From positions 1 through 37,494 of the forward strand of contig JAFGJB010000307.1 of the NCBI GenBank assembly GCA_016929295.1: a DNA stretch of 37,494 bases, read 5' to 3'. The translations under genes and the position numbers were made by a program. Shown here piece after piece: positions 1 to 37,494 of this stretch. The notes beneath the pieces are model-generated. The model saw only the letters and a list, made by a program, of their open reading frames with translations. It was not told the origin of the DNA and made no database searches. Numbering within the stretch: the stretch's first letter is position 1; every line of letters starts with the position of its first letter. This stretch comes from Candidatus Zhuqueibacterota bacterium. Its GTDB lineage: Bacteria; Zhuqueibacterota; Zhuqueibacteria; Residuimicrobiales; Krinioviventaceae.

Positions 1-739
1 GGTAGATGACCATGGTCACCAGAATGGACGACAGGGTGCCGATGGGAATAGAGCGGCGCGGATCTTTCAGATCGCCGGACATGTTGGCGCCGGCCATGAT
101 GCCGGTGACGGCCGGAAAAAAAATAGCAAAGACAATCCAGAATCCGGCATCCTGAAAGTCGCCGAGCATGACAAAATCTGGGACAGGTTTGGCCGGCGAC
201 AGATAGAACGAAAGGAGCGAGAAGGCCATGATGGTCATGATGAGGTATTGAATTTTGATGGCAAAGCTGGCGTTGATATAGGTGATGGCCAGAATGAAGA
301 GCGCGACAATCGTGGCGACCAGAAGATAAGGATGCTGCGGAAAGACGCGCAGCCAGCTCTCCGTGAATCCAATGATGTAAAGAGCGGCGGACAATGTCTG
401 CGCGACGTAGAGCGGAATGCCGATGCTGCCGCCCGCCTCCAGGCCGAGCGATTTGGAGATGATCGAGTAGGCGCCGCCGGCGCCGATGCGGATATTGGTG
501 GTGATGGACGACATGGAGAGGCCGGTGAAAATGGTCACCGATTTGGCGAGCAGGATGATGGCCACGGCGCCAAGAAATCCGGCATTGCCCACGACCCAGC
601 CGAGGCGCAGGTACATGATGACGCCGAGGATGGTCAACACATCCGGGGTGAAGACGCCGGCAAAGGTGCCGAATTTTTTTATCGCCGGATTGGCCTTTTC
701 GCTTTTTGTTGAATGAGTAAGAATCATCCATTTTCCCAT
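1..739 (-). CDS. SLC12-like amino acid/cation-chloride permease, C-terminus cut by window edge
   Basis: About 246 N-terminal residues of a polytopic inner-membrane transporter are present; the gene runs off base 1. Reading from the ATG at 739, the protein starts with a short polar leader, then the run FGTFAGVFTPDVLTILGVIM followed by YLRLGWVVGNAG. This is the hallmark of TM1 in the SLC12 (cation-chloride cotransporter) and related APC-superfamily permeases. Further on are a glycine-rich GAGGAYSIISKSLG helix and the segment PAVTGIMAGANMSGDLKDP, also typical of SLC12 proteins. Several hydrophobic helices are visible. The substrate (K+/Cl-, Na+/Cl- or amino acid) cannot be told from this half. 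A second ATG four codons downstream is an alternative start; no strong ribosome-binding site precedes either. It lies 73 bp behind the MscS gene on the same strand, so co-transcription with other ion-handling membrane proteins is possible. Confidence 0.85.
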   Translation of the reverse strand, partial: MGKWMILTHSTKSEKANPAIKKFGTFAGVFTPDVLTILGVIMYLRLGWVVGNAGFLGAVAIILLAKSVTIFTGLSMSSITTNIRIGAGGAYSIISKSLGLEAGGSIGIPLYVAQTLSAALYIIGFTESWLRVFPQHPYLLVATIVALFILAITYINASFAIKIQYLIMTIMAFSLLSFYLSPAKPVPDFVMLGDFQDAGFWIVFAIFFPAVTGIMAGANMSGDLKDPRRSIPIGTLSSILVTMVIY

Positions 740-812
740 TTTCTAATTTTTCTGGCAGATGAAGGGCAGTTCGGCTGCCAATCCTTGACCTAGCTTTTTC
801 CGTCGCTGCCGG

Positions 813-1934
813 TCACGTCTTGTTTTCGTCCGGCGATCGTTCCATCAGCCGTGATCTCTCATCCAGAACATCTTTTTTATATACCAGCGTGCGATGCGGG
901 AATGGTATCTCGACACCCTGACGGTCAAACTCCTCCTTGACCAGCTTGAGGAGATCGCATTTCATCACAAAGGCATCGTCGGCGTTGCGCGCCCACACCC
1001 ATGCTCGCAGAATGACGGCAGAATCAGTCAACGCGATCACACGGACGTTGACAATCGGCCTGTTCTCCGCTTTTTTTTCGTCATCGCGATTATCGAGGCA
1101 CAAGGCGTGTCGTTCCGACACCGTCTGCATGATCACCATGGCCCGGTCGATATCTGAATCGTAGCTGATGCCGACCTCCAGGTGGATGCAAATTTTTTCT
1201 TCAACCAGATGGGAATTGACGATGGTTTCCGAGTTGATCGTCGAGTTTGGAATGATGACGCGACGGTTTTCAAAATTACGTATGACGGTATGGCGCAGCG
1301 TGATATCCTCAACCTTGCCGCTGATATCCGCGCCGATCTCTATCATGTCATCGACGCGAAACGGTTTGAAAATGACGATAAAGACGCCGCTGACAATGTT
1401 GGCCAGAGCGTGCTGCGACGCAAATGCGGCAACCGCGGCGATGATGCCGGCACTTGCCAGCAGTGTTGCGCCGATGGCGCGAAGAGCCGGAATTGAATAA
1501 AAAATAAAAAACGAGGCGATGAGGAGAATGATCATATTGATGGCGTTCTTTAAAAAATTGAACGCGGTCGGATCCATTTTGAGGTTCACCGCCGATTTTC
1601 GCAGATAGCGCCCCAGGCCGAATCGCACCAGCCGCTGAAAAAAGATCGTCAAAATGATGACCGATAAGATGACGAGGAGGTAGCGGAATTCGCTGTCCAG
1701 CAGGAACTGCGCTGCCGGGATGGCGTAAAAACAGAGCAACAGCGCTGTCATCATGATGACCCAGTTGATGACGCCCAACAACAGCTTGACGGTGGATGGT
1801 TCTCCATTTAGATCATCCTCTGTCTGAAAAAGCTTGAAAAAAGCCAGTCGCACGACTCGCTGAAGGATAACCGCCGCCGCCACGATGATGACAATGTACA
1901 GTATGTGGAGCCAATTCTCCGCAAAAAATTCCAT
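813..1934 (-). CDS. MscS-family mechanosensitive channel
   Basis: A 373-residue small-conductance mechanosensitive channel, expected in the inner membrane as a heptameric osmotic safety valve. About four hydrophobic helices fall near residues 8-25, 50-70, 84-103 and 127-150. They are followed by the Gly/Ala-rich pore helix (SAGIIAAVAAFASQHALANI, about residues 160-180) and then the beta domain (FKPFRVDDMIEIG). The C-terminal third is soluble (IPNSTINSETIVN and the following cytoplasmic domain). The open frame extends 30 codons further upstream, but the ATG at 1934 is preceded by GAGAGGTG at good distance and begins just before TM1, so I prefer it. Length is slightly above E. coli MscS (286 residues) because of two additional N-terminal helices. 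It sits between UPF0316 and SLC12-like genes on the same strand. Confidence 0.9.
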   Translation of the reverse strand: MEFFAENWLHILYIVIIVAAAVILQRVVRLAFFKLFQTEDDLNGEPSTVKLLLGVINWVIMMTALLLCFYAIPAAQFLLDSEFRYLLVILSVIILTIFFQRLVRFGLGRYLRKSAVNLKMDPTAFNFLKNAINMIILLIASFFIFYSIPALRAIGATLLASAGIIAAVAAFASQHALANIVSGVFIVIFKPFRVDDMIEIGADISGKVEDITLRHTVIRNFENRRVIIPNSTINSETIVNSHLVEEKICIHLEVGISYDSDIDRAMVIMQTVSERHALCLDNRDDEKKAENRPIVNVRVIALTDSAVILRAWVWARNADDAFVMKCDLLKLVKEEFDRQGVEIPFPHRTLVYKKDVLDERSRLMERSPDENKT

Positions 1935-2027
1935 CGTGCACCTCTCAATCCATTCGGTCGGCATGGCCAGGAGAGCCGCATGCCGAGTCAGGCTGTCATA
2001 AAAAATGGCTTTTGCTATGTTCAATTT

Positions 2028-2600
2028 TCATTTTCGCGGTGTGAGAAAGAATCGCTTGAAACGGAATTTTTTGCCGACCGGCATGACGGTTTTACTGGCA
2101 TAGGCGATGTCTTCAACGGTATAAAATGCTTGCGGATTGTACTCGCGGATCCGGGCGGCAATGTTGTCAATTTCTTTCCGCTTGATGATGGTGAAAACGA
2201 CACTCACCGGGCCACTGACGCCAAATGCGGGGACATCTGTCACAACATAGCCTGACTCCCGCAGCGCATCCACCAACGAAACCGCCGACTTGGCGGTGAT
2301 GATCCGAATGAGCACTGTGCCCATGGCCAGCTTTTGGTCGATCAGCATGCCTATCCAGCTGCCTGTCGCAAAGCCTAAAGCGTAGGCAATGTAGTACTGT
2401 GGCTTGTCGACGTTTTGCACGATTTTTGTGATGACGATAATCCACAGCAGGACCTCGAAAAAACCGAGGATCGGCACAAGCATCTTGTTGCCCTTGGCTA
2501 AAAAGATGATTCGCAGCGTGCCGATGGGGACATCGATGATACGCACCAAAAAAATTAACAGCGGGTAAATGACAATAGTGTAAATATCCTGGGATTCCAC
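2028..2600 (-). CDS. UPF0316 family membrane protein (DUF5698 plus DUF2179)
   Basis: A 190-residue protein with three N-terminal hydrophobic segments. A conserved stretch RIIDVPIGTLRIIFLAKGNK lies in the first, and a soluble alpha/beta C-terminal half begins near LAMGTVLIRIITAKSA. This matches the UPF0316 arrangement (DUF5698 membrane part followed by a DUF2179 cytosolic domain), a family with no established biochemical role. The longest frame starts at a GTG at 2627. However, AAAAGGGA lies 7-8 bp before a second GTG at 2600, which puts the start directly before the first membrane helix, as is usual for the family. An ATG five bases upstream of it is out of frame. The gene precedes MscS with a 93-bp gap. 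Function unknown. Confidence 0.8.
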   Translation of the reverse strand: MESQDIYTIVIYPLLIFLVRIIDVPIGTLRIIFLAKGNKMLVPILGFFEVLLWIIVITKIVQNVDKPQYYIAYALGFATGSWIGMLIDQKLAMGTVLIRIITAKSAVSLVDALRESGYVVTDVPAFGVSGPVSVVFTIIKRKEIDNIAARIREYNPQAFYTVEDIAYASKTVMPVGKKFRFKRFFLTPRK

Positions 2601-2786
2601 GGCATATTCCCTTTTGTTGGGCCTCACGGGACGGCCGATGTTCTGATGGTGATATTTTTTGAAAGCATGCCCACTATCGTTAGCCCGTCAACTCGCGACT
2701 GAACGTTCCGGAGCGCACGAACAGGATAGCGATGCCCCGCAAACATTCGCAGGCAAGAACAGCTGCCATAGCGCAGTTATACCTGA

Positions 2787-3056
2787 TCAGGTCATCCGGG
2801 TGGGCGCCAGATTTTCAATCCATTGGACATCGATGATTTTATGGCCTACCACATCCTCTCCAATGACCGTGCCGCGAATGTGGACGATTTGATCCACTCG
2901 CCTCATCACCTCGGCATCCTGCTCGCCTTCAATCAGATATTTTTCAAAGCTGTCCGTCTGGATGGCCACCTGAAGGATATTGCCGCGCCGATCCCATTGG
3001 GCTGGGATGACAACCCCGCGAATTTCAATGCTGTCAGTGGAATTGGCGGCTTGCAT
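2787..3056 (-). CDS. small conserved-looking hypothetical protein, partner of the pseudo-receiver
   Basis: An 89-residue soluble protein that I do not recognise. It has a beta-rich pattern: an N-terminal strand pair (SIEIRGVVIPAQWD, GNILQVAIQTD), a helical middle (EKYLIEGEQDAEVMRRVDQI) and a C-terminal strand pair (VHIRGTVIGEDVVGHKIIDV). The last part resembles a small OB-like or SH3-like barrel repeated around a helix, but that is a guess from hydrophobicity. The ATG at 3056 has AGGTG seven bases upstream; a GTG at 3062 is the alternative. It begins 8 bp after the stop of the receiver-like gene, so the two are almost certainly one transcript. No membrane segment or signal peptide is visible. 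Confidence 0.7.
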   Translation of the reverse strand: MQAANSTDSIEIRGVVIPAQWDRRGNILQVAIQTDSFEKYLIEGEQDAEVMRRVDQIVHIRGTVIGEDVVGHKIIDVQWIENLAPTRMT

Positions 3057-3064
3057 AGTCACAC

Positions 3065-3466
3065 CTATTCGATAAATTCAACTTCCTGTTCCGAGCTGGA
3101 ATCCCGGTAAATCGTCGGCTGTCCGGCGAGCGCAGCAATTCTGGCGACAAGGTCGTCCACTTTCGAATCGTTCGCCATAAAAAATGTATTTCCGTCAAGC
3201 TCTTGCAGATAGGGGCTCTTGTCACTGTCGATGAGGATGAGCGGCGTGTAGCGATGATATCTCTTTATAGCCTGGAACTTGCGCCCGCGAGCGGGATCTT
3301 TCGCCTTGACATCCCAGACAATGCACTGCACGCCAAACACGGACATCTCGCGCAATCCGTCCATCACATTCTCATCAATGACGACCTGATAGCCTCGCTG
3401 ACGGAGCTGAACAGTACACTCTTTGAAATAATCGCTGTTCTTTGCAATGAGCAATATTTTCGACAT
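3065..3466 (-). CDS. stand-alone degenerate response-regulator receiver domain
   Basis: A 133-residue protein consisting of one receiver-like fold. Beta-1 is KILLIAKNS, where the usual acidic pair is replaced by K9-N10. The helix-1 region DYFKECTVQLRQRGYQ follows, then CIVWDVKAKDPARG, with D52 at the phospho-acceptor position. The normal K-P dipeptide at the end of beta-5 is absent (FFMANDSKVDD). With the acidic pocket and lysine both missing, classic Mg-dependent phosphorylation is doubtful, so I call it a pseudo-receiver; partner binding is an inference. The start is well supported: AGGAGA lies seven bases before the ATG at 3466, whereas the longer frame back to 3523 would run through the promoter-like site. 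It heads a two-gene unit with the small unknown protein at 2787-3056. Confidence 0.75.
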   Translation of the reverse strand: MSKILLIAKNSDYFKECTVQLRQRGYQVVIDENVMDGLREMSVFGVQCIVWDVKAKDPARGRKFQAIKRYHRYTPLILIDSDKSPYLQELDGNTFFMANDSKVDDLVARIAALAGQPTIYRDSSSEQEVEFIE

Positions 3467-3507
3467 TCTGTTCTCCTCTTTTTCCGGCCGTTTCATTCGT
3501 GGCGGTG

Positions 3508-3522
3508 ACAATTCTCGTGCCA
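3508..3522 (-). promoter_or_regulatory. sigma-54 (-24/-12) promoter-like element
   Basis: On the minus strand the sequence TGGCACGAGAATTGT matches the RpoN consensus TGGCACG-N4-TTGC with the strict spacing intact. The only mismatch is T instead of C at the -12 position. The predicted transcript start would be about 30 bp before the ATG of the pseudo-receiver gene. A sigma-54 activator gene lies just upstream (3819-5225). The weak point is that the -12 C is usually well conserved. Confidence 0.45.
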
Positions 3523-3818
3523 TAGTACAAAGTGCCGTAAAATCAACAACTTGAGTTGATATGCACTTTTTTAAAATCGGAATTCATAGATCTGATAATT
3601 AACGTGAGATACACAGTGAAAACAAGAGTTACATCTTCTTTGCCGCTATTGAATATCTATGGGATGAAGCACTGTTTTTTATCTATTTATAAATATGACT
3701 CTTACAAATGAATCTAAGGACAATATAAGTATCGGAACTTTTAATTCCGATTTAAAAAAATCAGCCTTTTGAATTCCGGTATGGAAAATTGCGGTGTGCG
3801 CATTCGCTTTTCGGTACA
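3523..3818. other. AT-rich non-coding spacer with small dyads
   Basis: No convincing gene is seen here. The stretch is AT-rich compared with its neighbours. It contains ATCAAC-N7-GTTGAT near 3542 and a 7-bp stem ATCGGAA-N7-TTCCGAT at 3731-3751. Neither stem is followed by a T-run in the direction needed to end the upstream sigma-54 activator gene, so operator or upstream-activator-site roles are as likely as termination. The region separates the activator gene from the sigma-54-like promoter it might serve. Confidence 0.4.
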
Positions 3819-5225
3819 CTATTTTTTCTTGAATTCTTCCTTTCGAATGCCATATTTGGTTAAAAGCTTGTGCAGCTGCCGGGGGCCGATGCCTGCTGCG
3901 CGCGCAGTGGCATTAATCTTTCCCCGGTGATTCGCTAGCTGCTCCTTGAGGTACTCTCTTTCAATTCGTTCGAGCTCTCGGCTGCGAATGTGCGCCAGCG
4001 TGAGCGATGTATCAATCTGACGCGCGTGCGTCATTTTATTCTGAAACAGTTCATTTGGAAAATTTTCGCGCGTCAGGAGTGAGCTTGTGGCGATGATATA
4101 GGCGCGTTCGATGATGTTCTCCAGTTCCCGGATATTGCCCGGCCATGTATATTCCTGCAAGGCATTCACAATCTGCGGATGAACGCCGTGGATATTCTTG
4201 CCATAGAATCGATCCAGTTTTTTGATAAACTGTTCGACGAGGAGAGGAATATCGCCGGCGCGCTCCCGCAGAGGTGGAATTTCAATCGGGAAGACATTGA
4301 GGCGATAATAGAGGTCATTACGAAACTCTCCTCTTTTCACCATCGCTTTTAAATCCGCATTGGTGGCAACAATGATGCGTACGTCGGCATTCAGCGTCAC
4401 TTCACCGCCGACACGTTGAAATGTCCGATCTTGTACGATTTGCAGCAATTTGATCTGCATGGCGGACGAGATGGTGCCGATTTCATCTAATAATATCGTC
4501 CCCTTGTCGGCGATCTCGAACTTGCCCAATTTTCGCCGCACCGCACCGGTGAAGGCGCCTTTTTCATGGCCGAACAGCTCACTTTCCAGCAAGGTGTCAG
4601 GGATTGCGCCGCAATGCACGCTGATGAACTGTTTATCCCGTCTGGTGCTGTGCTGATGAATGAGATTAGCGATGATGCTCTTGCCGGTTCCTGTCTCGCC
4701 GGTCAGAAGGACAGTGCTTTCGGACTGACTGACTGAGCGGATTTTATTGTAAACCTCTCGCATGATCGGCGAGTTCGTCCGTAACAGAGCCAGAGATTCA
4801 TTGTTCCAGAACTTGTCGCGCAAATAGTCCAGCTCGGACTGCAGGCGAATGTTTTCATTGATTTGATCGACGAGTAGTTTTATTTCATTTGCCGAAACAG
4901 GAAAAGTCAAATAATCCGTCGCGCCGGCCTGCACGGCGCGGATGGCCGAACGCACTCTGCCGGGCGGACACAGCATGATTATTTCGACAGTGGGATAGAG
5001 CCGCCAGAAAGCACTCAACTGCTCTCGCAGTTCAGCCTGGGTGGTCAGATTGACGAGCTCGACATCCAGAAAAATGAATTCGCATCGTTTTGTCCGGCAT
5101 TTTTCCAGACTATCAGCCAAGCTGCGGCTCTCTTCGACAATGAACTGCTCGCCAAAAGCATCGCGGATTGCCTGAACGGCATCGTTGTTGTCAGTTGCTG
5201 CGAGGATGTATTGATTGGTTTTCAT
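3819..5225 (-). CDS. sigma-54-dependent transcriptional activator, NtrC type, with degenerate receiver
   Basis: A 468-residue three-domain regulator. The N-terminal receiver (1-120) keeps the phospho-acceptor D54 (FIFLDVEL) and one acidic residue (D12). The conserved lysine before the proline is F108 (YLTFPV), so phospho-switching is questionable. The AAA+ domain (about 150-385) has Walker A GETGTGKS (176-183), the sigma-54 contact loop GAFTGA (223-228) and Walker B LLDE (245-248). It ends with the arginine-rich PLRERAGDIP and WPGNIRELENIIERA motifs. A Fis-type helix-turn-helix lies at the C-terminus (KINATARAAGIGPRQLHKLL). The start is ambiguous between ATGs at 5231 and 5225; I chose 5225 for ribosome-site spacing and family fit. 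It follows corA by 20 bp and is likely co-transcribed. Sigma-54 use elsewhere in the genome is implied. Confidence 0.92.
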   Translation of the reverse strand: MKTNQYILAATDNNDAVQAIRDAFGEQFIVEESRSLADSLEKCRTKRCEFIFLDVELVNLTTQAELREQLSAFWRLYPTVEIIMLCPPGRVRSAIRAVQAGATDYLTFPVSANEIKLLVDQINENIRLQSELDYLRDKFWNNESLALLRTNSPIMREVYNKIRSVSQSESTVLLTGETGTGKSIIANLIHQHSTRRDKQFISVHCGAIPDTLLESELFGHEKGAFTGAVRRKLGKFEIADKGTILLDEIGTISSAMQIKLLQIVQDRTFQRVGGEVTLNADVRIIVATNADLKAMVKRGEFRNDLYYRLNVFPIEIPPLRERAGDIPLLVEQFIKKLDRFYGKNIHGVHPQIVNALQEYTWPGNIRELENIIERAYIIATSSLLTRENFPNELFQNKMTHARQIDTSLTLAHIRSRELERIEREYLKEQLANHRGKINATARAAGIGPRQLHKLLTKYGIRKEEFKKK

Positions 5226-5245
5226 GCGCATATTCTCAAGCCGGA

Positions 5246-6340
5246 TCACAGCCACTTTTTATGACGAAAAAAAAGGATCATGCCGATAACTATCAAAAGC
5301 ATGACGCCGAGCAGAGAAAAATAGCCGTACTTGTAATTAAGCTCGGGCATATAGACGAAATTCATTCCATAGAGCCCCGCCAGAAAACCTAATGGAATAA
5401 AGATCGTACTCATGATGGTCAATACTTTCATCACCTCGTTCATTCGATGACTGACCTGTGAAAGGTATGTATCCAGCAATCCAGATACCAACTCGCGTTG
5501 CGTCTCCAGAGAATCGATGACCTGGATTGTATGGTCATACAAATCACGTAAAAAGACATTGGTATCATCTGATATCAAATTGACATCCCCGCTCAACAGG
5601 ATGTTGGTTACATCACGCAATGGCCGCACCAATTTACGAAATGTGATGACCTGGCGTTTGAGATGATGAATCTCTTCCACATGATAGCGGGTTGGATTGC
5701 TAATGACATTTCGCTCCAGACGCTCGAATTGATCGGCTAGCGCATCAATCACGATAAAATAGTGATCAACAACCAAATCGAGCAGGGTGTAAAGAAAATA
5801 ATCTGCGCTGTATTTTCGCATTCGCCCCTTTGGATTTTCCAAACGCCGCATGATCGGATCAAAATAGGCCGCGTCAGTTTCCTGAAACGAGATGATCAAA
5901 TTGTCGAGCAGAATAAAGCTGATATGTTCCGATTTCAGTTCACCGTTTTCTTCGTCATACGTCAACATTTTCGTGATGATAAAAAGATAGTCCTCAAATT
6001 CTTCGATTTTCGGCGACTGATGCAGATTGACAACATCTTCAAGAACAAGGGAATGAATCGAAAACGCATCACCAACCATCTGTAACAGCTCCGTATCATG
6101 CAGCCCTTGAATGTGCAGCCAACGCTTACTCTCCCGTTGCTCCGGCAGTTCCGTGAAAACCGCAATCTCCCGGCGATCAACCTTTTCAGCGTTAAAATCT
6201 GTCACAATAATCGTAGTCGTCGCAATTTTCTTTTCACCTGTATAAACTAGTGATCCGGGAGTTAAACCTATCTTTCTGGCGCTCCTGTACTTGTTCATGC
6301 TTTTAGAAAGTAGATTCTTGGAAAATAGCTTCTTTTTCAT
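5246..6340 (-). CDS. corA: CorA-family magnesium/cobalt transporter
   Basis: A 364-residue CorA-type divalent cation channel. A large cytoplasmic alpha/beta and coiled-helical domain (about 1-300) includes LHIQGLHDTELLQMVGDAF and VLEDVVN, typical of the family. Two C-terminal transmembrane helices follow. The first ends in the ion-selectivity signature YGMN (in GLYGMNFVYMPELNYKYG), and a short positively charged tail follows the second (RHKKWL). The length is typical for the family. The start ATG at 6340 has GGGGAAG about seven bases upstream. The next gene in the same direction is the sigma-54 activator; the pairing of the two is unusual and no functional link is known to me. Confidence 0.93.
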   Translation of the reverse strand: MKKKLFSKNLLSKSMNKYRSARKIGLTPGSLVYTGEKKIATTTIIVTDFNAEKVDRREIAVFTELPEQRESKRWLHIQGLHDTELLQMVGDAFSIHSLVLEDVVNLHQSPKIEEFEDYLFIITKMLTYDEENGELKSEHISFILLDNLIISFQETDAAYFDPIMRRLENPKGRMRKYSADYFLYTLLDLVVDHYFIVIDALADQFERLERNVISNPTRYHVEEIHHLKRQVITFRKLVRPLRDVTNILLSGDVNLISDDTNVFLRDLYDHTIQVIDSLETQRELVSGLLDTYLSQVSHRMNEVMKVLTIMSTIFIPLGFLAGLYGMNFVYMPELNYKYGYFSLLGVMLLIVIGMILFFRHKKWL

Positions 6341-6441
6341 CTTTACTTCCCCGGTTTCCCGGATGTCGCACTACCACCGGCTGCAGCGGTTTCGGTGGTT
6401 ATATTATTTGTCTTCTAATCTCAATAACTAAAAAAAACAAA

Positions 6442-6466
6442 ATGTTGTAGATTTGTAATATAGAGC
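6442..6466 (+). repeat. interspersed intergenic repeat, copy 1
   Basis: ATGTTGTAGATTTGTAATAT and the following AGAGC align base for base with two other copies at 9604-9628 and 35361-35385 (common core ATG-YTRYWG-ATTTGTA). About 50 bp before it lies TCGGTGGTT, which also precedes the second copy. The repeat sits in the 188-bp spacer between corA and the antiporter gene; nothing else is recognisable there apart from AT-rich DNA. Confidence 0.6.
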
Positions 6467-6528
6467 AAGCATGCGAAACAGTGAAACCAACGTTAAAGCA
6501 ATAAAAATTAACAGCCTAAAATTTATAG

Positions 6529-7491
6529 CTATGAAGCCGTGACAAACAGATAAAGCGTATAGAATATATAGATGCCCAGAAAACAAAAGGCCATGCCGCG
6601 GCTGATGCGATGATTCGCTCCGGCGAAAACGCTGAGAAAGAGCGCCAGTGAGGCCAAAATCAGCATGGCGATGTCGATGTTCAAAGTCGAATCGAATGGC
6701 ATGGGGCGAATGGTTGAGGTAACGCCTAAAATAAAAAAAATATTGAATATATTGGAGCCAACGACGTTGCCAATGGCAATATCGGCATTGTTTTTATAGG
6801 CAGCGACGGCTGAAGTAAACAATTCCGGCAGTGATGTGCCGATGGCGACGATGGTGAGACCGATTATTTTTTCACTCAGGCCAAAATAGTGTGCCATGCG
6901 AATCGCATTATCCACCACAAGCCCTCCACCGATTAAGAGACCGCTGAGACCAAGACTGATATACAAAATAATTTTGAACAGGTTCTGTTTTTTAATTTCC
7001 GGCAAATTATTGACTTCGATTTTGGGAAAACCGAACGTATAGACGATGAAAATGATAAAAAACAGCAAAAGGACGAAGCCGTCATTGCGCGCAAGAATAT
7101 TTTCAGAGTCGGAGAAAAAATAGTCGTTACATAAAAAGAGAATGGCAAATACAGCCATGAGTGAGAAGGGTATTTCACGTAACACTGTATTGCGCTGGGC
7201 TTGCAAAGGACGAATCATGGCGGCGATACCGAGAATGAGCAGAATGTTGATGATATTGCTGCCAATGATATTGCCAAAACTGAGGTCTGCGCTGTCTTTG
7301 ATAGCAGCGATGACATTCACAATCAATTCCGGTGACGATGTGCCGAAAGAGACTATCGTCAAGCCAATGACAAGCGGCGAGACACGAAATTTCATCGCCA
7401 AAGCTGACGCACCGTCAACGAGAAAATCCGCACCTTTGATGAGCAAGGTAAAGCCGACGATGAGTAACAGCACAGATAAAGCAAGCGACAT
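6529..7491 (-). CDS. CaCA-family Na+/Ca2+ (cation/proton) antiporter, YrbG-like
   Basis: A 320-residue inner-membrane antiporter with the internal duplication of the CaCA superfamily. The first alpha repeat contains GADFLVDGASALA and GTSSPELIVNVIAA with GNIIGSNIINILLILG. The second contains GLTIVAIGTSLPELFTSA with IGNVVGSNIFNIFFILG. About ten hydrophobic helices are spread over the sequence, with a short charged loop between the halves (PKIEVNNLPEIKKQNL). Length and motifs match bacterial YrbG/CaxA-like proteins; the actual ion is not determined. GTG and ATG are adjacent at the start; I use the ATG at 7491, with GTGAG six bases upstream. It follows the metallo-beta-lactamase gene by 95 bp on the same strand. 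Confidence 0.93.
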   Translation of the reverse strand: MSLALSVLLLIVGFTLLIKGADFLVDGASALAMKFRVSPLVIGLTIVSFGTSSPELIVNVIAAIKDSADLSFGNIIGSNIINILLILGIAAMIRPLQAQRNTVLREIPFSLMAVFAILFLCNDYFFSDSENILARNDGFVLLLFFIIFIVYTFGFPKIEVNNLPEIKKQNLFKIILYISLGLSGLLIGGGLVVDNAIRMAHYFGLSEKIIGLTIVAIGTSLPELFTSAVAAYKNNADIAIGNVVGSNIFNIFFILGVTSTIRPMPFDSTLNIDIAMLILASLALFLSVFAGANHRISRGMAFCFLGIYIFYTLYLFVTAS

Positions 7492-7586
7492 CACTTTCTC
7501 ACTTTTTCAGTTTCCACACCATGAAAAATATTCAAATCGATTTCGCAGCATTCTCTGTTCCATCATTTCTTCGCGGACGGGCAAAC

Positions 7587-8984
7587 TTAAAAGTCCAGTT
7601 CTACGCTGTCAAATAACTTTGGCACCACCACGTCCCAGCCAAATTTTTCACGAATTTTCTTCGCCATGGATGCGGATGCGTCTTCTTCGCCGTGCACAAT
7701 AAAGATGCGTTCCGGAGCTTTATTGAACGCCATGAGCCAGGCGAGAATTTCGTTGTAATCTCCGTGCCCGGAAGTGCCGTGCACAGATTCAATATGAGCG
7801 TGGATGGGAATTTCCTCGCCATGAATTTTGACGCTTTCACCGCCTTCGAGGATTTTACGTCCGCGCGTGCCGGCCGCCTGATAGCCGATGAACAGCACCG
7901 TATTGCTTGAATCCGGCAATCGTGCTGCCATATGATGCAGAATACGGCCACCCTCCACCATGCCGCTGGAAGAGATGATAATGGCACCGTTTTTGACATC
8001 ATTGATGGCAATGGAATCCTCCCGAGACCGGCAAATGTGCAGATGTTTTGTCTTGAAAAGTTCTTTGCCACTCATAAATTCGACGCGAGCAAACAGGTCC
8101 ATATCGGCCAAATGGTTTTTAAAAACATTCACCGTTTCGATCGCCATCGGCGAATCGATGAATACCTGCAAATCGGGAATAAGCTTTTTTTCTTCAAAGG
8201 TGCGGATCTTGTACAGCATTGTTTGCGTACGTCCCACTGCGAAAGAAGGGATGATAATGACGCCTTTTCTTTCATAGCCTTCGTTGATAATGCGAACCAG
8301 CTCGGCATCCGTATCTTCATCTCCATGGAGCCGGTCTCCATATGTTGATTCCAGGACAAGATAATCGACATTGAAAACTTGTGTAGGTGTCCTGAGCACG
8401 GGTTGATCCGGTCGACCGAAATCACCGCTGAATAATATTTTGCGGGTATTGCTGCCATCCTCTTTCTTGAATTCGATAAAGGATGAGCCCAATATATGTC
8501 CGGCGTCCTTGAATTTGACGCGATAGTGTGGCATCACGTCATAATACTCCTGGCCATAATAAAGTGGCTGGAATAACTCGAGGGCGTGTTCGGCATCTTC
8601 CACCGTATAGAGCGGCAGCGCCGGCTTATGTTTGGAAAAACCGCGCTTGTTGGCCCATTTGGCATCTTCTTCCTGCAAGTGCGCGCTGTCTTTGAGCATG
8701 ATTTTGCTCAAGTCAAAGGTGGTATTTGTACTGTGCACTGGCCCGGAAAAGCCTTCTTTGACCAAACGCGGCAACCAGCCCGTGTGGTCGATGTGCGCAT
8801 GGGTAAGAAAAACGCGATCGATCTCTGTCGGCGGAACGGGAAATGGTTCCCAATTTCTCAGCCTATCTTCTTTGCGCCCCTGGAATAGCCCGCAGTCGAT
8901 CAGCAATTTCTTGTCTCCAACCTCCAGCAGATGACGTGAGCCGGTGACCGTTCCCGCAGCGCCCAAAAATTTCAATTTTGCCAT
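7587..8984 (-). CDS. metallo-beta-lactamase/beta-CASP RNase-like protein
   Basis: A 465-residue soluble protein of the RNA-processing metallo-beta-lactamase group (YSH1/CPSF73-like, bacterial ribonuclease family). The metal-binding motif HAHIDHTG begins at residue 62. Further metal and active-site motifs follow: GHILGSSFIEF, FSGDFGRPDQPVL and ESTYGDRLHG. The beta-CASP insert (about 205-400) includes PSFAVGRTQTMLYKI and SSSGMVEGGRILHH. The C-terminal part closes with HIESVHGTSGHGDYNEIL and FIVHGEEDAS, the family's RNA-metabolising motifs. The ATG at 8984 has GAGGACAG just upstream, and a promoter-like element lies 30-60 bp further up. It probably cleaves or trims RNA, by family inference. Confidence 0.9.
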   Translation of the reverse strand: MAKLKFLGAAGTVTGSRHLLEVGDKKLLIDCGLFQGRKEDRLRNWEPFPVPPTEIDRVFLTHAHIDHTGWLPRLVKEGFSGPVHSTNTTFDLSKIMLKDSAHLQEEDAKWANKRGFSKHKPALPLYTVEDAEHALELFQPLYYGQEYYDVMPHYRVKFKDAGHILGSSFIEFKKEDGSNTRKILFSGDFGRPDQPVLRTPTQVFNVDYLVLESTYGDRLHGDEDTDAELVRIINEGYERKGVIIIPSFAVGRTQTMLYKIRTFEEKKLIPDLQVFIDSPMAIETVNVFKNHLADMDLFARVEFMSGKELFKTKHLHICRSREDSIAINDVKNGAIIISSSGMVEGGRILHHMAARLPDSSNTVLFIGYQAAGTRGRKILEGGESVKIHGEEIPIHAHIESVHGTSGHGDYNEILAWLMAFNKAPERIFIVHGEEDASASMAKKIREKFGWDVVVPKLFDSVELDF

Positions 8985-9012
8985 TATCTGTCCTCATAAT
9001 AGTTTATTGCTA

Positions 9013-9041
9013 AAGATAATGACTTGAAAACCTTCATTCAA
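9013..9041 (-). promoter_or_regulatory. sigma-70-type promoter candidate for the metallo-beta-lactamase gene
   Basis: Minus-strand TTGAAT and TATCTT are separated by exactly 17 bp, with four of six matches to each consensus hexamer. The -10 lies about 28 bp before the ATG at 8984. Assignment is by eye only. Confidence 0.4.
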
Positions 9042-9321
9042 CTAAAAACTACATCAGCACAAACAAAGGAATATCATTCGACACCCCTTACCTTTCGCCG
9101 CTAGCTCTATTTAGTGTAAAAAAACCATCCTTACCGGGTAAAACGGCAGTTACGGGTGGTAAAAATTCATATACATCATTATAACCAGCCCATTATCCAT
9201 TAGCGCAGAAAGAAGCAAATAATTAGGACATGAAGAGGCTTGGTGCTGTCAATGGCCGCAAACAAAATACTGCAACACGTGCCATTGTATGCACCTTTCA
9301 GAAAAAATAAACCGCAGAACC
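9042..9321. other. non-coding spacer without recognised feature
   Basis: No open frame with a ribosome-binding site and family resemblance is present. Two loose copies of TTACSGG-type sequence occur near 9132-9165, and a sigma-54-like site with wrong spacing lies at 9271-9284. Otherwise I see nothing interpretable before the inverted-repeat element that begins at 9322. Confidence 0.4.
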
Positions 9322-9562
9322 CTTGGCGCGGCCTTTGGCCGCAACCAAATGGGCACGATCGCCCAGGACATCCGTCTTGGGCGGACAATAGAGCGGGAGA
9401 TTTATCCCACTCGGACGAATGTCCGTGTACATCTCCCGTCCGGGTACACCCCGTAAGGGACACATCCATTTTTCTCTGCGAACCTCTGCGGTCCTTTGGG
9501 CCTTTGCGTTTAACTTTTCATAATTGTTACATTTTTTGGTTGCGGCCAAAGGCCGCGCCAAG
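9322..9562. repeat. 241-bp structured intergenic element bounded by 28-bp perfect inverted repeats
   Basis: The left arm at 9322-9349 and the right arm at 9535-9562 are exact reverse complements over 28 bp. Each arm is itself a hyphenated palindrome (GCGGCC-3-GGCCGC). The interior is full of small stems: TGGGC-6-GCCCA near 9350, CGGGAGAT...ATCTCCCG enclosing CGGAC-4-GTCCG (about 9393-9438). It also carries a module of the kind CTCTGCG..CCTCTGCGGTCC..GCCTTTGCGTTTAAC (9474-9512). It looks like a non-autonomous mobile or palindromic repeat rather than a gene. An 87-codon open frame covering it on the minus strand is a by-product of the repeats. Confidence 0.7.
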
Positions 9563-9603
9563 AATCTCGGTGGTTGGCTTTAAAACTTTGCTAAAATAAC
9601 AAG

Positions 9604-9683
9604 ATGTTGCTGATTTGTATTGCAGAGAGTCGCCGAGAAAAACAGAGTTCAATGCACCTCGGCGCTTCTTTGCGATCTCTGCG
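9604..9683 (+). repeat. interspersed intergenic repeat, copy 2, with adjoining palindromic module
   Basis: The first part (9604-9628) is the second copy of the ATG-YTRYWG-ATTTGTA repeat. Immediately following, GCAGAGAGTCGCCGAG (9622-9637) pairs with CTCGGCG (9658-9664) and ATCTCTGC (9675-9682), forming an interrupted inverted repeat. Bases 9659-9683 match 35297-35321 at 24 of 25 positions. The unit lies between the 28-bp inverted-repeat element and the 5'-nucleotidase gene. Confidence 0.6.
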
Positions 9684-9812
9684 CTTTATTAAAATTTTCG
9701 CAATATTGTAGAGTGTTTATCACCCGAGACTGAAGTTTTACCTTGCCGGATAATTTTTTCTTGCTTGACCGCTATAAAATCATTAAACTTGTTCGACCAA
9801 CTTGGAACTCTC

Positions 9813-11336
9813 ATGAAAAATCTGATTTTTGTACTAGCTATTTCAGCACTCTTTTTCTCTTGTGGCGCGGCACGGCAAGGCCAAGTGACGATACTATATA
9901 CCAATGATATGCACGCTCAGTTCGTTCCTCTGCCGGCAACGTGGATTGAGACAGATCCGCAGCCACTCATCGGCGGCATGATAGCGCTCGAGTATGCCGT
10001 TCGAAAGGCGCGCGCTGACTATCCTCAATCATTGTTGCTAGATGCCGGCGATATTTCAACCGGCACATTGCTGTCCAAGATAGACTACAATGGCGCCTTG
10101 AACGGCGGCTTTGTCGAGATGATGAATCTGCTCAATTACGATGCCTTTACCATCGGCAACCACGAGTTTGATGAGGGACAGGAAAATCTGACGAAATTGC
10201 TCAGACTGGCCAATTTTGACATTGTCTCAGCTAATCTATTTATAAACGACACACTCATCGCGCCCGCTTATAAAATATATAACATTGGCAGAATTCGTAT
10301 CGGCGTCATTGGTATTATCCTATCAGATCTTTATCATGTCACAGCCATGAAAAATCTGGACAATGTTGTCGTTGCCGATCCTGTACAGACGGCGCAGTCC
10401 ATTGTAGATAAAATTGATGATCAAACGGATTTGATCATCCTCCTCACGCACCAGGGCGATGATCAGGATCAAGTTCTTGCGGCACAAATAAAAAATGCTG
10501 ACATCATTGTCGGCGGTCACAGTCACACGCCAATCGACAATGTACGGCAAACAAACGGCGTTCTCATCGTCCAGGCGGGATCCAAGACGCGTTATCTCGG
10601 CAGACTCACGGTCAATGTCGCCGGCGACACTATTTCGCGTTATGAGGGCGAACTCATTCCGACCTGGGTGGATTGCGTTAAATCACCACATCCGGGCATG
10701 CACGCACTGGTCAAGACATTCCAGACGAGCATCGACGGCGAGTTCGGTCGACAGATCGGCATCTTAAAGACCGCCTGGAAAATGCATAATTACTATGAGA
10801 CGAATCTGGGCAATTTTATCACCGATGTGATGCGCACGTCCTATCAAACCGACTTTGCCATGCTCAACAGTGGCGCCATCCGCAAGAGCCTGCCGGCCGG
10901 GCCGATCAGCAAAAAGGATGTGATGGAAATACTTCCGTTTTCAAACTATATCACTACATTCAGGTGTTCCGGCAAGCTGCTATACGAAATCCTGCGCAAT
11001 GATATCGAGTCCTCAATCAAGAATGGTTCCGGCTTGCTGCAAATTTCAGGCATCAATTATGCTTACAGAGTCGGGGATAATGATGCCGCTGAAATAATAT
11101 CGATGCAATGCACTGGAGAGGCGATTGATCCTGAAAAAATATATAGTGGCACAACAGTCGATTTTGTCATGCACAATTGGCAGACTCGCTATGAACTGGA
11201 CAATATTGAAACTAAACCAATTATCATTGCCGATCTTATCATCGAGCATATTGAACAGAATCCCATTATCGAATCGAAAGTCGAAGGCCGAATTCAACGG
11301 GTAAGATATCGAACGACAGAGAAACTAAAAGAATAG
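9813..11336 (+). CDS. 5'-nucleotidase/2',3'-cyclic phosphodiesterase family lipoprotein
   Basis: A 507-residue metallophosphoesterase of the UshA/YfkN type. The N-terminal signal peptide ends in a lipobox (LFFSC, C17), so it should be a membrane-anchored periplasmic enzyme. Metal-site motifs are in order: TNDMH (30-34), LLLDAGDIS, TIGNHEFD, ILLTHQGDD and IIVGGHSHTP. The C-terminal 5'-nucleotidase domain starts near TNLGNFITDVMRTSYQTDFA and contains LNSGAIRKSLPAGPI and ILPFSNYITTF. This domain order is the standard one. The ATG at 9813 (GGAACT six bases before it) gives a proper signal peptide, whereas the open frame extends 16 codons further without one. It releases phosphate and nucleosides from extracellular nucleotides by family inference. 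The M48 lipoprotein follows 50 bp downstream on the same strand. Confidence 0.93.
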   Translation: MKNLIFVLAISALFFSCGAARQGQVTILYTNDMHAQFVPLPATWIETDPQPLIGGMIALEYAVRKARADYPQSLLLDAGDISTGTLLSKIDYNGALNGGFVEMMNLLNYDAFTIGNHEFDEGQENLTKLLRLANFDIVSANLFINDTLIAPAYKIYNIGRIRIGVIGIILSDLYHVTAMKNLDNVVVADPVQTAQSIVDKIDDQTDLIILLTHQGDDQDQVLAAQIKNADIIVGGHSHTPIDNVRQTNGVLIVQAGSKTRYLGRLTVNVAGDTISRYEGELIPTWVDCVKSPHPGMHALVKTFQTSIDGEFGRQIGILKTAWKMHNYYETNLGNFITDVMRTSYQTDFAMLNSGAIRKSLPAGPISKKDVMEILPFSNYITTFRCSGKLLYEILRNDIESSIKNGSGLLQISGINYAYRVGDNDAAEIISMQCTGEAIDPEKIYSGTTVDFVMHNWQTRYELDNIETKPIIIADLIIEHIEQNPIIESKVEGRIQRVRYRTTEKLKE

Positions 11337-11386
11337 AATCGATACTTTCAGGGATTGGGAAATTTGAAATCGTTTGGAGAGTGACC

Positions 11387-12838
11387 ATGGAAAGAAAACG
11401 ACTTGCTTTTGTGATTGGAATTGTCCTTTCCATCATCTTAATCGCATGGATTATTTCCTGTGCGATCAATCCGGTATCCGGCAAGCGGCAATTCATGCTG
11501 ATGAGTGAATCCGACGAATTGGCCCTCGGCCAGCAAACGGATCAGGCCGTCATCCAGGAGTACGGAATTTATAATGATGCGGAGCTCAATGCCTATGTTG
11601 AGCAAATCGGACGGGAGATGGCAACGAAAACGCATCGGAGTAATCTCAATTACAGTTTCAAAGTTTTGGATACACCGGTGGTCAATGCCTTTGCTGTTCC
11701 CGGCGGATACGTCTATTTCACCCGCGGCATCATGGCCTATCTCAACAATGAGGCGGAATTTGCCGGCGTGCTCGGTCACGAGCTCGGCCACATCAACGCC
11801 CGTCACTCGGCCGCACAGTACAGCCAGATGCAGCTCGCCCAGGCCGGTCTGCTCGCCGGCATGATCTTTTCCGAAGAGGTGCAAAAATATTCGCCTTACA
11901 TCATGGCTGGAATGGAATTGCTTTTTTTGAAATTCAGCCGCGACGATGAGCGTGAAGCGGATGATCTCGGCGTCATCTATTCAACAGCGAGCGGCTATAA
12001 TTCCCTGGGCATGGCGACATTTTTCGAAACCCTGGAGCGCATGCATCCGAGCACCGGTCAGGCACTGCCCGACTGGTTTTCGACGCATCCGAATCCAGTT
12101 GACCGCGTCGCGGCGGTGAAACGAAAAACGGCGGAAGAACAGGCCAAGTATCCCGGCAAGGAATTTGCCATCAACCGAACGAATTATCTTGCGCACGTTG
12201 ACGGTTTACTCTTTGGCGAAGATCCGCGCCAGGGTTACGTGGCAGGCAATGCGTTCTACCATCCGGGCTTGAAATTCACCTTTCCGGTGCCGCAGAACTG
12301 GCAGATCATCAATTCCCCATCAAAAATCCAAATGACGCCGCAAAAGCAGGATGCAGCGATCCTGTTTTCTCTCGATCCATCCGGATCGCGAGATCAGGTA
12401 GCACAGAATTTCGTCAAAGAGACCGGGAGTACCGTTGTCGCAACCGACGAGATCATAGTGAATGGATTCCCCGCGCGTCGGGTTATCACTGACGTCCAGT
12501 CAGAGAACGGTCCTTTGCGCGTCAGATCCTATTTCATCGACAAAAATAACGCGACCTATGTATTTTACGGATTCACAGCGCAAACGAGTTTTGCGCAATA
12601 TGATCCGACATTTGATAACACCATGCGCAATTTTGCCGAACTGTCGGATAATTCAAAGATCAATGTCAAAGCGCCGACGCTGCGGCTCATCACCGTCACC
12701 AAAGCACAAGCCCTGCGCACCCTCTTGCAGGGAGAACGAATTGCAGGAGATAAACTGGAAGAGATGGCTGTCCTGAACGGCCTGCAACTGGATGACAATC
12801 TGCCTGTTGGAACTCAGGTCAAAATAGTCACAAACTGA
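11387..12838 (+). CDS. M48-family metalloprotease lipoprotein
   Basis: A 483-residue zinc peptidase. The N-terminal hydrophobic segment (8-24) ends in a lipobox-like IISC (C25), followed by the INPVSGKRQFMLMSE segment typical of BepA/YfgC-like proteins. The zinc motif HELGH is at 131-135, and the third ligand lies in SRDDEREADDLGVIY. The early APGGYVYFTRG-like run (FAVPGGYVYFTRGIM) is a family hallmark. After the peptidase domain come an unassigned region (about 270-420) and a C-terminal segment (TKAQALRTLLQGERIAGDKL and onward). That segment resembles a small LysM-like domain, the ending of many such proteases. GGAGAG eight bases before the ATG at 11387 fixes the start. It probably acts in outer-membrane protein quality control, by inference from BepA. 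Confidence 0.92.
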   Translation: MERKRLAFVIGIVLSIILIAWIISCAINPVSGKRQFMLMSESDELALGQQTDQAVIQEYGIYNDAELNAYVEQIGREMATKTHRSNLNYSFKVLDTPVVNAFAVPGGYVYFTRGIMAYLNNEAEFAGVLGHELGHINARHSAAQYSQMQLAQAGLLAGMIFSEEVQKYSPYIMAGMELLFLKFSRDDEREADDLGVIYSTASGYNSLGMATFFETLERMHPSTGQALPDWFSTHPNPVDRVAAVKRKTAEEQAKYPGKEFAINRTNYLAHVDGLLFGEDPRQGYVAGNAFYHPGLKFTFPVPQNWQIINSPSKIQMTPQKQDAAILFSLDPSGSRDQVAQNFVKETGSTVVATDEIIVNGFPARRVITDVQSENGPLRVRSYFIDKNNATYVFYGFTAQTSFAQYDPTFDNTMRNFAELSDNSKINVKAPTLRLITVTKAQALRTLLQGERIAGDKLEEMAVLNGLQLDDNLPVGTQVKIVTN

Positions 12839-12854
12839 AAAGAGAGTGCATATC

Positions 12855-14303
12855 TCACTCCCGCTCTGCAGGGCGCCACATATCCGTTGGCTGCAAGCCG
12901 CACGCTTCCACCATGGCGATACAATAGTCCAGGGTGCTGAGATCATCCGGCCCGCTGTTATTTGTGCCAAACGTGAATTTTACCCCCGCCTCTTTGGCGC
13001 GCTGGATGAACGATTGGCTGGGGATTTTATAGCGATTGTTGATCTCGAGCGCCACTCCATGCTCCAGCAGCGCCGTGATGACGCGATCCATGCGCTCTGG
13101 CGTCCATAGCTCATCGTACAGGGGCGCGATCTCATCCGGCAGATAGGTCGGATTCGCATAGATGTCGATCGGCTCAGCCAGGATCTGTTCAATGGCGCTG
13201 AGGAGCTGATCCATGAAATCCTGCGGATCCCCCACTTCTGTCTCTTCCTTCATCCACAATCGCATGCGCTTGCCGCTGCTGTTGGTCCAGGTCATGGCAT
13301 CGGTGAAGACGTAATCAAATGCGGCGACCGTCTCTGTTGCGAACAAGTCGAGCCATTCGCGGCCTTCGGCCTGCATGGCAAAATAGGTCTGTGGCGGCTG
13401 CTCATACATCGCAATGAACTCTTGCAACGCTTCGTCTGTTTCAAAACCCATGTTCAAGCCACAGTTCACGGCGAATCCATAGGTGAAACCATATGACCGC
13501 GCGTGCGCCAGCGCCCGATCCATGGTCAGGCCACCTTTGAGATGAACGTGCAAATCCATGAGCGGAAAATTATTCTGCGCCAGAGAGATGAGTTTGGCAT
13601 CGAAGGCGGCATCTGCCAGCGGAGCGCCGGGCGTGGGCAGGTCGTCAGGCAACGGTTTGACGCGAATATTTTTGTAATACACCGTGCTGCCGGGATCGTG
13701 ACCCTGCAAGGCAAAGGTGCCGGAAGCCAATCTGCGGCCTTGCATCAATTCGATGAGTATGGGATCATCAGATTCAGTGTACTCGGCCATCAACTCATCG
13801 TTGATGAAGGTTTGAATCGTTCGACCCCGCACCTTGATGTGGTAATGGAACCACTCGTCATCGGTGACCGGCGTTTTCCAGACATTACGCACGCCGTAAA
13901 TGCTGCCGGTCATCTTGCGCTCGATATATTCGCCGGGCGCTACTGCGGGATTCGAATTCAGGACCTGACACTCGTATCCCTGGCTCGGCCAGCCCTGTTC
14001 CTGAACTTTTGTGTGAAAATAGATGCCCGAATTGGAGCCGGGTTTTGTCATGACATCGGCGACAAATTCAAAGTTCTTGAACGCGCCGCCGTTGACATCA
14101 CCGACGTAAAAGAGATGCGATCGCTCGCCGTTGCAGACGAGAGCGCCGTCTTTCACCTGCCAGCTATCGGGATGTTCGACCGCGCGCCAGCCTGCCAATG
14201 TTTTTCCGTCAAATAGGGAGATCCAGCCGCCGGATGAACAGTTCAGTTGCATGACAACGACTGCGGCGAGTGCAGTTCGTACAGCAAACCTGAAAAATTT
14301 CAT
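12855..14303 (-). CDS. DUF1080 (3-keto-disaccharide hydrolase)-PHP-like fusion lipoprotein
   Basis: A 482-residue secreted protein with two domains. A signal peptide with lipobox-like LNC (C22) leads into a DUF1080/concanavalin-like domain (about 27-217), with SLFDGKTLAGW, SNSGIYFHTK and the closing GHDPGSTVYYKNIRVKPLP. Members of that family hydrolyse 3-keto-disaccharides. From about residue 245 a second domain begins with LMDLHVHLKGGLTMDRAL (H252, H254). It continues with AVNCGLNMG, a helical middle and a late VALEINNRYKIPSQSFIQRA and FTFGTNNSGPDDL. This is the pattern of PHP-type or amidohydrolase-like phosphoesterase TIM barrels. A strong ribosome site (AAGGAGTG) precedes the ATG. The carboxy end converges with the M48 gene. 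The second domain's substrate is unknown. Confidence 0.85.
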   Translation of the reverse strand: MKFFRFAVRTALAAVVVMQLNCSSGGWISLFDGKTLAGWRAVEHPDSWQVKDGALVCNGERSHLFYVGDVNGGAFKNFEFVADVMTKPGSNSGIYFHTKVQEQGWPSQGYECQVLNSNPAVAPGEYIERKMTGSIYGVRNVWKTPVTDDEWFHYHIKVRGRTIQTFINDELMAEYTESDDPILIELMQGRRLASGTFALQGHDPGSTVYYKNIRVKPLPDDLPTPGAPLADAAFDAKLISLAQNNFPLMDLHVHLKGGLTMDRALAHARSYGFTYGFAVNCGLNMGFETDEALQEFIAMYEQPPQTYFAMQAEGREWLDLFATETVAAFDYVFTDAMTWTNSSGKRMRLWMKEETEVGDPQDFMDQLLSAIEQILAEPIDIYANPTYLPDEIAPLYDELWTPERMDRVITALLEHGVALEINNRYKIPSQSFIQRAKEAGVKFTFGTNNSGPDDLSTLDYCIAMVEACGLQPTDMWRPAERE

Positions 14304-14401
14304 GATCCACTCCTTTTCTAAAAATCTTTAGAATGGTTTATGATACAAAAAAAATGAACAAAAAGCACTTGAAACTAAAAGCAGGAACTGCAACTGACAT
14401 T

Positions 14402-15907
14402 TTAGATGATGGCATCGCTCGGGACAATTCGGCTCCCATCGTCACTGCGTTCAAAAATCCAGAAATACGACACCACATGCTGCAGGAACACATGGTCATG
14501 GCTCACGAGCAGTAGCGAGCAGGTGCATTCTTGCAGTGCTTTTTCCACACAGCGAATCGACGGCAAATCCATGTGATTAGTCGGTTCATCCATGATGATC
14601 AACGCCGGTCTTTTCTGCAAACCCTGGGCGAGCATCAGCTTTCGCAGCTCCCCTGGACTGGGCATCGCTGTTGCCAGCAGCCGGGACGGCTCCGAGCCCA
14701 ACCGACGTATGATGGTCAAGATTTCCCCTTTTTCCGCATCACTTTTATTCTGGATTTGTTGCAGAATCGCGACCGCCGCACTCTTGGAGATTTCCTGCGG
14801 AATATAGATCAATTCATCAGAATGAAGCGGCAGCGATTTGACGAGATGTCTGATGAAGGTGCTCTTGCCAGAACCGTTATCACCGACAAGACCTACTTTA
14901 TCGCCCATCGCCAGCGACAATTCCGGGATCTGCAGCCATGCGCTGCCCAAAGCGACTTGTCCCGCAGGTATAGTGATTGGAAATTTGTAGCTTTTATCGC
15001 TGCTGACATAGGTAATGCCGAGGGTATAGTTCTTTTGCACTTGAATTTCCTGCTGCCGTTCCGTGGCTCGCTTTAAAAAGGTTTGGCTGCGTCGATACAG
15101 CCGGCCTTGCACAGCGTCTTTGCCGGTCAAGCGTGCAGCATCGATTTTCGCTTTGGCGTCGTGATCTTTACGGTCCAGCTCACGTTTTGATTTTTTCCTG
15201 TCCGCTGCTTCAGCTTTTTGTCGCTGTTGTTGAACGCGACGTTTGAGTTTTTTCACCTCACGTTTCATCACCTCCCGTTCATGCATCAGCGACTCGTTTT
15301 CACGTTCGCGTTCCTGCGCGGCAATGCTATAGGGGCAAGAACGAATGTCAATGTCTGGCGGATCGACGAACAGGGTGTGCGAGCAGAGCGTATCCAGGAG
15401 CTCGCGATCGTGACTGACGAGGAGACCAATGCCCTTGTAAGCTCGCAGCGCGGTGATGAGAAATTTTTTACAAGAATGATCGACGTGATTAGACGGTTCA
15501 TCCAGCAGAAGCACAGCCGGTCCTTCGGCGAAAGCGACGGCGATCTGGCAGCGCTTGCGCTCACCAAAGCTCAGTGAATCCCAGCGCTCGAGCCAGTCAT
15601 CCTGAATGCGCAGCTGTTCTTTCATTCGAAGCGTCTGTCGCTGATAACTGGCGAGGAACTCCTGCGCACCCTCTGGTCTCTCATCGACGGACTGTTCCGC
15701 ATAGTAGACGGCGCCAGGCCGAATGATGGCGCCAGCCTCCGGCTGCAAATCACCACGAATGAGTTTGAGCAGCGTCGTTTTGCCGCCGCCGTTCGGCCCG
15801 ACAATACCGGTCCAGCCAGGTTGACATTGAAATGAAACATCCACAAACAGGGGATCACTCGCGCCGGGATAGCTGAACGTCACGTTATTCAAATATAAAA
15901 AATCCAC
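14402..15907 (-). CDS. ABC-F ATPase, Lsa/Vga-like type
   Basis: A 501-residue soluble protein with two ABC ATPase cassettes and no membrane helices, the ABC-F layout. Cassette 1 has Walker A GPNGGGKTT (about 38-46), signature LSFGERKRCQI and Walker B VLLLDEPSNHVD. Cassette 2 has GDNGSGKST, SPGELRKLML and LIIMDEPTNHMD. Between them is a long charged linker (about 200-300) with the run DHDAKAKIDAARLTGKDAVQ. I associate this linker with Lsa-like ribosome-protection ABC-F proteins rather than with EttA or Uup. The start is a GTG at 15907 with CGGAAA about eight bases upstream. It follows the helicase gene by 50 bp on the same strand. Antibiotic protection is possible, but housekeeping translation roles cannot be excluded. 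Confidence 0.85.
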   Translation of the reverse strand: MDFLYLNNVTFSYPGASDPLFVDVSFQCQPGWTGIVGPNGGGKTTLLKLIRGDLQPEAGAIIRPGAVYYAEQSVDERPEGAQEFLASYQRQTLRMKEQLRIQDDWLERWDSLSFGERKRCQIAVAFAEGPAVLLLDEPSNHVDHSCKKFLITALRAYKGIGLLVSHDRELLDTLCSHTLFVDPPDIDIRSCPYSIAAQERERENESLMHEREVMKREVKKLKRRVQQQRQKAEAADRKKSKRELDRKDHDAKAKIDAARLTGKDAVQGRLYRRSQTFLKRATERQQEIQVQKNYTLGITYVSSDKSYKFPITIPAGQVALGSAWLQIPELSLAMGDKVGLVGDNGSGKSTFIRHLVKSLPLHSDELIYIPQEISKSAAVAILQQIQNKSDAEKGEILTIIRRLGSEPSRLLATAMPSPGELRKLMLAQGLQKRPALIIMDEPTNHMDLPSIRCVEKALQECTCSLLLVSHDHVFLQHVVSYFWIFERSDDGSRIVPSDAII

Positions 15908-15957
15908 TCATGATTTCCGTTGTCGAGGTTCATGACAGCACAAAAAAAGTGTCCGTT

Positions 15958-17220
15958 CTATTTTTTCCTGTCAGATTTTCTCGTCTTTTGCGCTTTGCGA
16001 CGTTTCTTTTTTTCCTCCCAGAAGCGCTGCTCCTCCAGAAGCGCTTCAACGCTGCCCAATGGTGCGGATGCGCCGACCAGTGTGGCTTTGTATTCACCTT
16101 TGCTCATTTTGATCTGCTCGATCGGCTTTTTTAACAGAGTTTGTATCTCGGACAAAAGTCCTTTTTCTTCATCCGCACAAAAAGAGATGGCTATCCCCTT
16201 GTTGACGCCCCGCCCGGTGCGTCCGACGCGATGCACGTAATTTTCCGCAACGTCGGGCAAATCGTAATTTATGACGTATTCCACATTCGGGATATCAATA
16301 CCGCGCGCGCTGACATCTGTGGCGATGAGGATGCCGGCATCACCGCGCTTGAACTCATTCATGACCGCAGAACGTTCATGCTGGTCCTTTTCGCCATGAA
16401 TAGTGACCGTCTCTATGTTGACGCGCGCCATGGCTTTAGCGACGCGCTCTGCGCGAACGCGAGTCCTGACAAAAACGAGAATTTTCGCCGGATGATCTCT
16501 GATGAACTGTTCGAGAAAATATCTTTTATCATCCGCCTTGACTGATAGAACATAGTGCGATACGTTCTTCGACACCGGATCGTCCGGTGAAATCTGAATG
16601 CGAATCGCTGTGCTTTTCACCTGCGAAAAGGCCAGCTTTTTTATCTCTTTATTGATCGTGGCGGAAAAGAACAGCGTCTGGTGGCGCTGTTTGAGCATCC
16701 TTTTGACATATTTTATATCGTCGATGAAGCCAAGGTCAAGCATGCGATCGGCTTCATCGAGCACGAGTGTATTGACATTTTTCAGATCGATATAGCCCTG
16801 GCTGATGAGATCGAAAAGTCGTCCCGGAGTAGCGACGAGGACATCAATGCCTTTCTGCAGCTTGAGGATTTGCGGATCCTGCTCCACGCCACCGTACAGC
16901 GCAAACGCTTTTACTCTGGTGTGTTTGGCAATCGAGTCAAAAACATCGCCGATTTGTTGCGCCAGTTCGCGCGTCGGCGCCATGACAATGCACTTGATGC
17001 CCACAGATCGCTTGCTGCTCTTTTGGTGGTGAATTTTGTCGATGATCGGTATGGCAAATGCCGCCGTCTTGCCGGTGCCCGTCTGGGCGATGGCCAGAAC
17101 ATCTTCCCCCTGCAAAATGGATGATATGGCCTTGTATTGGATGTCGGTCGGCCGTTTGAAGCCGAGCCCGGCAAGATTGTTTTTGATGGCCGAGGCAATG
17201 TTGTATTGGTCAAATCGCAT
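15958..17220 (-). CDS. rhlE: DEAD-box RNA helicase, RhlE type
   Basis: A 420-residue ATP-dependent RNA helicase. Motifs are in order: Q-motif region (GFKRPTDIQYKAISSI, about 20-36), Walker A AQTGTGKT (45-52), PTRELAQQ, the DEAD box in VLDEADRMLDLGF, SAT in FFSATI, and ATDVSARGIDIPNVEYVINYD with HRVGRTGRG in the C-terminal half. A short, strongly basic tail (EEKKKRRKAQKTRKSDRKK) probably contacts RNA. I place the start at the ATG at 17220 with GGCGGA upstream, 11 codons inside the longest frame and directly before the Q motif. It leads an apparent two-gene unit with the ABC-F gene; both act on RNA or ribosomes. Confidence 0.94.
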   Translation of the reverse strand: MRFDQYNIASAIKNNLAGLGFKRPTDIQYKAISSILQGEDVLAIAQTGTGKTAAFAIPIIDKIHHQKSSKRSVGIKCIVMAPTRELAQQIGDVFDSIAKHTRVKAFALYGGVEQDPQILKLQKGIDVLVATPGRLFDLISQGYIDLKNVNTLVLDEADRMLDLGFIDDIKYVKRMLKQRHQTLFFSATINKEIKKLAFSQVKSTAIRIQISPDDPVSKNVSHYVLSVKADDKRYFLEQFIRDHPAKILVFVRTRVRAERVAKAMARVNIETVTIHGEKDQHERSAVMNEFKRGDAGILIATDVSARGIDIPNVEYVINYDLPDVAENYVHRVGRTGRGVNKGIAISFCADEEKGLLSEIQTLLKKPIEQIKMSKGEYKATLVGASAPLGSVEALLEEQRFWEEKKKRRKAQKTRKSDRKK

Positions 17221-17382
17221 GAATTTCCGCCAAAACGTGATCGGACTTGACAAAAGCCAAGTTTGTCATCTGCAGTATGCGGTATGATTTCTCTGCTGCC
17301 TTGGATATTACGCATTTCTCATTGAAAGTTGCAAGGCTTTTAACCTAGCCCCCCTGGAGTGGTTGACAAATCTCAGCGACGG

Positions 17383-19059
17383 TTAGAATGGCTTGCAGAG
17401 TCGAAAAGTGACGATGATATCCTGACCGCCGACGTCGATGCGCTTGGCAAAATCCACACGAAAATCACCGTCCGGGCTGGCGAGGGCGATGCCCACGTTT
17501 GTCCGCAGATCGGACCAGGTGAGATTGTCGAATGAATCTTGCGCCTTTATGTCATTCGCCAGTTTCTGTAGATCCGGATCAACAGGATAGGTGTTGGCAT
17601 ACAGAGGCATATTCTCATCGGCAAACCAGGCCAGACCGGAATCGACGAAAAGGATGATGTCAAGGCCAAGAAAATTGCCATCACCGGCGCGCAGATGGTA
17701 TTCGACATTGCCGAGCACCATGCGATCGCCGGTCATCTCTTTGTGGCGAATGCCCCGCAGGGTCGAGATGCCGCCCAAATCGTACCAATACATGGGCGGC
17801 AAAATTCCGCGCGCGGAGGCGGCGCGAAGGCGAAATGAAATATGTTCGTCCCAACTCAGCGGGAAATAATTTGCAATATTGATGATATATCGTTCGAACT
17901 GGTAGAGGTTATCAAATTGTTCGCCGGCATACTCGCCAAAGGCAGTGATATACCAGCCGCTTGTAGGTCGCGTCTGGCTGTTACGCGAATCGATTGTTAA
18001 TGTGCCGGAGAGGCTTTTTATGGTCAATGGAGCGTCAAATCCATTGGCGTCAATGTACCCGGAGGCTAATGCCAGCGGATTTTCTCTGAACCGCTTGCCT
18101 TTGCCAAACATGGACCAATTCGTTAGTTTTTCCATATTTTGAAAATCATCATAATGATAGGTCGCCGTCAATTTTGTGCTTTTGCTAAAATTTTGACTCG
18201 CCCACACGCTCCATCCGCTTCTGTTATAATAATCACGAAAATCCTCTTTCATAAAAAAGGCCGCCAGGCCGTTTTCATGGTCACAAATGATCCAACTGTC
18301 CTGGGTGTCGGTCAAATCGTGGAACTCGCCGCCGACGGAGAAGCGAAAATCGCCCGATGTCCAGCGCTCGAGTCCCGCCTGATATTGCCATTTTTTACTG
18401 GTGAACGAATAGCCCGCCTTGCCAATGAAAGCAAAGTGGTGGTTTTTATTGGCCCACCAGCCGGGACGGGGGAATTGCATTCCGAGAGTCAATCCATCGA
18501 CGCGCGTATAGTCAGCCCAGACGACTTCATCATCATCATCCGGCCAACGGTGACTCGTCTCCTTTTTCTGGTGCGGCTGCGATCGTCTTTCGGCGATCGG
18601 CTCATCGTCATCGTCGCTTTCTATGGGCACATTGGTGACGACGACATCGCCGTCGATCCTGGCCTCATCCTCACTCCACACCTTTCCATTGACGCTCACC
18701 ACATCACCTCGAACACGGGCAGTGGGGCCGAGTTCGACATCACCAAAGATCGCCAGAACAGTTCCATCAACCTCACCATCGATGATCAGCGTCCCTTCGA
18801 GCAGCACGATATCGCTTTCAATCAACTCATCCTCACCGATCTCCGCGTCACCGTGGAAACGCAGGATCGTCGAGGCATCGCCGCCCACATACTTGCGTTC
18901 CATCCTGATCGCAATGCTTCTCTCCTGTGAACTCAGCTCTGTGTAAAAATCCTCGTCGCAGGCATAGCTACTGTTGACCAGCAGAAGCGTGAACAGGATG
19001 ACCAGGGCAAGCGTCACCCACAGCCAAAACAGCATTTTCTTTGCGTTCACCATTTCCAT
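17383..19059 (-). CDS. bactofilin-like/Omp85-type beta-barrel fusion protein, outer membrane
   Basis: A 558-residue exported protein with two unlike parts. The N-terminal signal anchor (MLFWLWVTLALVILFTLLLV) leads to a repetitive segment (about 65-145). This resembles the polymer-forming (bactofilin-type) beta-helix, with hydrophobic/glycine periods such as GEDELIESDIVLLEGTLIID and GDVELGPTARVRGDVVSV. An Asp-rich linker with two runs of D residues follows (about 150-182). The remaining about 370 residues are beta-strand rich and close with GISTLRGIRHKEMTGDRMVL and VDFAKRIDVGGQDIIVTFRL. These resemble the end strands of the Omp85/BamA-like barrel (the GGxxxLRGY-like motif). The last residue is phenylalanine, usual for Gram-negative barrels. 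The ATG at 19059 has GAGG upstream. Function unknown. Confidence 0.72.
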   Translation of the reverse strand: MEMVNAKKMLFWLWVTLALVILFTLLLVNSSYACDEDFYTELSSQERSIAIRMERKYVGGDASTILRFHGDAEIGEDELIESDIVLLEGTLIIDGEVDGTVLAIFGDVELGPTARVRGDVVSVNGKVWSEDEARIDGDVVVTNVPIESDDDDEPIAERRSQPHQKKETSHRWPDDDDEVVWADYTRVDGLTLGMQFPRPGWWANKNHHFAFIGKAGYSFTSKKWQYQAGLERWTSGDFRFSVGGEFHDLTDTQDSWIICDHENGLAAFFMKEDFRDYYNRSGWSVWASQNFSKSTKLTATYHYDDFQNMEKLTNWSMFGKGKRFRENPLALASGYIDANGFDAPLTIKSLSGTLTIDSRNSQTRPTSGWYITAFGEYAGEQFDNLYQFERYIINIANYFPLSWDEHISFRLRAASARGILPPMYWYDLGGISTLRGIRHKEMTGDRMVLGNVEYHLRAGDGNFLGLDIILFVDSGLAWFADENMPLYANTYPVDPDLQKLANDIKAQDSFDNLTWSDLRTNVGIALASPDGDFRVDFAKRIDVGGQDIIVTFRLCKPF

Positions 19060-19263
19060 GATATCCTCAATTCTTCAAATGACTACTCCACTCGTATCAT
19101 TGGCAATGGCTGTGCCAAAGGACAGACCAGCAATACCGTGAGGAGAAGACATTATATCTTACATATAAACAATCTCTTGTAAAATATCGTTTTTAATCGA
19201 TAAATCAACAATACGGAACTGTAGGGAAAATACTCAGTGTAAAATTGCTACAGTGTGTGTTTT

Positions 19264-20253
19264 TTACACAAGGGTATTTTTGAGTATATGAATGAGTTCC
19301 TGCATATCTGGCGGGATAGGAGCCGTAAATGTCAAAATTTCATTCGTCTCCGGATGTCGGAAGGACAGAATGCGCGCATGCAGCATTTGTCGAGTGAATT
19401 TTTGAAACAACTGATTCATGAACTTGACGTGTGCCGGGCTCAAGCCCGAGAGTTGTTTGCCGCGCCCGCCGTAGGTCGAATCGGCAAAGACCGGGTGGCC
19501 CTGCGACATCATATGGACGCGAATTTGATGTGTTCGACCGGTTTCGAGGTTGAGCTTGAGATAGCTGGTGCACGTCATCTCGTCCAGCACCTCATAGTGT
19601 GTCACGGCGGGTTTTCCAAGCCGGTCGATGCGCATTTTAGTGCGATCTTGCGGATTACGGGCCAGCGGCGCCTCGATGCGCCCGGACTTTAGCTTAAAAT
19701 GTCCCCAAACGACAGCACGATACTCTCGCTCCATTTTGCGCTCTGCCAGCTGCCTGGCAAGCGCAACATGTGTCACATCATCTTTGGCGACGACGAGCAG
19801 ACCGGAGGTGTTTTTATCCAGGCGATGCACCAGACCTGGACGTATTGGGCCGCCGACGCCGGATAGCGAGCGGCAATGCGCCAGCAAGGCATTGACCAGC
19901 GTGCCGCGCATATTGCCATAAGCCGGATGCACAACCAGGCCCGCGGGTTTATTCAAGACGATCAGGCAGTCGTCTTCATAAATAATATTCAGCGGCATAT
20001 CTTCCGCTTCCAGCTCTGTCTTTGCGGGGGCCGGAAAAAAAATATCAATCACTTCACCTGGCCGCAGCGGATGACCGGCTTTGGTGGGCTCACTATTGAC
20101 GAGTACAAGATCCTCGTCAATGAGCCGCTTCAATCTGGCGCGCGTCACGGACGTCAGCTGATGGGCCAGGAAGACATCGAGTCGTTCTTTTTTTTTGTCA
20201 GCTGGAACGACAAATTGCAGGGTTCGATCGCCTGTGGATTTTGCATCATTCAT
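19264..20253 (-). CDS. rluD: RluA-family 23S rRNA pseudouridine synthase (RluD-like)
   Basis: A 329-residue RNA-modifying enzyme. An S4 RNA-binding domain occupies about 22-75 (KERLDVFLAHQLTSVTRARL, then ILVNSEPTKAGHPLRPGEVI). The catalytic domain has IVLNKPAGLVVHPA and RPGLVHRLDKNTSGLLVVAK with the catalytic aspartate D146. The later family motifs QIRVHMMSQGHPVFADSTYGG and HARILSFRHP are present. The ATG at 20253 has only a weak ribosome site (TTGAGT). By family inference it modifies helix 69 of 23S rRNA; an RluA- or RluC-like target is also possible. A 204-bp spacer separates it from the barrel gene downstream, and it is divergent from the lipoprotein gene at 20351. Confidence 0.92.
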   Translation of the reverse strand: MNDAKSTGDRTLQFVVPADKKKERLDVFLAHQLTSVTRARLKRLIDEDLVLVNSEPTKAGHPLRPGEVIDIFFPAPAKTELEAEDMPLNIIYEDDCLIVLNKPAGLVVHPAYGNMRGTLVNALLAHCRSLSGVGGPIRPGLVHRLDKNTSGLLVVAKDDVTHVALARQLAERKMEREYRAVVWGHFKLKSGRIEAPLARNPQDRTKMRIDRLGKPAVTHYEVLDEMTCTSYLKLNLETGRTHQIRVHMMSQGHPVFADSTYGGRGKQLSGLSPAHVKFMNQLFQKFTRQMLHARILSFRHPETNEILTFTAPIPPDMQELIHILKNTLV

Positions 20254-20288
20254 AACTCAAAGAGTCGCAAGAAAAATTAAAGTTTGTC

Positions 20289-20317
20289 TTGACTTTGCAT
20301 CCGCGAACTGATATTTT
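20289..20317 (+). promoter_or_regulatory. sigma-70-type promoter candidate for the 20351 lipoprotein gene
   Basis: TTGACT and TATTTT are separated by 17 bp, with five and four of six consensus matches. The -10 ends about 34 bp before the GTG start of the lipoprotein gene. It lies in the 97-bp divergent spacer shared with the pseudouridine synthase gene. Confidence 0.5.
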
Positions 20318-20350
20318 ACATCCAGTCTGCAAATCTACGGAGAGACGAAT

Positions 20351-21616
20351 GTGAAGAGGTCCAGCCATTGCCAGTGCATTTTTTTGATCGTCGCCTCATT
20401 AATTTTTATCACCTGTAAAATTGAATCACCCGAGCAACAGATGCCGATTATGGTCTGGTACGGACCCAGCATCAAGAACGTGACTTCCTTTGATTTTTGG
20501 AATATTCGCGAAGCAGGATTCAATCAATGTCTCGTCGATTTAGAAGAAAGTGCTCTCAACTTTAAGGCGCTGGCGTTCGCCGACTCGATCGGCCTGGGCC
20601 TCTACTTGACAGATGACCATGTGAACCGCTTTGCAGGCCATCGAGACAGTTCTCTCGTCAGCATCGATAGTCTGACGACTCTCTATCATTCTCATCCTTC
20701 ATTTCTGGGATATTATTTATCCGACAAACCGGGATTACAAGACTTTGCGTCCATTTCGACATTGATCGACTATTTCAACAGCAAGCATCCCTCTCATCAC
20801 TATTTCGTGCAAGCCAATCCGGAGTATTCGACGCCGGCAATGCTTGACACCGTCGTTTATAGAGATTATCTCTCCTTATTGGTGCAGAAATTGAGACCCA
20901 AATTTCTGAGCGTCGAATATTATGGCATCGTCAGAGATAAACTGAGACCGGAGTTTTACACGAATCTGGGGCAATTGCGTCAGGTTTCTTTGGACAACAA
21001 TTGCCCTTTTTGGGCTTTCGCTCTGCTCGTATCTTTCGACGATCATCCCCAAGTCGCTCATTCGCACGTACGCGTTCAGATCTATGCCGGTCTGGCTTAT
21101 GGCGCCAAGGGGGTCCAGTATTATTCGTATCGCCCTCCAAAAGATGATGCCCACGAATACGGCGAGGCACTGCTGAATCAAGAAGGTGACAGAACGCCGG
21201 CTTTTTCTTACGCACGGATGATTAATGCTGAAATTCAGCAGCTCGGCGCCGTGCTGATGGGGCTCAAATCGACCGGCGTTTATTTCAGCCATCCTGTTCC
21301 GCGTGGCGGCCAGCCGTTCAAACCAGGTCTGCCGATCATCAAAATCAATTCGCCATCTATTCTCAGCGGTTTTTTTGAGAACGAATCAGGGCAAAAGTAT
21401 GTCATGTTCGTCAATACCGATTTCTTTTATGGCAAGCTCGCACGAATCCATTTTTCCGAGAATGTCCAGGCTCTCATCGAAGTATCGAAAAATTACATGC
21501 CGCCATTGGTCATCGAGTGGAAAGATGAGCTTTTCAAGGATGCCGATATACTCTTCAGGGCCGGCGATGGTCGTCTATTTGAAATCATCGAAAAGCCGCA
21601 GAAATCCGGCGATTAG
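20351..21616 (+). CDS. unknown lipoprotein with glycoside-hydrolase-like TIM-barrel character
   Basis: A 421-residue secreted protein. A signal peptide with a relaxed lipobox (FITC, C22) precedes the mature part. It reads like a beta/alpha-barrel: MVWYGPSIKNVTSFDFWNIR, then the run LGYYLSDKPGLQDFA, then GAKGVQYYSYRPPKDDAHEY. Ending segments are beta-rich (GFFENESGQKYVMFVNTDFF). The YYLSDKPG and GAKGVQYYSYRP patterns resemble those around active sites of beta-galactosidase-like (GH42/DUF4434-like) proteins, but I could not assign a family or catalytic residues with confidence. The start is a GTG with GGAGAG eight bases upstream. Its stop codon overlaps the stop of the convergent ThuA-like gene, sharing two bases. 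Confidence 0.7.
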   Translation: MKRSSHCQCIFLIVASLIFITCKIESPEQQMPIMVWYGPSIKNVTSFDFWNIREAGFNQCLVDLEESALNFKALAFADSIGLGLYLTDDHVNRFAGHRDSSLVSIDSLTTLYHSHPSFLGYYLSDKPGLQDFASISTLIDYFNSKHPSHHYFVQANPEYSTPAMLDTVVYRDYLSLLVQKLRPKFLSVEYYGIVRDKLRPEFYTNLGQLRQVSLDNNCPFWAFALLVSFDDHPQVAHSHVRVQIYAGLAYGAKGVQYYSYRPPKDDAHEYGEALLNQEGDRTPAFSYARMINAEIQQLGAVLMGLKSTGVYFSHPVPRGGQPFKPGLPIIKINSPSILSGFFENESGQKYVMFVNTDFFYGKLARIHFSENVQALIEVSKNYMPPLVIEWKDELFKDADILFRAGDGRLFEIIEKPQKSGD

Positions 21617-22425
21617 CCCTTTGCACCATGATTTTTATAGACCGGTTGCAGCCACTCTTCAAACGCCGCATATTTACTCTCCGCCGCCCATAAAATGCCG
21701 CGCTCCATGATCGTCAGTGCTTGCGGGACATCGAAATCCGTTGCAACATGACCCAGCGATGAGTAGAAAACTCGTCCCTTGCCATAATACTTTTTCCACA
21801 CCACCGGCATCACACAACCATCGATCCAGGCGGCGTGTTCGCCGGTGAAAGTCGTTGTGGCCAACACTTTGACATTGGGATCAACGTGCATGTAATACTG
21901 TTCGCTCTTCATATGAAAATCGGCAAGCCCGGCGGTGACGGGATCTTGCTGATCGACCACATTCACATCATAATCGATGACACCGCCAGGATGCGCCACC
22001 CATTGACCGCCCGTCATGAACTGATATTCGGTATTATCTCGAAAAGAGTCACACAGGCCACCGTGCCACCCGGCCAGGCCAATCCCATGCTCTTTTACGG
22101 CAGTGAGCAAGGCCTTTTCCTGCTCTCCGCTTATTTTACCCATCGTCCAAATCTGCACAATAAAGTCGAGCGAGTTCATCAAAGTCTCATCAGTATAAAT
22201 GGCAAGGTTGTCGGCAACCGTCACCTCTGCGCCCATCTGCTGCATCCAGGGGACAAAAATATCGCGGGTCTTGTCCGGATCATGCCCACTCCAGCCGCCC
22301 CAGACAAAAAGCGCCTTCTTTCCCTGCAGCGGCAAATGATCATCAGCTGCAAAAAGAAGCGGACTGCCGGCGGCGATAACCGTGCCGGCGACGGCTGTTT
22401 TATGAATGAACTCTCTGCGTTTCAT
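21613..22425 (-). CDS. ThuA-like domain protein with Tat-like leader
   Basis: A 270-residue exported protein. An N-terminal twin-arginine-like leader (MKRREFIHKTAVAGTVIAAG) is followed by a ThuA-type glutamine-amidotransferase-like domain (about 35-250). Its run KALFVWGGWSGHDPDKTRDI opens the domain; GIGLAGWHGGLCDSFRD and EQYYMHVDP follow. YGKGRVFYSSLGH closes the domain. ThuA-like proteins are associated with disaccharide (trehalose and maltitol) metabolism, but the enzymatic role of this family is not settled. The longest frame starts 31 codons upstream; AAGGAGGAAA directly before the ATG at 22425 together with the leader settles the start. It converges on the unknown lipoprotein at 20351, with overlapping stop codons. 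Confidence 0.9.
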   Translation of the reverse strand: MKRREFIHKTAVAGTVIAAGSPLLFAADDHLPLQGKKALFVWGGWSGHDPDKTRDIFVPWMQQMGAEVTVADNLAIYTDETLMNSLDFIVQIWTMGKISGEQEKALLTAVKEHGIGLAGWHGGLCDSFRDNTEYQFMTGGQWVAHPGGVIDYDVNVVDQQDPVTAGLADFHMKSEQYYMHVDPNVKVLATTTFTGEHAAWIDGCVMPVVWKKYYGKGRVFYSSLGHVATDFDVPQALTIMERGILWAAESKYAAFEEWLQPVYKNHGAKG

Positions 22426-22470
22426 ACTTTCCTCCTTGACCAGATCATCGTTGATTGCACCAAGTAGTAT

Positions 22471-22499
22471 ATTATAACCAATGTAAAAATGCAAGTAAA
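22471..22499 (-). promoter_or_regulatory. sigma-70-type promoter candidate for the ThuA-like gene
   Basis: On the minus strand TTTACT and a perfect TATAAT are 17 bp apart, with the -10 about 45 bp before the ATG at 22425. A TTGACA sequence at 22513-22518 on the opposite strand could similarly serve the nucleotidyltransferase gene, but no good -10 follows it. Confidence 0.5.
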
Positions 22500-22594
22500 A
22501 GATTGTTTTTATTGACAAAATCTCGTACAGTAATAAAGCTTGAACAGAAAGAACAAGTTAGCTAATTTTCGCCATTAATAAAATGGAGATCGCC

Positions 22595-23806
22595 ATGCAA
22601 GCAGTATTATTGGTTGCCGGTCGGAGTACGCGCACTGTGCCACTGACGCTCACGCGCCCCAAGCCCTTATTGCCCATCATGAATCGCCCGCTCATTCACC
22701 ATAGTCTGGATCAGTTGGTGGATTTATTTGAGGAGGTCATCCTCATCACTGGTTATCGTAGAGAGATGATAGAAGCCAAACTCGGCGGGCAATACAGAGG
22801 TATGCGCCTCACTTATCAGGAACAAAAACAACAGCTCGGCACCGGCCATGCTGCGCTGCAAGCCAAACCACACATCAGAGACAAATTTGTCGTCATGAAT
22901 GGCGACGATCTGTTTGCGCGCGTAGACCTACAGCGTCTGATACGCTACGACTATGCCGCGCTGGCGAAGCAGGTGGACAATCCGGCGCTCTATGGAGTTT
23001 TCAAGCTCGACGATGAGAATCGAATTGTGAGTCTGGTCGAAAAGCCGCAAAAATTCATCGGTGATCTGGCCAATATCGGATGCTATGTGCTGCAGCCGGA
23101 TTTCTTCGACGAGCTGGAAAACACGCCCCGTAGCGAGCGAGGAGAAATCGAAATTACCTCCGCAGTCAATAGTATGGCGCAAAAACGCGCTTTTCACGCT
23201 CTGTCCATCGAGGGCTTTTGGCTGCCCACCGGATTCGCATGGGATCTCCTGAATCATCAGGAGTTTCTGATGCGCGACGTGCAACCGCGATGCGAAGGTC
23301 TTGTTGAAGACGGCGCTGTGCTTAAAAATGCCGTTTCGGTTGGCAGAGGCACTGTCATAAAGTCCGGCGCTTATATCGAGGGTCCGGTCATCATTGGCGA
23401 GGATTGTGTGATAGGTCCGAATTGTCACCTGCGGCCATGTACGTCGATAGGGGACAATAGCATGATTGGCCAGGGCGTGGAGATAAAAAATTCGATCATT
23501 TTACCGAATGCGCACATTCAACACCTTTCCTACATTGGCGATTCGATTATCGGTGAGAATTGCAGTATCGGCGCGGGCACGATAATCGCCAATCGTCGTT
23601 TTGACTGTGAAAAAATAAAATCCGCAATCAAGGGCGTACTCGTCGACACAAGGCGAGAAAAAATGGGCGCAATTATCGCCGATGGCGTCCAAACCGGCGT
23701 CCACACGTTGATTTATCCGGGGCGGAAAATCTGGCCGGGTGTGCGCGTGCTGCCGGGAATGGTTGTAGACCGGGATATCCTCTCCGACAAGAGCGAAGAC
23801 GAATAG
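22595..23806 (+). CDS. bifunctional-type sugar nucleotidyltransferase with left-handed beta-helix
   Basis: A 403-residue protein. The nucleotidyltransferase domain (1-225) opens with AVLLVAGRSTRTVPLTLTRP followed by KPLLPIMNRPL, the nucleotide-binding signature loop. EEVILITGYRREMIEAKLGG, LGTGHAALQAK and VMNGDDLFARVD follow. From about 235 the hexapeptide repeats of a left-handed beta-helix run to the end (GRGTVIKSGAYIEGPVIIGE, GPNCHLRPCTSIGDNSMIG, GAGTIIANRRFDCEKIKSAI). This GlmU-like layout occurs in UDP-GlcNAc or dTDP/UDP-glucose-type enzymes; the exact sugar is not determined, and the loop differs from GlmU's GxGTRM by having RSTR. The ATG at 22595 with GGAG seven bases before it is preferred over the ATG four codons upstream. 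Confidence 0.88.
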   Translation: MQAVLLVAGRSTRTVPLTLTRPKPLLPIMNRPLIHHSLDQLVDLFEEVILITGYRREMIEAKLGGQYRGMRLTYQEQKQQLGTGHAALQAKPHIRDKFVVMNGDDLFARVDLQRLIRYDYAALAKQVDNPALYGVFKLDDENRIVSLVEKPQKFIGDLANIGCYVLQPDFFDELENTPRSERGEIEITSAVNSMAQKRAFHALSIEGFWLPTGFAWDLLNHQEFLMRDVQPRCEGLVEDGAVLKNAVSVGRGTVIKSGAYIEGPVIIGEDCVIGPNCHLRPCTSIGDNSMIGQGVEIKNSIILPNAHIQHLSYIGDSIIGENCSIGAGTIIANRRFDCEKIKSAIKGVLVDTRREKMGAIIADGVQTGVHTLIYPGRKIWPGVRVLPGMVVDRDILSDKSEDE

Positions 23807-23896
23807 CGAAATCGAGAGCTGTTTAACACAGAATAATAACAGACGTTTTCGGCCAGCATCACAGAGGGAAATATCGCACCACCGTCAGGAGCCGTA

Positions 23897-25144
23897 TTAA
23901 ACCCATCCCCGCAACTCGCACGCCTCCGCCATCCGCGCGACGCCGACGATTGTTGCCGCAAGGCGAGGATGCACTTTTTTCTCGCGAATAGCTTCCTGCA
24001 CCGTACGATATGCTTTTGTGAGTTTTTTATCCAGCCTTTCGTGCACAACATGTTCTTCCCAAAAGTCCAGGCTGCCATCTTGCACCATCTCAAAATAGGA
24101 AACAGTGACGCCACCGGCGCTGGCAAGTATATCCGGAATGACATGTATCTTCTTTTTGTCCAATAAAATATCCGCCTCCGGCGTGGTCGGGCCATTTGCC
24201 AGCTCGCAGATAATTCTGGCCTTGATGTTTTTTGCATTCAGGTGTGAAATCGAATTTTCCAAAGCGGCTGGATATAAGATGTCCACATCGAGTTCGAGAA
24301 TGCTATCGCGATGCACGGCCTTGGCGCCAGGAAAATTGACTACCGAGCCGGTAGTCAGCTTAAAAGTCACCAAGTCCTTCACCTCAATGCCTGCCGGGTT
24401 ATAGAGTCCGCCCTTTGAATCGCATACCCCTATTAATTTTCCGCCACCCAGCAATTCCTGATGCAGAAGAGCAGCCCGCTGACCTGCATTGCCGAATCCC
24501 TGAATAGCAAACGTACCGCAGGGATCGATATCTAGTGCATGGCATGCTTCACGAACGGCGATGACACCGCCGCGCGCCGTGGCATCGCGACGACCTTCGG
24601 TGCCACCAATTTGCATCGGCTTGTCGGTGAGAACGCCGGGATGGTGTCGCTGTACAATCGTTTCATACTCATCCATCATCCACGCCATAATTTGCGGATT
24701 GGTGTAGACGTCGGGGGCAGGAATATCTTTATCGATGCCGATGTAGGGGGCGCAGGCGCGAATATAAGCGCGGGAAATTCGTTCCAGCTCGCGTTCCGAA
24801 AGAGAGCGAGGATCACAGATGACACCGCCCTTGCCGCCGCCAAGGGGCAGATCGACGACCGCAGTTTTCAATGACATCCAGCACGCCAAAGCGCGAATCG
24901 TATCGACTGTCTCGTCCTGATGAAAACGGATGCCGCCCTTGGCCGGTCCGCGCGCGGTGTTGAACTGAATGCGATATGCTTGAAACACCTTGGAACTGCC
25001 ATCATCCATCCTGACCGGCAAAGTAAAGGAAAATTCGCGTTGCGGCCAGGAGAGAAGGTCAACGATTGCCGGATTCAGGTTGAGGATGGCAGCTGCTTTT
25101 CGCACTTGTTGCTGAGCCACGTGAAACGAATTATAGGATTTCAT
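23897..25144 (-). CDS. gdhA: glutamate dehydrogenase, 415-residue type
   Basis: A 415-residue Glu/Leu/Phe/Val dehydrogenase that interconverts glutamate and 2-oxoglutarate plus ammonium. The catalytic and substrate-binding lysines are at K69 (GPAKGGIRFH), K93 (SLKTAVVDLPLGGGKGG) and K105. The aspartate D145 lies in DIPAPDVYT; together these match the classic K89/K113/K125/D165 set. A Rossmann domain follows with FAIQGFGNAGQRAALL (about 210-225), so the coenzyme is NAD(P). It belongs to a different subgroup from the second gene at 28351 (shorter, with GPAKGGIRFH rather than GPYKGGLRFH). It is the last gene of a four-gene run: its ATG overlaps the stop of the zinc-ribbon gene by 4 bp (ATGA), and AGGTG supports the start. 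Confidence 0.94.
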   Translation of the reverse strand: MKSYNSFHVAQQQVRKAAAILNLNPAIVDLLSWPQREFSFTLPVRMDDGSSKVFQAYRIQFNTARGPAKGGIRFHQDETVDTIRALACWMSLKTAVVDLPLGGGKGGVICDPRSLSERELERISRAYIRACAPYIGIDKDIPAPDVYTNPQIMAWMMDEYETIVQRHHPGVLTDKPMQIGGTEGRRDATARGGVIAVREACHALDIDPCGTFAIQGFGNAGQRAALLHQELLGGGKLIGVCDSKGGLYNPAGIEVKDLVTFKLTTGSVVNFPGAKAVHRDSILELDVDILYPAALENSISHLNAKNIKARIICELANGPTTPEADILLDKKKIHVIPDILASAGGVTVSYFEMVQDGSLDFWEEHVVHERLDKKLTKAYRTVQEAIREKKVHPRLAATIVGVARMAEACELRGWV

Positions 25145-25338
25145 TTCTTATCACCTTTTTTGAACGGTTGATGAGTCGGGGGTGTTGTGCGCGGATTGTC
25201 ACTGCTATCCAGCAATATTCGGTACCAGCATCCCTTGCACATAAGAGCGCGATCGACGCTGAGGAGCACCTGCTCCCAGGGACTCAACTTTCGGCCGCAA
25301 TGCGGGCATATCTCCGGTATTTTATCAAGGCTGTCCAA
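25141..25338 (-). CDS. small zinc-ribbon protein
   Basis: A 65-residue protein with two cysteine pairs, C11-x2-C14 (ICPHCGRK) and C34-x2-C37 (MCKGCW), about 20 residues apart, which is the spacing of a zinc ribbon. A polar tail (NPRTTPPTHQPFKKGDKK) follows. No enzyme motif is seen. The start is a TTG at 25338 with GAGG eight bases upstream, lying 14 bp inside the end of the preceding gene. The stop overlaps the ATG of the downstream glutamate dehydrogenase (ATGA), suggesting translational coupling. A regulatory or scaffolding role within the operon is an inference from context. Confidence 0.65.
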   Translation of the reverse strand: MDSLDKIPEICPHCGRKLSPWEQVLLSVDRALMCKGCWYRILLDSSDNPRTTPPTHQPFKKGDKK

Positions 25339-28336
25339 AATCGGCCTCAGGTTTTAGAATGATGCCCTTGCTTTCGTGACCGTCCATTTTAATGACCAAT
25401 GGGCTTTCGAAGCGCAGATGTCGCACACAGGGCGTTCTGGCGACCGGCGCCTGACTCAGCAGCCAGTCCCAGTTGATGAAATTGTCTTGATGTTCGGCAT
25501 GAACGGTAAAGTACCCCACCATGAATGAATTCAAATTTTGGAAAAAGTGCGAGCCCTGCGACGGCGTCACATAAAAATCGCGAAAATTCGCTTCGACAAT
25601 GGCGCGCGCGCCGGCTATTTGGTCCCAGGTGACCGGAATGCCCAACCACGGATCGAGCGAACCCAGTCGTCCGACGCAGACGAGCAGATAGGGACGTTTC
25701 TCTTCCACCAGGGTGGCATTGAAAGCGCTGATATCGGCGACGACGTCGCGGCTTTTGGAGCGATCAAAATTGTCGCGATCGACCAGGATGATATCGTATA
25801 TATTTCGCAATACGCCATTGCCGAGCACCTGCACGCTCTTGCAGATCAATTCGTTCTTGCTGAACTGTTCGATCCTGAGCATTTCCAGCTCGCGATTCAG
25901 CACCACCGGGCGCATCTGCAGCAAGCCAAACTCCCTTGGCTGACCGGACGGTGTGTGCAAATTGACAGCGAACTCGATCTCCACGGGCGTGCCCATGCCC
26001 CAGCTTCCCATATCCAGAACCAGCTCCAGGATGTGCGCCAGCGGAAAGATTTTGCTCTTCAGCAATGGTGCAAAAGTCACCAACCTGGATCCGGGGCGCG
26101 AGATGCCGTCATAAATTGTATTGTTCTCCGGCGAATAGGTCGAGCCAAGCATCGATAACGTGCCGTCCAGTTCAGCATCTTTGAGCGGATATTCATGAAT
26201 CAGCTCTTCCAGCCCGTCGGTCTCCGGCGAGGCACTCAATGGCAACGCGTAGAATGTCGTTTGGGCATGTTGCAGTGTCGTCTTGAGATCATTCGTCAGA
26301 TTGAGGTGCGCAGGATATTTCGGACAAAATCGCACGGATGATCCGCCCTCGACGACCATTTTCCCCAGACCAAGCGCGGCCGATACGATGCCGTCGGCTG
26401 CCTTTTGCGGATGCACGGGATAGAAATTATAAGAGCGGGCGACGCCGGAAAAATCGGGATAAAAACGCTCCCCAAACGATGTGCCGATCATCTTTTGCAC
26501 AATCACCGCCATTTTCTCATCCCGCAGATTGTAGGATGTCGCCTTGATATAATCCTTTGCCGCCTTGAGGTATGTTGATGCAAAAACGCGTTTGATCGCC
26601 TGCAGCAGGTCGCGCAGTCCGATCAAGGCGTCCGAATTGGTATTCGGCAACATGATGGTGTCGTAGACGCCGGCAAAAGGTTGATTATGCGAATCTTCCA
26701 GCAAGCTGGAGGATCGGACGGCAAGCGGCGTATCGACCAGATCGAGGAACGATGCCAGTTCACCCAGAATACCCTTCGGAAAGTTTTTGGCCTGCAGAAA
26801 ACGTCCGATGATCTCCTGATCGTCTTCGCACTCCAGGGCGAATTTCAGCAGGTTATTTTCGCTCATAAAGGCGTCGAAAATATTGGTGCCAATGACGATC
26901 GCCGGCGGGATATAAATGCGGACATTTTCAAAACGATCCTGAACATTGTAATTGTTGATTAAAATATTGACAAACGACAGACCTCGCGCCTTGCCGCCCA
27001 GGGAACCGCCGCCAATGCGGGAGATGCTGCTGTAGGGATCAAATGACTCTTTGTCAAAATCGGTGATGATGCCGCGCTGGCGTAATTTTCGATAGTCGCG
27101 CAATTCTATGATCAGCGATTGCCTGGTTTCTTCGACGGAAGAATAATCGGATATCTTGCGCGGCCGCAGCTTGTGTGCAAGCCAGAATTCTGTGCGAGCT
27201 TTGAGCCAGTTGGAGAAATGATTGCGTTCCGCATGATAGACAATACTCTCCTCTGGCACATCGTGCAGGACGTTTTCCAGGGTGAGCAAATCAGATGCCC
27301 GACCAACATGCTGTCCCTCCGGTGTGCGAAAGATGAAATCACCAAAAGAGAGTTTGTCGATGAGAAAGTTGCGAAAATCCTGCAGGAGCGTCGGCGATGT
27401 TTTAAGCACAAAACTGGCGCCGTATTTTTTGGCTAATCGCGCATTCTTCTCCTGCGATGAATGGAAAAGGATGGGAATATCCGGATGTTCCAGGTGCACG
27501 CGCCGTGCCAGCTCCAGGCCGGCCTCGGGATCGGCTCTGCCGTGACGCGGAAAGTTGATATCGGAAATGACGCCGAGGACATTTTCCGCATATTTCTCAT
27601 AATAGGCCCAGGCCTCTTCAAAACAGGTACAAAAGAGTATCTTGGGACGCGCCCGCTGCCGCAACTGTTTGTGCGACAGGTTGATCCCTTCGGAAATCAG
27701 TCGCTGAGATTGGCGCATGACTTCCACATAGATGATGGGCAAAAAATAGGAATAAAAACGCACGTTATCTTCGATCACAATGATGGATTGCACGCCGACC
27801 AGATTGGTGTCATGTTCGACATTCATTTTGTCTTCGAGATGCTTGACGATTGCCAGCAGCAGGCGAAAATTTCCATTCCAGATGAAAACCTCATCAAAGA
27901 TATCTGCGGCTCCCTGCGTGAGCAGATCGGCTAATTCGCGATTATCAAATGCCAACAGCACAATGGGTATGGTGATGCCGGCTTCGCGCACGCGTTTGGC
28001 AAAGGTCGGCACACTCATGTCTTCGATATGCAGTGTGGTGATCAAGAGATCAAATCGCCGTTCTTCCTGGATCAGGGCAATGGCTTCTTCGCCATTTGAT
28101 ACACGGGTGAGCTCGGGAGCGTGACTGAGATTCAGCTCTTGATACTTGTCCCGCATGAGTTCGTACAAACGGCCATCCTCTTCGAACACGTAGAGATCGT
28201 AAAGGCTGGATACGAGGAGAATATCACGAATGCGCATGCGCATGAGATTCTGGAATCCCTGAAAACGGGTGCCATAGCCATGCTCCACCCACAGCGGATC
28301 GGCGTACGGCAGAGCTTTGTCGATGTGACTGTTCAC
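25325..28336 (-). CDS. double-receiver plus PPDK-N (pyruvate/PEP dikinase ATP-grasp) protein
   Basis: A 1003-residue soluble protein. Residues 37-170 form a receiver-like fold whose phospho-acceptor aspartate is replaced (FDLLITTLHIED, T101). Residues 183-330 form a second receiver that keeps the acidic pair E189-D190 (IIVIEDN), phospho-acceptor D259 (GVISDINFP) and lysine K312 (VLKTSP), so it looks phosphorylatable. From about 440 lies a pyruvate/PEP-dikinase ATP-grasp domain, with IGGGSLGGKARGLSFVNI, PPAIVIGTNIFDAF, LAVRSSSLLEDSHNQPFAGV and QMRPVVL. I see neither the swivelling phospho-histidine (TSH) domain nor the PEP-binding TIM barrel needed for a full PEP synthase. The GTG at 28336 has AAGGA upstream. 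It sits 14 bp behind one glutamate dehydrogenase and is separated from the second only by the zinc-ribbon gene. Enzymatic activity is uncertain. Confidence 0.85.
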   Translation of the reverse strand: MNSHIDKALPYADPLWVEHGYGTRFQGFQNLMRMRIRDILLVSSLYDLYVFEEDGRLYELMRDKYQELNLSHAPELTRVSNGEEAIALIQEERRFDLLITTLHIEDMSVPTFAKRVREAGITIPIVLLAFDNRELADLLTQGAADIFDEVFIWNGNFRLLLAIVKHLEDKMNVEHDTNLVGVQSIIVIEDNVRFYSYFLPIIYVEVMRQSQRLISEGINLSHKQLRQRARPKILFCTCFEEAWAYYEKYAENVLGVISDINFPRHGRADPEAGLELARRVHLEHPDIPILFHSSQEKNARLAKKYGASFVLKTSPTLLQDFRNFLIDKLSFGDFIFRTPEGQHVGRASDLLTLENVLHDVPEESIVYHAERNHFSNWLKARTEFWLAHKLRPRKISDYSSVEETRQSLIIELRDYRKLRQRGIITDFDKESFDPYSSISRIGGGSLGGKARGLSFVNILINNYNVQDRFENVRIYIPPAIVIGTNIFDAFMSENNLLKFALECEDDQEIIGRFLQAKNFPKGILGELASFLDLVDTPLAVRSSSLLEDSHNQPFAGVYDTIMLPNTNSDALIGLRDLLQAIKRVFASTYLKAAKDYIKATSYNLRDEKMAVIVQKMIGTSFGERFYPDFSGVARSYNFYPVHPQKAADGIVSAALGLGKMVVEGGSSVRFCPKYPAHLNLTNDLKTTLQHAQTTFYALPLSASPETDGLEELIHEYPLKDAELDGTLSMLGSTYSPENNTIYDGISRPGSRLVTFAPLLKSKIFPLAHILELVLDMGSWGMGTPVEIEFAVNLHTPSGQPREFGLLQMRPVVLNRELEMLRIEQFSKNELICKSVQVLGNGVLRNIYDIILVDRDNFDRSKSRDVVADISAFNATLVEEKRPYLLVCVGRLGSLDPWLGIPVTWDQIAGARAIVEANFRDFYVTPSQGSHFFQNLNSFMVGYFTVHAEHQDNFINWDWLLSQAPVARTPCVRHLRFESPLVIKMDGHESKGIILKPEADFGQP

Positions 28337-28350
28337 CGTGATTCCTTCGC

Positions 28351-29712
28351 TCAGACCAAACCCTGGTCCAGCATGGCATCCGCCACTTTGAGGAAACCGC
28401 CGATATTGGCGCCGTTGACATAATTACCCGGAGTGCCAAATCGCTCAGCCACATCAACGCAGGTCTGATGAATATTTTTCATGATCAGGTACAGGCGATT
28501 ATCCACTTCTTCGCGCGTCCACGGCAGGCGCATGCTATTTTGTGCCATCTCCAGGCCGGAAACGGCCACACCACCGGCATTGGCGGCTTTGCCCGGGCAA
28601 TACAAAATGCCCGCATCGACAAAAAGCTTGACGCCCTCGTTGCTCGTCGGCATGTTGGCGCCTTCACTGACGCAGTAAACGCCATTTTTAAGGAGATTTG
28701 CAGCGTCCACGCCATTTATCTCATTCTGTGTGGCGCTGGGAAAGGCGCAATCAGCTTTGATTTCCCATAACGGATTGTAATTCATTGAACTATCAAAGGC
28801 CGTATATATGGCGTCCGGATATTCATCAGCATAGTCTCGGATGCGTGCGCGGCGAACGTTTTTCAAATTCATGACAAAATTCAGCTTTTCACGATCGATC
28901 CCGCCCTCATCGTAAATGAATCCATTTGAATCGGACAGCGTCAGGACCTTGCCGCCCAGCTGCAATATTTTTTCAGCCGTATATTGCGCAACGTTTCCGG
29001 AGCCGGAGACAAGACACGTCTTGTCTGCCAACGTTTCATGGCGGCTGGCCAGCATCTCGGCCGCCATATAAACAGCGCCATAGCCCGTCGCCTCCGGGCG
29101 AATGAGTGAGCCACCCCAGTTGAGGCCTTTGCCGGTGAGAACGCCGGTGAATTCGTTGCGCAGCCGTTTGTACTGGCCGAACAGGTAGCCGATCTCGCGA
29201 CCGCCGACGCCGATATCACCCGCAGGCACATCGGTGTTTGGTCCGATATGCCGAAACAGCTCATTCATAAAACTCTGACAAAAGCGCATGACTTCGTTAT
29301 CGCTTTTCCCCTTTGGGTCAAAATCCGATCCGCCCTTGCCACCGCCGATGGGTAGTGAGGTGAGGCTGTTTTTAAAGACCTGTTCAAACGCCAGAAACTT
29401 TAAAATGCTCAGATTGACCGATGGATGAAAGCGCAAACCGCCCTTGTATGGCCCGATGGCGCTATTCATCTCTAAACGAAAACCGCGATTGATGTGAACA
29501 TCACCCAAATCATCCATCCACGGCACACGGAACATGATGACGCGCTCCGGTTCGATGATGCGCTCGAATATTTTCGCGCTGCGATACTCTGGATGACGTT
29601 CAACGACGAGAGAAATCGAATCGGCAACCTCTGCGACGGCCTGCAAAAATTCCGGCTGTCCTGGATCTTTGGCTTTGACCCTGTCCACGACCTCCTGAGC
29701 GTAACTGTTCAT
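28351..29712 (-). CDS. gdhA: NADP-type glutamate dehydrogenase, 453-residue type
   Basis: A 453-residue hexameric-type glutamate dehydrogenase of the class found in E. coli and Clostridium symbiosum. Lysines K90 (GPYKGGLRFHPSVN), K114 and K126 (LPIGGGKGGSDFDPKGK) and aspartate D166 (DVPAGDIGVGG) match the known active-site set. The coenzyme domain contains CLVSGSGNVAQYTAEKIL (about 240-257). Coenzyme preference is inferred from the class, not read from residues. GGGAG seven bases before the ATG at 29712 sets the start. This is the first gene of the four-gene operon and faces uvrA across a 237-bp spacer that carries two dyad symmetries. A second, unlike glutamate dehydrogenase closes the same operon. 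Confidence 0.95.
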   Translation of the reverse strand: MNSYAQEVVDRVKAKDPGQPEFLQAVAEVADSISLVVERHPEYRSAKIFERIIEPERVIMFRVPWMDDLGDVHINRGFRLEMNSAIGPYKGGLRFHPSVNLSILKFLAFEQVFKNSLTSLPIGGGKGGSDFDPKGKSDNEVMRFCQSFMNELFRHIGPNTDVPAGDIGVGGREIGYLFGQYKRLRNEFTGVLTGKGLNWGGSLIRPEATGYGAVYMAAEMLASRHETLADKTCLVSGSGNVAQYTAEKILQLGGKVLTLSDSNGFIYDEGGIDREKLNFVMNLKNVRRARIRDYADEYPDAIYTAFDSSMNYNPLWEIKADCAFPSATQNEINGVDAANLLKNGVYCVSEGANMPTSNEGVKLFVDAGILYCPGKAANAGGVAVSGLEMAQNSMRLPWTREEVDNRLYLIMKNIHQTCVDVAERFGTPGNYVNGANIGGFLKVADAMLDQGLV

Positions 29713-29835
29713 AGGTGCTCCCTGGTTTTGCTAAAATATTCATGCTGGATAACCTTGTCTGTGCGAGATTCACTCTGTTGGCAAAGAAAAGGTGCTGTCG
29801 ATTGAGGAGATAATCTTGTAAATAATAAGCAAAAT

Positions 29836-29882
29836 CACAACAAAAAAATTAGCCCCTTTGTTGTGTAGATTTTCGTACTACA
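29836..29882. promoter_or_regulatory. tandem dyad symmetries between the gdh operon and uvrA
   Basis: CACAACAAA (29836-29844) and TTTGTTGTG (29857-29865) are exact reverse complements over 9 bp with 12 bp between. A second dyad, TGTAG-9-CTACA (29864-29882), overlaps its end. They lie in the divergent spacer between the glutamate dehydrogenase operon and uvrA and could be operators for either; a terminator is unlikely because no gene ends here. The second dyad also loosely resembles the interspersed repeat seen near 6.4, 9.6 and 35.4 kb. Confidence 0.45.
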
Positions 29883-29949
29883 TTTAAAGGAAATGATTTA
29901 TATTACATGATTGATTTGGAACGAATGAAATATTCATGGAAATGCAGGC

Positions 29950-32775
29950 ATGTCTGCTCAAAACACAATCATCATTAAAGGAGCGCGCGAGCACAATCTC
30001 AAAAACATCGATGTCGAAATACCCCGCGACAAGCTGGTGGTGATCACCGGGCTCTCCGGATCGGGGAAATCGTCGTTGGCGTTCGATACGATTTATGCCG
30101 AAGGCCAGCGCCGTTACGTCGAGTCGCTGTCCGCGTACGCCCGTCAATTTCTCGGCCTCATGGAAAAGCCGGATGTCGATTACATCGAAGGACTATCGCC
30201 GGCGATCTCTATCGAACAAAAGTCCGCCGGTCGCAATCCGCGCTCCACGGTCGGAACGGTGACGGAAACATATGATTATCTGCGGCTGCTCTTCAGCCGC
30301 ATTGGGACGCCTTACTGTTACAATTGCGGCAAGAAAATCGAACGTCAAACCGTGCAGCAGATCGTCGATGCCATTTTAGCGATTCCGGACGACTCGCGCA
30401 TTCAGCTCATGGCGCCCATTGTGCGCGGCCGCAAGGGTGAATATAAAGAGATATTCGCCGAAGCGAAACGCGACGGCTACGTCCGGGTGCGCGTCGACGG
30501 CGAACTGCACGAGCTGGAAACGGATATCATCCTCGACAAAAATAAAAAGCATAACATAGAAATCATCGTTGATCGTCTGGTGGTCAAACCGACCATAAAA
30601 ACGCGCTTGACCGATTCGGTCGAGACCGCGTTGCATCTGGCTTCCGGCATTATCCTGATCGATATCGCCGGCGAAAAAGAGATTCTGTTCAGCGAAAATT
30701 TTGCCTGCCACGATTGCGGCATTTCCTACGAAGAGCTGGCGCCGCGCATGTTTTCCTTCAACTCGCCATACGGCGCCTGCCCGACCTGCAACGGCCTCGG
30801 CACCAAAATGGAAATTGATCCCGATTTGATCGTGCGGGACAAAAGCAAATCGCTGGCGCAGGGCGCGATCACCGCCTGGGGCAAGCTCATGGATGGCTGG
30901 TACATCACCATCGCACGCGGCATCGTTGAGTCTTTTGGCCATGATGTGAACACACCCTATGAAAAGTTGAGCGCGGAGGCGCAAGACGCCATCATGCACG
31001 GCACGCGGGACGAAATGGCGTTCAATTACGAATCGCGCGACGGACGACACAGCGGCACGTTCAAAACACGCTGGGAGGGCGTGGTTGGCAATCTCGAGCG
31101 CCGTTACGGCCAAACAGATTCCGAGGGCATTCGCGACTGGATTGAAACTTTTATGAATGTGATCGATTGCCCGGACTGTCACGGCACCCGTCTTCGGCGC
31201 GAAGCTCGAGCGGTGCGCATTGGCGACAAACATATCCAGGACATCGTCTCCATGTCGATCAAGGAATCACATCAGTTTTTTCTCGAGGTGAAATTGACCG
31301 AACGCGAGCAGATCATCGCGCACCAAATCCTCAAGGAAATCCGCGAACGCCTCGGCTTTTTAAAGAATGTCGGACTCGATTACCTGACCCTCGATCGCGC
31401 TACCGGTTCGCTCTCCGGTGGCGAAGCGCAGCGCATTCGTCTTGCCACACAAATCGGTTCACAGCTCGTCGGCGTTCTCTACATCCTGGACGAACCGTCT
31501 ATTGGCTTGCATCAACGCGATAATGCCCGATTGATCGATACGCTGCTCAAATTACGCGATTTGGGCAATACGGTCATTGTGGTGGAACACGATCAGGAGA
31601 CTATGGAGCAGGCCGATTATATCATCGATCTGGGACCCGGCGCCGGGGAACACGGCGGCAGAATCGTCGCCGACGGTTCACCGCAGGAAGTGAAAGATAA
31701 TGTCAATTCCATCACCGGTGATTACCTGGCGGGACGCCGGCACATATCCATGCCGGCATCACGGCGACAAGGGAATGGCAACAGTCTTGTCATCATCGGC
31801 GCCACCGGTAACAATCTGCAGAACGTGACGGCGGAAATACCGCTGGGGAAATTTGTCTGCGTAACGGGTGTTTCCGGCAGCGGCAAGAGCACGCTGATCA
31901 ATGAAACCCTCTATCGGATTCTGTCAAAACATTTTTATGGCAGCAAGGATGGGCCTCTGCCCTATGAGAGCATCAATGGATTGCAGCATGTGGATAAAGT
32001 GATTGACATAGATCAGTCGCCAATCGGACGCACGCCGCGTTCTAACCCGGCCACCTATACCGGCCTGTTCATGCCCATTCGCGATCTGTTCTCGCAATTG
32101 CCGGAATCAAAAATTCGCGGCTACAAACCGGGGCGATTCAGCTTCAATGTCAAGGGCGGTCGTTGCGAAGCGTGCCAGGGGGATGGCATCATCAAGATCG
32201 AAATGCATTTTTTGCCGGATGTCTATGTCACCTGCGAAGTATGCAAAGGCCAGCGCTACAATCGCGAAACCCTGGAAATCAAATACAAAGGAAAATCGAT
32301 AGCCGATGTGCTCAATATGAGCGTGATGCAGGCGCTCGACTTTTTTCATAAAATCCCCTCGATCAATCGCAAGCTGGAGACGCTCGCCGATGTCGGTCTT
32401 GGTTACATTAAACTGGGGCAGCAGGCAACGACGCTGTCCGGCGGCGAGGCGCAGCGGGTGAAACTGGCGACCGAGCTGTCAAAGCGCAGCACAGGAAGGA
32501 CGGTCTATATCCTCGACGAACCGACAACCGGTCTGCACTTTGAAGACACGAACATGTTACTCAAGGTGCTCAATCGTCTGGTGGACAGCGGCAACACCGT
32601 CATTGTCATTGAGCATCACATGGATGTCATCAAGACCGCTGATCATATCATCGACCTCGGCCCCGAAGGCGGCGACGATGGCGGCCGCATCATTGCGGTT
32701 GGGACGCCGGAGGAGGTGGCGAATGTGCCGGAGTCGTATACCGGACAATTTTTGCGGCAATTGCTGGGATTGTAG
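29950..32775 (+). CDS. uvrA: UvrA, excinuclease ABC subunit A
   Basis: A 941-residue DNA damage-recognition ATPase of nucleotide excision repair, standard length. Two ABC ATPase modules are present. The first has Walker [13 protein letters not shown] near residue 31 and the signature [20 protein letters not shown]. The second has [14 protein letters not shown] and [20 protein letters not shown]. Both carry ILDEP Walker B motifs. Zinc-binding cysteine sets include CHDCG...CPTCNGLG in the first half and CEACQGDG...[10 protein letters not shown] in the second. NPATYTGLF and [11 protein letters not shown] are classic UvrA sequences. The reading frame is intact and nothing is unusual. The ATG at 29950 has only a weak GCAGG-type ribosome site. 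The gene is divergent from the glutamate dehydrogenase operon. Confidence 0.97.
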
Positions 32776-32811
32776 CCCGGCATGACAGTTTGGTCAGGGA
32801 CAATCTCTTGC

Positions 32812-33957
32812 TTAATTTATTAGAAAAGGATTAGCCAGAGCAAATGCCGTGACTGGCAGTGCCGTCACCCTTGCATGCAGGGGGTATTCATCGGGGCCAG
32901 GGTAGACAATCCAGAGGTGCTCCAATTCGAGATCGTCAAGGGCAATTTGCATGGACTTGGTCAGGCGCGGTGCGTCCATGTATTTAAATTCAATCGCCAG
33001 GTTTTTCCCGCCTTGTTGCCAGAACAAATCCACTTCGGCACCAGTGTGCGTAGCCCAGAAATATACAGGATGACCGTTTTGTTGAATGTGACGACAGGCC
33101 AGTTCGAGGGAGAAACCCTCCCAAGACGCCCCAAGTTTGGGATTAGCGAGCAATTGCTCTTCATTTTCGATTGACTGTAATCTATGAAAAATTCCCGAGT
33201 CCCGAATATAAATTTTGGGTCGTTTCACTAGCCTCTTACCAAGGTTTGCGTACCGCGGAGGCAGTACTCGAACCATAAAAGTATTTTCAAGGATATCTAT
33301 ATATTTCCGAATAGTCATATCCGAGATCCCAAAAGAGCGACCCAACTCTGCATAATTTATAATTTGGCCATGATAATGACTCAGCATTGTCCAAAATCGA
33401 TTGATAGTCAGAGCTGGAATCTGTATTCCGAGTTGAGGGATATCTCTTTCGACAAAGGTTCGAATATAGTTATCTCGCCAGATTACGCTGGCTCGCTCTG
33501 AGGTTGCAAGAAAAGAAGAAGGGAATCCACCTCTGACCCAGAGATTGCGATATTGCAGATGACCGACATCTCGCAGTGAAAATCCACCCAGTCGATGATA
33601 GCCAATGCGTCCCGCAAGCGACTCTGAACTTTGCTGCATCAAATCGCGAGAGGCGCTGCCTAAAATGAGGTATTTTTGCCGTTCGTTTGAATCGACAAGA
33701 AATCGAAGAAGCGGAAACAGATTCGGTTTTCTCTGGATTTCATCGATGACGATTAAACCCTGCAGATATTCCAACGTTGTCTGGGGCTCTGCCAATTTGG
33801 CGAGGTCACGTGGATTTTCAAGGTCAAAATAGTGATCGTAGTCGAACTGCCTGGCAATGGTTGTTTTACCACTCTGCCTGGCGCCCAATATGCCAACCAC
33901 AGGGAAAATATCCTGTAGCATTTTTATATTCTGCAAATCATCTGTTCTTTTGATCAT
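32812..33957 (-). CDS. AAA ATPase with DUF4143 domain
   Basis: A 381-residue protein of the widespread AAA_14/DUF4143 type. The N-terminal P-loop ATPase has Walker A GARQSGKTT (25-33), the acidic Walker B LIVIDEIQRKP and YLILGSAS (the sensor-like region). In the middle is a helix-turn-helix-like segment (NYAELGRSFGISDMTIRKYI). The C-terminal DUF4143 part (about 210-360) contains a PD-(D/E)XK-like core, GAEVDLFWQQGGKNLAIEFK, where D and E-x-K are in the spacing of nuclease motif III. Its function is unknown; many copies occur in genomes and some are linked to mobile elements. It converges on uvrA. The ATG has no strong ribosome site. A 12-bp palindrome TTGAAATTTCAA lies upstream of the start. 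Confidence 0.9.
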   Translation of the reverse strand: MIKRTDDLQNIKMLQDIFPVVGILGARQSGKTTIARQFDYDHYFDLENPRDLAKLAEPQTTLEYLQGLIVIDEIQRKPNLFPLLRFLVDSNERQKYLILGSASRDLMQQSSESLAGRIGYHRLGGFSLRDVGHLQYRNLWVRGGFPSSFLATSERASVIWRDNYIRTFVERDIPQLGIQIPALTINRFWTMLSHYHGQIINYAELGRSFGISDMTIRKYIDILENTFMVRVLPPRYANLGKRLVKRPKIYIRDSGIFHRLQSIENEEQLLANPKLGASWEGFSLELACRHIQQNGHPVYFWATHTGAEVDLFWQQGGKNLAIEFKYMDAPRLTKSMQIALDDLELEHLWIVYPGPDEYPLHARVTALPVTAFALANPFLIN

Positions 33958-34086
33958 AATTTATATTGAAAAATCATAAATATACTTTGAAATTTCAATG
34001 TAATTTACTGAATTATACGCCTCATGTCAATAGAAAACTATAGCGCAGTGAAAGGAACACAATGATGTAAAGTGAACGATTCCATT

Positions 34087-35070
34087 TTATTCTGCAACGA
34101 AGTTTATAACAATCTGCTTGAATTCATTTTTGCCGCGAAGCGCCGCCAGATCATCATCCACACGAGCCTGGTTTTTCAATTTTGGATTCAAGGTAACGGC
34201 CTTTTCAAGCGCTTCAAGCGCCCCGGATTCATCGCCGGCTGCCAGACGTATGACCGCTAAATCGTATAACAACTCCGGATGCCTCGGATCAATCTGCACC
34301 GCTTTATCCATATAGGGCAGCGCTTCTCGGCTCTTGCCGTCAGAAAACAATGTCCAGGCTTCATTCCAGGCATAGTTGAGCTGTGCCAGATCGAGCAATC
34401 TGCCGAGCTCCTGCAGCGGTTCCGAATGATCATCCACACGGATATCGATGGCGCGATCCGTATAGCCGCCATAGCCGGCACCCTGCCGCACCACTAAAAG
34501 CGCTGCCGATTGCTTGCCGCGCGAATCGCCACCCATCGACTCACCGGCGAGGAGAGCGGCGTAAAGCCTTTCCGCCAGCGTCCCCGCCGTGGTCAGAAAG
34601 GCTTCTTCCATGGCCGCCACTACATTTTCGCCGGCCAGTATGTTCCCCTGGCAGGCGTAATTCTCGCTGTGGCGACCACCGGCCCAGGCGTTGCAGCTGT
34701 CACCGGTGAACGTTGCTGAGCTGCCGTCGGCTGCAACCATGCCGAGCTGGCGTCTCGCCGCGTGATCATCGCTCTTTAGTAAAATAGACATGACCTCCTC
34801 GGGCGCGATCCCTTTTTCCAACAACTCCAGTCCTCGCCAGCCGAAAGAGGTGTTGGCAAAGGACTGCGTCGCCACGGCGCCAATCCCGGCTTTCGCCCAG
34901 GGCACGACGGAACCGACTGCGAAAAATCTCGAAGCGACCGCGACACCGAGCTCGCCGGCGAGCGGATCGCGGCCGACGATCGAAAAAGTCGCAATATCGT
35001 CGCGATCTCCCGCCGCCCCAAAGGACAGCGTCAAGCCGCTCCACAATAAAATGAGGATAACGGATTTCAT
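34087..35070 (-). CDS. DUF1028 protein with C-terminal TPR repeats, exported
   Basis: A 327-residue protein. A signal peptide (MKSVILILLWSGLTLSFGAA) is followed by a DUF1028 domain (about 25-220). DUF1028 is an Ntn-hydrolase-like family; visible segments are ATFSIVGRDPLAGELGVAVA, AVATQSFANTSFGWRGLELL and GDSCNAWAGGRHSENYACQG. The C-terminal 90 residues contain TPR-like helices (REALPYMDKAVQIDPRHPEL, then SGALEALEKAVTLNPKLKNQ). The longer frame to 35178 is rejected because its extra 36 residues are encoded by the repeat-rich spacer, and AAAGGAGTGGG precedes the ATG at 35070. The substrate is unknown; a periplasmic hydrolase role is inferred. Confidence 0.85.
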   Translation of the reverse strand: MKSVILILLWSGLTLSFGAAGDRDDIATFSIVGRDPLAGELGVAVASRFFAVGSVVPWAKAGIGAVATQSFANTSFGWRGLELLEKGIAPEEVMSILLKSDDHAARRQLGMVAADGSSATFTGDSCNAWAGGRHSENYACQGNILAGENVVAAMEEAFLTTAGTLAERLYAALLAGESMGGDSRGKQSAALLVVRQGAGYGGYTDRAIDIRVDDHSEPLQELGRLLDLAQLNYAWNEAWTLFSDGKSREALPYMDKAVQIDPRHPELLYDLAVIRLAAGDESGALEALEKAVTLNPKLKNQARVDDDLAALRGKNEFKQIVINFVAE

Positions 35071-35107
35071 CCCACTCCTTTCTTCAACAAAGTCCGTGTA
35101 TTTCACA

Positions 35108-35170
35108 GCGCGGCCTTTGGCCGCAACTAAAAAGCCAACACCGCCGAGGGCGCAGAGCCACACAGAGAAA
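35108..35170. repeat. copy of the GC-palindrome module plus NAKAQR-type module in reverse
   Basis: Bases 35108-35127 repeat exactly the 20 bp at 9326-9345 within the 28-bp inverted-repeat arm (palindromic GCGGCC-3-GGCCGC core). Bases 35138-35170 contain CGCAGAGCCACACAGAGAAA, a degenerate reverse copy of the TTTCTCTGCG..CTCTGCG module seen near 9470. Together they lie upstream of the DUF1028 gene. A minus-strand frame through them gives a false N-terminal extension of that gene. Confidence 0.6.
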
Positions 35171-35296
35171 AATTTCAAGATCTTTTTTCATATTCTTTTG
35201 GTCAACAACGATCAATGTACTGAATCCTGCAGGAAGACATAAAGTATCACAATAAAAACTAAAATCAGTCTATTGTGCTTTCACGTTTTGATTTTT

Positions 35297-35385
35297 TCGG
35301 CGCTTCTTTGCGGTCTCTGCGGTTTTTTTCTATATGATCTAAGACTTTTAATAAAACACGATGCTACAGATTTGTAGCACGGGAC
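35297..35385 (+). repeat. interspersed repeat unit, copy 3
   Basis: Bases 35297-35321 match 9659-9683 at 24 of 25 positions (TCGGCGCTTCTTTGCG followed by R-TCTCTGCG). About 40 bp further on, 35361-35385 is the third copy of the ATG-YTRYWG-ATTTGTA repeat. Here it contains a perfect 7-bp stem, TGCTACA-4-TGTAGCA, at 35362-35379. The spacer 35071-35405 has no gene. Confidence 0.6.
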
Positions 35386-35405
35386 AATGACTGCCTTCAT
35401 GCCCA

Positions 35406-36398
35406 TCAGTTTATCTCTTGCCATGCGCCTGATCTATTCGACGCCAGGAGTGCGTCTATCACCTTCATATTCGCCACCGCATCCTGCAGCGGCGTCAGAA
35501 CAGGCGTATCCTGTAAAATGGCTGATGAAAACTCGTCGCCCTGTATGCCATATTGATCGCAAACAGGGAATTCTATTTCGTTGACAATGCCATCCTTTTC
35601 GTGCCATAGTCGTGTCGGCACATCTGGCGGCGCATTGAAGGGTATTTCAATTTCTATGCGCCCTTTTGTACCAAAAATTTGAACCCGCTGGTATCGTTCG
35701 ACCTGCGTGGCCACTACAAAGCTTGAGTTGACCGCGCCGAAATCCAAAAGAGCCGAGACCAACCGATCGGTCTGGAACGCTGGATCGAATTCTATGATAC
35801 CGTTCACGCGCATTGGTTCTGCATCTAAAATAAAACGTGACAAGGAGATCGGATAACAGCCAATGTCCATCAGTCCACCGCCACCAAAGTCAGGCTTGTT
35901 GCGCACATTATCCGGATCGAGGTTGTTGTATGTAAAGATCGTTTGAATCGCTTTGACGACGCCAATGTCGCCATTTTGCACCATTTTTTTCGCCGCCCGC
36001 CACTGCGGATGAAAACGATACATGAACGCTTCCATAATCTTCAGCTGCGGGTATTTTTTCGCTTCGGCCAGGAGCTGTTGCGCCTCTCCCGCGTCAAGGG
36101 CGACGGGCTTTTCGCACAACACGTGCTTGGCGGCGCGAAGCGCTTGTATCGACAGTGGCACGTGTAAATGGTTCGGCAGGGGATTATAGACCGCTTCTAT
36201 GTCGGGATCATTCAACATATCCTCGTATGAGCCATAGGCCTTGGCAATGCCCAATTTGCGCGCGACAGCTCTCGCCCTGCCGATATCGCGTGAGCTGATG
36301 GCGATGACATCGCACCACTCCGTCTTTTGCATGGCGGGTATGACTTTTACGACGCCAATTTTGGCGGTGCCGAGAACGCCCCATTTCACTTTGCGCAT
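35406..36398 (-). CDS. Gfo/Idh/MocA-family oxidoreductase
   Basis: A 330-residue NAD(P)-dependent sugar or diol oxidoreductase. The N-terminal Rossmann domain (1-120) opens with VKWGVLGTAKIGVVKVIPAM. VYNPLPNHLHVPLSIQAL and the catalytic-lysine motif CEKPVAL follow. The C-terminal dimerisation domain includes FGGGGLMDIGCYPISLSRFI, the usual GGGxxxDxGxY signature. The ATG at 36398 has GGAGTACGAA upstream. The closest relatives from memory are D-xylose dehydrogenase and dihydrodiol dehydrogenase-like proteins; the substrate is not known. It stands alone, behind a 161-bp gap from the phosphatase gene, and the other carbohydrate-related genes in the window are distant. Confidence 0.93.
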   Translation of the reverse strand: MRKVKWGVLGTAKIGVVKVIPAMQKTEWCDVIAISSRDIGRARAVARKLGIAKAYGSYEDMLNDPDIEAVYNPLPNHLHVPLSIQALRAAKHVLCEKPVALDAGEAQQLLAEAKKYPQLKIMEAFMYRFHPQWRAAKKMVQNGDIGVVKAIQTIFTYNNLDPDNVRNKPDFGGGGLMDIGCYPISLSRFILDAEPMRVNGIIEFDPAFQTDRLVSALLDFGAVNSSFVVATQVERYQRVQIFGTKGRIEIEIPFNAPPDVPTRLWHEKDGIVNEIEFPVCDQYGIQGDEFSSAILQDTPVLTPLQDAVANMKVIDALLASNRSGAWQEIN

Positions 36399-36559
36399 TT
36401 CGTACTCCGTTAATATTAAATGGCCAAGTCGATACCTCTCAATTTTGGCTATGCATTTTCGCCGATTGATTCATGCCGGCAGAATCACGCAATGCAGAGT
36501 AGCTTTGGAGGCGATCAATACGAAAATGACTCGTATCATTTTGAATTGCCTTATAAAGG

Positions 36560-37494
36560 CTACAAAAATTTCACCACCACAAACGTGATGTCATCATTCT
36601 GCGGACGTTCGCCGCGCCAGAGCAGACATTCGCGCTCGAGCGAGTTGATGATCTCCTGTGGCGAACGATGCGCAATCCGCGTAAAAGTCGGCATGGTCCG
36701 TTCGTCATACATTTCACTGTCCATGTTGAATAATTCCATCAAGCCGTCGGACATCAACAATAGAGTGTCACCCGATGCAACTGATACGGTTTGCTGATCA
36801 TAGGCGTAGTCAAGCGCGCCACCGAGCGGCATGCTCTTGAGGACAATTTCTTCCACCTTTTTATCGTTGGCGCGGTACAGCATCGCCGGCGGCATGCCGG
36901 CGTTGGCAATGATCATTCTATTCGTTTCGATGCGCAAAAGCGACATGGCCATATAGAGGTTGCCGAGATTCATTTGGCGAATGATGTTTGACCATGCCGA
37001 TAATGTTTCCGGCAGCTGTTCAATGTTGCCGTTGGCGCTGAAGAGACTCTTAATTGCCGCGACCATAGTTCCTGCTCGCATGCCGTGGCCGGTGGCGTCG
37101 CCGATCACAACCGTCAGGACGCCGTCGTTCGCATGGAAATCGTAATAGTCGCCGCCGACTTCGCTGGCCGTCTTCATGGAGACGGCTATATCAAGCCCGG
37201 GAATCTTCGGCACCTTTTTCGGCAACATGGAGAGCTGTAATTTTCGCGCTTCTTCCAGTTCTTTGGTCTTGCGCGCATTATCGGACTCGAGGATGCGGCG
37301 TTGAATCTCCTCTTCCTTGGCCCGCCGTTCCTGCTGTAATTTTTCTTCGGAAAGTTGTTTCACCCTGTTGAGCTGCGTTTGCAGCTCTTTGTTCGTGCGG
37401 GAAAAATTGAGCGAGATATAGGTCGACAATGAAATGGCGAGCACCGGAACACCATACATCCAGACGATCGCCTGACCGCCGATCGGTGGCAGGA
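36560..37494 (-). CDS. PP2C-type (SpoIIE/RsbU) serine phosphatase, N-terminus cut by window edge
   Basis: About 310 C-terminal residues; the reading frame continues open through base 37494, so the true start is outside. The visible part begins with a hydrophobic helix (VWMYGVPVLAISLSTYISLN), probably the last transmembrane segment. A long charged coiled coil follows (about 60 residues, including NRVKQLSEEKLQQERRAKEE). The catalytic PP2C domain has the metal-site motifs ASEVGGDYYDFH, VVIGDATGHGMRAG and, near the end, NDDITFVVVKF. The domain dephosphorylates serine/threonine-phosphorylated anti-sigma-factor antagonists in characterised relatives. A sensor or membrane domain upstream is likely. 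No gene partner is visible in the window. Confidence 0.9.
   Translation of the reverse strand, partial: LPPIGGQAIVWMYGVPVLAISLSTYISLNFSRTNKELQTQLNRVKQLSEEKLQQERRAKEEEIQRRILESDNARKTKELEEARKLQLSMLPKKVPKIPGLDIAVSMKTASEVGGDYYDFHANDGVLTVVIGDATGHGMRAGTMVAAIKSLFSANGNIEQLPETLSAWSNIIRQMNLGNLYMAMSLLRIETNRMIIANAGMPPAMLYRANDKKVEEIVLKSMPLGGALDYAYDQQTVSVASGDTLLLMSDGLMELFNMDSEMYDERTMPTFTRIAHRSPQEIINSLERECLLWRGERPQNDDITFVVVKFL

Follow-up and report, generated by a model that had tools for sequence, protein, structure and literature searches.

The receiver-PPDK_N protein encoded in the window (the whole 37,494-nucleotide stretch of Candidatus Zhuqueibacterota DNA that was analysed) is probably a control partner of the neighbouring glutamate dehydrogenase (GDH) in many bacterial groups. 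Glutamate dehydrogenase connects carbon and nitrogen metabolism. That the two form a functional unit is well supported by genomic linkage and co-occurrence. The protein joins a two-component-type receiver to a predicted ATP-using phosphate-transfer machinery. It is best read as a receiver-gated partner of GDH, acting either as a dikinase-type phosphotransferase or as a sensor.

From the N- to the C-terminus, the predicted architecture of the 1003-aa protein consists of a degenerate receiver, a second receiver, a DUF5752-like domain, a PPDK_N ATP-grasp domain and a swivelling-type C-terminal domain (Table 1). Pfam places PPDK_N (PF01326) at residues 445-815 and also detects Response_reg (E 1e-8), and the full-length AlphaFold2 model (pLDDT 83.4, pTM 0.67) agrees. 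Two receivers and a PPDK_N domain had been proposed in the first-pass annotation, and the structure prediction it called for recovers both receiver folds and the ATP-grasp. The homologue set was fetched in a single scan of a species-level genome collection and comprises one 93%-identical sequence and 79 others at 39-68% identity.

Table 1. Features of the receiver-PPDK_N locus; positions are those of the window.
Feature	Residues	Positions	Strand	Basis and details
Receiver-PPDK_N protein gene, 1003 aa, GTG start, single ORF		25325..28336	(-)	ORF list, Pfam, AlphaFold2, structural matches, 78-row alignment
Receiver 1	35-170	27827..28234	(-)	T101 (codon 28034-28036) in place of acceptor Asp; fold match Z up to 14.6
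Receiver 2	182-331	27344..27793	(-)	D259 (27560-27562) acceptor, K312 (27401-27403), E189/D190 acidic pair; fold match Z about 13.7
DUF5752-like linker domain	332-436	27029..27343	(-)	Profile matches in family members
PPDK_N ATP-grasp domain (predicted)	437-812	25901..27028	(-)	Pfam E 1.2e-37; contains K449, R541, E788, Q807, R809
C-terminal swivelling beta/beta/alpha-type domain (predicted)	815-1000	25337..25894	(-)	H930 (25547-25549), model pLDDT 88.7, structural matches
GDHa, NADP-type glutamate dehydrogenase, 453 aa		28351..29712	(-)	14 nt upstream of receiver-PPDK_N gene, same strand; NCBIfam NF006929, Pfam ELFV_dehydrog
GDHb, second glutamate dehydrogenase, 415 aa		23897..25144	(-)	180 nt downstream of receiver-PPDK_N gene, same strand; NCBIfam GdhA_Arch-like, Pfam

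The gene is flanked on both sides by GDH genes. GDHa scores 739.6 bits with NF006929 (cut-off 536), and GDHb 522 bits with GdhA_Arch-like, below the equivalog cut-off of 750. Promoter and terminator scans stayed at chance level, so the operon is read from spacing and strand only. Within the clade of more than 50% identity, the flank is visible for 34 copies, of which 31 have a same-strand GDH directly upstream, at a median gap of 84 nt, and 21 have a same-strand GDH downstream; one of the three copies lacking the upstream gene is an ORF-boundary overlap (L030), the other two both being in locus L029. The linkage is seen in records labelled KSB1, Ignavibacteria, Acidobacteria, Calditrichota, Zixibacteriota, Myxococcota and Delongbacteria, the copies of the last (42% identical) standing in a tandem PEPR-GDH-PEPR order, where PEPR is the receiver-PPDK_N protein. 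Besides GDH, any recurring neighbour family is limited to 11 of the 80 loci at most. Below 50% identity GDH is nearby in 11/54, and linkage is looser in Bacteroidales, where most members, at about 43% identity, have no GDH next to them.

Co-occurrence was assessed across the class to which the window belongs, in 53 genomes, a GDHa orthologue being defined by 61% identity or more. The receiver-PPDK_N protein is found in 24 of the 26 genomes with a GDHa orthologue (two as contig-end fragments) and in none of the 27 genomes without one, with a Fisher p of 4e-13 that ignores shared ancestry. Both states occur, the two genes co-varying, within each of five families (f1, f3, f4, f9 and f10), and also within f11 with one exception. 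None of the PPDK_N genes found lies on the contig of the genome's third GDH (C290). The first-pass annotation was silent on the GDH neighbourhood and on this co-occurrence, which are judged here to be the strongest clue.

In the ATP-grasp domain, K449, R541, E788, Q807 and R809 are unchanged across the 78-row alignment, in which about 100 positions are invariant among divergent homologues. K449, E788, Q807 and R809 align with nucleotide-site residues of the PPDK and PEP-synthase-type proteins of the same genome; R541 aligns with the PEP-synthase-type protein and is out of register against the PPDK rows. With its residues invariant and matched in this way, the ATP site is intact rather than a relic. 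The motifs GGKARGL and VRSSS...FAG, read earlier in this domain, are both present, and its best structural matches are PEP synthase (2ols, Z 26.3) and rifampin phosphotransferase (RPH, Z 26.2). The NCBIfam model RIF_Ptrans_rph scores 36.6 bits on the protein against a cut-off of 999.

The C-terminal domain is likely, on the strength of structural modelling, to be a swivelling phosphohistidine-type domain. Residues 815-1003, modelled alone from an alignment that spans 105 relatives and reaches down to paralogues of about 20-25% identity, gave a pLDDT of 88.7 and a pTM of 0.89, and the structural matches (VIA-align) are mostly of the swivelling beta/beta/alpha fold, across the whole domain length. 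Matches over the full domain are, among others, 2fm4, the phosphoryl-carrier domain of PPDK (Z 6.6), the RPH His domain 5fbu/5hv1 (RPH residues 756-867, Z 6.6), PPDK 5lu4 (Z 6.3) and the pyruvate kinase C-terminal domain 3t05 (Z 7.0); 2x0s is matched as well, the phosphohistidine-domain set of 2fm4, 5fbu, 5lu4 and 2x0s spanning Z 5.8-6.6. A Z of 6-7 for this fold is moderate and is also reached by members of the fold that are not phosphohistidine domains (the GroEL apical domain, aconitase and the transferrin receptor). In the full-length model, residues 426-1000 align to residues 7-467 of PEP synthase 2ols and residues 427-996 to residues 6-510 of PPDK 1dik, in both cases over ATP-grasp and swivel. 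Foldseek with the domain alone returned no match at E <= 0.001, hence the fold-level support is moderate. The Pfam scan found no PF00391 match in the protein, and profile-profile comparison (hhalign) of the domain with PF00391-type/PEP-utilizers domains gave no signal (probability about 0.2%), so that the assignment rests on structure, position and an invariant histidine.

This histidine, H930, is conserved in 105/105 relatives; in the model it opens a helix preceded by a strand. Around it the elements run strand, Gly-containing loop, [S/T]-H, helix and strand, as they do at the phosphohistidine of PEP-utilising enzymes. Nearly all members, distant paralogues included, have the motif S-[QF]-G-[ST]-H-F-F, with departures in a few (SQASHFF in L112, TQGTHFL in a split form described below). 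The canonical phospho-His motif, written GGxTS/CH or T/SxxGGxxxH (the latter after PMC12167813), is absent from the domain. That H930 is the phosphate carrier is held with moderate confidence.

The first-pass annotation had the swivelling His domain missing, a claim that the model of residues 815-1003 makes probably wrong and at least unsafe. It had named a swivelling histidine domain within residues 850-1003 as what would overturn its reading; modelling largely recovers the fold there, with moderate Z values of 6.3-6.6 and no sequence homology detected. Its conclusions that the PEP TIM barrel is missing and that the protein is not a complete PEP synthase stand: there is no PEP-utilizers_C Pfam match, and no residues are left beyond those taken by the other domains. 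A stand-alone TSH protein that could complement the protein was sought in the genome and none was found, PF00391 occurring only in two frames: one of 794 aa, PEP-synthase-like and with PPDK_N as well, and one of 603 aa that is presumably PTS enzyme I. Such a protein would be unnecessary if the C-terminal domain is itself the swivel.

Both receiver folds of the model match solved receivers at Z of about 13-14.6. Position 101 of receiver 1 is M (51), T (35), L or I, and never D, in 88 sequences; the acceptor, already read as lost from T101, is therefore lost family-wide, and this receiver fails the response-regulator residue set by its T/M at the acceptor position. Receiver 2 has the set (E189/D190, D259, S293, K312), invariant or nearly so, with E189, D259 and K312 unchanged in all aligned sequences (100% for the latter two), which bears out its earlier description as complete. 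The DUF5752 profile matches 28 of the 30 family members scanned (best E 5.6e-8), the match of the window copy (E 4e-4) being below the curated cut-off.

More distant paralogues have no receivers but retain both ATP-grasp and C-terminal domain; their lengths are about 590 aa or about 930-1120 aa, and one of the long ones shows weak GAF and nucleotidyltransferase matches. They form operons with a different GDH, GDHc, in the order GDHc - short - long (L126, L127, L195, L197, L198, L199, L200) or GDHc - long (L128, L130 with an interrupted frame, L208). Selenocysteine at the in-frame TGA of some 590-aa paralogues was considered and rejected; the open frames are full-length and overlap or abut the next gene, and the TGA codons seem to mark where the genes end, the profile match extending beyond. 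In a split form (L123, L124; at L131 it runs off the contig), a 485-490-aa protein, a 555-aa PPDK_N and C-domain protein and a large NAD-GDH of roughly 956 aa are adjacent. The 485-490-aa protein is colinear with residues 1-436 of the window protein, has a complete receiver 2 and, by eye, two DUF5752-like repeats. Across the GDHa, GDHc and large NAD-GDH loci, PPDK_N and C-domain proteins thus pair with three GDH types. No GDH is adjacent to the paralogues of 773-796 aa found in several genomes.

The preferred reading, adopted tentatively and with somewhat less than even confidence, is that the protein is a dedicated GDH partner carrying out receiver-gated, dikinase-type phosphotransfer through H930 to an acceptor supplied in trans. 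Receiver 2 would take a phosphorylation signal at D259, and receiver 1 would serve for contacts only. The PPDK_N domain would bind ATP and phosphorylate H930 on the diverged swivel domain, with release of AMP and Pi, by the dikinase chemistry described for RPH (PMC4844700). The acceptor domain missing from the protein would be supplied, most likely, by GDH, to which the phosphate would pass, or by a GDH-bound molecule, and GDH activity would be set by energy state and receiver signal. A precedent for distributing dikinase modules among several proteins exists in HpeHI, CreHI and PpsAB (PMC12167813), and the earlier suggestion of action on another protein is accepted as possible. Linkage, co-occurrence, the repeats with other GDH types, the invariant ATP site and the swivel fold with H930 all speak for this reading; the lack of PEP-utilizers homology, the absent motif, the moderate Z values, the loose Bacteroidales linkage and the 773-796-aa paralogues speak against it. 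Gene context alone cannot show phosphotransfer or its target. More doubtful is the broader proposal of a widespread, undescribed class of receiver-gated dikinases in which a phosphohistidine swivel of non-canonical type would relay the phosphate of ATP to GDH (or to their own receiver) and which would have evolved with at least three GDH types.

Unlikely is an ATP or energy sensor that does not transfer phosphate, in which nucleotide and receiver state would set an allosteric, GarA-like contact with GDH. GDH linkage and the lack of an acceptor domain are consistent with it, and GarA sets a precedent for control of metabolism by protein binding (PMC5448819). Like the window protein as proposed here, GarA/OdhI with PknG, in actinobacterial GDH/TCA control, is a dedicated partner controlling enzymes of glutamate metabolism (PMC5448819), whereas it consists of an FHA protein and a Ser/Thr kinase and has no domains in common with the window protein. 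The invariance of K449, R541, E788, Q807, R809 and H930, on the other hand, suggests catalysis over mere binding. No dedicated protein regulator of GDH in these phyla was found in the open-access papers searched.

The fully conserved receiver 2 could also be the target itself, in a self-contained phosphorelay running from the ATP-grasp through H930 to the protein's own D259; PPDK_N and swivel would replace a histidine kinase, and the phosphorylated receiver module would control GDH by binding it. None of the 20 neighbouring window ORFs scanned has a histidine-kinase domain, no neighbour but GDH recurs widely, and the adjacent genes of the split form, one for the receiver protein and one for the PPDK_N-swivel protein, are colinear with the two halves of the window protein. 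Orphan receivers with unlinked kinases are common, however, and several receiver-free, GDH-linked paralogues keep the motif around H930, which argues that the output of this histidine is not only the receiver and that its role is independent of it. This relay is considered unlikely.

A small-molecule dikinase that belongs with GDH to one metabolic operon and phosphorylates a GDH substrate or product (2-oxoglutarate, glutamate), or some metabolite derived from these, would be in keeping with the characterised PPDK_N-swivel enzymes considered (PEP synthase, PPDK, RPH, HpeHI), which use small molecules (PMC4844700, PMC12167813), and with the presence of the ligases PigC/RedH among the weak best NCBIfam matches. 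It is unlikely: no small-molecule acceptor domain is recognisable, the three GDH types are paired with differing architectures, and a biosynthetic enzyme bearing two receivers would be unusual. PEP synthase, PPDK, RPH and the phenol dikinases are, with GarA/OdhI, the closest known systems. PEP synthase and PPDK have the ATP-site residues of PPDK_N in common with the window protein and likewise continue into a swivelling beta/beta/alpha domain, the alignments of 2ols and 1dik spanning the two domains; the window protein is without TIM barrel and GGxTSH, carries two receivers and a DUF5752-like domain N-terminal to these and is GDH-linked. RPH is matched by both ATP-grasp and His swivel, and its His domain is likewise C-terminal; in the window protein the C-terminal domain directly follows the ATP-grasp with no rifampin-binding domain, and order and partner differ. 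The phenol dikinases HpeHI, CreHI and PpsAB also distribute dikinase modules across separate polypeptides (PMC12167813), but in these the ATP-grasp stands apart and the swivel is fused to the acceptor, whereas the window protein fuses ATP-grasp and swivel and has no acceptor. A decayed PEP synthase, placed in a GDH operon by chance, would explain the absent PEP/pyruvate barrel and is very improbable given about 100 invariant positions in 78 homologues, an intact ATP site and co-inheritance with GDHa.

No publication on the receiver-PPDK_N/GDH family was found in the open-access PMC literature searched. Each module is known by itself, whereas the open-access papers searched describe neither the way they are combined nor the diverged His domain nor the close linkage to GDH. 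The co-occurrence (24/26 against 0/27) and the repeated pairing with different GDH types amount to a specific prediction, that of a GDH control system, which could be tested in isolates because relatives exist in cultured Bacteroidales, e.g. Hoylesella. They also suggest that dikinase modules, so far mainly known for phosphorylating small molecules, may act on proteins.

In Bacteroidetes/Bacteroidales (loci L053, L065, L066, L070, L071 and L073), the 1000-aa protein is duplicated in tandem, the second copy sharing 36-39% identity with the window protein. As to the domain that follows the receivers in the latter, no mention of DUF5752 was found in the open-access literature searched; elsewhere in the window, a 421-aa ORF gave no match in a Pfam search at E 1e-5.

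The two-gene split version, present in L123, L124 and L131, consists of a receiver half (490 aa) and a PPDK_N (ATP-grasp) half (555 aa), with an insertion bearing a second GSHF motif immediately ahead of the conserved GTHF motif; a large NAD-type glutamate dehydrogenase (GDH) of ~956 aa adjoins it in L123 and L124, its counterpart in L131 being truncated by the contig end.

Features and their coordinates
Feature	Location	Strand
DUF5752-like domain (aa 332-436 of window protein)	window 27029-27343	-
421-aa ORF	window 20351-21616	+
Split version, two genes, with the large GDH beside it	L123:11512-17921	
Long PPDK_N + C-domain protein, GDH-linked	L126:7235-10408	
Same	L127:5823-9005	
Same	L195:5135-7921	
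Same	L197:4766-8131	
Same	L198:3110-6373	
Same	L199:3594-6791	

Paralogues of 773-796 aa combining PPDK_N with the C-terminal swivelling-type domain (C-domain) occur in L118, L120, L203, L205, L206 and L207, none with an adjacent GDH. The long GDH-linked proteins measure 930-1120 aa; that of L127, with a weak GAF match and a nucleotidyltransferase-type domain at its C-terminus, may recall GlnD/GlnE-type nitrogen regulators.
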